Source: Pantoea deleyi (GTDB taxonomy: Bacteria; Pseudomonadota; Gammaproteobacteria; Enterobacterales; Enterobacteriaceae). From it: 64,000 nucleotides of DNA. Every line of letters starts with the position of its first letter. Position 1 is the first letter of the stretch. Of the stretch, positions 1 through 64,000 are shown piece by piece. Position numbers and translations under genes: made by a program. The notes below the pieces were generated by a model, which saw nothing but the letters and a program-made list of their open reading frames with translations, was not told the origin of the DNA and did not search any database. The stretch covers positions 682,001-746,000 of the forward strand of contig NZ_CP071405.1 in the NCBI RefSeq assembly GCF_022647325.1, written 5' to 3'.

Positions 1-516
1 AACAACTATGACATGGTGACCGCGGCTAAGATTGTGCAGCCGTCGACGGTGACGGTGGGTAAAAAGAGCCTGCTGTGGGTGCCGTTTTTTGGCCTGCTCT
101 ACTGGCTGACCGGTAACCTGCTGATCGACCGCGATGACCGCGCCAAAGCGCGTGGCACCATCGGCGAGCTGGTGGATCAGTTCAATCGCAAGCGCATCTC
201 CATCTGGATGTTCCCGGAAGGGACGCGCAGCCGTGGCCGTGGTCTGCTGCCGTTTAAAACCGGTGCCTTCCATGCGGCGGTGGCGGCGGGCGTGCCGATC
301 ATTCCGATTGTCGTCTCCAACACCCACGGTAAGGTCAACCTGAATCGCCTGAAGAACGGGCTGGTGATCGTGGAGATGCTGCCCCCGGTTGACGTAAAAG
401 CTTTTGAATCATCATCGGTGCGTAAGCTGGCTACTCACTGTCGCGAACTGATGGCGGCGAAGCTGGAAGAGCTGAACGCCGAAGTCGCAGAACGCGAAAA
501 AAACGGAAAAATCTGA
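1..516 (+). CDS. plsC: 1-acyl-sn-glycerol-3-phosphate acyltransferase PlsC, 3' part
   Basis: This enzyme of the inner-membrane face acylates lysophosphatidic acid to phosphatidic acid, an early step of phospholipid synthesis. The window opens inside the gene: the first codons read NNYDMVTAA, so the Asp of the catalytic NHX4D motif is visible and its His lies upstream. The second acyltransferase motif, FPEGTRSRGRG, begins near base 211, and the glycerophosphate-binding block PFKTGAFHAA follows. Both are as in E. coli PlsC and the C-terminus is complete. FtsP follows on the same strand, as in E. coli. Only the 5' end is missing, because of the window edge. Confidence 0.97.
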   Translation, partial: NNYDMVTAAKIVQPSTVTVGKKSLLWVPFFGLLYWLTGNLLIDRDDRAKARGTIGELVDQFNRKRISIWMFPEGTRSRGRGLLPFKTGAFHAAVAAGVPIIPIVVSNTHGKVNLNRLKNGLVIVEMLPPVDVKAFESSSVRKLATHCRELMAAKLEELNAEVAEREKNGKI

Positions 517-554
517 CCGGCGACTCCTTCGCCGAACTATCCTGCATGGATGCC

Positions 555-582
555 CACGGTGAGCCCGCGCTGGCTCACCGTG
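555..582. repeat. Perfect 11-bp inverted repeat between plsC and ftsP
   Basis: Arms CACGGTGAGCC and GGCTCACCGTG pair perfectly around a 6-nt loop. No T-run follows on either strand, so this is not a classic Rho-independent terminator. It may be a processing or stabilising hairpin between two co-directional genes (inference). Confidence 0.5.
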
Positions 583-657
583 AACGCAGCACAGCAAAAA
601 CAGATCAATAAAAACAGGGTCGGCGCTTAGCGCCACGCGTAAAGGGTCAGAAGTTTT

Positions 658-2088
658 ATGTCTTTCAGCAGACGTCAGTTCATCCAGCTTTCTGCTGGCG
701 TGGCACTCAGCGCCACGGTTATGCCTCGTGCGGCCCAGGCCGCCTCCTCCGCCAGTGGCGACACGCCGCTTCCCGTTCCGCCGTTGCTGGAGTCCCGTCG
801 CGGCCAGCCGCTGTTTCTCACGATGCAGCGCAGCCACTGGTCGTTCAACGGCGATAACAACAAGGTGCCGGTGTGGGGGATCAATGGCCTCTATCTTGGC
901 CCCACCGTCCGGGTCTACAGCGGCGATGACGTAAAGCTCATCTACAGCAACCGGCTGAATGAGCCGGTTTCCATGACCGTCAGCGGCCTGCAGCTGCCGG
1001 GTGCGCTGATGGGCGGCGCGCCGCGTATGATGTCGGCGGGCGTGGACTGGTCTCCGGTGCTGCCGATTCGTCAGGCGGCCGCGACCTGCTGGTATCACGC
1101 GAACACCCCAAACCGCATGGCGCCACACATCTACAACGGTCTGGCGGGCATGTGGCTGGTGGAAGACGATGTCAGCAAACAGCTGCCGCTGCCGAAACAC
1201 TACGGCGTGGATGACTTCCCGATCATCATTCAGGACAAGCGCCTCGATAACTTTGCGACCCCGGTGTATGACCCGCCGCAGGATGGCGGCTTCCTGGGGG
1301 ACACGCTGCTGGTCAATGGCGTGCGCAACCCGTTTGTGGAGGTGTCGCGCGGCTGGGTTCGTCTGCGTCTGCTGAACGCGTCGAATGCGCGCCGCTACGA
1401 GATGGTGCTCAGCGACAACCGGCCGTTTATGGTCATCGCCAGCGATCAGGGTTATCTGCCTGCGCCGGTGGCGGTGCAGCGTCTCTCTCTGGCGCCGGGC
1501 GAACGCCGCGAAGTGCTGGTGGATATGTCGCAGGGCGACGAAGTCTCCATCACCGCCGGCACGGCGGCGGGGATTATGGACCGGCTGCGCGGCTTCTTTG
1601 AGCCCTCATCGATTCTGACCTCGACCCTGATCCTGACGCTGCGGCCGACCGGGCTGCTGCCGCTGGTGACCGACAATCTGCCGATGCGGCTGCTGGCCGA
1701 TCAGATTCTGGATGGCGCCGCGGTGCGCACGCGGGAGTTCCGCATCGGTGACAGCATGCCGGGCATCAACGGCGCGGTGTGGGATATGAACCGCATCGAC
1801 ACCTCGACGCAGCAGGGCACCTTCGAGCGCTGGATCCTGCACGCTGACCGGCCGCAGTCGCTGCATATTCAGGGCGTGATGTTCCTGATCAAAAGCGTCA
1901 ATGGCGCTCAGCCGATGGGCGAAGATCGCGGCTGGAAAGATACGGTGTGGGTCGATGGCAGCGTAGAGCTGCTGGTGAGCTTCCCGCAGAGTTCGTCTGA
2001 TCACTTCCCGTTCGTCTATTACAGCCAGACGCTGGAGCTGGCGGATCGCGGAACCGCGGGTCAGCTGGTGGTGCAGCCCACCACATAA
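658..2088 (+). CDS. ftsP: Cell division protein FtsP (SufI), Tat-exported multicopper-oxidase-like protein
   Basis: FtsP is a periplasmic divisome protein that stabilises septal assembly under stress. The 476-aa product starts with a clear twin-arginine signal, SRRQFIQ at residues 4-10, a hydrophobic stretch and an AQA cleavage site near residue 28, so it is exported folded by the Tat system. The rest has the three-cupredoxin fold of multicopper oxidases. The His-rich copper motifs are not apparent (for example no HCHxxxH near the C-terminus), in line with FtsP, which binds no copper. It lies 141 bp after plsC in the conserved E. coli order. The length matches E. coli FtsP (about 470 aa). Confidence 0.96.
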   Translation: MSFSRRQFIQLSAGVALSATVMPRAAQAASSASGDTPLPVPPLLESRRGQPLFLTMQRSHWSFNGDNNKVPVWGINGLYLGPTVRVYSGDDVKLIYSNRLNEPVSMTVSGLQLPGALMGGAPRMMSAGVDWSPVLPIRQAAATCWYHANTPNRMAPHIYNGLAGMWLVEDDVSKQLPLPKHYGVDDFPIIIQDKRLDNFATPVYDPPQDGGFLGDTLLVNGVRNPFVEVSRGWVRLRLLNASNARRYEMVLSDNRPFMVIASDQGYLPAPVAVQRLSLAPGERREVLVDMSQGDEVSITAGTAAGIMDRLRGFFEPSSILTSTLILTLRPTGLLPLVTDNLPMRLLADQILDGAAVRTREFRIGDSMPGINGAVWDMNRIDTSTQQGTFERWILHADRPQSLHIQGVMFLIKSVNGAQPMGEDRGWKDTVWVDGSVELLVSFPQSSSDHFPFVYYSQTLELADRGTAGQLVVQPTT

Positions 2089-2179
2089 GTACGCAGCCAG
2101 GCGGGATAACCTGCCTGGCCGCGTTTGTCATCCGCTGCCGGTGACCGGGCAGCGGGTGAGATCATCCTGACACCCTGTC

Positions 2180-3004
2180 TCAGTTAAACGTTTCCGGATC
2201 GGGTCCCAGACGGTTGCCGCTGTCCAGCTTCGCAATATCACTCACTTCATGCTTATCCAGACGGAAATCGAAGACTTTAAAGTTCTCTTCGATACGCGCT
2301 GGCGTCACGGACTTCGGAATCACCACCAGGCCGCTGTCCAGATGCCAGCGGATCACGATCTGCGCCGGGGTTTTGCCATACTTCTTCGCCAGCGATTTGA
2401 TGATCTCCTGATCGAAGACCCCTTTACCGCCCTGCGCCAGCGGACTCCAGGATTCGGTCTGGATCTGATGCAGCGCGTTCCAGGCGTGCAGGGTGCGCTG
2501 CTGCAGCATCGGGTGCAGCTCAATCTGGTTCACGACCGGCGTCACACCGGTTTCATCCAGCAGTCGCTTCAGGTGCGCCTCGTGGAAGTTACAGACGCCG
2601 ATGCTTTTGGTCAGCCCCTGTTGCTGCAGTTCAATCATCTTCTTCCAGGCATCAACGTAGTGATCTTTTTCCGGGCACGGCCAGTGCATCAGATAGAGAT
2701 CCACCTGATCCAGCCTGAGCTTCTCCAGGCTGGTCTCCATCGCCTGCTGAACGTTCTGCTGATCGTCGTTCCAGAGTTTGGTGGTCACGAAAATCTCTTC
2801 ACGCGGCACGTCGGTCTCCTGCAGTGCCTGACCAATTGCCTCTTCGTTTTTGTAGGCGGCGGCAGTATCGATTGAGCGATAGCCGACCTCAAGCGCTTTC
2901 AGCACCGCATGGCGGGCATCTTCGATGCTGGCCTGCCACACGCCGAGTCCCAGTTGCGGCATCATGTTGCCATCGCGCAGTTTGATAATGGGCTGGTCTG
3001 CCAT
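2180..3004 (-). CDS. dkgA: 2,5-diketo-D-gluconate reductase A (aldo-keto reductase)
   Basis: This NADPH-dependent cytoplasmic reductase acts on 2,5-diketogluconate, methylglyoxal and other aldehydes. The 274-aa protein has the aldo-keto reductase tetrad: D46 and Y51 (in SIDTAAAYKNEE), K76 (TTKLWN) and H107 (LMHWP). The NADPH-binding C-terminal segment IPKSVTPARIEEN is also present. In E. coli it is the second gene of yqhD-dkgA, controlled by YqhC. Here it is divergent from the YqhC homologue with no yqhD between, and it converges on ftsP. An SD-like AAAGGAGC lies just upstream of the ATG. Confidence 0.95.
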   Translation of the reverse strand: MADQPIIKLRDGNMMPQLGLGVWQASIEDARHAVLKALEVGYRSIDTAAAYKNEEAIGQALQETDVPREEIFVTTKLWNDDQQNVQQAMETSLEKLRLDQVDLYLMHWPCPEKDHYVDAWKKMIELQQQGLTKSIGVCNFHEAHLKRLLDETGVTPVVNQIELHPMLQQRTLHAWNALHQIQTESWSPLAQGGKGVFDQEIIKSLAKKYGKTPAQIVIRWHLDSGLVVIPKSVTPARIEENFKVFDFRLDKHEVSDIAKLDSGNRLGPDPETFN

Positions 3005-3111
3005 AGTTGCTCCTTTCCGTTGCGGTTAACCCGTGAGATTTCACTGTGCTTAAGTCTAGCCAACAATTGTCAGCCTGCTCAGTTCCGGCAGCCTCCGTCG
3101 CACCGGGGTTA

Positions 3112-3166
3112 TGCCTGATTCAGTAAACTTCTTGCCTGATTCTCCAGACCGCTGGCGATTCAGGCA
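3112..3166. promoter_or_regulatory. Candidate YqhC operator: TGCCTGATTC direct repeats plus one inverted copy
   Basis: The dkgA/yqhC intergenic region has TGCCTGATTC at 3112-3121 and again at 3133-3142, 21 bp apart (two helical turns). The near-copy TGCCTGAATC lies on the opposite strand at 3157-3166. Tandem half-sites two turns apart are typical of AraC-family operators. Assignment to the adjacent regulator is inference. Confidence 0.5.
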
Positions 3167-3207
3167 CAGGCACGGCACACTGCCTTTTTGCCCGAAAAGG
3201 AGTCGCT

Positions 3208-4116
3208 ATGGCGCACGATGCACTGTGTCACCGGCTGGCACAGCAGGTAGTCACCTTAATGACGCACGGTCATGACCGTCTCTGTCCGGTTGAAAATGTG
3301 TCGCTGATTTATGCCAGTCAGTATCGGCCGCGCACGCCGATGATGTATCAGCCCGGCATCGTGATCCTGTTTCAGGGCAGCAAAACCGGCTACCTCGGCA
3401 GCACCACCTTCCAGTATGACGCCAGCAAATACCTGATGCTGACCGTGCCGCTGCCGGTGGAGTGCGAAACCTGGGCCTCGCCAGCGATCCCGATCGCCGG
3501 GCTTTGTCTGAACGTCGATACCGCCAGCCTGCAGGATCTGCTGATCGAAATCGGCGATGATGATCAGTTTCAGCCGCAGCCGCTCACCTCCGGTATTCAC
3601 TCGGCGTGGCTGACGGAACCGATGCTGTGCGCCGCCGAACGCCTGCTCGACGTGATGACCCAGCCGCGCGATGCGCGGGTGCTGGGGCCGCACATCGTCC
3701 GGGAGATTATCTACTACGTGCTGACCGGCCCGATCGGCGGGGCGCTGCTCTCGCTGGTGAGCCGACAGACCCAGTTCAGCCTGATCGCGCGTGCGCTGCG
3801 ACGGATTGAGAATCACTACGCGGAGAACCTCAGCGTGGATGCGCTGGCGGCCGAAGTGAACATGAGCGTGTCCGCCTTTCATCACAACTTCAAAGCGGTC
3901 ACGCAGACCTCGCCGCTGCAGTATCTCAAGCGCTATCGCCTGCATCAGGCGCGCCTGCTGATGCTGCATGACGGACTCAAGGCGAGTGCGGCGGCGGTGC
4001 GGGTCGGCTATGAAAGCCCCTCACAGTTTTCGCGGGAGTTTAAGCGCTATTTTGGCGTGACGCCGGGGGAGGAGGTGAGTCGGGTCAGGCAGACCGTCGC
4101 GGATCCATCCGCCTGA
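3208..4116 (+). CDS. yqhC: AraC-family aldehyde-responsive regulator, YqhC-like
   Basis: In E. coli YqhC activates yqhD-dkgA in response to glyoxal and other aldehydes. This 302-aa protein has an N-terminal AraC_N-type sensing domain (about residues 20-170, including [18 protein letters not shown]) and a C-terminal double helix-turn-helix (about 195-290, including [20 protein letters not shown]). It sits divergent to dkgA and convergent with yghB, the E. coli neighbourhood minus yqhD. The start follows AAAAGGAG at a good distance. The likely target is dkgA itself; the repeats at 3112-3166 are candidate sites. Confidence 0.9.
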
Positions 4117-4146
4117 GCGGCGGTGGACCCGGACGTAGCAGGCGCG

Positions 4147-4809
4147 TCAGGCCCGTTTCTGCCGACGCTTCTTCCAGATAACCAGAATGCTACCGGAGAG
4201 GCCGAGCACCAGCAGCACCATCGGCAGGACCATCAGGATGGCCATCACCTGATCTTCATGGCGCTTGATAAACGGCACCTGACTGATGCCGTAACCAAAG
4301 GCCACCACAATCCCGACCCACAGCACACCGCTCAGCCAGTTAAACAGCTGGAAGCGACCGTTCTGCAGGCCGGAAATCCCGGCCATGGTTGGCAGGATAG
4401 TGCGGACAAAGGCGAGAAAGCGGCCCACCAGCAGCGCCATCAGGCCGTGACGGTTAAACATATTCCACGCGCGCTGGTGATACTGCGCGGGCAGATGCAT
4501 CAGCCAGCTCTTCACCAGCCGGGTATTGCCCAGCCAGCGCCCCTGCAGATAACTCAGCCAGCAGCCCAGACTGGCGGCCGTCGTCAGGATCACCATCGTT
4601 GGCACAAAATCCATTACCCCTTTTGCCACCATCGCGCCAGCCAGCAGCAGCAGGCTGTCGCCCGGCAGAAAAGAGGCGGGTAACAGACCATTTTCCAGAA
4701 ACAGCGTCAGGAACATCACGCCGTACACCACCCACACCACATCCGGATTCGCCAGCGCGGCAAAATCCTGATGCCAGAGCGCCTGGACAATCTCGTGTAA
4801 AACACCCAT
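4147..4809 (-). CDS. yghB: DedA-family inner membrane protein YghB
   Basis: DedA proteins are polytopic membrane proteins needed for normal membrane energetics, envelope homeostasis and cell division; YghB and YqjA are partly redundant in E. coli. The 220-aa product carries the family signature [16 protein letters not shown] near residues 38-53, the segment [19 protein letters not shown], several hydrophobic helices and a basic C-terminus (KKRRQKRA). Length and sequence match E. coli YghB (219 aa) closely. It lies downstream of metC on the same strand, as in E. coli, with a 174-bp gap that may hold its own promoter. Confidence 0.96.
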
Positions 4810-4983
4810 TAGCTATTCCATCACGTCACAAGGAACTATCCGTCTGCATCCAGATTACACAGTTAACGCATGAGTGACCTGAACGATGCGGGATAAATTT
4901 TAACAACAAAAGCGCGATTGCCCGGCAGACTCTGCGGACAGCCGCAATCGGTTTAGCATTCGTTTACACTTTGTTTAACTGAC

Positions 4984-6174
4984 TCAGCGCGTCAGACGCG
5001 AAAATCCCGCCTCCAGGTCAGCCAGCAGGTCATCAACGTGCTCCAGGCCGATGTGCAGACGCACCAGCGTGCCGGTGAAATCCACGCCGCCCGCCGGACG
5101 AATGGCGGCCAGCTCTTCGGGCTGATTCGCCAGAATCAGCGACTCGTAGCCACCCCAGGAGTAAGCCATGCTGAAATGATGGAAGTGATCGAGATATTCT
5201 GCCAGCCGGGCGTCATCTAATTTTTCCTGCAGGATAAAGGAGAACAGGCCGCTGCTGCCGTTAAAATCGCGCTGCCAGAACTTGTGCCCCTTGCTTTGCG
5301 CCAGCGCCGGATGGTTGACCCGCGCCACTTCCGGACGCGCCGCCAGCCACTCCGCCACCTGCAGGGCGCTCTCTTCATGCTGACGCAGACGGGTGCCCAG
5401 GGTTCGCAGACCGCGGCTCGCCATATAGGCGGTGTCGGCATCGACCATCTGCCCCATCAGATAGGAGTTCTCGCGCAGCTGATCGATACAGCGCGCATTG
5501 GCTACGGCGGTGCCGATCATCGCATCGCTGTGGCCAATCAGGTATTTGGTGCCGGCCTGAATCGAGATATCGACGCCGTGCGCCAGAGCATTAAAGAAGA
5601 TCCCGGCCGCCCAGGTATTGTCGAGCATGATGATCGCGTCGGGTGCGCGGGCGCGAACGGCCGCGACGATCGCCGGGATATCCTGCACTTCCATGGTGAT
5701 GGAGGCGGGCGACTCAAGGAAAACCACCCGGGTATTGGGCTGCACAAGCTCAGCGATTTCGCTGCCTGTCGTGTGATCGAACCAGCCCGTCGACACCTGC
5801 ATTTTCGCCAGAATCTTTGTGCAGAAGTCCTGTGTCGGCTCATAGACCGCGCCGCTCATCAGCACATGATCGCCGGCTTCTACAAAGGCCAGAATCGCGT
5901 TCGCCACCGCTGCCGCGCCACAGGGGTAGAGCACGCAGCCTGCGCCGCCTTCCAGCTCGGTCATCGCATCCTGCAGCGCAAAGTGGGTGAGGGTGCCCCG
6001 GCGGCCATAAAAGAGTTCGCCTTTTGCCCGGCCTGCGGTGGCGCGTTTTTTCTCCGCAACGCTATCGAAAACCAGCGAGGAGGCGCGCTGAATCACCGCA
6101 TTCACCGAACCCTGGGTATAACGCTTACTGCGTCCTGCGCTGACGAGCGTGGTATCAATTTTTCTGGTGGTCAT
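4984..6174 (-). CDS. metC: Cystathionine beta-lyase MetC
   Basis: MetC is a PLP enzyme that cleaves cystathionine to homocysteine, pyruvate and ammonia in methionine synthesis; it also has cysteine desulfhydrase and alanine racemase side activities. The 396-aa protein has the cofactor lysine K210 in [10 protein letters not shown], the same number as in E. coli MetC, and the Cys/Met-metabolism fold signatures. It precedes yghB on the minus strand. In E. coli the opposite flank is exbB; here a TRAP transporter operon intervenes upstream, separated by a terminator at 6272-6298. Confidence 0.97.
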
Positions 6175-6271
6175 GAGTCGCCTTTGCCGCTTCTGACTAA
6201 GCCCTCACGTTATCACGAAACGACCAGCAGGGTTGAGACTCAATGGTGATTATCAGAGTGCGTCGCAGCAT

Positions 6272-6298
6272 AAAAAAACGGGCCCGCGAACGGGCCGC
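6272..6298 (-). terminator. Rho-independent terminator of the TRAP transporter operon
   Basis: On the minus strand GGCCCG pairs with CGGGCC around a TTCG tetraloop, followed by a run of T. It lies just after the dctM stop and before metC, so it should end dctPQM transcripts. Confidence 0.85.
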
Positions 6299-6308
6299 TT
6301 TTATTGTG

Positions 6309-7595
6309 CTACATCACGCCCATCAGGCGCGGTAACCAGAGTGAAATGGCAGGGACATAGGTGATCAGCATCAGCACCAGGAACAGCATGCCGTAGAAGG
6401 GCAGCATCTCCCTGACCACCTGTTCAATCTTCTGTTTACTCACCGCGCTGGCCACAAACAGCACCGTACCGACCGGCGGTGTAATCAGCCCGATCCCCAG
6501 GTTAGTCAGCATGATCATGCCGAAGTGAACCGGATCGATGCCCAGCGCGGTCGCCACCGGCAGCAGCACCGGCGTCAGAATCAGGATCAGCGGTGCCATA
6601 TCCATCAGCGTTCCCACCACCAGCAGCAGGATGTTGATGCACATCAGAATCACATATTTGTTATCGGAGAGGCTGGTGAAGGCGTCCGTAATCAGGGTCG
6701 GGAGCTGCATAAAGGTCATTACCGCGCCGAAGCCCGCCGCGAAGGCGATCAGCACCATAACGATGGTGACGGTTTTAATGGTGCGGAACAGCAGGATGTG
6801 CAGCTGACGCCATTTGAAATCGCGGTAGATAAACATCGTCACAAAGAAGGCCCAGAAACAGGCAATGGCGGCAGACTCCGAGGCGGTGAAGATGCCGGAG
6901 AGGATGCCCCCCATGATGATCACCACGGTAAACAGCCCCCAGAACGCATCGAAGAAAATCTTCAGCGCCTGACGAAACGGGATCCGTTCGCCTTTGGGGT
7001 AGCCCCGTTTACGGGCAAAGCCCAGACACATCACCATAAGACAGGCCGCCAGCAGCAGGCCAGGGAAGATCCCGGCGACAAACAGGGAGGAGATGGTCAC
7101 CATGCCGCCGGTCGCCAGCGAATAGATGACCGAGTTATGGCTGGGGGGCGTCAGCACCGCCTGCACCGATCCGCTGGCGGTCACGGCGGCGGCGAAATCA
7201 CGCGGATAGCCTTTCTCCTCCATCTGCGGGATCATCACCGAGCCGATCGAGGCGGTATCCGCTACCGATGAACCGGAGATCGCGCCGAAGAAGGTCGAGG
7301 CGACAATGTTAACCAGGGAGAGCCCGCCGCGAATAAATCCGACAAAGATATAGGCGAAGTTGACCAGCCGCCGGGCAATGCCGCCCTCTGCCATGATCGC
7401 GCCCGCCAGAATAAAGAACGGAATGGTCAGCAGCGAAAATTTGTTGATGCCGTTGGTCACCTGGATCACCACCGCCTCCAGCGGCAGGTCGATCCACCAC
7501 GCCCCGATAAAGGCGCTGAGGCCGACGGCGAAGGCAACCGGAAAGCCCACCATCAGGAGTACCAGTAAACTGCCTATCAGAATCAATGCATCCAT
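6309..7595 (-). CDS. TRAP transporter large permease subunit (DctM family)
   Basis: This is the 12-helix membrane subunit that couples sodium to substrate uptake in tripartite ATP-independent periplasmic transporters. The 428-aa protein is almost entirely hydrophobic and has family segments such as FFGAISGSSVADTASIGSVMIPQM (residues about 105-130) and NLGIGLITPPVGTVLFV near the C-terminus. It starts 15 bp after the DctQ subunit, the last gene of a dctP-dctQ-dctM operon. Length is normal. The substrate cannot be read from sequence; a sugar acid or dicarboxylate-like acid is usual for the family. Confidence 0.93.
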   Translation of the reverse strand: MDALILIGSLLVLLMVGFPVAFAVGLSAFIGAWWIDLPLEAVVIQVTNGINKFSLLTIPFFILAGAIMAEGGIARRLVNFAYIFVGFIRGGLSLVNIVASTFFGAISGSSVADTASIGSVMIPQMEEKGYPRDFAAAVTASGSVQAVLTPPSHNSVIYSLATGGMVTISSLFVAGIFPGLLLAACLMVMCLGFARKRGYPKGERIPFRQALKIFFDAFWGLFTVVIIMGGILSGIFTASESAAIACFWAFFVTMFIYRDFKWRQLHILLFRTIKTVTIVMVLIAFAAGFGAVMTFMQLPTLITDAFTSLSDNKYVILMCINILLLVVGTLMDMAPLILILTPVLLPVATALGIDPVHFGMIMLTNLGIGLITPPVGTVLFVASAVSKQKIEQVVREMLPFYGMLFLVLMLITYVPAISLWLPRLMGVM

Positions 7596-7610
7596 TTTTA
7601 GTGCTCCGCG

Positions 7611-8138
7611 TTAGTGGGTGCCGCCCAGCGAGACAACCGGCCGCTGACTCTGATCGCCGTTCAGCAATCGCTCAATGACAAACAGCAGGGTAAAGATCGC
7701 GCCGATCGGGATCGGCAGGTAGATCTCGCCGTAGGTCACCGCGGGCAGCGCAGCGAGACTCTGCATCCACATCGCTTCGCACAGGCTGTAGCTGGCCTGA
7801 AAGATCACCAGACAGGTGGCGATCATCAGCAGGTCGCTGACGCGCAGCATCAGGCGCTGCCGGGCGGGCGACAGGCGATCGGTGACCATCGACACACAGA
7901 TATGGGTCCCGGCACGCAGGCCCACCGGCGCGCCGATAAACGTAAAAATGATCATGCAGATAATGGCGACCGGTTCCGGCCAGGAGAGGGCACCGTTCAT
8001 CACGTAACGGGCGAAGATCCCAATCGGGATCACCGTCACCATGATCAGCAGCGCCACCGCGGCCACCAGCATGCAGAGCAGATAAAGCCCATCCATCAGA
8101 CGCGTATAAGCAGTCATAATTGATACCTGATTAAGCAC
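7611..8138 (-). CDS. TRAP transporter small permease subunit (DctQ family)
   Basis: This is the four-helix membrane partner of the DctM subunit. The 175-aa product has four hydrophobic stretches and the DctQ pattern around WPEPVAIICMIIFTFIGAP. It lies between the binding-protein gene (25-bp gap) and the large permease gene (15-bp gap), the standard order of these operons. Length is normal. Confidence 0.9.
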   Translation of the reverse strand: MLNQVSIMTAYTRLMDGLYLLCMLVAAVALLIMVTVIPIGIFARYVMNGALSWPEPVAIICMIIFTFIGAPVGLRAGTHICVSMVTDRLSPARQRLMLRVSDLLMIATCLVIFQASYSLCEAMWMQSLAALPAVTYGEIYLPIPIGAIFTLLFVIERLLNGDQSQRPVVSLGGTH

Positions 8139-8163
8139 GCCACACGGCAGTGTGGCGCCGGGA

Positions 8164-9135
8164 TTATTTCACCTCAGCGATCCGGGTCATCAGATCCTGA
8201 TATTTGCCGCCAAACTGATCGCGCACCGGCTGCGTCGCTTTCACGAAATAGTCGCGGTCGGTCTGCTGGAAGGTGACGCCGCCCGCCTTCATCTTCGCGA
8301 TCGAGTCGTCGGTGTAGGTCGCCCAGAGCTGGCGCTCTTCATCCTGCGCCTCTTTACCGAGCTTTTTCAGCAGCGCCTGGTCGTCGGGCGTGAGACGATC
8401 CCAGGCACGTTTTGAATAGAGGATCATCTCCGGCTGGATAAAGTGGCCGCTGAGGGTGTAAAACTTCGCCACCGGCAGATAGTTATGGGCCACAAAGGTC
8501 GGGGGATTGTTCTCGGTGCCATCGACCACGCCGGTCTGCATGGCGCTGAACACTTCGCTGACGCCCATCGCCACCGGGTTCGCGCCCATGGCTTTCAGCG
8601 TCGCCAGCGAGATGGCGCTGTTCTGCACCCGGATCTTCATCCCTTTGAGATCCTCAGGCTTCGCCAGCGGTTTTTTGGTGATCATGTTGCGCTCACCGGC
8701 GTCGGTCCAGCCGAGAAAGACCATGCGGGCGTTGGGATCGTTATCGAACCGGCTGGCGATCTCGCGGCCTATCTCACCATCCAGAACCTTGTGCATATGG
8801 TCTGCGTCGCGAAAAATATAGGGCAGCGTCAGCACGCTGGTTTCCGGGGCAATCGAGGTCACCGGCGCCAGCGAAACGCGGATCATATCGATGGCGCCGA
8901 GCTGCACCTGTTGCAGCGTCTGATCTTCATCACCCAGCACGCCACCGGCATAGATCTTCATCTCCAGCCGTCCGTTGGTGGCCTGTTTCAGTTTGTCACC
9001 CATATGCTGCAGGGCGACCACCGTCGGATAGCCCGCGGGCTGCACTTCGGCAACTTTAATGACCTGTGCCTGGACGGCAGCGCTCATCATCGTCAACGCC
9101 AGGGCAGTTGCCAGGCCTGTTTTTATCATTCTCAT
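8164..9135 (-). CDS. TRAP transporter periplasmic substrate-binding protein (DctP family)
   Basis: This extracytoplasmic binding protein captures an organic acid for the DctQM permease. The start is placed at 9135, where GGGAGA precedes MRMIKTGLATALALTMMSAA, a clear signal peptide ending near AVQAQ. That gives 323 aa, normal for the family; an upstream in-frame ATG at 9261 would add an unlikely 42-residue leader. The family segment around KIRVQNSAISLATLKAMGAN holds the Arg that usually pairs with the substrate carboxylate. QTGVVDGTENNPPTF is also typical. The sequence recalls hexuronate- or ketogulonate-type binding proteins, but the ligand is unproven. Confidence 0.92.
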   Translation of the reverse strand: MRMIKTGLATALALTMMSAAVQAQVIKVAEVQPAGYPTVVALQHMGDKLKQATNGRLEMKIYAGGVLGDEDQTLQQVQLGAIDMIRVSLAPVTSIAPETSVLTLPYIFRDADHMHKVLDGEIGREIASRFDNDPNARMVFLGWTDAGERNMITKKPLAKPEDLKGMKIRVQNSAISLATLKAMGANPVAMGVSEVFSAMQTGVVDGTENNPPTFVAHNYLPVAKFYTLSGHFIQPEMILYSKRAWDRLTPDDQALLKKLGKEAQDEERQLWATYTDDSIAKMKAGGVTFQQTDRDYFVKATQPVRDQFGGKYQDLMTRIAEVK

Positions 9136-9378
9136 TATGTTGTCTCCCGCAGAGGTAGGACGGCCCGGGATGGGGGCAAACCGGAGGGGCCGTGAGGAGC
9201 CAGCATAGTGAAAACCGGCGGGAGTAAAATGCAGCAGTGCTGATTGAATGAATCTCATCACATTTTGAAACGTTGTTTTAATAATTTTTCATGCAGCTTC
9301 ACATTTTAGAAACATCCGGGCATATGGCGGCTTCACACGGTCGCGGACGGGGCCGTTACGGGGGCGCTATTTGTAAAT

Positions 9379-9397
9379 ACTAATGAGAACTACTATC
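9379..9397. promoter_or_regulatory. Candidate Fur box upstream of exbB
   Basis: ACTAATGAGAACTACTATC matches 12 of 19 positions of the Fur consensus GATAATGATTATCATTATC. It lies about 70 bp before exbB, a gene Fur represses in E. coli. Confidence 0.6.
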
Positions 9398-9465
9398 AAT
9401 TCGGCGCCGTTTTGCTATTATTTGCGCTTGTTTTGCATCCCTGAATCAGAAGTTGGAGAAGCAGC

Positions 9466-10206
9466 GTGGTAGCCAGTGAGTTGATGCAAACGGACCTCTC
9501 CGTTTGGGGCATGTATCAACATGCCGATATCGTGGTAAAGGTGGTTATGATTGGCCTGTTGCTGGCCTCTGTCGTGACCTGGGCGATCTTCTTCGGCAAA
9601 TATGCCGAACTCAGCGCGGCGAAGCGTCGCCTGAAGCGCGAGCAGCAGGCGCTGGGCGAAGCCCGCAATCTCAATGACGCCGCCCGTATCGCCCAGTCGT
9701 TTACCGGCCACAGCCACAGCGCGGTGCTGCTGAACGATGCGCAGAATGAACTTGCGCTGTCGGCGGGCGTGGAAGACACCAACGGCATCAAAGACCGCAC
9801 CAGTTTCCGCCTTGAGCGCCGCGTCGCGGCCTTCAGCCGCCACGCCGGACGGGGCAACGGTTTCCTGGCGACCATCGGTTCGGTCGCGCCATTCGTGGGG
9901 CTGTTCGGCACCGTCTGGGGCATCATGAACAGTTTTATCGGCATCGCGAAAACCCAGACCACCAATCTTGCCGTGGTCGCGCCGGGGATCGCCGAAGCGC
10001 TGCTGGCGACCGCGGTCGGCCTGGTGGCGGCTATCCCGGCTGTCGTGATCTACAACGTATTTGCCCGCATGATCGCTAACTATAAAGCCTCGCTGGGAGA
10101 TGTGGCCGCCCAGGTCATGCTGCTGCAGAGCCGCGATATCGACCTCGGCACCGTCGCCCGGGATGTTCCGCGTCCCGCCACCGCGCAGAAACTGCGGTTA
10201 GGGTAA
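9466..10206 (+). CDS. exbB: TonB-system energising protein ExbB
   Basis: ExbB is the inner-membrane proton channel core that, with ExbD, powers TonB-dependent uptake of ferric siderophores, heme and cobalamin. The 246-aa protein has three membrane helices and the conserved stretch GLFGTVWGIMNSFIGIA. The start is a GTG at 9466 with GGAG 8 nt upstream; the next in-frame ATG (LMQTDLSV) has no such site, and E. coli ExbB also begins a few residues before MQTDLSVWG. It is followed after 6 bp by exbD. A Fur-like box lies upstream, so iron repression is expected. Confidence 0.97.
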   Translation: MVASELMQTDLSVWGMYQHADIVVKVVMIGLLLASVVTWAIFFGKYAELSAAKRRLKREQQALGEARNLNDAARIAQSFTGHSHSAVLLNDAQNELALSAGVEDTNGIKDRTSFRLERRVAAFSRHAGRGNGFLATIGSVAPFVGLFGTVWGIMNSFIGIAKTQTTNLAVVAPGIAEALLATAVGLVAAIPAVVIYNVFARMIANYKASLGDVAAQVMLLQSRDIDLGTVARDVPRPATAQKLRLG

Positions 10207-10212
10207 CTACTT

Positions 10213-10635
10213 ATGGCAATGCGATTAAACGACGACCTGGAAACACAGGGTGAAATGCACGAGATCAACGTGACGCCGTTTATCGACGTCATGCTGGTTC
10301 TGCTGATCATCTTTATGGTGGCCGCGCCCCTGGCGACGGTTGACGTGCGGGTGAACCTGCCCGCCTCGACCAGCGCGCCGCAGCCACGACCGGAAAAGCC
10401 GGTCTACCTGTCGATCAAGGCGGATAAGCAGCTCTATGTCGGCAACGATCGGGTCACGCCCGATTCGCTGGTGAACGTGCTGACCAGCCAGACCCAGGGC
10501 AATAAAGAGACCACCATCTTCTTCCAGGCGGATAAGTCAGTGGACTATGAAACGCTGATGAGCGTGATGGATAAGCTGCGCACGGCGGGCTACCTGAAGA
10601 TCGGTCTGATGGGCATGGAAACCGTGAAGAAATAG
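10213..10635 (+). CDS. exbD: TonB-system energising protein ExbD
   Basis: ExbD is the single-helix partner of ExbB that carries the protonatable Asp. In the 140-aa product the segment INVTPFIDVMLVLLIIFMV (from about residue 17) contains that Asp (D25 in E. coli) within the membrane helix. A periplasmic domain follows. It sits 6 bp after exbB and ends 24 bp before a strong terminator. Length matches E. coli ExbD (141 aa). Confidence 0.97.
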   Translation: MAMRLNDDLETQGEMHEINVTPFIDVMLVLLIIFMVAAPLATVDVRVNLPASTSAPQPRPEKPVYLSIKADKQLYVGNDRVTPDSLVNVLTSQTQGNKETTIFFQADKSVDYETLMSVMDKLRTAGYLKIGLMGMETVKK

Positions 10636-10658
10636 CGGGTTATCCGGCATCAGAACAG

Positions 10659-10684
10659 GGCGACGGTTTCCGTCGCCTTTTTTT
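10659..10684 (+). terminator. Rho-independent terminator after exbD
   Basis: GGCGACGG and CCGTCGCC form a perfect 8-bp stem with a TTT loop, followed directly by seven T. Confidence 0.92.
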
Positions 10685-10871
10685 ATGCCTGCGCAGCAGC
10701 CACACAAAATCAGGCCAACCGGCGATCGCACCGATCGGTTATGCTGGCTGAACTGAATTGTTAATTGGTTGTTACTTATGTACATAGTTTTGTAAAGTGC
10801 AATGGTGAGCCTGGTCACATTATTCCTGACTCAGGCAGGCTAAAACGGCTAAAAAACAACAGGAAGCCGTT

Positions 10872-12194
10872 ATGAGTCACACCCCGTCTTTACAAAAGCC
10901 GCCAAAGAGTGCCGCCCGAACCATCTTTAACGTCACCAGTGGTAACTTCCTGGAGATGTACGATTTCATGGTATTTGGCTACTACGCCACCGCGATAGCC
11001 AAAACCTTCTTCCCCGGCGATGACCCGTTTGCCTCCCTGATGCTGACCCTGATGACCTTTGGTGCGGGCTTCCTGATGCGCCCGCTGGGGGCGATCATTC
11101 TGGGTGCCTACATCGATCATCATGGTCGTCGCAAAGGGCTGCTGCTGACGCTGAGCCTGATGGCGATAGGGACGCTGACCATCGCGCTGGTGCCGGGCTA
11201 CGCCACTCTGGGCGCGGCGGCCCCGATCCTGATTCTGCTGGGACGCCTGCTGCAGGGCTTCTCGGCGGGTGTTGAGCTGGGCGGCGTGTCGGTCTATCTG
11301 GCGGAAGTGGCCCCTGAAGGGCGCAAAGGCTTTTTCGTCAGCTGGCAGTCGGGCAGTCAGCAGATTGCGGTGATCTTCGCTGCGCTGCTGGGGCTGATGC
11401 TGAACCATCTGCTGGCCAAAGAGGCGGTCACGGAGTGGGGCTGGCGTATTCCGTTTGTGGTCGGCTGTCTGATTGTGCCGTTCCTGTTCTATATCCGCCG
11501 GATGCTGGAGGAGACCGAGGCGTTCAGCAAACGTAAACATCATCCGGGCATGACGGAAATCATGCGGTCGGTGGCCAGCAACTGGGCGCTGGTGCTGGCG
11601 GGCATGCTGATGGTGGTCACCACCACGGTGATGTTCTACATGATTACCGCGTTTACCCCTACCTTTGGCAAAACCGTGCTGATGATGAGCGACAAGCAGG
11701 CGTTTCTGGTAACGCTCTGCGTCGGCATCTCAAATCTCTTCTGGCTGCCGCTGATGGGGGCGCTGTCCGATCGCGTCGGACGCCGTCCGCTGCTGATTGT
11801 CTTTACGCTGCTGATGATTGTCACCACCTGGCCGGTGCTGCACTGGCTGGTGGGCTCGGCCAGCTTCGCCCACCTGCTGGAAGCGGAGCTGTGGCTGTCG
11901 TTCCTCTATGCCAGCTATAACGGCGCGATGGTGGTCTATCTGGCGGAGATTATGCCTGCCGAGGTGCGTGCCGCCGGTTTCTCGATGGCTTACAGCCTGG
12001 CAACGGCGCTGTTTGGCGGCTTCACCCCGGCCATCTCCAGCTACCTGATCCACGCCACCGGTGACAAGGCGATGCCGGGCATCTGGCTGACCTTTGCGGC
12101 CGTCTGCGGGCTGATCGGCACGCTGCTGATTGGCCGGATGGTGAAGCAGTATCAGCTGCGTCACCGTACCGCGCCGGTCAGCGCCTCACTCTAA
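10872..12194 (+). CDS. MFS proton symporter of the CitA / tricarballylate (TcuC) type
   Basis: This 440-aa, 12-helix transporter of the metabolite:H+ symporter family closely resembles citrate-proton symporter CitA. Matching blocks include VTSGNFLEMYDF at the start, GRLLQGFSAGVELGGVSVYL in helix 4-5, the loop motif DHHGRRKG after helix 2 and SDRVGRRP after helix 8. Uptake of citrate or tricarballylate with protons is the likely role; exact substrate is unproven. It stands alone 236 bp after exbD and converges on the pilus operon, sharing 4 bp (CTAA) with the stop of the adhesin gene. Confidence 0.85.
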   Translation: MSHTPSLQKPPKSAARTIFNVTSGNFLEMYDFMVFGYYATAIAKTFFPGDDPFASLMLTLMTFGAGFLMRPLGAIILGAYIDHHGRRKGLLLTLSLMAIGTLTIALVPGYATLGAAAPILILLGRLLQGFSAGVELGGVSVYLAEVAPEGRKGFFVSWQSGSQQIAVIFAALLGLMLNHLLAKEAVTEWGWRIPFVVGCLIVPFLFYIRRMLEETEAFSKRKHHPGMTEIMRSVASNWALVLAGMLMVVTTTVMFYMITAFTPTFGKTVLMMSDKQAFLVTLCVGISNLFWLPLMGALSDRVGRRPLLIVFTLLMIVTTWPVLHWLVGSASFAHLLEAELWLSFLYASYNGAMVVYLAEIMPAEVRAAGFSMAYSLATALFGGFTPAISSYLIHATGDKAMPGIWLTFAAVCGLIGTLLIGRMVKQYQLRHRTAPVSASL

Positions 12195-13165
12195 AACGAT
12201 AGATCGACCACCACGCTGTCGCTGTAGTTTCCGGCTGGCGGCGTGCTCTGCGACGTCAGGATGCGCGCGGTATAGTTATAGCCGCGCGTCAGTCCATCCG
12301 CTGACACCGCCGAGGAGATCGTACTGCTCCAGCGTTCCGTTCCTGCCGACCCCCAGCGATTGCTGCCGGACTCTTTATAGATCTCATAGCTCAGCCGGTT
12401 GGTGCCGCTGGCCATATTCCGCACGCTGCCCGCCGGATAGCTGCCATTGCTCAGCCCCACCGTATAGGTGCTGCCTTTACTGCACAGGACATTAATAGTC
12501 TGCGTGACGGCGGAGAAACTGCCGACCAGCGGCGCACTGCCAAAGCTGATATTGGGCGAGGTAATCGTCGTGCAGTCATTGGTGAGTATGGCGGTGATAG
12601 CGATCGGGATGATGCCGCTGCCGTTCTGTTCGCTTAAGCAGAGCCCGCCGACACTGATGCTGGTGCAGACGCGGTATGTCACCGCCATATTCAGCGTCAC
12701 CTGATATGTCCCGGCGGCCACCACCTGGCCGGGCACCGTTCGCAGATAGACCGGAATGGCAAAATTCAGGCTGCCCAGCAGGCCCGCCAGGTTGATCAGG
12801 GTCTGGGAGCCATAGACAACCGGTGCGCCGCCAATCGTCAGTTCGCTGGCGCAGGCCGAGTCAGTACAGAGCCGGACCGGCACGTTGTCGCTGCCGGTGT
12901 CCCCGCTGCGCTTTAATATCCCGCGCGTGCCGTTATTGCTGGTCGCGCCCGTCAGCTGAAAGGTGATCTGGTTATTGCCCAGCAGCGACAGGGTCGAACC
13001 CGCCCCGCAGTTAACGTTGGCGTTGGTGCTCGTGGAACTGATGGTGGTATTCGCCACGAAGGTGGAAACCGACCCGAAGCTGGCGCTGGAGGCGGGCAGG
13101 TTACAGGCCGCGTGGCCCAGCGAGGGCAGCAGCAGCAGGCCAGCCAGTAGCAGAGATCTCATCAT
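12191..13165 (-). CDS. Archaic chaperone-usher pilus tip subunit, two spore-coat-U domains (CsuE-like)
   Basis: This is the last gene of a sigma-class (Csu-type) pilus operon. The 324-aa product has a signal peptide (LLLAGLLLLPSLGHAA) and two SCPU domains, about residues 20-165 and 170-324. The second opens with a Cys-containing strand (NDCTTITSPNISFGSAP) and ends with the terminal strand GNYSDSVVVDLSF used in donor-strand exchange. In Acinetobacter the equivalent two-domain CsuE is the tip adhesin that binds hydrophobic surfaces; the same role is inferred here. Its start overlaps the usher stop by 4 bp. Confidence 0.88.
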   Translation of the reverse strand: MMRSLLLAGLLLLPSLGHAACNLPASSASFGSVSTFVANTTISSTSTNANVNCGAGSTLSLLGNNQITFQLTGATSNNGTRGILKRSGDTGSDNVPVRLCTDSACASELTIGGAPVVYGSQTLINLAGLLGSLNFAIPVYLRTVPGQVVAAGTYQVTLNMAVTYRVCTSISVGGLCLSEQNGSGIIPIAITAILTNDCTTITSPNISFGSAPLVGSFSAVTQTINVLCSKGSTYTVGLSNGSYPAGSVRNMASGTNRLSYEIYKESGSNRWGSAGTERWSSTISSAVSADGLTRGYNYTARILTSQSTPPAGNYSDSVVVDLSF

Positions 13166-15609
13166 GGTTGCGCTCCGGAGAGGGAAGGATCAGCGGGAGT
13201 GGCGCTGCCCGTCGCCGGGGGCGGCAGCGCGCAGGTCAGGGGGCCGTAGGTTTTCAGCGCCTGCGGCTGACCACTGGCGATGCGCAGTTCGGTTTCGCAG
13301 CGGCGACCGTCGGGCGTCAGCACCGCAATCGGGTTGCTGGCGGTGAGATTCTCCATCCAGACAAGCCCGTCCCAGCCAACATATTCGGTGGGATGATCGG
13401 GGCGCAGCACCTGACTGGAGACCGGCAGCGGCTGCCCCGCGGCATCGAACAGGATCACACTGGCCGAACGCAGCTTCTCCACCGGGAAATCGAGCAGATA
13501 GCCGCTCTGGCGTTTTACCGCGAAGCGCTGCTCCACCCGTGGCGTCGTCATATCGGCGGGCAGGTCGAGCGTGTCGATATCATAGCGGGCCGGGTAGAAG
13601 CTGCTGATAGCGGGCACCAGCAGATAGCCCTGCTGACTGGTGCGGCCCATCGGCTGATTTTCGTAGCGGACGGTCACGTCGGGATAGCGGGTTTTCACCA
13701 GGACAAAGGCGTCATTGATGGCGTTAGCGGCGAACAGATGGTTGTCCATCAGCACCAGCGCGCCGGAGAGATCGGCCCACTGCGTCAGGTTGTCGTCGTC
13801 GCCGTAGAAGCCCGCCGAGGTGTCGATCTGGTTGTTGCGATAGCGCAGGCTGCCCTGACGGTAGTCGCCGCTGTTACCGCTCTGATTCGCCCAGCCCGCA
13901 TCCCAGGCGATGCCGCCGTCGCTGGGCATGGCGCGTGACGCATAGAGGCGCTGGCTGTTACGGCCGCGCTGATCGCGTTCGGTGCTGATCGCCGCGCTGC
14001 CCTGTTCGCCAAACGGGATCACCAGCGAAATGGCACCCGTCCAGCTTTTCTCCTGCTGATCGCGGCTGGCGGAGACGTAGAGGCTGCTGTTGCCCCAGAG
14101 GTTTTTGCTCCAGGAGAGGTTCCACAGCCGGGTGCGATCGCCCTGGCCGTCCGTGATATCGATAAAGGCGGCCCCCACGCTGCCATAACGGTTCAGGGAG
14201 ACGCTGGCGCTGTACTGTGCGCTGCGGCGCGACAGGGCATAGCGGCGGCTGTCCGGCATCCCGCCGGCACGGCTGCCGACCAGCGCCAGGTTGCCGAACG
14301 TGCTGCTGCGCTGGATCTGCTGCGTGCCGAGGTTAAACCAGCGATTGTTGTACTGGTATCCCCAGCTATATTGCCTGCCGGTGTCGCCCTCAAGCTGGCT
14401 CTGCGCGACCGCGCCGTTGACCACGCCCCAGCTGCCGACACGCAGCTGCCCGCCGGCGCCGCCCATCGCCAGGCTTTTGCTGCCTTCGGCGTGGCTCTCC
14501 AGCGTCAGCCAGTCGGTCATGCCGTATCGCCAGGAGCCGCTGGCGGCGGCGGCCCCGTAGTCGAAGTTGCGGATACCGTAGTTTTCGCGGATCGCCCCCG
14601 CCGAGAAGGCGTAGTCCGACAGGCCCGGTTTCAGCAGGTTACTGGAGACATAAAACGGCATGGTGGTGGTAACGCGGCGGCCCACCGCGTCGGTGGTAGT
14701 GATCACGGCGTCACCCGCGCCGTTGACAAAGGGCACATTGGTCATCGACCAGGGGCCGGGCTGCACGGCGGCCTGGCTGGAGCGATAGCCGTTGATAAAG
14801 AGATCGACGGTGGAGGGCACGGCGGCCTGGCCGGAGAAGGCGGGCAGCGGATAGGTCACCAGATCGGGGCGCACGCTGAAGTCGCGGCCCACCTGCAGGC
14901 CGCCGAGCCGCACGCTGCTGCTCCACGCCAGCGAGTCGGTGATCAGATCGCCGACCCGCCAGCTCATCGCGGTGTTCTCATCGTCGCGGCTCCACCAGCT
15001 GTCATACCGGATGTAGCCATCGTCCTGATAGGTGGTCTGGCCTTCGAGCTGCTGCAGCCAGACGCCGTTGCTGGAGAGATGTCCGGCTTCCCCAAACAGC
15101 CGCAGCTCATTCCACATCGAGAGGCGGGTGCCGCTGTTGTCGGTGCGGCTGGCATAGAGATCATAGTTAATCAGCGCGCCGCGGCTGGTGCGTCCCGGAT
15201 AGCGGGGGCCATTTTTTGCCTCGCCGATCTCCTGACCCGGCAGCCACGCGGGCGGCACGGTGAGCAGCAGCCGCTGGCGCGCCGCGTCATACTCCACGTT
15301 TACCGCCTGCAGGCTGCTGACATCGACCAGCCCCGCCGCGCCCAGTTTTTCCGCTGGCAGACCGGCACGCTGCAGATCGCCACTGCGCAGCCGGAAATGC
15401 CCGTCGCGCTGCTCCACCGGCACGATGTTGCCGCTGGCCTGCTGGTTCACCACCAGCTCCAGCATATATTGCTGCGCGTCGCCGTTGCGCTGCAGGCTGG
15501 GCGGCGGCGGCAGGGCGGAGTATGTCTCTGCCCGCAGCCCATCGGGGGCGGCGGCGCAGAGCAGGCTGGCGACCGCCAGCGCGCAGGGATGAGGGGAAAA
15601 AGATCGCAT
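13162..15609 (-). CDS. Outer membrane usher of an archaic (Csu-type) pilus
   Basis: The 815-aa usher forms the outer-membrane pore and assembly platform for the pilus. It has a signal peptide, an N-terminal chaperone-binding domain (about 35-130), a beta-barrel interrupted by a plug domain (about 230-320, near VDLFINGYRSSQAAVQPGPW), and C-terminal domains (about 660-800, ending near GRRCETELRI). Length and domain plan fit FimD/CsuD-family ushers. It begins 7 bp after the chaperone stop and overlaps the tip-subunit start by 4 bp, so it is translationally coupled. Confidence 0.94.
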   Translation of the reverse strand: MRSFSPHPCALAVASLLCAAAPDGLRAETYSALPPPPSLQRNGDAQQYMLELVVNQQASGNIVPVEQRDGHFRLRSGDLQRAGLPAEKLGAAGLVDVSSLQAVNVEYDAARQRLLLTVPPAWLPGQEIGEAKNGPRYPGRTSRGALINYDLYASRTDNSGTRLSMWNELRLFGEAGHLSSNGVWLQQLEGQTTYQDDGYIRYDSWWSRDDENTAMSWRVGDLITDSLAWSSSVRLGGLQVGRDFSVRPDLVTYPLPAFSGQAAVPSTVDLFINGYRSSQAAVQPGPWSMTNVPFVNGAGDAVITTTDAVGRRVTTTMPFYVSSNLLKPGLSDYAFSAGAIRENYGIRNFDYGAAAASGSWRYGMTDWLTLESHAEGSKSLAMGGAGGQLRVGSWGVVNGAVAQSQLEGDTGRQYSWGYQYNNRWFNLGTQQIQRSSTFGNLALVGSRAGGMPDSRRYALSRRSAQYSASVSLNRYGSVGAAFIDITDGQGDRTRLWNLSWSKNLWGNSSLYVSASRDQQEKSWTGAISLVIPFGEQGSAAISTERDQRGRNSQRLYASRAMPSDGGIAWDAGWANQSGNSGDYRQGSLRYRNNQIDTSAGFYGDDDNLTQWADLSGALVLMDNHLFAANAINDAFVLVKTRYPDVTVRYENQPMGRTSQQGYLLVPAISSFYPARYDIDTLDLPADMTTPRVEQRFAVKRQSGYLLDFPVEKLRSASVILFDAAGQPLPVSSQVLRPDHPTEYVGWDGLVWMENLTASNPIAVLTPDGRRCETELRIASGQPQALKTYGPLTCALPPPATGSATPADPSLSGAQP

Positions 15610-15616
15610 TCAGCGC

Positions 15617-16321
15617 TTACTTCTGAGCCGCGCTGCGCCACTGCTTTTTGTTCACCTCTGCGCTGAGTTCACCACTGACCGGTGAGCTGAGGGGCCAGCG
15701 GTGATCGCTCTCCGCCAGCACATAGCCATAGAGCCCTTCGCCCAGTCGCCGGCCGCCAATCGTCACATTGCTCAGCCGGGCATGACCGTTGCCGCTGTTG
15801 GTCAGCTGAAGCCAGCGTCTGCCGCCCTCGCTGACCTGCTGCCAGCGCAGCGCCGGGCGCACGCTGTCGGCGGTGATGCCCTGTCCATACACAAACAGCG
15901 GGACCGAATAGCGCATCTGGAAGGTCAGCCCGGCCTGGTTTTCACCAGGATTGCGTGGCGTCGGGATCTCATCCAGCACCACCCGATAGGCCCGCTCTTT
16001 ACCGGCGGCCGGCGGCGTCTGTTTGATCAGCCTTATCAGCTGTTTCTGACCCGGCTCCATCCGCACCATCGGCGGGCTGGCGACCACCTGCTGCTGGGTC
16101 TGGTACTGCTCCTGGCCGTTAATCTGCTGCCAGCTGAAGACCCGGACCTGCATCATGGTGGTGCTGTTGCCCCGGTTCTCCAGCCAGAGTTCACTGGCTT
16201 TCTCTTCGGGATTGATGGCCGGGTCGATGGGCCAGATCATCACCGAGTTGGCGGCAAAGGCCGGAGAGAGCAGGCCGGAACTCAGCAGTAACAGCAGGGC
16301 GCGAAAGGGCTTCATGTGCAT
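15617..16321 (-). CDS. Periplasmic pilus chaperone (CsuC-like)
   Basis: This PapD-like chaperone folds pilus subunits by donor-strand complementation and hands them to the usher. The 234-aa product has a signal peptide ending near AFAANS and two immunoglobulin-like domains. Visible motifs are the edge strand with alternating hydrophobics (PPMVRMEPGQKQLIRLI) and the conserved ERAYRVVLDEIP segment. It lies between the second pilin (17-bp gap) and the usher (7-bp gap). Confidence 0.93.
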   Translation of the reverse strand: MHMKPFRALLLLLSSGLLSPAFAANSVMIWPIDPAINPEEKASELWLENRGNSTTMMQVRVFSWQQINGQEQYQTQQQVVASPPMVRMEPGQKQLIRLIKQTPPAAGKERAYRVVLDEIPTPRNPGENQAGLTFQMRYSVPLFVYGQGITADSVRPALRWQQVSEGGRRWLQLTNSGNGHARLSNVTIGGRRLGEGLYGYVLAESDHRWPLSSPVSGELSAEVNKKQWRSAAQK

Positions 16322-16338
16322 ATCCTTATTTTATTGCC

Positions 16339-16854
16339 TCACCAGCTCAGGGTGACGGTCAGCGTGTCGGTATAGACGCCCGCGCGTGCAGTGCCGGGAA
16401 GTTTCAGCTGGCCGTAGATCGGCAGCGTAATGTTGCTGGCATTGCTGTAGCTCAGTGGCACCGACTGATTAACCGGGATCACCGTGGTGCGGCTGGCGTC
16501 ACTAAAGAGCGTATAGGGAAGGGTACTGCTGAAACCGGGCAGTTTCAGATTGCGGGTGGTGGTGAAGTTACTGCCCTGATTGATGCTCATGGTCAGCGTG
16601 GTACCCGGCGTACAGGCCAGGTTAATGGCGGTGCTCTGGACAAAGCTGGCGTTGAGGGTGCGGGCTGACACGCCCGACTGCGAACCGAAATCAAGCGCGC
16701 CAAAAACGCCGGTGTTGGTGCCGGAGATCACGCAGCCAGCCACAATCGACGCGGTGACCTGAAACGTGCTGGTCGGCAGACTCCAGGCGCGGAGGCTGCC
16801 GGTCAGCAGCGCCAGGCCGCATGCGATTGTCAGGCAGGCCCGCCAGAGAACCAC
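16339..16854 (-). CDS. Spore-coat-U domain pilus subunit (minor pilin, CsuA/CsuB-like)
   Basis: This 171-aa secreted subunit has one SCPU domain. It shows a signal peptide (ACLTIACGLALLTGS), the Cys strand AGCVISGTNTGVFGALDFG, the second Cys in NLACTPGTTLTMSI, and the terminal strand GVYTDTLTVTLSW that completes the neighbouring subunit's fold. It follows the major pilin by 22 bp. A role as adapter or minor pilin is inferred from its position. Confidence 0.87.
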   Translation of the reverse strand: MVLWRACLTIACGLALLTGSLRAWSLPTSTFQVTASIVAGCVISGTNTGVFGALDFGSQSGVSARTLNASFVQSTAINLACTPGTTLTMSINQGSNFTTTRNLKLPGFSSTLPYTLFSDASRTTVIPVNQSVPLSYSNASNITLPIYGQLKLPGTARAGVYTDTLTVTLSW

Positions 16855-16876
16855 CCTGATAATCCTGCGGCAGCGG

Positions 16877-17446
16877 TTAATAGTTCACGGCGACGTTGAT
16901 CGTATCGGTGTAGGTTCCGGCAGGGATCAGCGGGTTAAATCCGCCGCCCACGACCCGGCCGTAGATGGCGTAGTTAGTACCCAGCGTCGGATCGGAGGTG
17001 CCACTGGCCGCGATCGGCGTATTGTTGGCGATCGCCGTCGTAAAGGAGGCATCACTGTAAAGGGTGTAGGCGATGCCCTGCGCGTTGTTCGATCCCAGCA
17101 ACAGATAGCGTGGCGAGGCAGAGGCGGTGCCATAGATCGTGGCGGGTGCGGCATTGCTGCTGGTCACTACCACGTTGTAATCCTGGCCGGTGGTGCAGCG
17201 TACAAAAATACCGTTGCCGGCCGCCCCGACCAGGGTGGCGTTCAGGGTATCAAAGGTGGCTGCGCTGCTGCCAAAGTTCAGGGTACCGAAGTTCACACCG
17301 GCCGTGGCGGACTGGCCGTTGACCAGGCAACCGGTGGTCAGCGTCAGGGTGGCATTGATCGTTCCCGAGGTGGTTGCCGCCTGGGTTAAGGCGGGAAGGG
17401 CGACAGTTAATCCAGCGGCGGCAAAAAGAAAAAGCTTGAGTTTCAT
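16877..17446 (-). CDS. Spore-coat-U domain major pilin (CsuA/B-like)
   Basis: This 189-aa protein is the first gene of the five-gene pilus operon, which suggests it is the main shaft subunit. It has a signal peptide ending near LTQAATT, the N-terminal donor strand, a Cys pair (TTGCLVNG and IFVRCTTG) and the conserved C-terminal strand AGTYTDTINVAVNY. Residues are strongly biased to Ala, Thr, Gly and Asn, as in other pilins. The promoter must lie in the 540-bp gap upstream; no clear operator was recognised. Confidence 0.87.
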   Translation of the reverse strand: MKLKLFLFAAAGLTVALPALTQAATTSGTINATLTLTTGCLVNGQSATAGVNFGTLNFGSSAATFDTLNATLVGAAGNGIFVRCTTGQDYNVVVTSSNAAPATIYGTASASPRYLLLGSNNAQGIAYTLYSDASFTTAIANNTPIAASGTSDPTLGTNYAIYGRVVGGGFNPLIPAGTYTDTINVAVNY

Positions 17447-17989
17447 AATATTTCCTTACGGATTATCGAGAGTCAGTGCTTTTTCACCCGGTGTTAATTA
17501 ACAATTCAACCCAAAAAAAGGAAATAAAAACAACAGGCCGGTCAGAGCCGCTGTAATGAGAAAATTCTTAGACTTAAGAATGATGATTTATATCAGTTTT
17601 ACTTACTATAGATCAGTTAAAGCGTTCCGCGAAGCACGGCCGTTTATTTTTCACTAATCTAATGCGCACGCTGGCCGATAACCCAGTAACAGCAAGGCGT
17701 AAAGCGAGACGACAAAACGGATTTCCCCGCTTTTTTCGGCCTCTGGTGCGCTTTCTGCTTCGGTGATATGTTCCTGTACCAATCAGACAAAATAACGATT
17801 TACCGGCTGGCGCCGCTGGCGGGTAATAAGATGCAGAACAGAATAAGCCTGCGTCTGCGGGCACGTTTGGCCGGATCTTAAGAACGCATAAATACCGAAA
17901 TTTAACCACTTTCACCCGCTGGGTGTTTTTTAATTCATTTTTAAGACTGTACACAGCACCCGTTTTTCGCGGGTGGTGAGGAGTTACCT
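17447..17989. other. Intergenic region between divergent pilus operon and first MHYT gene
   Basis: No supported gene. It is more AT-rich than its surroundings near 17500-17640 (pilus side) and should hold the divergent promoters of the pilus operon and the MHYT-GGDEF-EAL gene. ORFs here lack family resemblance or an SD. No clear operator or terminator was found. Confidence 0.6.
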
Positions 17990-20074
17990 ATGTTGCCTGT
18001 CACCTGGGATAGCGTTCTGATCTGCGTTTCGCTGATCGTGGCTTTTATTGCCTCTTTTACTGCGCTGGATACCGCCGGACGCGTGGCGGTTTCCCGTGGC
18101 TGGAGCGCCCGGTTCTGGCTGCTGGTGGGCGGCACCGCCATGGGCATCGGGGTCTGGGCGATGCACTTTATCGGTATGCTGGCGATGATGATGCCCATGA
18201 CGATGCGCTACGACATCCGGCTGACGATCCTCTCGCTGCTGGTGGCGATCCTGGCGTCAATGCTGGCCTTTGGTCAGACGGTGGGCGGACTGCATCTTAC
18301 CCGGCAGCGGCTGCTGCGCGGCAGCCTGATCCTGGGCGCGGGCGTGGTGGTGATGCACTACCTGGGGATGTGCGCACTGCTGGTTGAACCGCGCCCGGAA
18401 TGGAATGGCCAGCTGGTGGCGCTCTCGGTGCTGATCGCCTTTGTCGCCTCCGGCGTCGCGCTCTGGCTGGCGTTTCATCTGCGCAAAGGGGATCACCATC
18501 TGCTGCTGATGCGGGGACTGGCCTCGCTGGTGATGGGGATTGCGATTGCCGGTATGCACTATGTGGGCATGGCGGCGGCGACATTCAGTCACACCAGTAC
18601 GATGCAGTCGCGCGGTCTCAGTAATCCGGGGCTGGCGGTGTGGGTGACGCTGATTACGCTCTCGATCCTGGGGATCACGCTGCTCTGTTCGATGCTGGAC
18701 GCACAGATGCGCGCCGCGCGGCTGGCGACACGGCTCAGGCTTGCCAACAAGGAGCTGCGGCAGCTGGCGCTGCATGACAACCTGACCGCGCTGCCTAACC
18801 GGGTCATGCTGGAGCAGCAGATCGATCAGGCGATCAAAAAAGCGATGCTTAACGGGCATCGCTTTGCCGTGATCTATATGGATCTCGACGGCTTCAAGGC
18901 CGTGAATGACACCTGGGGACATCACGTCGGCGATCGGCTGCTGGTGGCGGTCGCGGAACGGCTGCGCAGCCAGCTCAGCGAGACGATGCTGCTGGCGCGT
19001 CTGGGCGGCGATGAATTTGTGCTGATGGTGAAGGGGTGCGATACCAGCCCGGCCCGCCAGCTGGCGCAGCGGCTGGTGAAAGTGATCGGCGCGCCGTTTG
19101 AGTTTGACCGCTACGTTCTGCACGTTTCGCTCAGCGCGGGCATCGCCATCTTTCCCCTGCACGGCCGCAGCCGGCAGGAGCTGATGTTTAACGCCGACGC
19201 CGCGATGTACCACACCAAACACAGCGGGCGCAACGGCTGGTGCCTGTTTGAACTGGCCATGAGCGCCGCGACACAGCATCAGCTGGAGCTGACCAACGAT
19301 CTCTGGGAGGCGCTGGAGCGCCAGCAGATGCGCCTGTTCTATCAGCCGAAATTCCGTTCCGGCGGCACCCGCTTAATGGGATTCGAAGCCCTGCTGCGCT
19401 GGCAGCATCCGCAGCGCGGCCTGCTGACGCCGGAGCTGTTTCTGCCGCGCGCCGAAAAAACCGGGCAGATTGTGGCGCTCGGCAACTGGGTGATCGAGGA
19501 AGCCTGCCGTCAGCTCAGGATCTGGCACAACCAGGGCCACAGTGAGTGGACCGTCTCGGTTAATCTCTCCGCGCTGCAGTTCCATCAGCGCGATCTGCTG
19601 GTGATCCTGACCCAGACGCTGACCCGTTATCAGCTGCCGGGCTGCGCGCTGATGCTGGAGATCACCGAAGCGATTGCGATGCGCGATCCCGTGTTCAGCC
19701 AGCAGCGTATCCGCGAACTGCAGCAGGCGGGCGTCAGTATCGCGATCGACAATTTCGGCATCGGCTATGCCAACCTGCTGCATCTGAAAGATCTGGATGC
19801 CAGCGAACTCAAGATCGATCGCAGCTTCATCAACTGCCTGCGGCCCGGCAGTGAAGATGCGACCGTGGTCAGTGCCATGCTGACGCTGGCGCAGAGTCTT
19901 AACCTGCGCATGGTGGCGGAGGGCGTTGAGACGGAAGAGCAGCAGCATCTGCTGACCAGCCTGGGCTTTGATGCGCTGCAGGGCTACCTGCTGGGCAAAC
20001 CGACGCCCGCCGATCGGGTTGAGGTGTTCAGCTTCACCGCCCGGCAACATCCGATGGCGTCGGCTTCAGGCTGA
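17990..20074 (+). CDS. MHYT-GGDEF-EAL membrane protein with degenerate EAL domain
   Basis: This 694-aa c-di-GMP turnover protein has an N-terminal seven-helix MHYT sensor (about 1-245) with three copper-type motifs: MHFIGM, MHYLGM and MHYVGM. The GGDEF domain (motif intact at 339-343) predicts diguanylate cyclase activity and has no RxxD inhibitory site upstream. The EAL domain keeps E466-A-L, NLSALQF and EITEA. However, the metal-binding DDFGTGYSS loop reads DNFGIGYAN (D587, N588), so phosphodiesterase activity is probably weak or lost. An intact paralogue lies 145 bp downstream on the same strand. The start ATG follows GAGGAG. Confidence 0.93.
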   Translation: MLPVTWDSVLICVSLIVAFIASFTALDTAGRVAVSRGWSARFWLLVGGTAMGIGVWAMHFIGMLAMMMPMTMRYDIRLTILSLLVAILASMLAFGQTVGGLHLTRQRLLRGSLILGAGVVVMHYLGMCALLVEPRPEWNGQLVALSVLIAFVASGVALWLAFHLRKGDHHLLLMRGLASLVMGIAIAGMHYVGMAAATFSHTSTMQSRGLSNPGLAVWVTLITLSILGITLLCSMLDAQMRAARLATRLRLANKELRQLALHDNLTALPNRVMLEQQIDQAIKKAMLNGHRFAVIYMDLDGFKAVNDTWGHHVGDRLLVAVAERLRSQLSETMLLARLGGDEFVLMVKGCDTSPARQLAQRLVKVIGAPFEFDRYVLHVSLSAGIAIFPLHGRSRQELMFNADAAMYHTKHSGRNGWCLFELAMSAATQHQLELTNDLWEALERQQMRLFYQPKFRSGGTRLMGFEALLRWQHPQRGLLTPELFLPRAEKTGQIVALGNWVIEEACRQLRIWHNQGHSEWTVSVNLSALQFHQRDLLVILTQTLTRYQLPGCALMLEITEAIAMRDPVFSQQRIRELQQAGVSIAIDNFGIGYANLLHLKDLDASELKIDRSFINCLRPGSEDATVVSAMLTLAQSLNLRMVAEGVETEEQQHLLTSLGFDALQGYLLGKPTPADRVEVFSFTARQHPMASASG

Positions 20075-20219
20075 TGCTTTCAATAGGTTTCAGCACTCAC
20101 AATAAGCGGAAACCTGCGGCATTAACGGCTCATCAGCCGTTAAGCCGCGCCGATAATAACGAAAATAGTCATAAAAACCTCTGTTCAACGCCTGACACGG
20201 CTTTACCCGGGAATGCACC

Positions 20220-22364
20220 ATGTTAGCAACCTCATACGACTCTTTTATTGTCATCGTCTCGGTTCTTGTCGCGATGCTGGCTTCCTTCACCGCCCTGGAC
20301 ATGGCCGGCCGGGTGGTGCATTCGACCGGCAAAGTGGCGCTGGTCTGGCTGTTTGGCGGCGGTTTTTCCATGGGCATCGGCATCTGGGCGATGCACTTCA
20401 TCGGCATGCTGTCGATGGATATGGAGATGGTCATGAGCTACGACGCCGCCCTCACGGCGTTATCGGCCGCCATCGCCGTGTGCGCCTCGATCTTTGCGCT
20501 GTGGCTGGTCTGTAATGGCGATCTGCCGCTGCGGCGGCTGATCGGCGGGGCGCTGATCCTCGGCAGCGGCGTGGTGGCGATGCACTACACCGGCATGGCA
20601 GCGCTGATGTTCTCGCCCGGCATCGTCTGGAAATGGGGCTGGGTGGCGCTGTCGGTGGTCATCGCCCTGGCCGCCTCCGGCGCGGCGCTGTGGCTGGCGT
20701 TTAACCTGCGGGATGGAAAGACCGGCCGGGTCACGGTGCTGCGCATCGGCGCATCGATGGTCATGGGATGTGCGATTGCCGGGATGCACTACACCGGCAT
20801 GGTGGCGGCAGAGTTTCCCGTGCACAGTCATCCGATCGGGCAGGGGGTTAACAGCGACTGGCTGGCGATTCTGGTCACGGTGGTGACGCTCTCGATTTTA
20901 GGCATCACGCTGCTGGTGTCGATGCTGGATGCGCGGCTGCAGGCGCGCACCTCGCTGCTCGCCAGTTCGCTGGCGGAGGCCAACCGCGAGCTGGCGCAAC
21001 TGGCACTGCACGATAACCTGACGCGGCTGCCCAACCGCATCCTGCTGGAAGATCGGCTGGAGCAGGCCATTAACAAAGCGAACCGTGAGCAGACGCAGTT
21101 TGCGCTGATGTTTATGGATCTCGACGGCTTCAAGGCGGTGAACGACGCCTTTGGCCACCATATTGGTGACAGCCTGCTGGTGGGCGTGACCGAGCGGATG
21201 AGCCAGCAGATGAGCGGCTACTACACGCTGGCGCGGCTGGGCGGGGATGAGTTTGTGCTGCTGGCGGAGATCGAGGATCCCAACGATGCGGCGGCCATCG
21301 CCGATAAGCTGGTGAAGGCGGTGGACTGCCCGTTCGATATCTCACGCTATGAGCTGGTGGTGTCGCTGAGTATCGGCATTGCGGTTTACCCCGGCGATGG
21401 GGTGGATGAGCGCGAACTGATGTTCAACGCCGACGCGGCGATGTACCACACCAAAAACAACGGCCGCAACGGCTATACCTTCTTCCAGCCCTCCATGAAC
21501 ATCCAGGCGCAGAGCCAGCTTCAGCTCAACAACGATCTCTGGCAGGCGCTGGACAACGCGGAGCTGCGGCTCTTCTACCAGCCCAAATACTGCGCCCCGC
21601 GCGGCCCGATTCTCGGTTTCGAGGCGCTGCTGCGCTGGCAGCATCCGCAACGCGGCCTGCTGTCGCCCGATAAGTTCCTGCCGATGGCGGAGAAGACCGG
21701 CATGATTATCAGCATCGGAAACTGGGTGATCCACGAAGCCTGTCGCCAGCTGCGGCAGTGGCATCTGCAGGGGCATCCGGACTGGTCGGTCGCGGTAAAC
21801 CTGTCGGCACTGCAGTTTGAGCAGGCGAATCTGGTGGAGATCGTGATGGATGCGCTGACGAAGCATCAGATCCCGGCCGAACAACTGACGCTGGAGGTCA
21901 CCGAGACCACCGCCATGCGCGATCCGGATGAGAGCGTGCGGATTCTGACCGAGCTGACCCGGCTGGGCGTCAAAGCCTCGATCGATGACTTCGGCACCGG
22001 CTACTCCAGCCTGCTCTATCTGAAGCGGTTACCGGCCAGCGAGCTCAAGATCGATCGGGCGTTTGTCAGCGAACTGCAGCATCAGAAAGAGGATGCCACG
22101 ATCGTCTCGGCGATTGTGGCCCTGGCGCAGTCGCTGCAGCTGAAGGTGGTGGCCGAGGGCGTGGAAACCGCCGAACAGCAGGCCTTCCTGACCAGCCTGG
22201 GCTGCAACATGCTGCAGGGCTATCTGCTGGGCAGACCGGTGCCGCCTGAGCGGGTGCCGGAAATGGCGAACTTCGTGGCGGAAGAGATCGAAGAGGCGGT
22301 CGCCAGCGTCAGCCACGATGCAGACGCCAGTCAGCAACTGACGCCGCAGGTCGCCGCCCTGTGA
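20220..22364 (+). CDS. MHYT-GGDEF-EAL membrane protein, bifunctional-type
   Basis: This 714-aa tandem paralogue of the preceding protein has the same plan: MHYT sensor (about 1-245) with MHFIGM, MHYTGM and MHYTGM motifs, GGDEF (341-345) and EAL (468-470). Here all EAL catalytic motifs are intact, including DDFGTGYSSLLYL and EGVET. It could therefore both make and degrade c-di-GMP, or act as a phosphodiesterase tuned by GTP binding. No RxxD inhibitory site precedes GGDEF. MHYT domains are proposed to bind copper and sense oxygen, CO or NO at the membrane; the ligand here is unknown. Confidence 0.94.
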   Translation: MLATSYDSFIVIVSVLVAMLASFTALDMAGRVVHSTGKVALVWLFGGGFSMGIGIWAMHFIGMLSMDMEMVMSYDAALTALSAAIAVCASIFALWLVCNGDLPLRRLIGGALILGSGVVAMHYTGMAALMFSPGIVWKWGWVALSVVIALAASGAALWLAFNLRDGKTGRVTVLRIGASMVMGCAIAGMHYTGMVAAEFPVHSHPIGQGVNSDWLAILVTVVTLSILGITLLVSMLDARLQARTSLLASSLAEANRELAQLALHDNLTRLPNRILLEDRLEQAINKANREQTQFALMFMDLDGFKAVNDAFGHHIGDSLLVGVTERMSQQMSGYYTLARLGGDEFVLLAEIEDPNDAAAIADKLVKAVDCPFDISRYELVVSLSIGIAVYPGDGVDERELMFNADAAMYHTKNNGRNGYTFFQPSMNIQAQSQLQLNNDLWQALDNAELRLFYQPKYCAPRGPILGFEALLRWQHPQRGLLSPDKFLPMAEKTGMIISIGNWVIHEACRQLRQWHLQGHPDWSVAVNLSALQFEQANLVEIVMDALTKHQIPAEQLTLEVTETTAMRDPDESVRILTELTRLGVKASIDDFGTGYSSLLYLKRLPASELKIDRAFVSELQHQKEDATIVSAIVALAQSLQLKVVAEGVETAEQQAFLTSLGCNMLQGYLLGRPVPPERVPEMANFVAEEIEEAVASVSHDADASQQLTPQVAAL

Positions 22365-22456
22365 CGCGCCCCGGCAGGCCGATAAAGGATGCGTAGCGCC
22401 TGTCATTGATCGCTGTGCGTGGTAAAGTCTCGCGGTTAAACAAGGAGAGGTCACCC

Positions 22457-23860
22457 GTGGCGAAATACCAGCGATTGATGGATGAGATTCAGCAACAGAT
22501 AGAGGCCGGTATCTGGCTGCCGGGCACCCGTTTGCCGTCGCTGCGTCAGCAGGTGGCGCAGCAGGGCGTCAGCCTGATGACGGTGCTTCATGCCTATGAG
22601 TTGCTGGAGAGTCAGGGCTGGATCGTCTCGCGTCCCCAGTCGGGCTATTACGTGGCGCCGCGCGCCCTGGCCCCCGCGCCGCTGAGCGTGGCGATCAGCG
22701 AACAGGTCGATATCAACGACTTCGTGTTCGATGTGCTTCAGGCGACGCGCGATCCCGCCATCGTCCCCTTTGGCTCCGCCTTTCCCGATCCCGCGCTCTT
22801 TCCGCAGCGCCAGCTGATGCGCTCGCTGGCGAACGTCTCACACCATCTGACCCCCACCGATGCGCTGCACAACCTGCCACCCGGCAACGCCACGCTGCGG
22901 CAGCTGCTGGCACAGCGCTATGCGCGGCAGGGCATCACCCTGTCGCCGGATGAGATTGTGATCACCAGCGGGGCGCTGGAGGCGCTGAACCTCAGCCTGC
23001 AATCCCTGACGGAGCCGGGCGACTATGTGGTGATTGAACAGCCGGGCTTTTATGGGGCGCTGCAGGCGATCGAGCGGCTCAGGCTCAAGGCGCTGGCGAT
23101 CCCGGTGGACGCCAGAGAGGGCATCGATCTGGTGCAGCTGGAGGAGGCCCTGCAGCGCTGGCCGGTAAAAGCCTGCTGGCTGATGACCACGCTGCAGAAC
23201 CCGCTCAGCGTCACCCTGACCCCGGAGCGTAAGCAGCAGCTGGTGGCGCTGCTGGCGCGGTATCAGGTGCCGATGATCGAAGACGATGTGTATGCCGAAC
23301 TCTGGGCCGGAGATGTGCCGCCGCTGCCAGCCAAAGCCTGGGACCGTCAGGGAAACGTGCTGCACTGCGGGTCGTTCTCGAAATCGCTGGTGGCGGGATT
23401 CCGCGTCGGCTGGGTCGCCGCAGGCCAGCATGCGCAGCGGATCCAGCGCCTGCAGCTGATGAGTACGCTCTCAACCAGCGCGCCGATGCAGCTGGCGCTG
23501 GCCGATTTTCTCGCCACGCGGCGTTACGACACCCACCTGAAGCGGCTGCGGCAGATTCTGGTGAAGCGGCAGCAGATGGTGCGTCAGGCGTTGCTGAAGG
23601 TGCTGCCGCTGCAGGCCACGGTCAGCGAAGCCCGCGGCGGCTATTTTCTCTGGGTCACCCTGCCGGAACGAATCGATACCACCCGGCTTTACCAGCAGGC
23701 GCTGGCGCAGGGGATCAGTATCGCACCGGGGCAGTTATTTTCGGCAGGCGAGCAGTTCAGTCACTGCTTCAGGCTGAACACCGCCTGGCCGTGGGATCGT
23801 CGGGCCGAGGCGGCAATCGAAACGCTGGGTCAGCTGATGGCGGAAGGGCTGGCGGATTAA
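22457..23860 (+). CDS. ydcR: MocR-type transcriptional regulator YdcR (GntR HTH plus aminotransferase domain)
   Basis: This 467-aa protein fuses an N-terminal winged helix (about 1-70, with AGIWLPGTRLPSLRQQVA) to a fold-type I PLP aminotransferase-like domain. The Schiff-base lysine lies in SFSKSLVAGFRVGW. MocR proteins sense PLP or amino acids rather than catalyse; YdcR targets are poorly known. The start is set at GTG 22457 with AAGGAG 9 nt upstream; E. coli YdcR begins with the same KYQ sequence. A longer frame from 22406 lacks support. The stop overlaps ylaC by 4 bp. Confidence 0.92.
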   Translation: MAKYQRLMDEIQQQIEAGIWLPGTRLPSLRQQVAQQGVSLMTVLHAYELLESQGWIVSRPQSGYYVAPRALAPAPLSVAISEQVDINDFVFDVLQATRDPAIVPFGSAFPDPALFPQRQLMRSLANVSHHLTPTDALHNLPPGNATLRQLLAQRYARQGITLSPDEIVITSGALEALNLSLQSLTEPGDYVVIEQPGFYGALQAIERLRLKALAIPVDAREGIDLVQLEEALQRWPVKACWLMTTLQNPLSVTLTPERKQQLVALLARYQVPMIEDDVYAELWAGDVPPLPAKAWDRQGNVLHCGSFSKSLVAGFRVGWVAAGQHAQRIQRLQLMSTLSTSAPMQLALADFLATRRYDTHLKRLRQILVKRQQMVRQALLKVLPLQATVSEARGGYFLWVTLPERIDTTRLYQQALAQGISIAPGQLFSAGEQFSHCFRLNTAWPWDRRAEAAIETLGQLMAEGLAD

Positions 23861-24339
23861 ACGTTCGCCGCCTGCTGGTGGCCCCAGGTCAGGTAGTAAA
23901 CATCGTAGAAATCCACTTCGCCTTTCTGCGTCAGCAGACGCTGGATGCCGCTCTTCACCCGCTCCGGCGTATCGGGCAGGGAGAGGATGCGCGTGATAGC
24001 CTGCTCACGCACCGGCTGCACGTAATACCATTCGCCGTTGTAGCAGACGCGCAGGTCGAGCGCATCAATATCCTCAAAGCGGTATTTCGGGTTGATGTCG
24101 AGCAGCATCAGCAGGCTCATCACCAGCACAAACACGGTCGCAAACCAGAAGGCAGGCCAGCCCAGCATCTCGGTGGTGAAAATCAGCGCCACGCACAGGC
24201 CGTAGCAGAGGTACATCACGGCCCAGAGACCGGGATGATTTTTCAGAAACGAGAGGCTGAAGCGCGGCAGGTTGTCGCGACGTTCTTCACGGTTGAGTGT
24301 GGCGATCTCGTCGATCAGGATTTGTTTAATAGCGTCCAT
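23857..24339 (-). CDS. ylaC: Inner membrane protein of the YlaC family
   Basis: This 160-aa protein matches the enterobacterial YlaC family of unknown function. Shared blocks include the start EIATLNREERRDNLPRFSLS, the segment FLKNHPGLW, YRFEDIDALDLRVCYNGEWY and the end KGEVDFYDVYYL. Two membrane helices (about 35-57 and 62-82) are followed by a cytoplasmic domain. It converges on ydcR with a 4-bp stop overlap (TTAA). Nothing in the context suggests a pathway. Confidence 0.8.
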   Translation of the reverse strand: MDAIKQILIDEIATLNREERRDNLPRFSLSFLKNHPGLWAVMYLCYGLCVALIFTTEMLGWPAFWFATVFVLVMSLLMLLDINPKYRFEDIDALDLRVCYNGEWYYVQPVREQAITRILSLPDTPERVKSGIQRLLTQKGEVDFYDVYYLTWGHQQAANV

Positions 24340-24670
24340 TGGTTACCTCACTGTCATCTGTTAGCTATTACAACAGATAACAGTCAAGCACATCAGAAAC
24401 AGATCGGTGCATTTTTTATATAACAGTTAAAGGGGCGGCTGCCCGGCCACGCGCAGACAGAACCGGCTGCCGCGGCGTTCTGACAATTTGCAACACTTTA
24501 GCGCAGTAAGAACCGCTCTGTGCCCTCATCCAGACACGGGCTGGCCCTACAGATCGCGATACATTTGGCTTTAGTCAGCAATATCAGTTAATTATCGCAA
24601 TTCTGCTGGCTGGCGCACATTGCTTTGTGGCCGGGGTTTGCCACACTTAGAAAAAAGCCGGAGAACCTGT
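24340..24670. other. Intergenic region upstream of ylaC and the cupin gene
   Basis: No gene supported. A dyad ATCTGTT/AACAGAT (24356-24378) lies just upstream of ylaC and may be an operator or part of its promoter. Otherwise nothing recognised. Confidence 0.4.
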
Positions 24671-25282
24671 ATGCGAGCCCCATCCTCCAGTCTGTTATTA
24701 ATGATGTCTTTTGCCGCAGGAACCTTCTCGGCCGGGGCCTCTGACAATCCGCAGCACCTGATGCTTGCCAGCCCGTCGGGCGGTGTGCCTAACAATCCGT
24801 TACCGCTGATCATCTGGCCGCGCGTGGTGCCGGAAGATGAAGAGATCGCACTCTGGTTTGAGAAAACCTTTGAAGAGAACGGCTGGCCGCCAGCCTGGCG
24901 CTACCCGATCTACCCCTATACCCACTACCATCCCAACACGCATGAACTGCTGGGCGTGGCGGAAGGCTGGGCGGAAGTGCTGTTCGGCGGTGATTCCGGC
25001 CGGATGGTGACGCTGCGCGCCGGGGATGCGGTACTGATCCCGGCGGGTGTCGGCCACCGTCAGGTCAGCGCCAGTGAAGATTTTATGGTGGTGGGCGCCT
25101 ATCCCCGAGGCATGGCACCCGAGACGCTTCGCGATGAGCCCTCGCGGCTGCAGCGATCGCTGGAGCAGGTGAAAAACGTGCCTCTGCCCACGCAGGATCC
25201 CTTTACCGGGAAAGAGGGCGCGTTAACGGAGATCTGGCAGCCGATTGCGGCGATGCATTTGCAGCAGCAGTCCGGTTTCTAG
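24671..25282 (+). CDS. YjlB-like cupin protein with N-terminal signal-like segment
   Basis: This 203-aa protein has a single cupin domain. Metal-ligand motif 1 is visible as HYHPNTHELLG (H85, H87, H91) and motif 2 as LRAGDAVLIPAGVGHR (H129). The core, including VPNNPLPLIIW and FMVVGAYPRGM, resembles Bacillus YjlB, whose function is unknown. The start at 24671 has GGAG 8 nt upstream and gives a hydrophobic segment (SSLLLMMSFAAGTFSAGAS) that could be a signal peptide, although the n-region has one Arg only. Typical YjlB proteins lack this, so export is possible but unproven. Confidence 0.78.
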   Translation: MRAPSSSLLLMMSFAAGTFSAGASDNPQHLMLASPSGGVPNNPLPLIIWPRVVPEDEEIALWFEKTFEENGWPPAWRYPIYPYTHYHPNTHELLGVAEGWAEVLFGGDSGRMVTLRAGDAVLIPAGVGHRQVSASEDFMVVGAYPRGMAPETLRDEPSRLQRSLEQVKNVPLPTQDPFTGKEGALTEIWQPIAAMHLQQQSGF

Positions 25283-25552
25283 AGGTCCGCGATCCTGCAG
25301 AACTCAACCAGCGCGAGCCTGTCTCGCGCTTTTTTCTGGCTGCCGGAATCGGATGTCGCGGTGCGCCATCTGCCTCTATCGATGCTGTAGCCACATTGAA
25401 CATTTACTCACCGCTGCCGATAACCCTTCTGTTAAGACTCACTATTTTTCTTAATACGCTTGTCTTTGCAGACCTTTTCCGTTTTAGTCCCGGCGAACGT
25501 ATTAACAGATTTTCAGGCCCTCATCCGGCTTCCGAGTAGCAGGCAATTAATA

Positions 25553-28402
25553 ATGGATAATCACTCAGATGTCATGTATCGCATGCTGGTACACAGCGTG
25601 ATCGACTACGCGATCACCATGCTTAAACCGGACGGAACGGTCGCCAGCTGGAACGACGGCGGTCAGCAGGTTCTGGGTTACCAGCCTGACGAAATCATCG
25701 GTCAGCCCGCCGCCCTGTTCTACAGCGAAGAGGATCGTCGCCGCGGTTATCCGCAGCGGGATCTCGGGATGGCGGTCAGCAACGGACGCGCGGAAAGCGC
25801 AGGCTGGCGCTGCCGTAAAGATGGCAGCACCTTCTGGGCTGAGGTGATGATCTATCCGATCCGCGACGATGCGAATCATCTGCTGGGCTTTTCGCTGGTC
25901 TGCCGGGACTGTACCCGACAGCAGGAGCAGCAGCGCAAAGAGCGTGAGCAGGAGATGCGCTTCCGTCTGCTGGTCGAGGGCGTCACCGATTACGCTATCT
26001 ACATGCTCGATCATGACGGCAACGTGGTGAACTGGAATGCCGGCGCGCAGCGCGCCAAAGGCTACGTGGCGGAAGAGATCGTCGGCCAGCACTTTTCCCG
26101 TTTCTACAGCGCCCAGGATCGTCTGAATCATATTCCCGAGCAGAATCTGCAGACCGCGTTCAGCACCGGCCGCTTTGAAGATGAAGGCTGGCGCTATCGT
26201 AAAGATGGCAGCGCCTTCTGGGCGCACGTGGTGATCGATGCGATCCGCGACGATCAGGGCAAACTGCTGGGCTACGCCAAAATCACCCGTGACTGCACGG
26301 AGCAGCAGCGCGTCCGCAGCGCGCAGCGGGAGCAGGAGGAGCGCTTCCGTCTGCTGGTGGAGGGCGTCACCGACTACGCCATCTACATGCTCGATATCGA
26401 TGGCGTGGTGGTGAACTGGAATGCCGGCGCGCAGCGCGCCAAAGGGTACAGCGCGGAGGAGGTGGTGGGGCAACACTTTTCGCTGTTTTACAGCGCACAG
26501 GAGCGGCTCAACCGGACCCCGGAAGCGAACCTCGGCATCGCACTGAAGACCGGCCGCTTTGAAGATGAGGGCTGGCGTTACCGCAAAGATGGCAGCGCCT
26601 TCTGGGCGCATGTGGTGATCGATGCCATCCACGACGATGGGGGCAGGCTGGTCGGCTTTGCCAAGATCACCCGCGACCGTACGGAGCGCCGTGAGCAGGA
26701 GCAGCAGATCCTGCGCGCCCGCGATCTGGCGGAAGCGCAGAGCGCTCAGAAAACCGCGCTCTCCCGCTTTCTGGATAACATCATCGCTAACATCCCCTCC
26801 TGCGTGATTGTCGAAGATGCCATCACCCGTGAGATCCTGCTGGTCAATGATCGCACGCAGCAGCTTTTCGGCCTGTCAAAAGCGCTGATCGTCAACAAGC
26901 GCCCGCACGAATGCATGTCGCCTGAACTCAGCGACTACTTTAACAATCTGGCCGACGTTGCGCTGCGCAGTGAGGGCGTCCATGAACGCGAGCAGCTGCT
27001 GATGACCGCCAGCGGCGAACGGATCCTGCATACCCGCGCGAAAGCGATTAGCGGGCAGGATGCCCGCCGCAACTATCTGATGCTGCTGGTGGAGGATGTC
27101 ACCGATCAGCGCGCCGCCGATGCCCGGATTCACCATATGGCGCATCACGACAATCTGACCAGCCTGCCGAACCGCATTCTGTTCCGGCAGCGGCTGAGCG
27201 AGGCTCTGCGCATCGCCGGTCAGACAACGCAGCAGAGTGCCGCGCTCTGCCTTGACCTCGACCATTTTAAAAATGTGAACGATGCGCTGGGTCATCAGAT
27301 TGGCGATGAGCTGCTGCGCAGCGTGGCAAAACGGCTGCGCAGCGCGCTGCGAGACCAGGATACGCTGGCGCGCATCGGCGGCGATGAGTTCGCTATCGTG
27401 CTGCCGCTGATCGGCAGCAGCGACGAGGCGAGCATCGTGGCGCAGCGCCTGATAGAGGCGATTCGTCCGCCGGTCAACATCGAAGGCCATAATCTGTCGG
27501 TCGGGCTGAGCGTGGGGATCGCGCTCAGCACCACCATCACCGATACGCCGGAGCAGCTGCTGCGCTGTGCGGACATGGCGCTCTATGAAGCCAAGCGCAA
27601 CGGCCGTAACCGCTACGAGCACTTTACGCTGGAGATGGACGACCTGGCGCGCAGCCGGCGGCTGATTGAGAACGATCTGCGCGATGCCATCAGCGGCGGT
27701 CACCTGCGGCTCTACTATCAGCCGATCACCAACGGCGATCATCACACCATCATCGGCTACGAGGCGCTGATGCGCTGGCACCATCCGATTCGTGGCCTGA
27801 TCATGCCCAACGACTTTATCCCGATCGCCGAAGAGACCGGCCTGATTCATATGCTGGGGGCGTTTGCGCTCTATGAAGCCTGCCGTGAAGCGGCGAGCTG
27901 GGAAGGGGAGCAGTCGGTCTCGGTCAACCTATCCCCGCTGCAGTTTAAAAACAGCTCGCTGGTGTCGGTGGTCGAAGGCGCGCTGAAGGAGTCGGGGCTG
28001 GATCCGGTGCGGCTGGAGGTGGAGATCACCGAATCGGTGCTGCTGGATGATTCGCTGGGCAATATCCGCACCCTGCAGAATCTCAAGGCGCTGGGCGTGC
28101 AGATCGCGCTGGATGACTTCGGCACCGGCTATTCATCGCTGAGCTACCTGCGATCCTTTCCGTTCGACAAGATCAAAATCGACAAGTCATTCATCACGGA
28201 TATGGGCGACAGCCGCGAGGCGCTGGCGATTATCCGGGCCATCACCGGCATGAGCCGCAGTCTGGATATCCAGATCACTGCCGAAGGGGTGGAGAGCGAT
28301 GAGCAGTTCGTGCGGCTGCGCGAAGAGGGATGCACCCTGTTTCAGGGCTTCCTGTTCGGCCGCCCTCAGCCGTCGGAACTGCGGCTGAAAACCCTGGATT
28401 AA
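25553..28402 (+). CDS. Soluble multi-PAS GGDEF-EAL c-di-GMP protein
   Basis: This 949-aa cytoplasmic protein has four PAS-type sensor domains (about 10-120, 136-252, 263-378 and 403-520), then GGDEF (609-613) and EAL (737-739). GGDEF is intact with an RxxD inhibitory site (RDQD) just upstream. EAL is intact with DDFGTGYSSLSYL and EGVES. PAS2 and PAS3 are nearly identical, pointing to a recent internal duplication. The start is set at ATG 25553; a TTG at 25460 is in frame but would add 31 residues of no family resemblance. No membrane helix is seen. The stop overlaps the LacI-type gene by 4 bp. Confidence 0.92.
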   Translation: MDNHSDVMYRMLVHSVIDYAITMLKPDGTVASWNDGGQQVLGYQPDEIIGQPAALFYSEEDRRRGYPQRDLGMAVSNGRAESAGWRCRKDGSTFWAEVMIYPIRDDANHLLGFSLVCRDCTRQQEQQRKEREQEMRFRLLVEGVTDYAIYMLDHDGNVVNWNAGAQRAKGYVAEEIVGQHFSRFYSAQDRLNHIPEQNLQTAFSTGRFEDEGWRYRKDGSAFWAHVVIDAIRDDQGKLLGYAKITRDCTEQQRVRSAQREQEERFRLLVEGVTDYAIYMLDIDGVVVNWNAGAQRAKGYSAEEVVGQHFSLFYSAQERLNRTPEANLGIALKTGRFEDEGWRYRKDGSAFWAHVVIDAIHDDGGRLVGFAKITRDRTERREQEQQILRARDLAEAQSAQKTALSRFLDNIIANIPSCVIVEDAITREILLVNDRTQQLFGLSKALIVNKRPHECMSPELSDYFNNLADVALRSEGVHEREQLLMTASGERILHTRAKAISGQDARRNYLMLLVEDVTDQRAADARIHHMAHHDNLTSLPNRILFRQRLSEALRIAGQTTQQSAALCLDLDHFKNVNDALGHQIGDELLRSVAKRLRSALRDQDTLARIGGDEFAIVLPLIGSSDEASIVAQRLIEAIRPPVNIEGHNLSVGLSVGIALSTTITDTPEQLLRCADMALYEAKRNGRNRYEHFTLEMDDLARSRRLIENDLRDAISGGHLRLYYQPITNGDHHTIIGYEALMRWHHPIRGLIMPNDFIPIAEETGLIHMLGAFALYEACREAASWEGEQSVSVNLSPLQFKNSSLVSVVEGALKESGLDPVRLEVEITESVLLDDSLGNIRTLQNLKALGVQIALDDFGTGYSSLSYLRSFPFDKIKIDKSFITDMGDSREALAIIRAITGMSRSLDIQITAEGVESDEQFVRLREEGCTLFQGFLFGRPQPSELRLKTLD
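25957..26700. repeat. Tandem duplication of a PAS-encoding segment
   Basis: The DNA from about 25957 recurs from 26341, an offset of 384 bp or exactly 128 codons. Long identical runs are shared, for example the segment coding NWNAGAQRAKGY and GRFEDEGWRYRKDGSAFWAH. Confidence 0.8.
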
Positions 28403-29463
28403 TCGTAGAGGCCATGCTGCTGCACCGGTGCATGACTGAGGTTATCCCGGATGCGGCGCACCGAGTCACGCACCACCAGCCTGCCATTCAGCAGCAGGCT
28501 GCCCGTGGGCGTGCCGGGATTCAGGCGCATCTCCTGCAGCAGCTTCACGGCGGCGGCCCCCAGCTCATCCCGCGGCACCTGCACCGAGGTCAGCGGAATA
28601 TCGTGGATGGTCGCCAGATTGAAGCCATCCATGCTCATCACTGAAATATCCTGCGGCACCCGCAGCCCGGCCTGCTGCAGCGCACTCACCGCCCCGGCGG
28701 CAATATAGTCGCCGCTGGCGAGAATGGCGGTAGGGCGCAGCGTGTCCGGGCAGTGGCGCAGATAGTCACCGAGGCGTTCCGCCGCTTCATGGCTGCTGAA
28801 ACTGTTCAGGGTCAGCAGATGCTGGCGGCTGTCAAAGCGCAGATTCATCGCGTGCCAGGCGTCGCGTACCCCCTGCAGCCGCTGTTCCATGGTGTAGCGG
28901 CGCAGGCAGTGCAGCGACAGGATCTGCCGGTGGCCCTGCTCAAACAGGTAGCGCGCGGAAAACTCGCCAATCAGCTGATGATGGGGGGAAACCGACGGCA
29001 GACGCATCCGGCGATCGCGGGCGTTAATCAGCACGCAGGGCTTGTGCATCTCCGCCGCCAGCTGATGAATATGCTCATCGTCGATGCCGATCAGGATGGC
29101 CGCCTCAGTCTGCTGCATTTTATCGATAAACAGGGCGGCATCGCTTTCAATCTCCTCCAGCGGGCAGAAGCGCAGCCGCACCTCATGCGGCTCCACGGCC
29201 TGGCCGATCCCCTGAATCACCTTGTAGTAGAAGATGTCGCTGCGCACATCAAAGGCGCGGGGCGGGGCAAACACCATCAGATCATTCAGCAGCAGGCGAC
29301 CGCTGTGCAGGTTATCCAGCACGCCCTGCTGCTGCGCCACGGCCAGCACCTTGTCGCGCGTGGCGGGCCGGGTATTGGCTTTGCCCGCCAGCACCCGCGA
29401 CACCGTACTTATAGAGACACCGCTCAGGGCCGCAATTTCGCTGACTTTCAGCCTTTGTTTCAT
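28399..29463 (-). CDS. LacI-family transcriptional regulator
   Basis: This 354-aa protein has the LacI DNA-binding head at its N-terminus (LKVSEIAALSGVSISTVSRVL, hinge helix following) and a periplasmic-binding-protein-like effector domain (about 60-340). It is divergent from an MFS transporter and a GH31 glycosidase gene, which it probably represses until a sugar effector binds. A perfect 16-bp palindrome at 29489-29504 lies just upstream of its own start and is a candidate operator. The closest paralogue in E. coli is not clear to me. It converges on the PAS-GGDEF-EAL gene. Confidence 0.9.
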   Translation of the reverse strand: MKQRLKVSEIAALSGVSISTVSRVLAGKANTRPATRDKVLAVAQQQGVLDNLHSGRLLLNDLMVFAPPRAFDVRSDIFYYKVIQGIGQAVEPHEVRLRFCPLEEIESDAALFIDKMQQTEAAILIGIDDEHIHQLAAEMHKPCVLINARDRRMRLPSVSPHHQLIGEFSARYLFEQGHRQILSLHCLRRYTMEQRLQGVRDAWHAMNLRFDSRQHLLTLNSFSSHEAAERLGDYLRHCPDTLRPTAILASGDYIAAGAVSALQQAGLRVPQDISVMSMDGFNLATIHDIPLTSVQVPRDELGAAAVKLLQEMRLNPGTPTGSLLLNGRLVVRDSVRRIRDNLSHAPVQQHGLYD

Positions 29464-29488
29464 TCTGTGATCGCCTTCAAATCTGCCG

Positions 29489-29504
29489 ATGAAAAATTTT
29501 TCAT
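29489..29504. promoter_or_regulatory. Perfect palindrome, candidate operator of the LacI-type regulator
   Basis: ATGAAAAATTTTTCAT is a perfect 16-bp palindrome between the divergent regulator and transporter genes. Its AT-rich centre differs from the central CG of most LacI-family operators, so the assignment is tentative. Confidence 0.45.
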
Positions 29505-29686
29505 GACCTGCTAAATCGCTTCAGATAAGGGTCAGGAGGCCATTTTTCGCCCCCATTCAGCCTGCCATGAAAAGAGTTGCAAAAAAGAGGCTGTACCCGC
29601 GTTTCGCACTTTTTTAAGTTCGAAAAAAGGACACGCGGTACGCCAGCAGGCGGTGTGCGTAATCAATGGCAATAAGGAGTGGCACG

Positions 29687-30997
29687 ATGAGCCTCGAATC
29701 GACAACCAAACCCATTAGTGCTTCGCGCACGGTGCGCGTGATCAAAAATTTACGCTGGTGGATGCTGGGGATGTTTCTGCTGGGGGTAACCGTCAACTAC
29801 ATCACCCGCAACTCGCTCGGCATTCTGGCGCCGGAGCTGAAAACCAGCCTCAACATGACCACCGAGCAGTACTCCTGGGTGGTGGCGGCCTTTCAGCTCG
29901 CCTACACCCTGTTTCAGCCGCTGTGCGGCTGGCTGATCGACGTGATCGGCCTGAAGATGGGCTTTCTGATCTGCGCCCTGGTCTGGTCGGTAACCTGCCT
30001 GCTGCACGCGGGCGCCGGAAGCTGGCTGCATCTGGCCCTGCTGCGTTTTGTGATGGGCGCATCGGAAGCGGCGGCGACCCCGGCTAACGCCAAAGCCATC
30101 GGTGACTGGTTCCCGAAAAAGGAGCGGCCGGTCGCGGCGGGCTGGGCGGGCGTCGGCTTTTCCATTGGGGCGATGCTGGCGCCGCCGATCATCTATGTCG
30201 CGCACATTACCTTTGGCTGGCAGGGCGCCTTTCTGCTGACCGGCGGGCTGGGGCTGCTGTGGGTCGGCCTCTGGTGGTGGGGCTATCACTCGCCACAGAA
30301 CCATCCCCGTCTTTCTGCGCAAGAGCGCGATTTTATCAATCAGGACAATGAGGCGGTGGGCGAAAAGCTGCCGTTCTTCACCGCGCTGAAAGTCATTGGT
30401 AAGGAGAAGAAGTTCTACGGTATCGCGATCCCGGCCTTTCTCGCCGAACCGGCCTGGGCGGTGCTGAGCTTCTGGGTGCCGCTCTATCTTGCCAACGAGC
30501 GCGGCATGGATCTCAAGCAGATTGTGATGTTCGCCTGGCTGCCGTTTCTGGCCGCCGATCTCGGCAGCGTCGCCAGCGGCTATCTGACCCGACTCTATGT
30601 GCGCTGCTTCGGCATGACCCGCGTGAACTCGATCGTCGCCAGTTCGGTGACCGGCGCGCTGCTGATGGTCTCACTGGCGCTGATGACCCTGGTGAAAGAT
30701 CCCTGGCTGGCGATCGCGCTGATCTCCGTGGGGGGCTTCGGGCATCAGGTGATCTCCTGCATGCTGAGTGCGCTGGTAGTGGAGCGTTTCGATCGCCGCC
30801 AGATGGCCACGGTCAACGGGATGCGCGGCTCCTGCGCCTGGATCGCCAGCTTTATCTTCTCGCTGATTATCGGTGTGACCGCCGATACCATCGGCTTCAA
30901 TCCCCTGTTTGTGGCGATGGGCTTCTTTGACCTGATTGGTGCTGTTTTCCTGGTGATGCTGATCGCCGAACGCCGCCAGCGCCCTGCTAACCTGTAA
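29687..30997 (+). CDS. MFS transporter of the anion:cation symporter (hexuronate, ExuT-like) family
   Basis: This 436-aa 12-helix transporter has ACS-family features: VNYITRNSLGILAPEL in helix 1, FQLAYTLFQPLCGWLIDVIG in helix 2 and GASEAAATPANAKAIGDWFP in helix 4-5. Relatives import hexuronates or other sugar acids with protons. ATG 29687 has AAGGAG 7 nt upstream and is preferred over the in-frame ATG at 29666. The GH31 gene follows after 10 bp, so transport and glycoside cleavage are probably coupled; a glycoside carrying a sugar acid or a related compound is a plausible substrate. Confidence 0.88.
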   Translation: MSLESTTKPISASRTVRVIKNLRWWMLGMFLLGVTVNYITRNSLGILAPELKTSLNMTTEQYSWVVAAFQLAYTLFQPLCGWLIDVIGLKMGFLICALVWSVTCLLHAGAGSWLHLALLRFVMGASEAAATPANAKAIGDWFPKKERPVAAGWAGVGFSIGAMLAPPIIYVAHITFGWQGAFLLTGGLGLLWVGLWWWGYHSPQNHPRLSAQERDFINQDNEAVGEKLPFFTALKVIGKEKKFYGIAIPAFLAEPAWAVLSFWVPLYLANERGMDLKQIVMFAWLPFLAADLGSVASGYLTRLYVRCFGMTRVNSIVASSVTGALLMVSLALMTLVKDPWLAIALISVGGFGHQVISCMLSALVVERFDRRQMATVNGMRGSCAWIASFIFSLIIGVTADTIGFNPLFVAMGFFDLIGAVFLVMLIAERRQRPANL

Positions 30998-31007
30998 GGA
31001 TACCGCG

Positions 31008-33368
31008 ATGAAAACTCTGAAGAACTGGACGCTGCACCAGCACGCCGATCACTTTGTTGAACTGAAGGTGGAAGATCGCCACTTCCTGCGGCTGTACGTG
31101 CTGGAGGATAAGCTGATGCGTGTGCTGCTGAAGCGCGACGGCGAGCTGGCGCTGAACCGTACCTGGAGCATCGCGCCGGAAGGGGATGTGCCGTGGGAGG
31201 GGCGCGACCGTGAGGCGCTGGATGGCTTCACGCTGCCCGCCTTTCAGCTGGTGCACGATGCGCAGCAGCTGCGGATCAGCACATCACGGCTGCGGGTGAC
31301 GGTGCATCAACCGCTCTGTCTGAGCTGGGAGCAGTTCGACGGTGAGAGCTGGCAGCCGCTGACGGCGGATCGCCACACCGGTGCCTATCTGCTCAATGCG
31401 CATGGCGATGGGGTCGAGCACTATCAGCGCCGTCAGCCGCAGGATCGGGTTTACGGTCTGGGCGAAAAGAGCGGTGACCTGAACCGGGCCGGTCGCCGCT
31501 TTGAGATGCGCAATCTCGACGCTATGGGCTATAACGCCGCCAGCACCGATCCGCTCTATAAACATATTCCGTTTACCCTGACGCAGCGTGACGGCGTCAG
31601 CTTCGGCCTGTTCTATGACAACCTCAGCAGCAGCTGGCTCGACCTGGGCAATGAGCTGGATAACTACCACCTGCCTTACCGCCGCTACCGCGCCGAGGCG
31701 GGCGATCTCGACTACTACATGCTGCTCGGCCCGACGCTGCTCGACGTCACCAAAGCCTTTGTCCGCCTGACCGGGCGCACCCTGTTTCAGCCGAAGTGGA
31801 GCCTGGGCTACAGCGGCTCCACCATGCACTACACCGACGCGCCCGACGCGCAGCAGCAGCTGCAATCCTTTATCCGCCTGTGCCGTGAGCATGAAATTCC
31901 CTGTGACTCGTTCCAGCTCTCGTCGGGTTATACCTCGATCAACAACAAGCGCTACGTCTTCAACTGGAACTACGACAAAGTTCCGAACCCCAACGCGCTG
32001 AGCGACGCCTTCCATGACGCTGGCATGAAGCTGGCGGCCAACATCAAGCCCTGCCTGCTGCAGGATCATCCGCGCTATCAGGAGGTGGCGGCGCAGGGGC
32101 TGTTTATTCGTGACTCGGAGCAGGATCGTCCGGAACGCTCGGTGTTCTGGGACGATGAGGGATCGCACCTCGACTTTACCCATCCGCAGGCGGTGCGCTG
32201 GTGGCAGGAGAACGTCACTCAGCAGCTGCTGGAAAAGGGCATCGATTCCACCTGGAACGACAACAACGAATATGAGGTCTGGGATGGCGAAGCCCGCTGT
32301 CACGGATTCGGTCAGCCGATCGCCATCAAGCACATCCGGCCAGTGATGCCGCTGCTGATGATGCGTGCCTCGATGGAAGCGCAGCAGCAGTTCGCGCCGC
32401 ACAAGCGGCCCTATCTGATCTCCCGCTCCGGCTGTGCCGGGATGCAGCGCTATGTGCAGACCTGGAGCGGCGACAACCGCACCAGCTGGCAGACGCTGCG
32501 CTACAACATCCGCATGGGGCTGGGGATGAGCCTCTCCGGGCTGTTTAACGTCGGTCACGACGTCGGCGGATTCTCAGGCGATAAGCCGGATGCCGAGCTG
32601 TTTGTGCGCTGGGTCCAGAACGGCATCATGCATCCGCGCTTTACCATCCACTCCTGGAATGACGATCACACGGTCAATGAGCCCTGGATGTATCCGGAGG
32701 TGACGCCGATGATCCGCGAGGCGATCCGGCTGCGCTATCGCCTGATGCCTTATCTCTACACCCTGGCGTGGCAGGCCAGTGCCGAAGATGAGCCGATGCT
32801 GCGGCCGACCTTCCTCGATCATGAGCAGGACCCGCAGACTTATCAGGCATGCGATGACTTTATGCTGGGACGTGACCTGCTGGTGGCCAGTGTGGTGGAG
32901 CAGGGCGCGCGCAGCCGTGAGGTCTATCTGCCCCGTCATCGCGGCGGCTGGTACGACTGGCACAGTGGCAGGGCGTTTGCGGGCGGCGAAACGGTCACTC
33001 TGGATGCGCCACTGGATCGGCTGCCGCTGCTGGTGCGGGCGGGCGCGGTGATCCCGCTGGGCAAGTGCGAAACCACCACCGATGCGCGTCGCGACACGGT
33101 GCGGCAGTGGCAGATCTGGCCTGCACCGGAAGGCGTGACCACCACCGGCGAAACCTTTGACGACGACGGCGAGAGCCACGGCTGGCAGCAGGGGAACGCC
33201 CTGTGGCTGAACTGGACACTCAGCAGCAGCGCCACCCGCATCGATCTGACGGTGGAGAAACGCGGAGATTATCAGCCGGCCTGGCGTGAGATCGCGCTAT
33301 TACTTCCGGCGGGCGAAAGCCGTGAGCTGTGGGTAAATGGCGAGAAAGCGGCAAGTTACCGGCTGTAA
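31008..33368 (+). CDS. Glycoside hydrolase family 31 (alpha-glucosidase / alpha-xylosidase type)
   Basis: This 786-aa cytoplasmic enzyme (no signal peptide) has the GH31 plan: N-terminal beta-sandwich, (beta/alpha)8 catalytic domain and C-terminal beta domains. The nucleophile is D418 in the motif WNDNNEYE, a variant of the usual W-x-D-M-N-E. The acid/base is probably D489 in TWSGDNRTSW. Retaining cleavage of an alpha-glycoside is expected; alpha-glucosidase, alpha-xylosidase and related activities cannot be told apart here. It is the second gene after the MFS transporter, under the divergent LacI-type regulator. Confidence 0.9.
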   Translation: MKTLKNWTLHQHADHFVELKVEDRHFLRLYVLEDKLMRVLLKRDGELALNRTWSIAPEGDVPWEGRDREALDGFTLPAFQLVHDAQQLRISTSRLRVTVHQPLCLSWEQFDGESWQPLTADRHTGAYLLNAHGDGVEHYQRRQPQDRVYGLGEKSGDLNRAGRRFEMRNLDAMGYNAASTDPLYKHIPFTLTQRDGVSFGLFYDNLSSSWLDLGNELDNYHLPYRRYRAEAGDLDYYMLLGPTLLDVTKAFVRLTGRTLFQPKWSLGYSGSTMHYTDAPDAQQQLQSFIRLCREHEIPCDSFQLSSGYTSINNKRYVFNWNYDKVPNPNALSDAFHDAGMKLAANIKPCLLQDHPRYQEVAAQGLFIRDSEQDRPERSVFWDDEGSHLDFTHPQAVRWWQENVTQQLLEKGIDSTWNDNNEYEVWDGEARCHGFGQPIAIKHIRPVMPLLMMRASMEAQQQFAPHKRPYLISRSGCAGMQRYVQTWSGDNRTSWQTLRYNIRMGLGMSLSGLFNVGHDVGGFSGDKPDAELFVRWVQNGIMHPRFTIHSWNDDHTVNEPWMYPEVTPMIREAIRLRYRLMPYLYTLAWQASAEDEPMLRPTFLDHEQDPQTYQACDDFMLGRDLLVASVVEQGARSREVYLPRHRGGWYDWHSGRAFAGGETVTLDAPLDRLPLLVRAGAVIPLGKCETTTDARRDTVRQWQIWPAPEGVTTTGETFDDDGESHGWQQGNALWLNWTLSSSATRIDLTVEKRGDYQPAWREIALLLPAGESRELWVNGEKAASYRL

Positions 33369-33390
33369 AAGCGGTGACAGGATGAAAATG

Positions 33391-33417
33391 CGTTCGGCCC
33401 CGGAAAGGGGCCGAACG
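33391..33417. repeat. Perfect 11-bp GC-rich hairpin between GH31 gene and ftnA
   Basis: CGTTCGGCCCC pairs with GGGGCCGAACG around GGAAA, 22 bp after the GH31 stop. No T-run follows. It probably marks the 3' end of both convergent transcripts, or protects mRNA (inference). Confidence 0.55.
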
Positions 33418-33533
33418 GGGCAGCGGGCAAACGCGGATTCGCGTCGCTGCCGGCGCCTGTTTCCGGCTGACGTCGCGTGATGACGGCGCCCGGTAAGGGG
33501 GCTGTCAGCGGTCTGACGCGGCCCGGATAACGA

Positions 33534-34040
33534 TTACTCTGCGTGGTTCTCGGTGCTCATGCGGCCCAGATCTTTATCGACCAGGAACAGGCCGTTGCCG
33601 CTGTTGCTGACCAGCGCCAGTTTATCCAGCACGGTTTTAAACAGCTTCTCTTCTTCATGCTGCTCGGCGACATACCACTGCAGGAAGTTAAAGGTGGAGT
33701 AATCCTGTGAGGTCATGGCGGCATGCGCCAGCTCGTTGATTTTGCGGGTGATCAGCTGCTCATGATCCAGCGCCTGCTCCAGCACTTCATTCAGCGAGGT
33801 GAACGCAACCGGCGGCGCGGCGATGGTGCCCAGTACCGGCATCGCACCGGTGTCGCTCAGGTAGTCAAACAGACGCTGCATATGCTGCATCTCTTCGCGT
33901 GAATGCATTTTCAGGAAGGAAGCGGCACCCTCGAAGCCTTTGTCGCTGCACCAGGCGCTCATTTGCAGATAAAGATTGGCAGAGAAAAATTCCAGGTTTA
34001 GCTGGTCGTTTAAACGTCCAGTCATTTCAGCAGTCAGCAT
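33534..34040 (-). CDS. ftnA: Non-heme ferritin FtnA
   Basis: FtnA is the cytoplasmic iron-storage ferritin with a ferroxidase centre. The 168-aa four-helix protein has the expected ligands: E17 ([10 protein letters not shown]), E50 and H53 (REEMQHM), E94 region ([11 protein letters not shown]) and the EQHEEEKLF motif with further Glu ligands. Length and sequence match E. coli FtnA (165 aa). It stands alone, convergent with the GH31 gene. Confidence 0.95.
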
Positions 34041-34508
34041 GGCCGAGTCCTTTTAAAGAGATGTTAAATACAGAGTTTAAGCGGTGAATTATGCATCAGA
34101 GATGTTAGTAAAGTGAAGCCTTTTTCGTAAAAAAGGTGAATTTATCTGTTTGATTTAAATAGAATTATTTCGAAAATTGAATGCGACCAATTCTCATTTT
34201 TCCTCGCGGCCGGCCGGGCCATAAAGCCAGAAAAATCAGCACCATGATAGTGCGGACAGGCGGGCATCTGCGGGTGACGGGGGCACAGAAAACAGTGAAA
34301 AATCCCCCCTCGGCTGAGGTTCCGGCCTGATGAGGTCAGGACCTCAGGACACTCTGTCGCCACGCGACAGGCGCAATCACGCGGCCGCACCGCAGGCGCG
34401 ACGGGTCATCGTGCGGCTCTGGCATAGATCCTGCTTGAAACCGCATTCCCTTAGTCACACCTGCCTGCAATGGAAACGGGCAGTTAACCCGGTTTACAGG
34501 AGACGATC
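34041..34508. other. Intergenic region between ftnA and yjiH
   Basis: No gene supported. Two dyads sit upstream of yjiH: TGAGGTC/GACCTCA with a 2-nt centre (34331-34346) and CTGTCGC/GCGACAG with a 3-nt loop (34354-34370). They are candidate operator or leader structures. Confidence 0.5.
34331..34346. promoter_or_regulatory. Dyad upstream of yjiH-yjiG-amidohydrolase operon, candidate operator
   Basis: TGAGGTCAGGACCTCA has 7-bp perfect arms and a 2-bp centre, a form typical of dimeric regulator sites. No cognate regulator gene is adjacent. Confidence 0.4.
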
Positions 34509-35180
34509 ATGTCAGATGAACACCTGGTGGCGAATCCGGTGAAAATAGCGGCCACCAAAGGCAGTTACGTCGCATTAATTTTTGCCATTCTGTTTTTCTC
34601 AGGGCTTTTTTATAAGGTGGAGGGACTTTCCTGGCTCGGTGCCTTTGACTTCACTACCCTGGGAGGGAGCTTCGGCACCATGAAAGATCCCGCCAGCAAC
34701 ACCTTTCTGGGCGCAGGCGGACTCAGCGCCAAAGCAGGCTTCCTGTTCGCCCTGTCGCTGACGCCCACGGTGATGCTGGCGCTGGGCGTGCTGGAGATCT
34801 TCACCCACTACGGCGCCATCCGCGCGGCACACCGGTTGCTGACGCCGCTGCTGAAGCCGCTGATGGGGCTGCCGGGCCGGTGTGGTCTGGCATTAATCAC
34901 CGATCTGCAAAGCACCGACGCCGGGGCGGCCTTAACCAAAGAGATGGCCGACCAGAAACAGATCGGGAAAAAAGAGCTGGTGGTGATGAGCGCCTGGCAA
35001 TATTCCGGTGCCGGCCTGATCAATAACTATTTCGCTATCGGCTCCGCGCTGTTTGCCTCGATGACGCTGCCGATCATCATTCCGCTGTTACTCATGTTCG
35101 TACTGAAATTTGTCGGTGCGGCGATAACCCGCGCCATGTTAAACAGTGTCTATAAAAAGGATTTCGCCGATGAAAAATAG
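34509..35180 (+). CDS. yjiH: YjiH-family inner membrane protein (nucleoside-recognition/Gate domain)
   Basis: This 223-aa polytopic membrane protein contains a nucleoside-transporter-like Gate domain. Families of this kind, split into two short proteins, occur with peptidases or amidohydrolases. The visible segment GRCGLALITDLQSTDAGAAL is typical. In E. coli yjiH-yjiG is followed by isoaspartyl dipeptidase iadA; here an M20 amidohydrolase takes that place. The stop overlaps yjiG. Function is unknown; a paired transporter for the amidohydrolase's substrate or product is a reasonable guess. AGGAG precedes the start. Confidence 0.88.
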   Translation: MSDEHLVANPVKIAATKGSYVALIFAILFFSGLFYKVEGLSWLGAFDFTTLGGSFGTMKDPASNTFLGAGGLSAKAGFLFALSLTPTVMLALGVLEIFTHYGAIRAAHRLLTPLLKPLMGLPGRCGLALITDLQSTDAGAALTKEMADQKQIGKKELVVMSAWQYSGAGLINNYFAIGSALFASMTLPIIIPLLLMFVLKFVGAAITRAMLNSVYKKDFADEK

Positions 35181-35646
35181 TCCCGCCACGACCGCCGCGA
35201 ATCCGTTTGATGTGTTTGTCACCGGCGCGCGCAAGGGGTTTCACATCGCCATCCATAACCTGATGCCGAATGTGGTGATGGCTTATGTGCTGGCCGAAGT
35301 CCTGAATCTGCTCGGGATTATGCAGTTTCTCGGCCATGTCTTTGCGCCGGTGATGGGGCTGTTTGGCCTGCCGGGCGAGGCGATCACGGTGCTGCTCACG
35401 GCATGGCTGTCGTCATCGGCGGGCACCGGTGTTGCGGTCAGCCTGCTGACCAAAGGGCTGCTGACGGGGGCCGATATCACCATTCTGGCTCCGGCGATCT
35501 TCCTTATGGGGTCGCAGCTGCAATATATGGGGCGGCTGCTGGGCGTGGCCGATGTGCCCAAAAAATACTGGCCGCTGCTGATGCTGGTCAGCATCATCAA
35601 CGCGCTGATCGCGATGTCTGTTATGCGTCTGTTTATACAGGAGTAA
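35170..35646 (+). CDS. yjiG: YjiG-family inner membrane protein
   Basis: This 158-aa partner of YjiH has a second Gate-type domain with PNVVMAYVLAEVLNLLG, VMGLFGLPGEAITVLL and MGSQLQYMGRLLGVADVP, all matching E. coli YjiG. The start at 35170 overlaps the yjiH stop by 11 bp; the in-frame upstream ATG at 35146 would reach further into yjiH and has no better site. The gene is followed by the amidohydrolase after 4 bp. The pair probably forms one membrane unit. Confidence 0.88.
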   Translation: MKNSPATTAANPFDVFVTGARKGFHIAIHNLMPNVVMAYVLAEVLNLLGIMQFLGHVFAPVMGLFGLPGEAITVLLTAWLSSSAGTGVAVSLLTKGLLTGADITILAPAIFLMGSQLQYMGRLLGVADVPKKYWPLLMLVSIINALIAMSVMRLFIQE

Positions 35647-35650
35647 CGCT

Positions 35651-36754
35651 GTGTCTGAGGTTTTAGAGCATTACCACTATTTGCACGAGATTCCGGAACT
35701 CGGTTTTCAGGAGGTGAAAACCTCGGCCTATATCGCAGACCAGCTGGAGAAGGCGGGCCTGAAGGTAACGCGCAACATCAACAACACCACCGGCATCGTG
35801 GCGGAGATCGACAGCGGCGTGCCGGGCCCGGTGCTGGCGCTGCGCGCGGATATGGATGCTCTGGGGCATATCATCGACGGTGTGCCCTGTGCGCGTCATA
35901 CCTGCGGCCACGACGGACACGCGTCGGTGGTGCTGACGGCGGCGGCAGCGCTGCTGCGCGAGGGCGCGGTCAAACGTGGCCGTCTGAAGATCCTGTTCCA
36001 GCCCGCCGAAGAGCTGGGGGCCGGGGCGCTGTCGATGATTGCGGGGGGCGCGCTGGATGATGTGGAGATGATCCTGGGATTCCATCTGCGCCCACTGGAG
36101 GAGTGCGTGGTCGGCCAGGCGATACCCGCCGTGCGCTATTCCGCCTGCAGCACGCTGGAAGCCACGATCAAGGGCCAGCCCGCGCACGCGGCCCGTCCGC
36201 ATCTGGGCGTCAATGCGCTGGATGCCGCCGTGCAGGCGGTGCAGGCCGTTAACGCCATCCATCTGCCACCCGGCCTGACCTGGAGCGTCAAGGCGACCCG
36301 CTTCCTCTGCGATGCAGGCGTGACCAACTCGGTGCCGGATGAGGCCCGCGTGGTGTGGGATCTGCGCTCGCAGGAGAACGGGCCGATGACGCTGCTGAAA
36401 GAGCAGGTCACGCGCGCCATCACCCACAGCGTGGCGGCACTGGGGGCCAGCGCGGACGTGCGCGTGCTGAAAGAGATGCCCGCTGCCGAGATTGACGATG
36501 AGGCGACCGCCGTCATCCGCGCCGCCATCGTCGAGGTGCTGGGCGAAGAGGGGGCGCTGCCAACCCGCACCACGCCAGGCAGCGAGGACTTCTTTTACTA
36601 TCCGGTGACGCGCCCGGGCGTCAAAGCGGGCTTCTGGGGACTGGGCACCGGCCTGACACCGGGCCTGCATCATCCTGAGATGCGTTTCGATCTCAGCGCG
36701 CTGGAGATCGGGGTGCAGATCTTCAAAGCCTGCGTCAGAAAGGTGCTGGGATAA
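35651..36754 (+). CDS. M20 family (M20D) metallo-amidohydrolase
   Basis: This 367-aa enzyme belongs to the aminoacylase/hippurate/IAA-amino-acid hydrolase group, which cleaves N-acyl amino acids. Metal-ligand motifs are visible: CGHDGH (85-90), the Glu pair in FQPAEELGAGA (120-121) and the late His in PGLHHPEMRF. A lid domain (about 165-280) includes GQPAHAARPHLGVNA. The start is GTG 35651, 4 bp after the yjiG stop with AGGAG 7 nt upstream. The context yjiH-yjiG-hydrolase matches E. coli yjiH-yjiG-iadA with a different hydrolase. Natural substrate unknown. Confidence 0.9.
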   Translation: MSEVLEHYHYLHEIPELGFQEVKTSAYIADQLEKAGLKVTRNINNTTGIVAEIDSGVPGPVLALRADMDALGHIIDGVPCARHTCGHDGHASVVLTAAAALLREGAVKRGRLKILFQPAEELGAGALSMIAGGALDDVEMILGFHLRPLEECVVGQAIPAVRYSACSTLEATIKGQPAHAARPHLGVNALDAAVQAVQAVNAIHLPPGLTWSVKATRFLCDAGVTNSVPDEARVVWDLRSQENGPMTLLKEQVTRAITHSVAALGASADVRVLKEMPAAEIDDEATAVIRAAIVEVLGEEGALPTRTTPGSEDFFYYPVTRPGVKAGFWGLGTGLTPGLHHPEMRFDLSALEIGVQIFKACVRKVLG

Positions 36755-37032
36755 CCAGGACCGGGCGGCCGCAGCTGCGGTCGCCTCACCGTTTCCCGAT
36801 CCGCCTCCGATAAATCGCGTTTCTCTCCCTGTAGGCCGCGCGCGCAAAATATTGTATGCTATGCCGCCTTAAAGCTGACCAGGTAACCGGACTTCACGCC
36901 AATGTAACGACGCGCTGACCCGCCAACGATGAAAGATCGATTCTGGCACCGTTTACCCGCCGGTAAGGTTCTGCCGGCCACCGTGATTTATCAGCAGCGC
37001 CAGCATGTGCGCTGCCTATTGAGAAGAATTCC

Positions 37033-38619
37033 ATGTCTAATCCCTTTTTAGAAGAGGTGGCTCGCCGCCGCACCTTCGCGATCATTTCTCACCCGGATGC
37101 CGGTAAAACCACCATTACCGAAAAAGTGCTGCTGTTCGGACAGGCTATCCAGACCGCCGGTACGGTGAAAGGCCGTGGCTCTAACCAGCACGCCAAGTCA
37201 GACTGGATGGAGATGGAGAAACAGCGTGGTATCTCCATTACCACCTCGGTCATGCAGTTTCCCTATCGCGACAGCCTGGTCAACCTGCTGGATACCCCCG
37301 GCCACGAAGATTTCTCGGAAGATACCTACCGTACCCTGACGGCGGTTGACTGCTGCCTGATGGTGATCGATGCCGCGAAAGGCGTTGAGGATCGTACCCG
37401 TAAGCTGATGGAAGTTACCCGTCTGCGCGACACGCCGATCCTGACCTTTATGAACAAACTTGACCGTGACATCCGCGATCCGATGGAGCTGCTGGATGAG
37501 GTCGAGAGCGAGCTGAAAATCGCCTGTGCGCCGATCACCTGGCCGATTGGCTGCGGCAAGCTGTTCAAGGGTGTTTATCACCTCTATAAAGATGAAACCT
37601 ATCTTTATCAGACCGGTAAAGGCCACACCATTCAGGATGTGCGCATCGTGAAAGGGCTGAACAACCCGGATCTCGACGCCGCCGTAGGTGACGATCTGGC
37701 GTCGCAGCTGCGCGAAGAGCTGGAGCTGGTTCAGGGTGCCTCGCACGAGTTCGAGCAGGAAGCCTTCCTGAATGGCGAACTCTCGCCGGTCTTCTTCGGC
37801 ACCGCGCTGGGTAACTTCGGCGTCGACCATATGCTGGATGGCCTGGTTGCCTGGGCGCCGCGCCCGATGCCGCGCGACACCGACACCCGCCGGGTGGACG
37901 CGAAAGAAGAGAAGTTCACCGGCTTCGTGTTTAAGATCCAGGCCAATATGGACCCGAAACACCGCGACCGCGTCGCCTTTATGCGTGTGGTGTCCGGTAA
38001 ATATGAAAAAGGGATGAAGCTGCGTCAGGTGCGCACCGGCAAAGACGTGATGATCTCCGACGCGCTGACCTTCATGGCCGGCGACCGTGCGCACGTTGAA
38101 GAAGCCTATCCCGGCGACATCATCGGTCTGCATAACCACGGCACCATTCAGATTGGCGACACCTTTACCCAGGGTGAGAATATGAAGTTCACCGGCATTC
38201 CGAACTTCGCGCCAGAGCTGTTCCGCCGTATCCGCCTGCGCGATCCGCTGAAGCAGAAACAGCTGCTGAAAGGGCTGGTTCAGCTGTCGGAAGAGGGCGC
38301 CGTGCAGGTGTTCCGCCCGGTGCATAACAACGATCTGATCGTGGGCGCCGTCGGGGTGCTGCAGTTCGACGTGGTCGTGGCGCGTCTGAAAAGCGAATAT
38401 AACGTCGAAGCGATCTACGAAGCGATTAACGTCTCCACGGCGCGCTGGGTCGAGTGTGATGACGTGAAAAAGTTTGATGACTTCCAGCGTAAAAACGAAG
38501 TGAACCTGGCGCTCGATGGCGGTGATAATTTGACTTATATCGCGCCAACCATGGTGAATCTGAATATTACTCAGGAACGTTATCCCGACGTCCGTTTCCG
38601 CAAAACGCGCGAGCACTGA
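37033..38619 (+). CDS. prfC: Peptide chain release factor 3
   Basis: RF3 is the GTPase that removes RF1/RF2 from the ribosome after peptide release. The 528-aa protein shows the G1 motif HPDAGKTT (20-27), the switch segment [12 protein letters not shown]3 [14 protein letters not shown] and G4 NKLD. Domain II and a domain III typical of RF3 follow. Length equals E. coli RF3 (529 aa). osmY lies downstream as in E. coli. A hairpin at 38633-38657 may end its transcript. Confidence 0.98.
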
Positions 38620-38632
38620 TCGCGCTGTTTCC

Positions 38633-38663
38633 GGGCCATTCCAGCAGAGAATGGCCCTGTTTC
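38633..38663 (+). terminator. Probable terminator after prfC
   Basis: GGGCCATTC and GAATGGCCC form a 9-bp stem with a 7-nt loop, 14 bp after the stop. The following TGTTTCCCC has only a short T-run, so termination may be partial. Confidence 0.55.
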
Positions 38664-38752
38664 CCCCGCTCCAGACTCCTCCTAAAAACCCTGTTTTTCA
38701 TCTGTTTTGACGTGTGATCAACCAGTTAGCCAGGCAAGTTGCAAAATGCCGT

Positions 38753-38759
38753 CTATGAT
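38753..38759 (+). promoter_or_regulatory. Candidate sigma-S type -10 element of osmY
   Basis: CTATGAT lies about 120 bp before the osmY start. A C immediately before the hexamer is a sigma-S preference, and osmY is a known sigma-S gene in E. coli. No good -35 was seen. Confidence 0.4.
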
Positions 38760-38879
38760 TATTTTATCGGACGGCGGAAGAGACTTCTCTTGTCCTTACG
38801 TCCTGTAACGCAGCGGCCTTTATTGCCTCTGTTTCGCCCACAGTTTTTGGGTGAGTTAACTGATAGAAGGAAGATATCG

Positions 38880-39494
38880 ATGAACAAGACTAAGATTGCT
38901 AAAACCCTGATGGCCGCCATGATTGGTTCAGCTCTGATCAGCGGCAGCGCACTGGCTGATGAATCCATGTCGCAGAAAGCGTCACAGACAGCCGACAGCG
39001 CGGGTTCAAAAATCGATAGTTCTATGAAAAAAGTCGATGGTTTTATGGATGACAGCGGCATCACCGCCAAAGCCAAAGCGGCCCTGGTGGATGACGACGC
39101 AATTAAAAGCACGGATATCTCGGTAAAAACGCATCAGGGCGTCGTGACCTTAAGCGGTTTCGTCACCTCACAGGAGCAGGCTGAAAAGGCTGTGGCTGTG
39201 GTGCAGAAAATCGAAGGTGTTAAATCCGTCAGCGACAAACTACACGTCCGTGACAGCAAATCATCTTCAGTGAAAGGTTATGCGGGTGATGCCGCTACGA
39301 CCAGCGAAATTAAAGCTAAGCTATTAGCAGATGACATTGTCCCGTCGCGCAACGTCAAAGTTGAGACTACCGACGGTGTTGTTCAGCTTTCAGGCCATGT
39401 TGCTACTCAGGCACAGTCAGACCGTGCAGAAAGCATCGCCAAGGCCATTGAAGGCGTGAAAAGCGTTAAGAATGACCTGACGGTTAAATCTTAA
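38880..39494 (+). CDS. osmY: Periplasmic osmotically inducible protein OsmY
   Basis: OsmY is a periplasmic stress protein with chaperone-like activity induced by osmotic stress and stationary phase. The 204-aa product has a signal peptide ([16 protein letters not shown]) and two BON domains (about 58-125 and 137-204), with repeats of the type [16 protein letters not shown] and [16 protein letters not shown]. The start at 38880 follows GAAGGAAG and fits E. coli OsmY (201 aa); a longer frame from 38739 has no support. Confidence 0.96.
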
Positions 39495-39592
39495 TGGCTG
39501 ACGTGCGGTTGCTCCGGTGGCCGCACGAATAAAAGACACCCATCCGGGGATGAAATAAGCAGTTCGAATTTAAATAGGGTAAGGAGAGGCTT

Positions 39593-39754
39593 ATGTTTCG
39601 TTGGGGCATTATTTTTCTGGTCATCGCGCTGATTGCTGCAGCGTTAGGTTTCGGCGGTTTAGCGGGTACAGCAGCATGGGCAGCTAAAGTTGTCTTCGTT
39701 GTCGGTATTATCCTGTTCCTCATCAGCCTGTTCACCGGCCGTAAAAAGCTTTAG
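39593..39754 (+). CDS. ytjA: Small membrane protein YtjA (DUF1328)
   Basis: This 53-aa protein has two membrane helices and starts [20 protein letters not shown], matching the YtjA/DUF1328 family found widely next to osmY. AAGGAG precedes the ATG at a good distance. Function unknown; expression with osmY in stress is likely from the neighbourhood. Confidence 0.92.
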
Positions 39755-39972
39755 CCGATGAGTCCTGCAGTATAGTGCAACCTGTTGCATAGAGCGGAGA
39801 CCCGTCATCCGCCGCGAGTGACCTGAGGAGAGGGATCCCTTCATTTCGCGGCGATGGCAAGCCAGCACGCTGGCCTGCCGGTTAAAGGATTAGATGACTG
39901 GTTCTCCGGCATGCTGCCGTCATTAACGGAACGATCCCTCAGCATACCCGGAACCCTGATGAGGTTCGCACA

Positions 39973-41025
39973 ATGGGTATTCGCATTCCTGTCACACTCG
40001 GTGCCATCGAACCTCTGGCCCTGGCCCCTTTTAAATCCCGGAAAATTGCTCTCGTCTGCGAAGGCGGCGGTCAGCGCGGCATCTTCACTGCCGGTGTCCT
40101 GGATGAATTTCAGCGCGCCCGATTCAATCCCTTTCAGCTGCTGCTTGGCACCTCTGCGGGGGCACAAAACCTCTCAGCCTATGTCTGCGGTCAGCCTGGC
40201 TATGCCCGGCGCGTGATTACCCGTTATACCACCAGCAAACTCTTTTTCGATCCGCTGCGCTTTGTGCGGGGCGGCAACCTGATCGACCTCGACTGGCTGA
40301 TTGAGATTACCCGCAGTGAATTCCCGCTGGCGATGCAGCACGCCGAGCAGGCCTTTGCCAGCGGGCGTGAATTTTATATGTGCGCCTGTCGCAGCGACGA
40401 CTATACGCCAGGCTACTTTACCCCCACGGCCGAAAACTGGCTGGACCTGATCAAAGCCTCCAGCGCCATTCCCGGTTTCTACCGGCTGGGCGTAAACCTG
40501 GAGGGGATCAGCTACCTCGACGGCGGCATCAGCGATGCGATCCCGGTACGGGAAGCCGCGCGCCGGGGGGCCGATACCATTGTGGTGATCCGCACCGTGC
40601 CGTCGCAGATGTTCTATACGCCCAAATGGGTTAAACGCATGGAGCGCTGGCTCAGCACCGGCGCGCTGCAGCCGATGATCAACGTGCTCAATATGCATGA
40701 GCAGAGCTATCGCGAGATCCAGCAGTTTATTGAAAATCCGCCGGACGATTTGCGTATCATTGAAATCTTTCCCCCGCATGCGCTGGCCAGCAGCGCGCTG
40801 GGCAGCCGGATCGCCTCGCTGAATCAGGATTATCATCTGGGACGACGCTGCGGGCGCTACTTCATCGCCACGCTGGGCCAGTGGCTGAGCGACGCGGAGC
40901 CGCTGAGCCCGCCGCGCATCGTGACGCCGCCCGCGCCGGTCGCCAACGCGCCCGACACCCGGCCGATTATCACGCCGTCGCTGGCGGACAACGATGCGGA
41001 TTACGACAAAGGATCGCTGGCATGA
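39973..41025 (+). CDS. yjjU: Patatin-like phospholipase family protein YjjU
   Basis: This 350-aa predicted serine hydrolase has the patatin oxyanion motif GGGQRG (31-36), nucleophile S61 in GTSAG and the Asp of the catalytic dyad in DGGISDAIPV. The family includes phospholipases and esterases; YjjU has no proven substrate. It overlaps yjjV by 4 bp (ATGA), so the two are co-translated, as in E. coli. Length is close to E. coli YjjU (357 aa). Confidence 0.93.
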   Translation: MGIRIPVTLGAIEPLALAPFKSRKIALVCEGGGQRGIFTAGVLDEFQRARFNPFQLLLGTSAGAQNLSAYVCGQPGYARRVITRYTTSKLFFDPLRFVRGGNLIDLDWLIEITRSEFPLAMQHAEQAFASGREFYMCACRSDDYTPGYFTPTAENWLDLIKASSAIPGFYRLGVNLEGISYLDGGISDAIPVREAARRGADTIVVIRTVPSQMFYTPKWVKRMERWLSTGALQPMINVLNMHEQSYREIQQFIENPPDDLRIIEIFPPHALASSALGSRIASLNQDYHLGRRCGRYFIATLGQWLSDAEPLSPPRIVTPPAPVANAPDTRPIITPSLADNDADYDKGSLA

Positions 41026-41819
41026 GATTTATCGACACGCACTGTCACTTTGATTTTCCGCCCTTTGAGGGGGATGCCGACGGCAGCCTGGCCCGCGCGG
41101 CGGAGGCGGGCGTCGAGAAAATTATCATTCCGGCTATCGATGCCAGCCGCTTCGGGCGGGTCTGCGAGCTGGCCGCAACGCATCCGGCGCTCTACGCCGC
41201 GCTGGGGCTGCATCCCATCGTGATTGAACATCATCGGGACGATCATCTCGATCAGCTGGAAACCTTACTGCAACAGCGGCCGCGTAAGCTGGTGGCGATC
41301 GGCGAGATCGGGCTGGATCTCTACCGCGACGATCCGCAGTTTGATAAGCAGCAACGCTTTCTGGAGGCGCAGCTCAGGCTGGCGAAACACTACGCGCTGC
41401 CGGTGATCCTGCATTCGCGCCGGACGCACGACAAGCTGGCGCAGATCCTGCGTCGTCACGATCTGCCGCGCCGGGGCGTGGTGCACGGCTTTGCGGGCAG
41501 CCTGCAGCAGGCGCAGGCCTTTATTAAGCTGGGTTATGCGATTGGCATCGGCGGCACCATTACCTATGAACGCGCCAGCAAAACCCGTCAGACCGTGGCG
41601 CAGCTGCCGCTGGCGTCACTGCTGCTGGAGACCGACGCACCGGATATGCCGCTGCACGGCTTTCAGGGGCAGCCTAACCGCCCGGAGCGGGCGCGTCAGG
41701 TGTGGCAGACGCTCTGCAGCCTGCGTGAAGAGTCACCTGAAGCGATCGCCGATGCGCTGTGGCAGAACAGCCAGCGGCTGTTTCAGCTCGACCCGGCGTT
41801 TCCCGCGCGACGCAACTGA
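41022..41819 (+). CDS. yjjV: TatD-family metal-dependent hydrolase YjjV
   Basis: This 265-aa amidohydrolase-fold protein has the TatD signatures: DTHCHFDF at the N-terminus (metal ligands), ALGLHPI, AIGEIGLDLYR, VILHSRRTHD and LLLETDAPDM. TatD-family members are 3'-5' DNases or deoxyribonucleoside-processing enzymes. The start ATG 41022 overlaps the yjjU stop; the longer frame from 40881 lies in yjjU. In E. coli yjjW-yjjI lies between yjjV and deoC; here deoC follows directly after the regulatory region. Confidence 0.94.
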   Translation: MRFIDTHCHFDFPPFEGDADGSLARAAEAGVEKIIIPAIDASRFGRVCELAATHPALYAALGLHPIVIEHHRDDHLDQLETLLQQRPRKLVAIGEIGLDLYRDDPQFDKQQRFLEAQLRLAKHYALPVILHSRRTHDKLAQILRRHDLPRRGVVHGFAGSLQQAQAFIKLGYAIGIGGTITYERASKTRQTVAQLPLASLLLETDAPDMPLHGFQGQPNRPERARQVWQTLCSLREESPEAIADALWQNSQRLFQLDPAFPARRN

Positions 41820-41853
41820 TCCCCGCTGCGCCGCCTCCATCAGCCGGTTTAAA

Positions 41854-41869
41854 TGTGATAATAGTAACA
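41854..41869. promoter_or_regulatory. DeoR-like operator 1 (deo operon)
   Basis: TGTGATAATAGTAACA resembles the 16-bp DeoR operator TGTTAGAATTCTAACA, especially its right arm. It overlaps the -35 region of the proposed promoter P1. Confidence 0.55.
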
Positions 41870-41890
41870 TTGCTCCGGCTGGCGTATAAT
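41862..41890 (+). promoter_or_regulatory. Candidate deo promoter P1
   Basis: A perfect TATAAT at 41885-41890 preceded by GCG is spaced 17 bp from a weak TAGTAA -35. The DeoR-like site overlaps the -35, which would give direct repression. Confidence 0.45.
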
Positions 41891-41910
41891 GGCGATCAGG
41901 CCCTGTTATC

Positions 41911-41926
41911 TGAGATTACAGTCACA
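41911..41926. promoter_or_regulatory. CRP site 2 (upstream), deo operon
   Basis: TGAGATTACAGTCACA matches the CRP consensus TGTGA-N6-TCACA at 9 of 10 positions. Its centre is 53 bp upstream of the second CRP site, the spacing of the two CRP sites in E. coli deoP2. Confidence 0.75.
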
Positions 41927-41963
41927 GTATACGTGGCAGTTTTGCATCATCTTCTTATTCCTG

Positions 41964-41979
41964 TGTGACTCCTGGCACA
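41964..41979. promoter_or_regulatory. CRP site 1 (proximal), deo operon; CytR expected between the two
   Basis: TGTGACTCCTGGCACA matches the consensus at 9 of 10 positions. With a site centre at about -41.5 the start point would be near 42013, and TATTAT at 42001-42006 is then a well-placed -10. CytR binds between paired CRP sites in E. coli deoP2. Confidence 0.75.
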
Positions 41980-41997
41980 TATCAGCGCGCCTCAGAG

Positions 41998-42013
41998 TGT
42001 TATTATTATAACA
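41998..42013. promoter_or_regulatory. DeoR-like operator 2 overlapping promoter P2
   Basis: TGTTATTATTATAACA has perfect 6-bp outer arms and matches the DeoR operator consensus at its conserved ends. It covers the proposed -10 and start of P2. Confidence 0.65.
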
Positions 42014-42061
42014 TTCCGCCGACGAGCCGGTGGGTTGCATCCCGATCCTTTGGAGAGCCAC

Positions 42062-42841
42062 ATGACCGATATCAAACACCTTGCCCTGCGCGCCCTGAAA
42101 CTGATGGATTTGACCACCCTGAACGAAGACGACACCGACGCGAAAGTGATCGCCCTGTGTCATCAGGCTAAATCCCCGGCGGGCAACACCGCCGCGATCT
42201 GCATCTATCCGCGTTTCATTCCGGTTGCGCGTAAAACGCTGCGCGAGCAGGGCACCCCGGAGATCCGCATCGCCACCGTCACCAACTTCCCGCACGGCAA
42301 CGACGACATTGACATTGCGCTGGCAGAAACCCGCGCCGCCATCGCCTACGGCGCTGATGAGGTGGATGTGGTCTTCCCGTACCGTGCGCTGATCGCCGGT
42401 AACAGCCAGGTTGGTTTCGATCTGGTGAAAGCCTGTAAAACCGCCTGCGCGGAAGCGGATGTGCTGCTGAAGGTGATCATCGAAACCGGTGAGCTGAAAG
42501 AGGAAGCGCTGATCCGTCAGGCGTCTGAAATTGCTATCGATGCGGGCGCAGACTTCATCAAAACCTCCACCGGTAAAGTGCCGGTTAACGCCACGCCGGA
42601 AGTGGCGCAGATCATGATGAACGTGATCCGCGATAAAGGCGTCGGTCAGCAGGTCGGTTTCAAACCGGCGGGCGGTGTACGCACCGCTGACGATGCCGCG
42701 ATCTACCTGCAGATGGCGGACGCGACGCTGGGCGCAGAGTGGGCCGACGCGCGCCATTTCCGCTTTGGCGCATCCAGCCTGCTGGCGAGCCTGCTTAACA
42801 CCCTGGGTCACGAGAGCGACACCAGCAAAGCCGGTTACTGA
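42062..42841 (+). CDS. deoC: Deoxyribose-phosphate aldolase DeoC
   Basis: DeoC splits 2-deoxyribose-5-phosphate into glyceraldehyde-3-phosphate and acetaldehyde, the last step of deoxynucleoside breakdown. The 259-aa protein has the Schiff-base lysine in FIKTSTGKV and the second active-site lysine in [11 protein letters not shown], and it equals E. coli DeoC in length. TGGAGA precedes the ATG at 42062; an in-frame ATG at 42035 is less likely. It leads the deoC-deoA-deoB-deoD operon, controlled by the CRP and DeoR-like sites upstream. Confidence 0.98.
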
Positions 42842-42900
42842 TCCCTCTGGCGGTCGCCGACCGCCTCTTCTTCACTCTTTCCCTGAACCAGGGGGCTACC

Positions 42901-44229
42901 TTGTTCCTGCCACAAGAAATTATTCGTAAAAAACGTGATGGTCTTGCGCTGACGGAAGAGGAGATCCGCTTCTTCATCAACGGCGTGCGTGATAACACCG
43001 TGTCGGAAGGGCAGATCGCCGCGCTGGCGATGACCATCTATTTTCATGATATGACGCTGCCGGAGCGGGTGGCGCTGACGATGGCGATGCGTGATTCCGG
43101 CACGGTGCTGAACTGGAAGTCGCTGAACCTCAACGGTCCGCTGGTGGATAAGCACTCGACCGGCGGCGTCGGTGACGTCACATCGCTGATGTTAGGGCCG
43201 ATGGTCGCCGCCTGCGGCGGCTATGTGCCGATGATCTCCGGGCGCGGCCTGGGCCATACCGGCGGCACGCTGGACAAGCTGGAAGCGATTCCGGGCTTCG
43301 ATATCTTCCCGAGCGACGACCGCTTCCGCGAGATCATAAAGCAGGTCGGTGTCGCCATTATCGGCCAGACAAACTCGCTGGCACCGGCGGACAAGCGGTT
43401 CTACGCAACGCGTGACATCACCGCCACCGTCGACTCAATCCCGCTGATTACCGCCTCGATTCTGGCGAAAAAGCTGGCCGAAGGGCTGGATGCGCTGGTC
43501 ATGGATGTCAAAGTAGGTTCCGGCGCGTTTATGCCAACCTATGCGGCCTCAGAGAGCCTGGCGCAGTCGATCGTTGGCGTCGCCAATGGCGCAGGCTGCC
43601 AGACCACGGCTCTGCTGACCGATATGAATCAGGTGCTGGCCTCCTCAGCCGGTAATGCGCTGGAGGTGCGTGAAGCCGTGCGCTTCCTGACCGGAGAGGA
43701 GCGCAATCCGCGCCTGCTCGACGTCACGCTGGCGCTCTGCAGCGAGATGCTGATCTCCGGCAGACTGGCAGCCAGCGACAGCGAAGCGCGCCAGAAGCTG
43801 ATGGCGGTGCTGGACAACGGTCAGGCCGCCGAGTGCTTTGGCCGCATGGTCGCCGCGCAGAAGGGACCTGCCGATTTCGTCGAACGTTACGCAGCCTATC
43901 TGCCAGCGGCCACGCTGAGTAAACCGGTCTACGCTGACCAGCCAGGGATTGTCAGCAGCATGGATACCCGTGCGCTGGGCCTGGCGGTGGTGGCGATGGG
44001 CGGCGGGCGTCAGCGCGCCAGCGACACGATCGATTACAGCGTCGGGTTAGGCGAGATGATTACCCTGGGTGAACGCGCCGATGCGCAGCGTCCGCTGGCC
44101 GTCATTCACGCCAGCAGCGAGGATCAGTGGCAGCAGGCCGCCGCCGCGGTGAAAGCCGCGCTGGTGATCGGCGACAGCGCCCCGGCGGAGACGCCGGTCG
44201 TCTACCGTCGTGTGACCAATATCAGCTAA
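42901..44229 (+). CDS. deoA: Thymidine phosphorylase DeoA
   Basis: DeoA converts thymidine and phosphate to thymine and deoxyribose-1-phosphate. The 442-aa product shows the pyrimidine-phosphorylase signature [16 protein letters not shown], the phosphate/substrate segment [12 protein letters not shown] and [10 protein letters not shown]. The start is TTG 42901 ([11 protein letters not shown]...), as in E. coli DeoA, which also uses TTG and begins LFLAQE. It is the second gene of the operon, 59 bp after deoC. Confidence 0.97.
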
Positions 44230-44324
44230 CTGATCCGTAACCGGTGCCAGCGGCGATCCATTCGGGTATACTGATCTGATCGCTTTTTTTTGACTTGTCA
44301 CGCGCGGATGCGCAGGAGACTTGC

Positions 44325-45548
44325 ATGAAACGTGCTTTTATCATGGTTCTCGATTCCTTTGGGATTGGTGCCAGTAAAGATGCCGATAAATTCGGCGACG
44401 CAGGTTCGGACACCTTAGGTCACATCGCCGAAGCCTGCTTTAAGGGCGAAGCAGATAAGGGGCGCAAAGGCCCGCTGCATCTGCCGAATCTCACCGCGCT
44501 GGGCCTGGGTAAGGCGGCTGAGCTGTCCACCGGTCGCTTCCCGGCAGGTCTGGATCCTGAAGCGAAAATCACCGGCGCGTACGCCTACGCCAGCGAACTT
44601 TCGTCAGGTAAAGACACGCCGTCTGGCCACTGGGAGATCGCCGGAGTGCCGGTGCTGTTTGACTGGGGCTACTTCAGCGACAAAGAGAACAGCTTCCCGC
44701 AGGCGCTGCTGGATAAGCTGGTCGAGCGTGCGGATCTGCCGGGCTACCTCGGTAACTGCCACTCTTCCGGTACGGTGATCCTCGACCAGCTGGGCGAAGA
44801 GCACATGAAAACCGGCAAGCCGATTTTCTATACCTCGGCGGACTCGGTCTTCCAGATCGCCTGTCACGAAGAGACTTTTGGTCTTGAGCGTCTCTACGCG
44901 CTGTGCGAAATTGCCCGCGAAGAGCTGACCGAAGGGGGCTACAACATCGGCCGGGTTATCGCGCGTCCGTTTGTCGGTGACAAGGCGGGTCAGTTTGAGC
45001 GCACCGGTAACCGTCACGATCTGGCGGTTGAGCCGCCTTCCGCTACCATGCTGAAAAAGCTGGTGGATGAGAAGGGCGGTCATGTGATCTCGGTGGGTAA
45101 AATCGCGGATATCTACGCGGAACAGGGCATTACCAAAAAGGTTAAAGCGACCGGTCTGGATGCGCTGTTTGACGCCACGATTCAGGAGATGAAAACGGCG
45201 CCGGATCAGGCGATTGTTTTCACTAACTTCGTGGACTTCGACTCCACCTGGGGCCATCGTCGCGACGTCGCCGGTTACGCGGGCGGACTGGAACTGTTTG
45301 ACCGCCGCCTGCCGGAGCTGATGGAACTGGTCGGGGAAGATGACATTCTGATCCTGACGGCGGACCACGGCTGTGATCCGACCTGGCAGGGCACAGAGCA
45401 TACCCGTGAGCACATTCCGATTCTGATCTACGGACCGAAGGTAGAGCCTGGCTCGCTCGGCTATCGCGAAACCTTCGCCGATATCGGTCAGACAATTGCA
45501 CACTATTTTGGCCTGTCCGAGATGGACTATGGCAAGAACATGCTGTAA
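44325..45548 (+). CDS. deoB: Phosphopentomutase DeoB
   Basis: DeoB interconverts (deoxy)ribose-1-phosphate and -5-phosphate, linking the phosphorylases to DeoC. The 407-aa alkaline-phosphatase-fold enzyme has the N-terminal metal motif [14 protein letters not shown], the phosphorylation-site region [14 protein letters not shown] and the C-terminal ligands [17 protein letters not shown]. Length equals E. coli DeoB. CAGGAG precedes the start at 44325. Confidence 0.98.
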
Positions 45549-45574
45549 ATCAGCAATTTAATAAGGATTAAACA

Positions 45575-46288
45575 ATGGCAACCCCTCATATTAATGCTGA
45601 AATGGGTGATTTCGCAGACGTCGTACTGATGCCTGGCGACCCGCTGCGTGCGAAACACATCGCAGAAACCTTCCTGGAAAACGCGGTAGAAGTGAACAAC
45701 GTGCGTGGGATGCTGGGCTACACCGGCACCTACAAAGGCCGTAAAGTCTCGGTGATGGGCCACGGCATGGGGATCCCTTCCTGCTCTATCTACACCAAAG
45801 AGCTGATCACCGATTTCGGCGTGAAGAAGATCATCCGTGTCGGCTCCTGTGGTGCGGTTCGCGCGGATGTGAAACTGCGTGACATCGTGATTGGTCTGGG
45901 TGCCTGCACCGATTCCAAAGTGAACCGTATGCGTTTCAGGGATCACGACTTCGCGGCGATTGCGGACTTCGACATGGTGCGCAACGCGGTCGATGCGGCG
46001 AAAAACCTGGGCGTTGATGCGCGCGTGGGCAACATCTTCTCCGCCGATCTTTTCTACACCCCGGATCCGCAGATGTTCGACGTGATGGAAAAATATGGCA
46101 TCCTGGGCGTGGAGATGGAAGCCGCAGGTATCTACGGTGTGGCCGCTGAATTTGGTGCGAAAGCGCTGACCATCTGTACCGTTTCTGACCATATCCGCAC
46201 GCACGAGCAGACCACCGCTGCCGAGCGCCAGACGACCTTCAACGACATGATCAAAATTGCGCTGGAATCTGTCCTGCTGGGTGACTAA
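45575..46288 (+). CDS. deoD: Purine nucleoside phosphorylase DeoD
   Basis: This hexameric phosphorylase acts on purine (deoxy)nucleosides to give the base and (deoxy)ribose-1-phosphate. The 237-aa protein has the family elements [46 protein letters not shown] and the catalytic Asp in CTVSDHI. It is the last deo gene, 26 bp after deoB, and is followed by a strong terminator. Length is close to E. coli (239 aa). Confidence 0.98.
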
Positions 46289-46334
46289 ACCGCGTGGCGG
46301 ACGGGCGCACCCGTCTGCTGGCTGTCACCCTGAA

Positions 46335-46366
46335 CCGATCCTCCTCTGACGGAGGATCGGCATTTT
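46335..46366 (+). terminator. Terminator of the deo operon
   Basis: CCGATCCTCC and GGAGGATCGG form a perfect 10-bp stem with a 6-nt loop, followed by CATTTT, 46 bp after deoD. Confidence 0.8.
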
Positions 46367-46507
46367 CCTGCCGACTTCCCGTAACATTCACATCAAATGA
46401 CACACTTTTACTGAGGCTTGTGCATCTTCGCGCTGGCACCCCGGCGATCGCGCCTTATCATGGTGCGCAACAACAGATAATAATGAATCGTCCGATAATA
46501 CCCCCTG

Positions 46508-48379
46508 ATGAACTTTCGTAACTTCGACGCCGAAGAGAAGCTGTTTGCCCGCCGTGCCGCGATAGCCTTTGCTCTGGTCTGTACCTGCTTCACTATCCTG
46601 GGTGTAAACCTCTACCGTCTGCAGGTGCGCGATCATGGCTACTACCAGACGCGCTCTAACCAGAACGACATCAAGATGATCCCCATCGCCCCTACGCGCG
46701 GGCTGATCTATGACCGCAACGGCATTCCGCTGGTGCGCAACGTCAGCTGGTACGCCATCACGCTGACGCCTTACAAGATCAGCGACATGGACGCCACGCT
46801 GCGGGCGCTGACGCCCATCGTGAATCTGACGCCCGACGAGATCGAGACGTTCCGCCATGCGCTGAAGCAGACCAGCCGTTACAAGCCGGTGGTGCTGAAA
46901 GAGGAGCTGACCGAGGAGCAGGTCGCCCGCTTTGCGGTGAATCAGTTCCACTTTACCGGGGCGACGATTGAAACCTATCAGGATCGCGAATATCCCTATG
47001 GCGCGGATCTGGCGCATGTGGTCGGCTATGTGTCGAAAATCAATGACAGCGACTATAAACGGCTGAATGCCGAAGGCATTGCGGAGAACTACGCGGCAGA
47101 CCACAACATCGGTAAGCAGGGGATCGAGGGCTATTACGAAACGCTGCTGCACGGCAAGCCGGGCTATCAGGAAGTGGAGGTGGATAACCACGGCCGGATT
47201 GTGCGGGTGCTGAAAGAGGTGCCGCCGGTCGCCGGTAAAAACCTGACGCTGACGCTGGATCTCCACCTGCAGCAGTATGTGGAGAGCCGTCTGGCGGGGC
47301 AGCGTGCGGCGCTGCTGATAGAAGATCCGCATGACGGATCGGTGCTGGCGATGGTCTCCAGCCCCAGCTACGATCCCAATCCCTTCGTTAAAGGCATCAG
47401 CTATCAGGCCTATAAAAAACTGCTGCAGGACAAGGATCTGCCGCTGATCAACCGCGTGACGCAGGGACTCTATCCGCCCGCCTCGACGGTGAAGCCGTAT
47501 ATGGCGATGTCGGCGCTGCTGACCCATGTGATCACGCCACAGACACAGTTCTTCGGTGCGCCAACCTGGACGCTGCCCGGCACCGATCGGCGCTATCGTG
47601 ACTGGAAAAAAACCGGTCACGGTATGCTGGATGTGACGCGCGCCATCGAAGAGTCCGCCGACACCTTTTTCTATCAGGTGGCGTTTATGATGGGCATCGA
47701 CCGGATTCACACCATGCTCAGCCAGTTCGGTTATGGCAAGCCCTCCGGCATCGATCTCAATGAAGAGTACAACGGCTTACTGCCGAGCCGCGAATGGAAG
47801 CAGAAGGTGCATAAGAAGCCCTGGTATCAGGGGGACACCGTTTCCGTGGGCATCGGCCAGGGCTACTGGATTGCGACGCCGATTCAGATGGTGAAAGCGA
47901 TGGTGGCGCTGATCAACAACGGCCGGGTCATCGCGCCCCATCTGCTGGAGAAAACCCAGCGCGGCACCCTGGTTGAGAACTACCATCCGCAGCAGCGTGA
48001 GACGCAGATTGGCGATCCCCATTCGCCTTACTGGTCGCTGGTGCGCCACGCGATGTTTGGCATGGCGAACGCACCCAACGGCACCGGGTATAAATATTTC
48101 CACACCGCGCCTTATGGCATCGCGGCGAAAAGCGGGACCTCTCAGGTGTTCAGCCTGCGGCAGAATCAGACCTATAACGCGAAGATGATCCCGGTCCGGC
48201 TGCGCGACCATATCTTCTACACCGCCTTTGCGCCCTTCAATAATCCGAAAGTGGCGGTGGCGCTGATCCTGGAGAACGGGGGCGGGGAAGGGGTGACGGC
48301 CGCACCGGTGATGCGGGATATTCTGGATCACATCTTCCTTCCGCCGACGCCGGACGCGACCGCCCCGGCCACGCCATAA
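46508..48379 (+). CDS. Penicillin-binding protein 2 paralogue (MrdA family)
   Basis: This 623-aa class B transpeptidase cross-links peptidoglycan for lateral growth. It has one N-terminal membrane helix (about 18-40), the non-catalytic domain, and the transpeptidase motifs S326-T-V-K, SAD (about 382-384) and K541-S-G-T. Sequence follows E. coli PBP2 closely (YRDWKKTGHGM, PSREWKQK, KKPWYQGDT). The preceding residue at the active site is Ala (PPASTVKP) instead of Gly. It lacks the usual mrdB/rodA neighbour, so it is likely a second copy beside the housekeeping gene elsewhere; Salmonella also carries PBP2/PBP3 paralogues. The upstream 220 bp hold the deo terminator and its promoter. Confidence 0.88.
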   Translation: MNFRNFDAEEKLFARRAAIAFALVCTCFTILGVNLYRLQVRDHGYYQTRSNQNDIKMIPIAPTRGLIYDRNGIPLVRNVSWYAITLTPYKISDMDATLRALTPIVNLTPDEIETFRHALKQTSRYKPVVLKEELTEEQVARFAVNQFHFTGATIETYQDREYPYGADLAHVVGYVSKINDSDYKRLNAEGIAENYAADHNIGKQGIEGYYETLLHGKPGYQEVEVDNHGRIVRVLKEVPPVAGKNLTLTLDLHLQQYVESRLAGQRAALLIEDPHDGSVLAMVSSPSYDPNPFVKGISYQAYKKLLQDKDLPLINRVTQGLYPPASTVKPYMAMSALLTHVITPQTQFFGAPTWTLPGTDRRYRDWKKTGHGMLDVTRAIEESADTFFYQVAFMMGIDRIHTMLSQFGYGKPSGIDLNEEYNGLLPSREWKQKVHKKPWYQGDTVSVGIGQGYWIATPIQMVKAMVALINNGRVIAPHLLEKTQRGTLVENYHPQQRETQIGDPHSPYWSLVRHAMFGMANAPNGTGYKYFHTAPYGIAAKSGTSQVFSLRQNQTYNAKMIPVRLRDHIFYTAFAPFNNPKVAVALILENGGGEGVTAAPVMRDILDHIFLPPTPDATAPATP

Positions 48380-48402
48380 AAAAAGGGGGCGACTGCCCCC
48401 CC
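48378..48402 (-). terminator. Rho-independent terminator of the BdlA-like gene
   Basis: On the minus strand GGGGGC pairs with GCCCCC around AGTC, followed by seven T, just after the chemoreceptor stop. It also lies at the end of the convergent PBP gene. Confidence 0.88.
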
Positions 48403-48408
48403 TGCGCG

Positions 48409-49728
48409 TCAGACGCTGAGCGTTTTCGTGACCTGACCGATAGCGTGCACCACGTCCGTTGCGCCCTCCCGAATCTCCGCAATGACGCCACCCGCCTCCT
48501 GCGCCAGCTGCACGCCCTGATCGGCGCGCTTCAGGTTCGACTCAATCCCTTTCAGTGCCCGGCTCGCCAGCAGATGGTTCTGCTGTATCCGGTTTTCGAT
48601 GTCGGTGGTCGCGCGGTTGATGTTCGCCGCCAGCGTGCGAACTTCGTTCGCCACCACCGCGAAGCTGCGGCCATGCGTGCCGGCGCGCGCCGCTTCAATG
48701 GCGGCATTGAGCGCCAGCAGGTTGGTCTGATCGGCAATCCGACGAATCCCTTCGACAATCGCCCCGATGCGATCTGAGGATTCACTCAGTCCGGTAATAT
48801 CCCCGGAGATCCCCTGCAGTTCGCCCGCCAGCGCATTCATGGTTTCGACGCTGCTGGCGATCACATCCGCCCCCAGCTTCGTGCTCTTATCCGTCTGCAG
48901 CGCGGTATGATAGGCCCGCTGCGCCGCATCATGCTCCTGCTGATTCTTCTCCACCTGCGCGGTCACGTCGGTCGCGAACTTGACGATTTTGTAGAGCCTG
49001 CCCTGTTCATCAAACACCGGGTTGTAGGTGGCGCGCAGCCAGACCGTCTCGCCCTGCTTATTGACGCGGGGAAACTGACCGGAGACAAATTCGCCCCGGT
49101 TCAGCTGCTGCCAGAATTCGCTGTATTCCCGGCTCTCCCGCACGGCCGGTGAGCAGAAGCGGCTGTGATGAATGCCTTCCACCTCTTCGCGACGGTAGCC
49201 CATGGTTTTCAGGAAGTTATCGTTGGCTTTCAGGACTTCCCCTTTGAGGTTAAAGGCGATCACCGCCATCGATCGTTCAATGGCGGTGGTGATGGCGCGC
49301 TGCTCCTGCGCATCGTTGATATGGCTGGTAATGTCGGTGGCCAGCTTGACGATTTTGATCACCCGGCCGTGACGGTTCTGCACCGGAACATAGTTAGCTT
49401 CCAGCCAGATCGGGCGGCTGTTCTTCGCCATGCGCAGAAACTTATCGCTGAAGCTTTCGCCCCGGTTGAGTCGCTGCCAGAAGTCGCGATAGGCCTGCGA
49501 CTGCAGCTGTTCCGGCGTGCAGAACAGGCTGTGGTGCTGGCCTTCAATCTCCGCCAGCGTATAGCCCATGCTCGCCAGAAACAGCGCGTTGGCGCCGAGA
49601 ATGGTGCCATCGGGTGAGAACTCGATCATCGCGATGGAGCCGTTGAGAGAGCTCAGCGTCGCCGCTGAGTGTGAGCGCTTCTGCCAGCTGTGACGGGAAG
49701 CGATGCCTGATGTAATAGTTGAAAACAT
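48409..49728 (-). CDS. Soluble PAS-PAS chemoreceptor, BdlA-like
   Basis: This 439-aa cytoplasmic methyl-accepting-type protein has two PAS domains (about 25-140 and 150-262) and a short signalling domain with the hairpin tip [20 protein letters not shown]. There is no membrane helix and no HAMP. This plan and length match Pseudomonas BdlA (417 aa), which controls biofilm dispersion in step with c-di-GMP. Same function is inference. The two PAS modules resemble each other ([15 protein letters not shown] and [15 protein letters not shown]). AAGGAT precedes the start. A strong terminator follows. Confidence 0.88.
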
Positions 49729-49911
49729 GATGATCCTTATTATTAGTTTGGGTCTCGCAAGCTATATCGGCAAAATGGTGGCGCAATAGAGAGGCGGGCC
49801 TGTCGCTGGCTGAAATTTATTCGATCGGCGGTCACGGTTTTGCCACAGAAGAGGCCCGATGGCCGGGTTGATGGAAAAGCGGTCAGTTGGTGTGATTTTG
49901 GTGAAAAGCGT

Positions 49912-49940
49912 TTGACGCTGCCGGGCCGCTTTGGTTTAAT
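49912..49940 (+). promoter_or_regulatory. Sigma-70 promoter of tRNA-Phe with GC-rich discriminator
   Basis: TTGACG and TTTAAT are spaced 17 bp, followed by GCGCCCC before the likely start near 49947. A GC-rich discriminator is the mark of stringently controlled stable-RNA promoters. Confidence 0.8.
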
Positions 49941-49950
49941 GCGCCCCGTT

Positions 49951-50026
49951 GCCCGAATAGCTCAGTCGGTAGAGCAGGGGATTGAAAATCCCCGTGTCCC
50001 TGGTTCGATTCCGGGTTCGGGCACCA
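49951..50026 (+). tRNA. pheT-type tRNA-Phe: tRNA-Phe (GAA)
   Basis: A 76-nt tRNA with encoded CCA, anticodon GAA at 49984-49986 and the T-arm GGTTCGATTCC. It differs from E. coli tRNA-Phe at few sites; the changes in the acceptor and T stems are complementary (GCCCGAA with TTCGGGC). A terminator follows 10 bp after its 3' end. Confidence 0.98.
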
Positions 50027-50108
50027 TATTTAAAGAACCCGCCTCTGGCGGGTTTTTGCGTTCTGAGGCGAACCCGTCATCGACGGTTCGATTCACTCGC
50101 CACGTCCT
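50010..50108 (+). repeat. Repeat copy 1: tRNA-Phe 3' end, terminator and second hairpin
   Basis: About 99 bp starting in the tRNA T-arm are repeated at 50165-50263 with only a few changes. The unit holds the last 17 nt of the tRNA, the terminator and a second stem-loop (50069-50090). Confidence 0.9.
50036..50057 (+). terminator. Terminator of tRNA-Phe (copy 1)
   Basis: AACCCGCC and GGCGGGTT pair around TCT, followed by TTT. An identical copy lies at 50191-50212. Confidence 0.88.
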
Positions 50109-50143
50109 GTGGCTCGCCCTGTGGGTCGCGCTGACGCGCGATG

Positions 50144-50164
50144 CAAAAATGCCCGGCATTTTTG
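50144..50164. repeat. Perfect 10-bp inverted repeat before repeat copy 2
   Basis: CAAAAATGCC and GGCATTTTTG flank one C. It ends exactly where the second copy of the tRNA-tail repeat begins. Confidence 0.7.
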
Positions 50165-50263
50165 TCCGGGTTCGGGCACCATATTTAAAGAACCCGCCTC
50201 TGGCGGGTTTTTGCGTTCTGAGGCGAACCCGTTATCGACGGTTCGATCACCCCGCCACGTCCC
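50165..50263 (+). repeat. Repeat copy 2 of the tRNA-Phe 3' end region
   Basis: Offset 155 bp from copy 1. It carries the terminal 17 nt of tRNA-Phe with CCA but no 5' part of the tRNA, then an identical terminator and a second stem-loop (50224-50245) where one C-G pair has become U-G. Confidence 0.9.
50191..50212 (+). terminator. Terminator, copy 2
   Basis: Identical to the terminator at 50036-50057; stem AACCCGCC/GGCGGGTT, loop TCT, then T-run. Confidence 0.8.
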
Positions 50264-50504
50264 GCCGAACAATCCGAATTTCCCTTTTCACCCTCCATTC
50301 CGGCGCTGAATTGAGTAGCGGCACAAACAGATTTCACGGCGAAACCAATTTGCCGTCCCGGCTCTGTGCTGCGTTGCCAGAGTGTCACCGCCTGATATGC
50401 TGTCCAGCCTGCAATTGGCCGCGACTAATCGTGTTTTATAGGCGACTCTTTACAGAATCCACCTGACAGGCACAATACCCCTTTTTTCCAGCGCGCTCAC
50501 GGTC

Positions 50505-51479
50505 ATGTCAGAAGAAGCACTGCGGCTGCAGATACAGAACCTGAAAAAGCATAATGCGCGTCTGAAGCGTATAGCGCATGACGCCCGGACGAAACTCAAC
50601 GCGGCGCTGGATGGCACCGGGCTGTTTCTCTGGCAGCTCGATATTCCCACCGGCAAACTGGTGATCTTTAACCGGCGCTGGGGGGCGATGCTGGGTTTCC
50701 AGCCGAAAGAGACCGACGCCAATTTTGAATCCTGGAAAGAGAGCCTGCACCCCGATGATGCCGCTGAGGTTCTGCGGGCGTTTTACGATCATATCGCCGG
50801 CAAAGCGCCTTACTACGAAGCGCTGCACCGTATGATCGCGAAGAACGGCAGCATTACCTGGGTGCTGGATCGCGGGCGGGTCAGCGAATGGAACGCCCAG
50901 GGTGAGCCGGTGAAAGTGATCGGCACCCATATCGACATGACGAAAGAGAAGCAGTATGAAGCGCAGCTCGCGCTGCTGGCGTTGCATGATCCCCTGACGC
51001 TGCTCAACAATCGCCACGCCCTGCAAAACGATTTCAGCGAAATGAAAGCGCAGGGCCCGCTCTGCGTCGCCTTCATTGATCTGGATAACTTCAAGCATGT
51101 TAATGACACGCTGGGACATCGCAGCGGAGACGAAGTGCTCATCCAGCTCAGCCAGCGTTTAACGGATTGTGTACCGGCTGAGGCGGTTATTGGGCGGCTT
51201 GGCGGCGATGAGTTCGTTCTGTTATTACCCTATCCACTGCACCATCCCCTGGTCAGAAAACTGGCGGATGCCTGTCTCGACGCGGTGCTCACGCCATTCG
51301 ACATGTCAAACGGTCACGCTCAGATTGGCGCGTCTGTCGGCGTGTCGCAGGTGCAGGATAACGATGACTTCGATACCGCACTGGCGCGGGCGGATGAAGC
51401 GATGTATCGCATCAAGAAAAATGGCAAACGCGGTGTCGCGATGGATGACGTTTTTCCCGACGCGCTCGACCTCTGCTGA
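50505..51479 (+). CDS. PAS-GGDEF diguanylate cyclase
   Basis: This 324-aa cytoplasmic protein has a short coiled start (ALRLQIQNLKKHNARLKRI), a PAS domain with C-terminal PAC motif (about 30-150, ending VKVIGTHIDMTKEKQ) and a GGDEF domain (about 160-320) with intact motif in GRLGGDEFVLLL. The RxxD inhibitory site is absent (PAEA in its place), so product feedback may be weak. It makes c-di-GMP from GTP. It stands alone after the tRNA-Phe region. The input signal of the PAS domain is not evident. Confidence 0.9.
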   Translation: MSEEALRLQIQNLKKHNARLKRIAHDARTKLNAALDGTGLFLWQLDIPTGKLVIFNRRWGAMLGFQPKETDANFESWKESLHPDDAAEVLRAFYDHIAGKAPYYEALHRMIAKNGSITWVLDRGRVSEWNAQGEPVKVIGTHIDMTKEKQYEAQLALLALHDPLTLLNNRHALQNDFSEMKAQGPLCVAFIDLDNFKHVNDTLGHRSGDEVLIQLSQRLTDCVPAEAVIGRLGGDEFVLLLPYPLHHPLVRKLADACLDAVLTPFDMSNGHAQIGASVGVSQVQDNDDFDTALARADEAMYRIKKNGKRGVAMDDVFPDALDLC

Positions 51480-51718
51480 GCCTGACCGCTGGCGCTGTGC
51501 CTTCCTCTGATCTCACCCGATTCCCTCTGACGTTATCTGCCTGACGCTCTCCCGATACAATCAATCGGTGCGCAGCCCCGCACAACAGAAATTTTAGTAT
51601 TAATCCTAAAACGCCTTTTACTCTCCTCAGCCGTGTATTTTACCGCTTCGTTTATTTCTGAATATTTTTGGTAATGATGGGGTGGCATCCAAATTGAATT
51701 TTCATTAAATCAGCATAA

Positions 51719-51737
51719 TTGATCGTTTATTGATCAA
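51719..51737. promoter_or_regulatory. Dyad TTGATC-N7-GATCAA, copy 1
   Basis: Perfect 6-bp arms with a 7-bp spacer. Nearly the same 19-mer occurs at 51840. Possible operator; regulator unknown. Confidence 0.45.
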
Positions 51738-51839
51738 AAACGGGTGTTTTCGACTGACGCAATTAGTGCATTGCGTCTCGCTTAATTCCTCTATGGCAAG
51801 AAAATAGCCTGATTATATTTACCGCTTCGCTTAGGTAAA

Positions 51840-51858
51840 TTGATCGTTTGTTGATCAT
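51840..51858. promoter_or_regulatory. Dyad TTGATC-N7-GATCAT, copy 2
   Basis: Differs from copy 1 at two positions (17 of 19 identical), 121 bp downstream in the same orientation. Confidence 0.45.
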
Positions 51859-52195
51859 CTTCACTAACTGATATTGCTGAGGTTATCTTCCTGCCGCTTC
51901 GGTTACTATTTTTTCAATTGGACATTTTTCGAAAAAGATCGATTAATAGGGCGCGGCGATTTTTGTCTATAAATGTCTGCCGCGGCGCTGCGCTTTTTTT
52001 GAATAGAAAAGCGCGATAGTTTAAATAGGTTATCAATCCGGAGGAGGCACCTGCCTCCATTAATCCGGAATGTGATGGTATTTTATTTTGTCGCTTGATC
52101 GGCCCGGTTTTCTGTCTACATTTAGATTGCTGAATCGGCCTGATGAAGCATTAACTGTGCAAATTCTGATTTTTAATTTCAAAGAGGAACACAGA

Positions 52196-52360
52196 ATGAC
52201 TCAATATCGTGGTGGGGCCGGGAACTTTGCGGCTGACAAAGAGCGTGCTGCAGAAGCGGGACGCAAAGGTGGCCAGAAAAGCGGCGGGAACTTTAAGAAC
52301 GATCCCGAACGTGCGATTGAGGCGGGACGTAAGGGAGGGAAGGTCAGTCGCCGGAGCTGA
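52196..52360 (+). CDS. yciG: YciG-family general stress protein (con-10 like)
   Basis: This 54-aa hydrophilic protein has the repeated KGG motif: AAEAGRKGGQKSGGNF and AIEAGRKGGKVS, as in E. coli YciG (59 aa). The family is induced in stationary phase under sigma-S, and YciG affects swarming in E. coli. The ATG at 52196 follows AGAGGAA; the longer frame from 52088 has no similarity. yciF and yciE follow, but 502 bp away, so yciG is probably its own transcript. Confidence 0.92.
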   Translation: MTQYRGGAGNFAADKERAAEAGRKGGQKSGGNFKNDPERAIEAGRKGGKVSRRS

Positions 52361-52496
52361 ACGGATCTGACGCTGCTCTGAGAGCCGTCAATCCTGTCTG
52401 CCGGACTGTAAAGAATCTCTTTTATTTTCCTGCAAGATAATTACATTCTGAATTGTGTCGCTGCTGAAGCATCAGCAGACTAAGACGCCGTTAATT

Positions 52497-52527
52497 AAAC
52501 CGGAGGGATTTCCTTTCCGGTTTTTTT
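52497..52527 (+). terminator. Rho-independent terminator downstream of yciG
   Basis: AAACCGGA pairs with TCCGGTTT, followed by a T-run. It lies 137 bp after the yciG stop. Confidence 0.75.
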
Positions 52528-52766
52528 ATTTCCTGCCGATTAAGGTTATACCATTTAATAAAACTTTGTACAGGTAACGTCTGGCTGGGTGAAGTTTTTA
52601 CGCGTCTGGCGGTGAAACGTATACAGCGATTTATAAACTTGTACAAATTCCGGTGTGGCTAGCGAAGCCGCTGCAGGAAAAACTATTATCAGCTAACGTA
52701 TTGCTATAAAAGGGAAAATGCATTTCACATGCTACTTTTGTATTAAATTCATACTGATGCGGTGTG

Positions 52767-52773
52767 CTATATT
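52767..52773 (+). promoter_or_regulatory. Candidate sigma-S type -10 element of yciF-yciE
   Basis: CTATATT followed by ATAA, about 90 bp before yciF. The C before the hexamer and the AT-rich stretch after it fit sigma-S promoters; yciGFE is sigma-S dependent in E. coli. Confidence 0.5.
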
Positions 52774-52862
52774 ATAAATCTCCACTAGACTTTCCGGGTG
52801 TCAACGAAATGACTGGCGTTGCGTTATTAATGACGCAGCTTTTTTAACAATGAGGCTATCTT

Positions 52863-53345
52863 ATGACAGTGAAAACGTTAAATGACCTGTTCATCCATGA
52901 CTTATCCGATGTCTACAGCGCTGAGAAACAGATAACCCGTGCATTGCCTAAAATGGCGCGTGCTGCCAGTGACGAAAATCTTATCGCTGCCTTTAATCAG
53001 CATCTGGAAGAGACCCGTGCGCAGATTGAGCGCCTGGATGAACTGGTGGAGGTGACGCCTGAGGTCAGAATTAAACGAATGAAGTGTCATGCGCTCGAAG
53101 GTCTGGTCGAAGAGGCGCAGGAGATTATCGAATCTGTGGAAAAAGGTGAAATCCGCGATCAGGGGCTGATCGGTGCGGCGCAGAAGGTTGAGCACTATGA
53201 GATTGCCACCTACGGTACGCTACATGCGCTGGCGCTGAAGCTGGGTTACACCAAAGCGGCCAGACTGCTGGAGACGACCCTGAATGAAGAGAAACAAACG
53301 GATGAGAAACTCACCTCGGTAGCCGAAGCGATTACCGTTTCTTAA
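52863..53345 (+). CDS. yciF: Ferritin-like stress protein YciF (DUF892)
   Basis: This 160-aa four-helix protein of the DUF892 family has the conserved start LNDLFIHDLSDVYSAEKQITRALPKMA and paired Glu/His positions (HLEETRAQI, KVEHYEIATYGTL) that could bind a di-iron site, as in the ferritin-like fold of E. coli YciF. Role in stress is presumed; biochemical activity is not established. yciE follows after 10 bp, so the two are an operon. Confidence 0.93.
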   Translation: MTVKTLNDLFIHDLSDVYSAEKQITRALPKMARAASDENLIAAFNQHLEETRAQIERLDELVEVTPEVRIKRMKCHALEGLVEEAQEIIESVEKGEIRDQGLIGAAQKVEHYEIATYGTLHALALKLGYTKAARLLETTLNEEKQTDEKLTSVAEAITVS

Positions 53346-53355
53346 GGAGGACGAC

Positions 53356-53862
53356 ATGACTGCGATTGAACATTATCACGACTGGTTGCGCGACGCGCAT
53401 GCTATGGAGAAACAGGCGGAAAGCATGCTCAGTAAGATGTCGGGCCGGCTTGAACACTATCCGGCACTGGAACAGCGTCTGGCTCAGCACCTCGACGAGA
53501 CGAAACATCAGCTGACGCTGCTGGAACAGCTGCTCGACAGCCACGGTATCGATCACTCCGTGATGAAAGATGCGATGGGTAAGATGGCGGCCACCGGTCA
53601 GGCGGTCGGCGGAATGTTTAACTCCGATGAGGTGGTCAAGGGCGCCATCAGCGGCTATGTCTTTGAGAATGCCGAAATCGCCAGCTACACCAGCCTGATC
53701 GCCACGGCTGAACAGGTCGGTGACGCGCAGGGCGTTCGCATACTGAGTGAAATCCGCGATCAGGAAGTGGCCATGGCGGAGTGGCTGCTGCAGCATATTC
53801 CTGAAGTCACACAGCAGTTCCTGCAACGTGCCTCACAGCCGGGCACCGAAGCGAAGAAGTAG
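53356..53862 (+). CDS. yciE: Ferritin-like stress protein YciE (DUF892)
   Basis: This 168-aa protein equals E. coli YciE in length and matches along its whole course: IEHYHDWLRDAHAMEKQAE at the start, a QHLDETKHQL helix with Glu/His ligands, and SGYVFENAEIASYTSL. It is distantly related to its neighbour YciF. AAGGAGG lies just before the ATG. A hairpin with AAAAAGCCGGG/CCCGGCTTTTT sense follows the stop. Confidence 0.93.
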   Translation: MTAIEHYHDWLRDAHAMEKQAESMLSKMSGRLEHYPALEQRLAQHLDETKHQLTLLEQLLDSHGIDHSVMKDAMGKMAATGQAVGGMFNSDEVVKGAISGYVFENAEIASYTSLIATAEQVGDAQGVRILSEIRDQEVAMAEWLLQHIPEVTQQFLQRASQPGTEAKK

Positions 53863-53882
53863 TCCCGCAGGATGACCTGCAT

Positions 53883-53911
53883 GAAAAAGCCGGGCGAACC
53901 CGGCTTTTTGC
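53883..53911 (+). terminator. Terminator after yciE
   Basis: AAAAAGCCGGG and CCCGGCTTTTT flank a short CGAAC-type loop just after the yciE stop and before the convergent treF stop. It can act for both directions. Confidence 0.8.
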
Positions 53912-53929
53912 GTTGCTGGCGTGACGGAC

Positions 53930-55588
53930 TCAGTCCGCCATCAGATGGCCATACATCGTCATCAGCTTACGCGTGACGCCGTTGGTCCAGCCAAAACCAT
54001 CCTGGAGCGGATATTCGCCCCCGCCGCCCGGACGGGCGCGTTCGCCGCTGATGTCATACTTCTCAACCAGCTTATGGTGCAGCTGGTAGAAGTTATTCAC
54101 GGTATTAAGCCAGTTCACCGCCACTTCCGTCGCCAGCGTCTCTTCACCGTAGTTGTTCAGGCCGACGATCGCCATCCACTGCATCGGTGCCCAGCCGTTG
54201 GGCCGATCCCACTGTTCGCCGCTCTCCACCATCGAGGTCAGCAGGCCGCCATTGCTCAGCAGCAGGTGACGCAGGGAGATCGCCTGCAGGTGCGCCTGAT
54301 GCGGCGTTGCCAGCCCGACAAACAGCGGAACCACCGACGCCACGGTAAAGGCACCGAAACGCTCACGCCGCCAGTCGTAGTCGCGGAAGACGCCAGCGGT
54401 GCTGTCCCACAGATAGCGGGTGATCGCACGTTTACGCGCTTCGGCCTTTTTCTGCCACGCCAGCGCGGTCAGCTCTTCGCCCTTGGCGTGCGACAGGGTG
54501 GCGATCATCAGCTCCAGCTTGTACAGGAACGCGTTCAGATCGATAGGAATAAATTGTGTGGTGCGAATGCTCGACAGCCGTTTCGGATTACGCAGCCAGC
54601 GCGAGGAGTAATCCCAGCCCGACTCCGCGCCCGCACGCAGGTCGCGATAGACCTCGCTGGCCGGACGTTTCGATTCGCGGGCGGTTTCCACATCTTCCAT
54701 CCACGACTCATCGCGCGGCGTATCGCGGTCGTCCCAGTAGCGGTTCAGCAGCGAACCGTTCGGCATCCGCACGACATGGCGATAGGCCTGATTAGGCATC
54801 AGCGACCCGGCGCCATCCATCCAGAACTGATACTCCTTCATCAGCTGTTCCTGATAGCGTTTCGCCCCGCGCACGCCATCCTCTTCGAACAGCTCGACCA
54901 TCAGCGCAAAGACCGGCGGCTGCGAGCGGCTGAGGTAGTAGGTCCGGTTGCCGTTGGGCACATGACCGTAGTTGTCGATCAGCCAGGCGAAGTTATCCGC
55001 CATGTGACGCAGCAGGTCGTCACGGCCCGACTCCGCCAGGCCGAGCATGGTGAAGTAGGAGTCCCAGTAGTAGGTTTCGCCAAAGCGGCCGCCCGGCACC
55101 ACATAGGGTTTCGGCAGCGGCAGCAGCGATGAGTGCGGCATATGCTGCTGCGGCATTTTGGTCAGGACCGGCCACAGGTCATCGATATGCTCGTTGAGCG
55201 TTTTATCCGGGTTGGAGACATAAAAGCTTTCGTTTACGCCAGGCAAATAAAAGTGATCGGCGACAAAACGCGACAGGTCGAAGTCACTGCTGCGTTTCTG
55301 ACGACGATAGCGCATCAGCACATCCAGCGGATCGTACTTTGGCGAACAGTCGGGGAAGGTTTTACTGTCCTCGAAGATCCGCGACATCTGGACATGTTCA
55401 AACAGTTCCAGATAACGATCGGCAGGCGTGAGCGCATCCGGGGCAGGCAGGCCTTCAATCAGCTCCGGCTCCGGTTCAGAATCCTGCATGCGCTCCAGTT
55501 TCAGTTCATGGGGATCGTATTGATACTCAACTTCCGCCCCGGCACGAACCTCTTCAAGTGCATTCTGTTGCTGGCGATAAGTATTAAT
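53930..55588 (-). CDS. treF: Cytoplasmic trehalase TreF, probably starting at ATT
   Basis: TreF hydrolyses trehalose to two glucose in the cytoplasm. The GH37 signatures [14 protein letters not shown] and [10 protein letters not shown] and the glycine-rich [18 protein letters not shown] are present. The first ATG (55489) aligns with residue 34 of E. coli TreF (549 aa), yet similarity continues upstream in frame ([10 protein letters not shown] compared with LDPYELKLDE). Counting back 33 codons gives ATT at 55586-55588, exactly residue 1 of TreF, with AGGAGG 5 nt before it. No ATG, GTG or TTG lies between that site and the upstream in-frame stop. From ATT the protein is 552 aa. No signal peptide. 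Confidence 0.9.
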
Positions 55589-55593
55589 AGCGG

Positions 55594-55599
55594 CCTCCT
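55594..55599 (-). promoter_or_regulatory. Ribosome binding site deciding the treF ATT start
   Basis: Minus-strand AGGAGG, a perfect Shine-Dalgarno, with 5 nt to the ATT at 55588. Confidence 0.7.
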
Positions 55600-55626
55600 G
55601 AGCGGTCGGGGTTGCACAAAGGACAA

Positions 55627-55654
55627 ATTATAGCCTCCCCGACCTGCGGAACAA
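55627..55654 (-). promoter_or_regulatory. Candidate treF promoter
   Basis: Minus strand: TTGTTC and a perfect TATAAT spaced 16 bp. The start point would give a leader of about 30 nt before the ATT codon. Confidence 0.55.
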
Positions 55655-55939
55655 CAATGCAGAATATCTATGAACGTAATAAAAATTGTCTATTAATCGA
55701 GGTTTTTTAATAAATTTCAGTCAATTCAACCAAATATAGCGCTGTTCACCAAAAACACATTTCGGATGAATCTCTTAGCGGCCTGAATTTAAAAAATTAA
55801 CCTGAAGAAAATCGACGTCTGTTAACATTCTGACACAGAATCCCGGGCCGGAAAGGGGACAAAAAATGGCATACGCAACGGGAAAGCGGGGCGGACGGCG
55901 GCGCTGAGCGGGAGGGGTTCCCGCTCAGCATCTGGCGCG

Positions 55940-56797
<858 letters not shown>

Positions 56798-56853
56798 GAT
56801 CTTTCTCCTGTAGCTGTTGGTGAAATTCAGACTAGGGGATAAACTAACTTTAA

Positions 56854-56865
56854 GTAAGTACTTAC
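56854..56865. promoter_or_regulatory. Palindromic candidate QorR operator
   Basis: GTAAGTACTTAC is a perfect 12-bp palindrome. A wider pair ACTAAC (56843-56848) and GTTAGT (56872-56877) is centred within half a base of it, forming a nested dyad between qorB and qorR. Confidence 0.65.
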
Positions 56866-56895
56866 AGAATTGTTAGTGTGGGAAAGGCAGAGTAA

Positions 56896-57276
56896 ATGGC
56901 TGAAAAACTGAGTGAAAAATTTATTCGTGGCGAACTGCTTAACGTTGATTGTCCCTCGCGTGACGTCCTGAAGCGGGTCACCAGCCGCTGGAGCGTACTG
57001 ATTCTGCTGGCGTTGCAGGACCAGACGCTGCGCTTCAGCGCGCTGCGCCGGGCCGTCGGCGGCGTCAGCGAACGGATGCTGGCGCAGAACCTGCGTTACC
57101 TGGAGGAGGATGGTTTTGTGCAGCGCATCGCTTTCGATGTGGTGCCGCCGCACGTTGAGTATCGCCTGACGCCGCTCGGTCGCGAGGTCGGGGAGCAGGT
57201 CGTGGGGCTGGCGGACTGGCTGGAAGAGAATCTGGGCCGGATTCTGGCGCAGCGTGGCAGCCTTCCGGCAGCCTGA
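56896..57276 (+). CDS. qorR: HxlR-family redox-sensing regulator QorR (YtfH)
   Basis: This 126-aa winged-helix regulator has the HxlR pattern VDCPSRDVLKRVTSRWSVLIL near the N-terminus and VVPPHVEYRLTPLG late. The Cys in DCPSR is the residue that senses diamide and other thiol oxidants in QorR-type and YodB-type regulators. It is divergent from qorB and likely represses it. E. coli YtfH is 126 aa. GGAAAGGC precedes the start. Confidence 0.92.
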   Translation: MAEKLSEKFIRGELLNVDCPSRDVLKRVTSRWSVLILLALQDQTLRFSALRRAVGGVSERMLAQNLRYLEEDGFVQRIAFDVVPPHVEYRLTPLGREVGEQVVGLADWLEENLGRILAQRGSLPAA

Positions 57277-58063
57277 ATTTCCGCGCCAGTGGTCAGAATG
57301 TGACGACACCGGCATTTTTTAATCTGCATTTCTGCTTTTCGGCCCAGCGCATTTCTGCACCGCCATCGCGCCACCGGCAGGGTGGCGCAAATAACCCAGC
57401 CGGCCTCCCGACTTATTGCCGCTAATTAAATCGATTTATCCTGTCCGGGCCAGCAATAATCTGCGGCCTGGCTTTCATTGTTAATTCACCCGTAAATTTT
57501 GACTCATTTTATTAACATTCCTGCGGCCTCTTAATTCCCGGCTCCGCCGTTTATTTTGTCAGAATCCCCGACGGGATCTGCCGGAGTAAAACCAAAAATA
57601 AAACAAAGCGGCAGAGACGGCTGTTTTCAGGTTTAACCTGTTAAGAAATAAGATGATTTCATTTTTCCTGCGTCACTTTTCGGCCCGCGTGGTCAGTGTG
57701 ATCAGCAAAATAGTGTCTGAAAACAGGCCGTTGAGACCCTTTTTTCGGCGGAATTTGTGTTCGCCGGCCCGCTTTTTAATGCGGCAAATACCGTAACATT
57801 AATGACACAAAAACACCCTGTGGTTAACCTTTAAGCCTTATTTTTAAATAGATAATTCCTGCTAAAAACAATGATCAAAATCAAAAAAGACTGTTATAGT
57901 TTTCATTAACCCCACTGTTTCTGTTTCCTCGCCGCGAATAGTTCTAAATTTGCGGCGGGAATTTCAATAAGCGCAGAGAAGTCGCGTATCAGGCTTAAGT
58001 TGTTAATTATAAGTAAATACATGGTGTTCTATGTGGCAAATCTATGTGGCAAAGAGGTAAGCA
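57277..58063. other. Intergenic region upstream of the cytochrome bd operon
   Basis: No gene supported in 787 bp. A hairpin GCGCCACC/GGTGGCGC (57368-57388) may end qorR transcripts. Close to cioA there are an FNR-like box (57871-57884) and TATAGT (57895-57900). The rest has no recognised element. Confidence 0.55.
57871..57884. promoter_or_regulatory. FNR-like box upstream of cioA
   Basis: ATGATCAAAATCAA differs from the FNR consensus TTGAT-N4-ATCAA at one position. If TATAGT at 57895 is the -10, the box covers the -35 and FNR would repress. Confidence 0.6.
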
Positions 58064-59476
58064 ATGTTCGGATTAGATGCCTTTCATCTGGCCAGGATAC
58101 AGTTCGCATTTACTGTTTCCTTCCATATTATCTTTCCCGCCATCACCATCGGTCTCGCCAGCTTCCTGGCCGTCCTCGAAGGTATGTGGCTCAAAACCCG
58201 CGATCAAACCTATCGCGATCTCTATCACTTCTGGTCGAAAATCTTTGCCGTTAACTTCGGCATGGGCGTGGTTTCCGGGCTGGTCATGGCGTATCAGTTC
58301 GGTACCAACTGGAGCGGCTTCTCGGAGTTTGCGGGCAGCATTACCGGTCCGCTGCTGACCTATGAGGTGCTGACGGCGTTCTTCCTGGAAGCGGGCTTCC
58401 TGGGCGTGATGCTGTTCGGCTGGAATCGCGTCGGTCCGGGTCTGCACTTCTTTGCCACCTGTATGGTTGCCCTGGGAACGCTGATCTCCACCTTCTGGAT
58501 CCTGGCGTCCAACAGCTGGATGCACACCCCGCAGGGGTATCTGATCGAGAATGGGGTGGTGGTGCCGCAGGACTGGCTGAAAATCGTCTTTAACCCCTCA
58601 TTCCCTTATCGTCTGTTCCATATGTCGGTAGCGGCCTTCCTGGCCAGCGCCTTCTTTGTGGGATCGTCTGCGGCCTGGCATCTGCTCAAGGGCAACAACA
58701 ATCCGGCTATCCGCAAGATGTTCTCTATGGCGCTGTGGATGGCCCTGATTGTCGCGCCGATTCAGGCGATGATTGGTGATGCGCACGGTCTGAACACCCT
58801 GGAGCATCAGCCTGCCAAAATCGCGGCGATCGAAGGCCACTGGGAAAACCCGCCGGGCGAAGCGACCCCGCTGATCCTGTTCGGCATCCCCGATATGGAG
58901 CAGGAGCGCACCAAATATGCGCTGGAAGTGCCTTATCTCGGCAGCCTGATCCTGACGCACAGTCTGGACAAACAGGTGCCGGCGCTGAAGTCGTTCCCGA
59001 AAGAGGATCGACCGAACTCAACGGTCATCTTCTGGTCCTTCCGCGTGATGGTGGCGCTGGGCCTGCTGATGATTACGCTGGGTGTGGTCAGCCTGTGGCT
59101 GCGCGTTAAAGGCCGCCTCTATGAGTCGCGTCCTTTCCTGTGGTTTGCGCTACTGATGGGCCCATCCGGTCTGATTGCGATTCTGGCGGGCTGGTTCACG
59201 ACAGAGATTGGTCGTCAGCCGTGGGTCGTCTATGGCGTACAGCGAACGATTGATGCGGTTTCCGCGCATGGCGACATGCACATGAGCATCAGCCTGCTGG
59301 CCTTTATTCTGGTTTACAGCTCGGTGTTTGGCGTGGGGTATCACTACATGATGCGCCTGATTAAGCAGGGACCGGTTGTCGGCGAAGGTCACGTTACCGA
59401 AGAGGGTGGACCCGGTCAGAAGAAAACCCCGGCGCGTCCGCTTTCCGCTGCCACCTTTAAGGATGGAGAGCACTAA
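58064..59476 (+). CDS. cioA: Cytochrome bd-type quinol oxidase subunit I, cyanide-insensitive (short Q-loop) type
   Basis: Subunit I holds hemes b558, b595 and d and oxidises quinol while reducing oxygen to water. The 470-aa protein is shorter than E. coli CydA (522 aa) and lacks its long Q-loop, like Pseudomonas CioA. Heme-ligand His is seen early (FTVSFHIIFPAI) and a second in FPYRLFHMSVAAF; GRQPWVVYG and SGLVMAYQFGTNW are conserved. About nine membrane helices. AGAGG precedes the ATG. The operon continues with subunit II after 1 bp and a DUF2474 small protein. Confidence 0.93.
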   Translation: MFGLDAFHLARIQFAFTVSFHIIFPAITIGLASFLAVLEGMWLKTRDQTYRDLYHFWSKIFAVNFGMGVVSGLVMAYQFGTNWSGFSEFAGSITGPLLTYEVLTAFFLEAGFLGVMLFGWNRVGPGLHFFATCMVALGTLISTFWILASNSWMHTPQGYLIENGVVVPQDWLKIVFNPSFPYRLFHMSVAAFLASAFFVGSSAAWHLLKGNNNPAIRKMFSMALWMALIVAPIQAMIGDAHGLNTLEHQPAKIAAIEGHWENPPGEATPLILFGIPDMEQERTKYALEVPYLGSLILTHSLDKQVPALKSFPKEDRPNSTVIFWSFRVMVALGLLMITLGVVSLWLRVKGRLYESRPFLWFALLMGPSGLIAILAGWFTTEIGRQPWVVYGVQRTIDAVSAHGDMHMSISLLAFILVYSSVFGVGYHYMMRLIKQGPVVGEGHVTEEGGPGQKKTPARPLSAATFKDGEH

Positions 59477-59477
59477 G

Positions 59478-60482
59478 ATGATCGATTTTTCCGTAATCTG
59501 GTTTGTGATTATCGTCTTCGCAACCCTGATGTATATCGTGATGGACGGCTTCGACCTGGGGATTGGTCTGCTGTTCCCGTTCAACAAAGATGCCGGTGAG
59601 CGCGACATGATGGTGAACACCGTCGCGCCGGTCTGGGATGGCAACGAAACCTGGCTGGTGCTGGGCGGTGCGGGCCTGTTTGGTGCGTTTCCGCTGGCCT
59701 ACGCGGTGATCACCGATGCGCTGTCGATTCCGCTGACCGCCATGCTGATTGGCCTGATTTTCCGTGGTGTCGCCTTCGAGTTCCGCTTCAAGGCGGTTGA
59801 AGGCCACCGGGCATTCTGGGACAAATCCTTTATTGCCGGTTCGGTCATCGCGACCTTCAGTCAGGGGGTGGCGGTCGGCGCTTTCCTGGATGGCATCCCG
59901 GTTGAGGGCCGTCGCTTCGCCGGTTCGGCCATGGACTGGCTGGCGCCGTTCCCGCTGTTCTGCGGCCTGGGTCTGGTCGTCGCCTATGCGCTGCTGGGCT
60001 GCACCTGGCTTATCATGAAGACCGAAAACGAGCTGCACCGTAAGATGTCCGCGCTGGCAACGCCGCTGGTCATCGCGCTGTTAGTGATCATCGGTATCGT
60101 CAGCCTGTGGACGCCGTTCTCACACGCGGACATCGCCCATCGCTGGTTCAGCCGGCCAAACCTGTTCCTGTTCCTGCCGGTTCCGGTGCTGGTGCTGCTC
60201 TGCTCGTGGGGAATTGTGCGCGCCATCAAGCGCGAGGCGCACTATTCGCCGTTCCTGCTGACGCTGGCCCTGATCTTCCTGGGCTTCTCCGGACTGGGTA
60301 TCAGCGTCTGGCCCAACATCATCCCGCCATCGGTCACGATCTGGGATGCGGCCTCACCGCCGCAGAGCCAGGCCTTTATGCTGGTCGGTAGCCTGCTGAT
60401 TATCCCGATGATCCTGGGCTACACCTTCTGGAGCTACTACGTGTTCCGTGGGAAAATCAAAGCAGACGCAGGATACCATTGA
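59478..60482 (+). CDS. cioB: Cytochrome bd-type quinol oxidase subunit II
   Basis: This 334-aa subunit has about eight membrane helices and shows the CydB/CioB signatures MYIVMDGFDLGIGLLFPF at the start, VAPVWDGNETWLVLGG and FRGVAFEFRFK. It supports subunit I and completes the oxidase. ATG 59478 lies 1 bp after the cioA stop with GGAGAG just upstream; the longer frame from 59376 lies inside cioA. Length matches the CIO type (about 335-340 aa) rather than E. coli CydB (379 aa). Confidence 0.94.
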   Translation: MIDFSVIWFVIIVFATLMYIVMDGFDLGIGLLFPFNKDAGERDMMVNTVAPVWDGNETWLVLGGAGLFGAFPLAYAVITDALSIPLTAMLIGLIFRGVAFEFRFKAVEGHRAFWDKSFIAGSVIATFSQGVAVGAFLDGIPVEGRRFAGSAMDWLAPFPLFCGLGLVVAYALLGCTWLIMKTENELHRKMSALATPLVIALLVIIGIVSLWTPFSHADIAHRWFSRPNLFLFLPVPVLVLLCSWGIVRAIKREAHYSPFLLTLALIFLGFSGLGISVWPNIIPPSVTIWDAASPPQSQAFMLVGSLLIIPMILGYTFWSYYVFRGKIKADAGYH

Positions 60483-60483
60483 T

Positions 60484-60651
60484 ATGAAAAGCCTCAGCAG
60501 CATGAAAGACCCCAAGGACGAAACGAAAGCCCCCTGGTGGAAGCGTGTGATGTGGCTGGTCGTTATCTATGCCGCCAGCGTACTGGCGCTGGGCGTTGTT
60601 GCCTCGCTGTTCCGGATGATGATGACGGCAGCGGGCATGCGCAGCCACTAG
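60484..60651 (+). CDS. DUF2474 small membrane protein of the cytochrome bd operon
   Basis: This 55-aa protein has one membrane helix (about 20-44: WWKRVMWLVVIYAASVLAL) and follows cioB after 1 bp. Small single-helix proteins are known at the end of cyd operons (CydX in E. coli, needed for oxidase stability); DUF2474 proteins occupy this place in CIO-type operons. A stabilising subunit role is inferred from position. Confidence 0.85.
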   Translation: MKSLSSMKDPKDETKAPWWKRVMWLVVIYAASVLALGVVASLFRMMMTAAGMRSH

Positions 60652-60958
60652 TCGCGGGCAGCCAGGTTGCCGTTCTTCTCCGTGAAGAGGCGCCTGGCGG
60701 CAGGCGGGCACCGCCTCTCTGCGGAGCGCCGGTCGCAGGATCAGCGCGCAGTGGTTATCCGTTGTGCGCCCCTCTCCCGGGGACGTCATGTAAAAGGCTG
60801 ACGCGTGTCAGCCTTTTTTAGTTAGTAACCTAAGCAATTAATGCGGTATGCCGCTGAAATCACGGTTTATCGCGCCCCTTTTCTTATGACGAATGGCAAT
60901 TTTTGCTATTCTCATGTGCCGAAAATCCCAGTCCTAATCTGCGTCGTAACTTGCCATC
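60652..60958. other. Intergenic region between oxidase operon and Rob-like gene
   Basis: No gene supported. Contains the terminator at 60792-60819 and, after it, presumed promoter of the Rob-like gene. Confidence 0.55.
60792..60819 (+). terminator. Rho-independent terminator of the cytochrome bd operon
   Basis: AAAAGGCTGAC and GTCAGCCTTTT form a perfect stem around GCGT, followed by more T. Confidence 0.9.
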
Positions 60959-61828
60959 ATGCTCAGTCAGGCCATTAAAAAACAGCACATCCACGATCTG
61001 GTTGAGTGGATAGAAGCCAATCTCACCGACGACCTGAATATCGACCAGATCACCCTCAAGTCCGGCTATTCCAAGTGGCACATGCAGCGCATGTTCAAAG
61101 AGATGACCGGGCAGACGCTGGCGGCCTATACCCGCAAACGGCGTCTGACGATGGCGGCGATGGCGCTGCGCCTGACGCGTATGACGCTGATCGATATCGC
61201 CGTTCGTTTTGGGTTTGATAATCAGCAAAACTTCACCCGGGTTTTCAAAGGCCACTTTTCGCTGACGCCTGGCGCGTTTCGCCGTATTCCCCATCTGCCG
61301 GTAAAGAACTTTCATGGCCGCATTCTGGTACGCACCCTGGCCGAGCGCGCGACGCTGGTGATGCGCGAAGAAGCGCTGCCTTTGCGCGGAGAGACGCTGG
61401 AGTGGGAGTGTAAGTTCGGGGATTATATTGCCGACCGCGATCACCGGGTGGCCGATCAGGCGCGGCATCTGGTGGCGCTGGCAGGCAGCCAGGTGACGCA
61501 GGGCTGGCTGGGCTTTCAGTATGGCCCCGGCGACAGCTCGGCCGACCAGCAGAATATCAGCCTGTTTCAGGCGCTGGAGCCGCAGCATGCCGGGCTGCTG
61601 GGTGATAACACCACCCGCTGGCACGAAGAGTGTGGCCTCTATGCGTCGATCCGCTGGAGCGGTAAACCGGAGCAGCTGACGCGTTTTATCGAGGATATCT
61701 ACTATCAGCATCTGCCCACGCTGGGCGTGTCGCGCCGTCCGGGCAAAGATCTGCTGCGGCTCGATTTTGCGCTCTGCAAGCCCGACTGGCTCAGCGGCGT
61801 CTTCTCCATCCCGGTGACCCAGGCGTAG
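60959..61828 (+). CDS. Rob/SoxS/MarA-type AraC-family regulator with C-terminal effector domain
   Basis: This 289-aa protein has the double helix-turn-helix at its N-terminus (about 10-110), with GYSKWHMQRMFKEMTGQTLAAY and FDNQQNFTRVFKGHF, as in Rob and SoxS. A C-terminal domain of about 170 residues follows. The N-terminal placement and total length equal E. coli Rob (289 aa), but the C-terminal part differs, so this is a Rob-like paralogue rather than surely Rob. Targets are likely efflux and stress genes (inference). No mar/sox/rob box was recognised upstream. Confidence 0.85.
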   Translation: MLSQAIKKQHIHDLVEWIEANLTDDLNIDQITLKSGYSKWHMQRMFKEMTGQTLAAYTRKRRLTMAAMALRLTRMTLIDIAVRFGFDNQQNFTRVFKGHFSLTPGAFRRIPHLPVKNFHGRILVRTLAERATLVMREEALPLRGETLEWECKFGDYIADRDHRVADQARHLVALAGSQVTQGWLGFQYGPGDSSADQQNISLFQALEPQHAGLLGDNTTRWHEECGLYASIRWSGKPEQLTRFIEDIYYQHLPTLGVSRRPGKDLLRLDFALCKPDWLSGVFSIPVTQA

Positions 61829-62033
61829 ACTTCAGGGCAGGGGAATCGCGCATTCATCTTTCGTGCGGTAAACCGTGACAAACCGCACGATTTTATAAAA
61901 TAACGCGCCCGACTGGCGTAAAATCCTCCTCCGAAACCCCGTCATACCTTAATCATCGTGCTTCTGTGATGGGGCTGGAATATTCATCTGCAATTCAGGC
62001 CGTTTCCGGCCAGAACGACAACCGAAGACCATT

Positions 62034-62228
62034 ATGCGACGCTTATTGATTTCACTTATTCTGGCATTGCCTGTTATGGCAATGGCGCAGCAGGCTGAGC
62101 CTTTCTCACCGCCTGCCGGACTGCATCCCCACTCTCAAGGCTCTCAGCATGAAATTCTGGGCGACGGAGAGCTGCCGGAGCACACCGGCTCACACGCTTC
62201 TCTCTCCGGATTCAACGACACGCTGTAA
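62034..62228 (+). CDS. Small secreted protein, unknown function
   Basis: This 64-aa product has a convincing signal peptide (MRRLLISLILALPVMAMA, cleavage after AMA) and a short polar mature part rich in His, Ser, Gly and Pro (LHPHSQGSQHEILGDGELPEHTGSHASLSG). Five His in about 45 mature residues suggest metal binding, but no known motif is present. It stands alone, upstream of the iron/metal genes yqjH-yqjI. I do not recognise the family. No strong SD was found (ACCGAAG), which lowers confidence. Confidence 0.6.
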   Translation: MRRLLISLILALPVMAMAQQAEPFSPPAGLHPHSQGSQHEILGDGELPEHTGSHASLSGFNDTL

Positions 62229-62576
62229 GTGCGGGTGCGCTGCTGTTAACCGCAGCGCACAAAGGTGCCCGGCTCATCAGTAGCCGGATGCGCTCACGCT
62301 ATTCACCTCCCGGTCCAGCCTCTTCCTGCTGCCTCTCTCTGATTCGTCCCTGTTATCCCCGGCTGTTCTGCGGTCCGCTTCGCGCTATTCCGGTCGATCC
62401 TGTGGCCGGATGATGCGTCGCCTCGTCGGCGCAAAATATATCTTATCGCGGCCGATCGCATTTTTCGTTCTTGTGCTGAAGATATATCATAGCTAATCTT
62501 CTGGCTTCAGATGCGAATGATTGTTATTTAACTCCGGCGCGCCCGACCTGCGGGCATACCGGCTTCCGGGAGAGAC
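62229..62576. other. Regulatory region upstream of yqjH
   Basis: No gene supported. It holds two TATATC-centred elements (62437-62446 and 62483-62492) that may be YqjI sites, and a Fur-like box at 62513-62531. Confidence 0.5.
62513..62531. promoter_or_regulatory. Candidate Fur box upstream of yqjH
   Basis: GCGAATGATTGTTATTTAA matches 12 of 19 positions of the Fur consensus and contains AATGATT. It lies 46 bp before yqjH, which is Fur-repressed in E. coli. Confidence 0.55.
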
Positions 62577-63359
62577 ATGTTGCCTACATCAGCGAATCCA
62601 CGTACGCCGCAGCGCGTCCGCAATGAATTACGTTTCCGCCATATTGAGGTCGTCAGTAAAACGCAGATCGCCGGTCACTTCTGGCGTATCCGCTTCAGCG
62701 GCAGCGATCTGGCGGGCTTTACCTCGCCAGGCTTCGACGATCACATCAAAGTCTTCTTTCCGGCTGACGATACGCCGCTCGCGCTGCCGCAGATGACGGA
62801 AGAGGGCATCGTCTGGCCAGCGGGTCTGCGCCCGCAGGCGCGGGACTACACGCCGCTGGAATTTGATGGTGAGTCTTTACTGACCCTCGACTTCTATATT
62901 CATCAGCAGGGTGTCGCCAGTGACTGGGCAACGCGGGCGCAGCCTGGCGATCGGCTGGTTATCGGCGGGCCGCGCGGCTCGCTGGTGGTGCCGACCGATT
63001 ATGCTTTCCAGCTCTGCGTCTGCGATGAAACCGGTCTGCCCGCCTTTGCGCGCCGTCAGCGCGACGTGCAGGCGCAGACGCTGCATCTGTTCGCCTTCAC
63101 CGATGAAGCGACGGGCCGCGACTACCTGGCAGAGACGGATAACCTGACCGCACACTGGCTCGGCAGCGGCCAGATGCAGAAGGCGCAGATCGACGAACTG
63201 ATAGCCCGGCTGGATGCGATCGCGCTGCCGGCAGAAGATTACTTTATCTGGCTGACCGGCGAGGGGGAGGCGGTGAAAGCCCTCTCGGACTACTTCACGC
63301 TGCAGCGCGGCCTCGACAGCCGCTTCGTGCGGGCGGTGGCCTACTGGCACGCGAAGTAG
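62577..63359 (+). CDS. yqjH: NADPH-dependent ferric-chelate reductase YqjH (siderophore-interacting protein)
   Basis: This 260-aa cytoplasmic flavoprotein of the ViuB/SIP family releases iron from ferric siderophores by reduction. The FAD-binding motif RDYTPLEFD lies near residue 88, the NADPH-side domain begins near ETGLPAF, and the C-terminal motif VRAVAYWHAK is typical. GGGAGAG precedes the ATG. Its regulator YqjI follows on the same strand after 71 bp; in E. coli the two are divergent. Fur-like and possible YqjI sites lie upstream. Confidence 0.93.
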   Translation: MLPTSANPRTPQRVRNELRFRHIEVVSKTQIAGHFWRIRFSGSDLAGFTSPGFDDHIKVFFPADDTPLALPQMTEEGIVWPAGLRPQARDYTPLEFDGESLLTLDFYIHQQGVASDWATRAQPGDRLVIGGPRGSLVVPTDYAFQLCVCDETGLPAFARRQRDVQAQTLHLFAFTDEATGRDYLAETDNLTAHWLGSGQMQKAQIDELIARLDAIALPAEDYFIWLTGEGEAVKALSDYFTLQRGLDSRFVRAVAYWHAK

Positions 63360-63430
63360 GCGGTTACGGCAATTGAGTTTTGTCAGGCGGCGAACTACCA
63401 TCAACCTCCTTTTTCTCCGCAGGGCAGGCC

Positions 63431-63961
63431 ATGAAACCGTATCCGACTTCCACTTCCTCTGACGCGCAGGCTGGCTGCGGCGGGCGTCGCAAACGACGTG
63501 AAAAAATGCTGGAAGCGAGTGAGATCCGCCTGCTGATGCTGCACTTTCTGGAACAGCGTGCGGCGCACGGCTATGAGCTGATTAAGTCGGTTGAGGAGCT
63601 GTCAAAGGGAGAGTATTCACCGAGTCCGGGAATTATCTATCCCAATCTGACGCTGCTGGAGGAGATGGAGGCGATTCAGGTGGTGGATGCGCAGGCCACA
63701 CGCAAAGCCTATCGCCTGACGCCCGCAGGCAGGGCGCAGCTGGCCGAACAGCGTGAAACGGTTCTCAGCCTGATTGCGCGGCTCTCTTCACTGGCAGTGC
63801 TGGTCAACAACCGCAGCATTCCTGCCGTGGAGCAGGCGATTCACGGGCTGAAGGTCGCGCTGAACCGGCGGCTGGCGCAGGAAGATATCTCAGACGCCGC
63901 GCTGCAGACGCTGATTCAGGCGCTGCATGACGCGGCAGAGAAAATCACCCGCAGCGAATAG
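63431..63961 (+). CDS. yqjI: PadR-family metal-responsive regulator, YqjI homologue without His-rich tail
   Basis: YqjI represses yqjH and itself and is inactivated by nickel. This 176-aa homologue has the PadR winged helix: ASEIRLLMLHFLEQRAAHGYELIKSVEEL, YSPSPGIIYPNLTLLEE (the family hallmark) and YRLTPAGRAQLAEQRE. It then has a helical dimer arm. E. coli YqjI (207 aa) begins with about 45 residues rich in His and Cys that bind nickel; here the N-terminus is short (MKPYPTSTSSDAQAGCGGRR) with one Cys and no His, so metal sensing may differ or be absent. Confidence 0.9.
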   Translation: MKPYPTSTSSDAQAGCGGRRKRREKMLEASEIRLLMLHFLEQRAAHGYELIKSVEELSKGEYSPSPGIIYPNLTLLEEMEAIQVVDAQATRKAYRLTPAGRAQLAEQRETVLSLIARLSSLAVLVNNRSIPAVEQAIHGLKVALNRRLAQEDISDAALQTLIQALHDAAEKITRSE

Positions 63962-64000
63962 CCTTAGCTGATTTCCGTTTTGTGCTTGTCGATATGACCC

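What the first reader, a model, noticed from the sequence alone, without database searches (positions are those of the whole stretch)
50010..50263. rtT-like repeat of the tRNA-Phe 3' end with conserved RNA structure
After tRNA-Phe, 99 bp beginning in the T-arm are repeated at an offset of 155 bp. The repeat carries the last 17 nt of the tRNA, a terminator and a second stem-loop. The only change inside the second stem converts a C-G pair to U-G, so pairing is kept. E. coli tyrT shows a similar plan: 178-bp repeats each with the 3' end of tRNA-Tyr, giving the rtT RNA linked to the stringent response. A tRNA-Phe version is not known to me. It could give a processed RNA with a mimic of the tRNA end, or be a relic of a duplicated tRNA gene.
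Basis: partly seen in the sequence, partly recalled or inferred. Interest (0 to 1): 0.78.

Follow-up and report, generated by a model that had tools for sequence, protein, structure and literature searches.

The report
tRNA-Phe-linked repeat carrying mobile RNA element
Downstream of a tRNA-Phe gene, the tRNA's last 17 bases are repeated around a small folded element; similar repeats follow tRNA-Phe in many enterobacteria, and related elements occur in known tRNA- and rRNA-linked RNAs of E. coli, which suggests that a mobile element lies behind this old, unexplained class of repeats.

Summary
The repeat is real: 98 nt at 50010-50107 recur at 50165-50262 (95%, offset 155), with the last 17 nt of tRNA-Phe, a terminator and a stem-loop. 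It is a tRNA-linked repeat (TLR), the class of E. coli rtT, whose stringent-response claim was retracted (PMC8144298). It is no isolated relic: a pattern scan found 73 places, nearly all enterobacterial by title, where tRNA-Phe is followed by a second tail 158-168 nt on. Aligned units share a multi-hairpin fold closed by tail/anti-tail pairing. Rfam's RtT does not match it. The main discovery is the central 74 nt: a model trained without any Phe unit finds it (53.6 bits). Related elements lie, inverted, in the rrnA/rrnB trailers (49.9 bits), in the E. coli tyrT repeats (weak, 20-26 bits) and in Lys, Arg, Pro and tmRNA trailers; others interrupt ERIC repeats and Rhs-core genes. Beside tRNAs it mostly sits in the T-loop of a partial copy of the tRNA end. 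TLR bodies thus look like one mobile folded element. Cutting of read-through transcripts into 155-nt RNAs is inferred; function is unproven.

The parts
49951..50026 (+). tRNA-Phe(GAA) gene, intact, with encoded CCA
   Evidence: ARAGORN; Rfam RF00005 68.7 bits
50010..50026 (+). tail copy 1: last 17 nt of the tRNA
   Evidence: direct repeat
50027..50032 (+). AU-rich start of the trailer, possible RNase E site
   Evidence: sequence; RNase E role inferred by analogy with RrB, PMC8144298
50033..50057 (+). terminator T1: GC-rich stem and U run
   Evidence: fold; not flagged by the simple scan
50069..50076 (+). anti-tail CGAACCCG, complement of the tRNA tail
   Evidence: own tail scores above 37 of 38 other tails; (10 of 500 shuffles as good)
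50085..50092 (+). GGTTCGAT: like the T-stem 5' strand and T-loop start of the tRNA; junction with the element
50093..50166 (+). structured element, 74 nt, several hairpins; last two bases overlap tail copy 2
   Evidence: model R3, trained without Phe units: 53.6 bits, E 4.1e-11 in 659 kb, E 2.9e-10 in the whole genome
50165..50181 (+). tail copy 2: 17 nt identical to the tRNA 3' end, CCA included
50027..50181 (+). full TLR unit, predicted RNA of about 155 nt
   Evidence: model R1 matches 50058-50181, 77.5 bits (a training sequence); processing is inferred
50188..50212 (+). terminator T2, identical to T1
50224..50231 (+). second anti-tail CGAACCCG
   Evidence: repeat copy 2
50240..50262 (+). 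GGTTCGAT plus about 15 nt resembling the start of a second, truncated element; end of the array
   Evidence: comparison by eye with 50085-50107

Best explanation
This is a tRNA-linked repeat (TLR) at tRNA-Phe. Shown by sequence: after terminator T1 lies a partial copy of the tRNA 3' end, and a 74-nt multi-hairpin element sits at its T-loop position. Related elements are dispersed in gammaproteobacteria and lie in other TLRs, mostly in the opposite orientation. The tail can pair with an anti-tail upstream, giving a closed unit that ends in CCA. Inferred: transcripts that read through T1 are cut after each CCA (RNase E at the AU-rich start, then trimming, as suggested for RrB), releasing a unit RNA of about 155 nt, while T2 is a back-up terminator. 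Copy number changes by recombination or slippage between units of 155-168 nt. The element spreads by an unknown route, and trailers beyond T1 tolerate it because they are transcribed but not essential.
For: Repeat and tail. Other tail repeats without a full tRNA in this genome: Ser-GGA 3, Pro-TGG 2, Lys 1 and Arg-ACG 1 (these two with one mismatch) among 78 tRNAs, and a second Phe array with 3 tails. Phe units in 73 places. Structure: RNAalifold finds the tail/anti-tail helix unaided; 34 named pairs are 92.1% paired against 85.8% in shuffles and at most 41.3% when slid, 17 pairs with double changes (shuffled mean 11.7, 0 of 500 reach it). Shared element: R3, trained on 17 elements with no Phe unit, matches the window and all 73 Phe loci. 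R2, trained without rRNA, Tyr, Lys, Ser, Arg, Leu or Pro trailers, matches rrnA and rrnB (49.9 bits, E 3.6e-13), Val/Lys, Ser, Arg, Leu, Pro and a distant Phe trailer (35-80.5 bits) and 4 places at E. coli tyrT (20.6-26.2 bits). R2 lies inside RtT units on the opposite strand (L236; L100). Specificity: in the own 4.68-Mb genome R3's first seven matches are four Rhs inserts and three Phe units, the next two (E 0.25) are the two Pro RtT units, then two at 14-15 bits. Position: GTTC within the last 10 nt of the 5' flank in 17 of 19 cases; 3' flank at least 85% identical to the RNA 3' end in 15 of 18. Insertion: joined ERIC flanks match 40 uninterrupted places in each of two genomes, the scoring cap. 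Copy number.
Against: No RNA data: read-through, cleavage and half-life are untested. The anti-tail is clear for Phe and Tyr but not for Arg, tmRNA, Leu, Pro and Ser units of other families (74 to 443 of 500 shuffles as good; Lys 27-30). Double changes in the tail/anti-tail helix fall in one lineage (10 rows, Pantoea and Tatumella); there the number of pairs with double changes was reached by 396 of 500 shuffles, though cells (20 against 4.3) and covariation score were reached by none. For the whole structure the number of pair types is no higher than in shuffles (39 against 39.3, 330 of 500), helix 2 has no double change and helix 7 pairs in 67.6% of cells; the structure came partly from these same sequences. 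No short-spaced (element-free) Phe tail repeat in 295 genomes. Matches to E. coli tyrT are weak (R3 22.2-25.6 bits), those to own Lys and Pro units weaker (R2 15.9-20.4); the own Ser units gave none with R2 or R3, Lys none with R3. All three Ser cases fail the tail test. Most loci used to train or test R2 and R3 were found with Phe-trained models, E-values are rough, and no shuffled-sequence control was run for them.
Confidence: 0.72

Rival explanations
1. Neutral tandem duplication: slippage or unequal crossing-over copied the tRNA tail and terminator, and the fold has no use to the cell.
For: Copy number varies from 0 to 3 extra tails among 47 Pantoea loci; units within one array score alike, e.g. 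70.8, 70.8, 70.8 and 69.6 bits in L149; E. coli MG1655 has none at pheV or pheU and 0 of 5426 E. coli genomes cover 80% of a Citrobacter array.
Against: Units of one architecture and 158-168-nt spacing recur in many genera, with double changes in several hairpins and anti-tails that follow the tRNA variant.
Confidence: 0.3
2. A functional small RNA: the unit RNA is released with tRNA synthesis and acts as a regulator, as proposed for RrA/B/F with CsrA and Hfq.
For: RrA/B/F are processed and bind Hfq and CsrA (PMC8144298), and rrnA and rrnB trailers carry a related element; structure is conserved.
Against: The window unit has no GGA (CsrA core motif); first units of the 73 Phe loci have one (48), two (16), none (8) or three (1), against 5 in the 173 nt after the rrnB 5S gene. 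PMC8144298 gives the other 19 E. coli TLRs a score under 0.01 for CsrA-type binding and reports modest phenotypes for rrA/B/F. The hairpins are also kept where the element sits in ERIC and Rhs DNA, so they need not reflect a TLR function.
Confidence: 0.2
3. Attachment-site scar: integrative elements that use the tRNA-Phe 3' end left repeated att sites.
For: The second Phe locus of this genome holds an inserted element of about 99 kb: intact tRNA beside a recombinase-like ORF at 3557027, and half a tRNA beside ParA-, DnaB- and ParB-like ORFs at 3656285 (ORF names by eye).
Against: There the shared stretch runs back to the anticodon arm (50 nt of tRNA), the TLR tail is 17 nt; spacing is uniform, the 138 nt between the tails hold no room for an integrase, and related elements occur at many other RNAs, in ERIC and in Rhs DNA.
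Confidence: 0.04

Closest known systems
tRNA-linked repeats (TLR), E. coli tyrT rtT/RttR, Rfam RF00391
   Same: Partial tRNA 3' end repeated after the gene, tandem units, tail/anti-tail helix; a weakly matching element inside
   Different: At tRNA-Phe; element in the opposite orientation; no RF00391 match in the window at E up to 5 nor, at gathering score, in any of 18 other Phe loci
RrA/RrB/RrF RNAs of the rrnA, rrnB, rrnD trailers (PMC8144298)
   Same: Repeat of the upstream RNA's 3' end, two terminators, related element (rrnA and rrnB 49.9 bits; rrnD not tested)
   Different: Follows 5S rRNA; element inverted, with 4 GGA in it; the window unit has none
Insertions of about 70 bp in ERIC repeats (Cromie 1997; Wilson and Sharp 2006; both recalled, not read)
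   Same: L230-L232, L253, L258 and L265 carry the element within ERIC-like sequence (ERIC judged by eye, its sequence seen in a passage of PMC2759123)
   Different: Not beside an RNA gene; whether the published insertions are this element was not checked
Rfam RF02902 AaHKsRNA22
   Same: Overlaps the element on its other strand in L225, L251, L253, L257 and L274 (28.1-40.1 bits)
   Different: Only L253 passes the cut-off of 39.8; no match in 5 of 10 element loci searched at E up to 0.05 or 0.1 (L100, L224, L268, L272, L276) nor in the window

Membership tests
tRNA-linked repeat (TLR), as described in PMC8144298 | 3' end of the unit identical to the 3' end of the RNA gene just upstream (18-19 bp in E. 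coli) | tested here: met
   17 identical bases ending in CCA, one or two short of the E. coli figure
tRNA-linked repeat (TLR), as described in PMC8144298 | One to five units per locus, directly downstream | tested here: met
   One unit plus the start of another here; 1 to 4 further tails in the 73 loci (some loci are cut short)
tRNA-linked repeat (TLR), as described in PMC8144298 | Transcribed and processed (shown for some members) | not testable with these tools
   no RNA data in hand
Rfam RF00391 RtT | Covariance-model score of at least 45 bits | tested here: not met
   no RtT match in the window; 0 of 18 other Phe loci. It works like rtT but is not a member of this Rfam family
RrA/B/F-type CsrA-binding RNA | Several GGA motifs | tested here: not met
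   0 GGA in 50027-50181; 5 in the 173 nt after rrnB 5S
Shared structured element | Significant match to a model that was not trained on Phe units | tested here: met
   R3: window 53.6 bits, E 4.1e-11; 73 of 73 Phe loci matched at E up to 1.1e-5. Training loci were mostly found with Phe-trained models
Shared structured element | rtT (tyrT) units belong to the same element family | tested here: inconclusive
   4 of 4 E. coli places match, inverted, but at only 20.6-26.2 bits (R2) and 22.2-25.6 bits (R3); own Ser units do not match
Duplicated tRNA gene | Second copy of the tRNA body | tested here: not met
   ARAGORN finds a single tRNA in the window

The most novel reading that the evidence does not exclude
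TLRs, rtT, RrB, AaHKsRNA22 and ERIC inserts are one family: a folded mobile element of 75-85 nt in gammaproteobacteria that settles in hairpin loops of DNA, above all the T-loop of a copied tRNA or tmRNA 3' end. Insertion and tail copying could be one event that leaves the tRNA intact, which would make the trailers of stable RNA genes safe homes for it.
Probability: 0.5. Interest if true: 0.82.

Novelty: new variant of a known kind. Interest (0 to 1): 0.66.

Why it matters
TLRs have been known since 1978 and have no known function (PMC8144298). If their body is a mobile element, their repeats of RNA 3' ends, their tandem arrays and their patchy distribution get one explanation that can be tested by sequence alone. 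The rrnB terminator segment, which PMC8144298 counts among the most used on plasmids, carries a copy. It also warns that structure conservation in TLR-type RNAs may belong to the element and not to a cellular function.

Tried and rejected
Rfam matches under the cut-off in the window (P9, rnk_pseudo, rsmX and others) follow GC-rich stems and were set aside. E. coli as a source of Phe units: no match to the window repeat, 4045 of 5426 genomes match a Citrobacter array but none over 80% of it, none at MG1655 pheV and pheU. Short-spaced Phe tails: 0 of 295 genomes (exact pattern, so weak evidence). Promoters: the two promoter-like sites lie after the array. A CsrA role: no GGA here.

Literature: ten searches ran. 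None of the listings or passages I saw links TLRs with ERIC or Rhs inserts. Most subscription papers, Rudd 1999 and Cromie 1997 among them, were not seen, so priority cannot be judged. Seen as passages: PMC8144298 (also the first of two parts of its discussion), PMC9245011, PMC4986893, PMC2759123, PMC2229807, PMC10969869. All others: listing only. The RU-2/YPAL repeat was not tested against the models.

Limits of counts: the pattern allowed a spacing range of about 30 nt, so units longer than 168 nt would be missed. One search found 48 tRNA-Phe ends (47 intact) in 50 loci, the window's own included; L119 and L120 gave none. The 19 cases were picked by hand and hold several units of one locus. 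Whole-genome model searches scored at most 11 to 20 candidates per genome in the large samples, so copy numbers are lower bounds. Neighbourhood of the best element per genome: 13 of 29 order loci lie within 500 nt downstream of a tRNA or tmRNA, one more after 5S; of 9 class loci 4 do (L280, L282, L287; L281). The script also named L284, but there the model hit lies upstream of the tRNA, so I do not count it. Its pattern missed some elements.

Full report
Observation. tRNA-Phe lies at 49951-50026. The 98-nt repeat 50010-50107 / 50165-50262 is confirmed at offset 155, with 5 mismatches; 17 nt of it are tRNA. Such tail matches are not chance.

In this genome. A second tRNA-Phe locus carries three tails at spacings 155 and 143, the third with one change, and is 95% identical over 286 nt to the window array, but an inserted element of about 99 kb separates it from its intact tRNA. 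Tails without a full tRNA are also repeated after Ser-GGA (3), Pro-TGG (2), Lys and Arg-ACG (1 each, one mismatch) among 78 tRNAs; the other hits are tandem tRNA genes. Contigs of G005, G029 and G031, placed in the same genus, have the same lengths as Pantoea records, so I take the genus as Pantoea.

In other species. One exact-pattern scan of the species genomes returned 73 stretches, and in 73 of 73 a script found tRNA-Phe followed by a second tail 158-168 nt on: Serratia, Yersinia, Klebsiella, Raoultella, Kosakonia, Enterobacter, Erwinia, Pantoea, Tatumella, Lonsdalea, Rahnella and others by their titles; two titles (Chryseobacterium, an uncultured Pseudomonadales) may be mislabelled or mixed. 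E. coli lacks it as far as tested. Within Pantoea, 47 intact tRNA-Phe loci have 0 (28), 1 (13), 2 (3) or 3 (3) extra tails; one of the 28 had only 30 nt downstream.

Structure. In the 74-sequence alignment RNAalifold predicts a helix between tail and anti-tail and several hairpins, 11 of 22 pairs with a double change. With the structure I named, 92.1% of cells pair (85.8% in shuffles, at most 41.3% when slid), and 17 of 34 pairs have double changes. Against it: pair types are no more numerous than in shuffles, helix 2 does not covary, helix 7 pairs in 67.6% of cells. Tail GAGUCCG faces anti-tail CGGACUC in most rows, and GGGUUCG faces CGAACCC in ten rows of Pantoea and Tatumella: good pairing but one lineage.

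The element. Model R1 of the Phe unit also hit Rhs-core genes, ERIC-like repeats and other tRNA trailers, more weakly, through its central part (one ORF with RHS domains; other Rhs and ERIC contexts judged by eye). Model R2 was trained on 24 central parts from Phe units, Rhs inserts and ERIC inserts. Outside its training set it matched Val/Lys, Ser, Arg, Leu, Pro and a distant Phe trailer at 35-80.5 bits, four places at E. coli tyrT at 20.6-26.2 bits and own Lys and Pro units at 15.9-20.4 bits; the own Ser units and L070, L088, L096, L194 and L195 gave nothing at E up to 1. The rrnA and rrnB trailers gave 49.9 bits. The trailer loci had been chosen from R1 hits; tyrT and rrn had not. Among 138 matches at E up to 1 in 629 kb, all but five by my reading of positions lie in Phe arrays (exceptions L137:6005, L148:3220, L168:7426, L176:2, L190:879).

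Independent model. R3 was trained on 17 elements from Rhs, ERIC, tRNA, tmRNA and rRNA contexts and two of unknown context, with no Phe unit. It matches the window element at 53.6 bits, E 4.1e-11, and all 73 Phe loci, the weakest at 32.6 bits; E. coli tyrT again weakly (22.2-25.6 bits), own Pro units at 19 bits, own Ser and Lys units not. In the whole own genome its first seven matches are four Rhs inserts and three Phe units; the two Pro units come next at E 0.25, then two at 14-15 bits.

Distribution. R2 matches 120 of 295 genomes of the order sample (46 of 99 genera, E up to 0.001) and 83 of 229 of the class sample (E up to 1e-4). R1 matches 56 of 295.

Where it sits. In 19 hand-picked trailer cases GTTC lies within the last 10 nt of the 5' flank in 17, and the 3' flank is at least 85% identical to the upstream RNA's 3' end in 15 of 18; the three Ser cases fail. 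So the element mostly occupies the T-loop of a partial 3' end. It runs with the RNA in Phe and Leu cases and against it in Lys, Ser, Arg, Pro, Tyr and tmRNA cases. In rrnB the flanks GAGTAG and ACTGCCAGGCATC both resemble the 5S end. Joined flanks of one element in an ERIC-like repeat match 40 uninterrupted places in each of two genomes, the cap.

Mechanism. Shown: composition, folding potential, distribution. Inferred: read-through, cleavage after CCA, release of unit RNAs, spread of the element. PMC8144298 reports for RrB a 3' end 3 nt past its repeated tail and suggests RNase E; it states that TLRs have no known function and that the tyrT phenotype came from a nearby reading frame.

Verdict. 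A tRNA-Phe member of the TLR class, with its element inverted relative to rtT, and probably a common mobile element behind much of the class; the link is strong for Phe, rRNA, Lys and Arg trailers, weak for rtT itself. Cellular function remains open.

Noticed in passing
L224 (G000:C1:2344527-2350719): Four copies of the element lie within Rhs-core coding sequence, on the opposite strand, and interrupt it
   Followed up: partly
L081 and L026 (G000:C1:3557027-3656570): Inserted element of about 99 kb in the second tRNA-Phe gene; it has cut that gene's TLR array off from the tRNA
   Followed up: partly
L276:438-513 and L278:518-593 (E. coli rrnB and rrnA): The trailers after 5S carry the element; the rrnB terminators are much used on plasmids (PMC8144298)
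   Followed up: yes
L257, L268, L281: tmRNA genes followed by the element; in L268 and L257 beside a partial copy of the tmRNA 3' end
   Followed up: partly
L263, L286, L284: Several element-like stretches close together
   Followed up: no
L168:7426-7503 and L148:3220-3293: Strong element copies away from the Phe array (88.5 and 42.8 bits); context not examined
   Followed up: no
window 38810-38882: Rfam osmY RNA (RF03036), 77.7 bits
   Followed up: no
window 50505-51479: ORF downstream of the array that reads like a PAS/GGDEF diguanylate cyclase (by eye)
   Followed up: no
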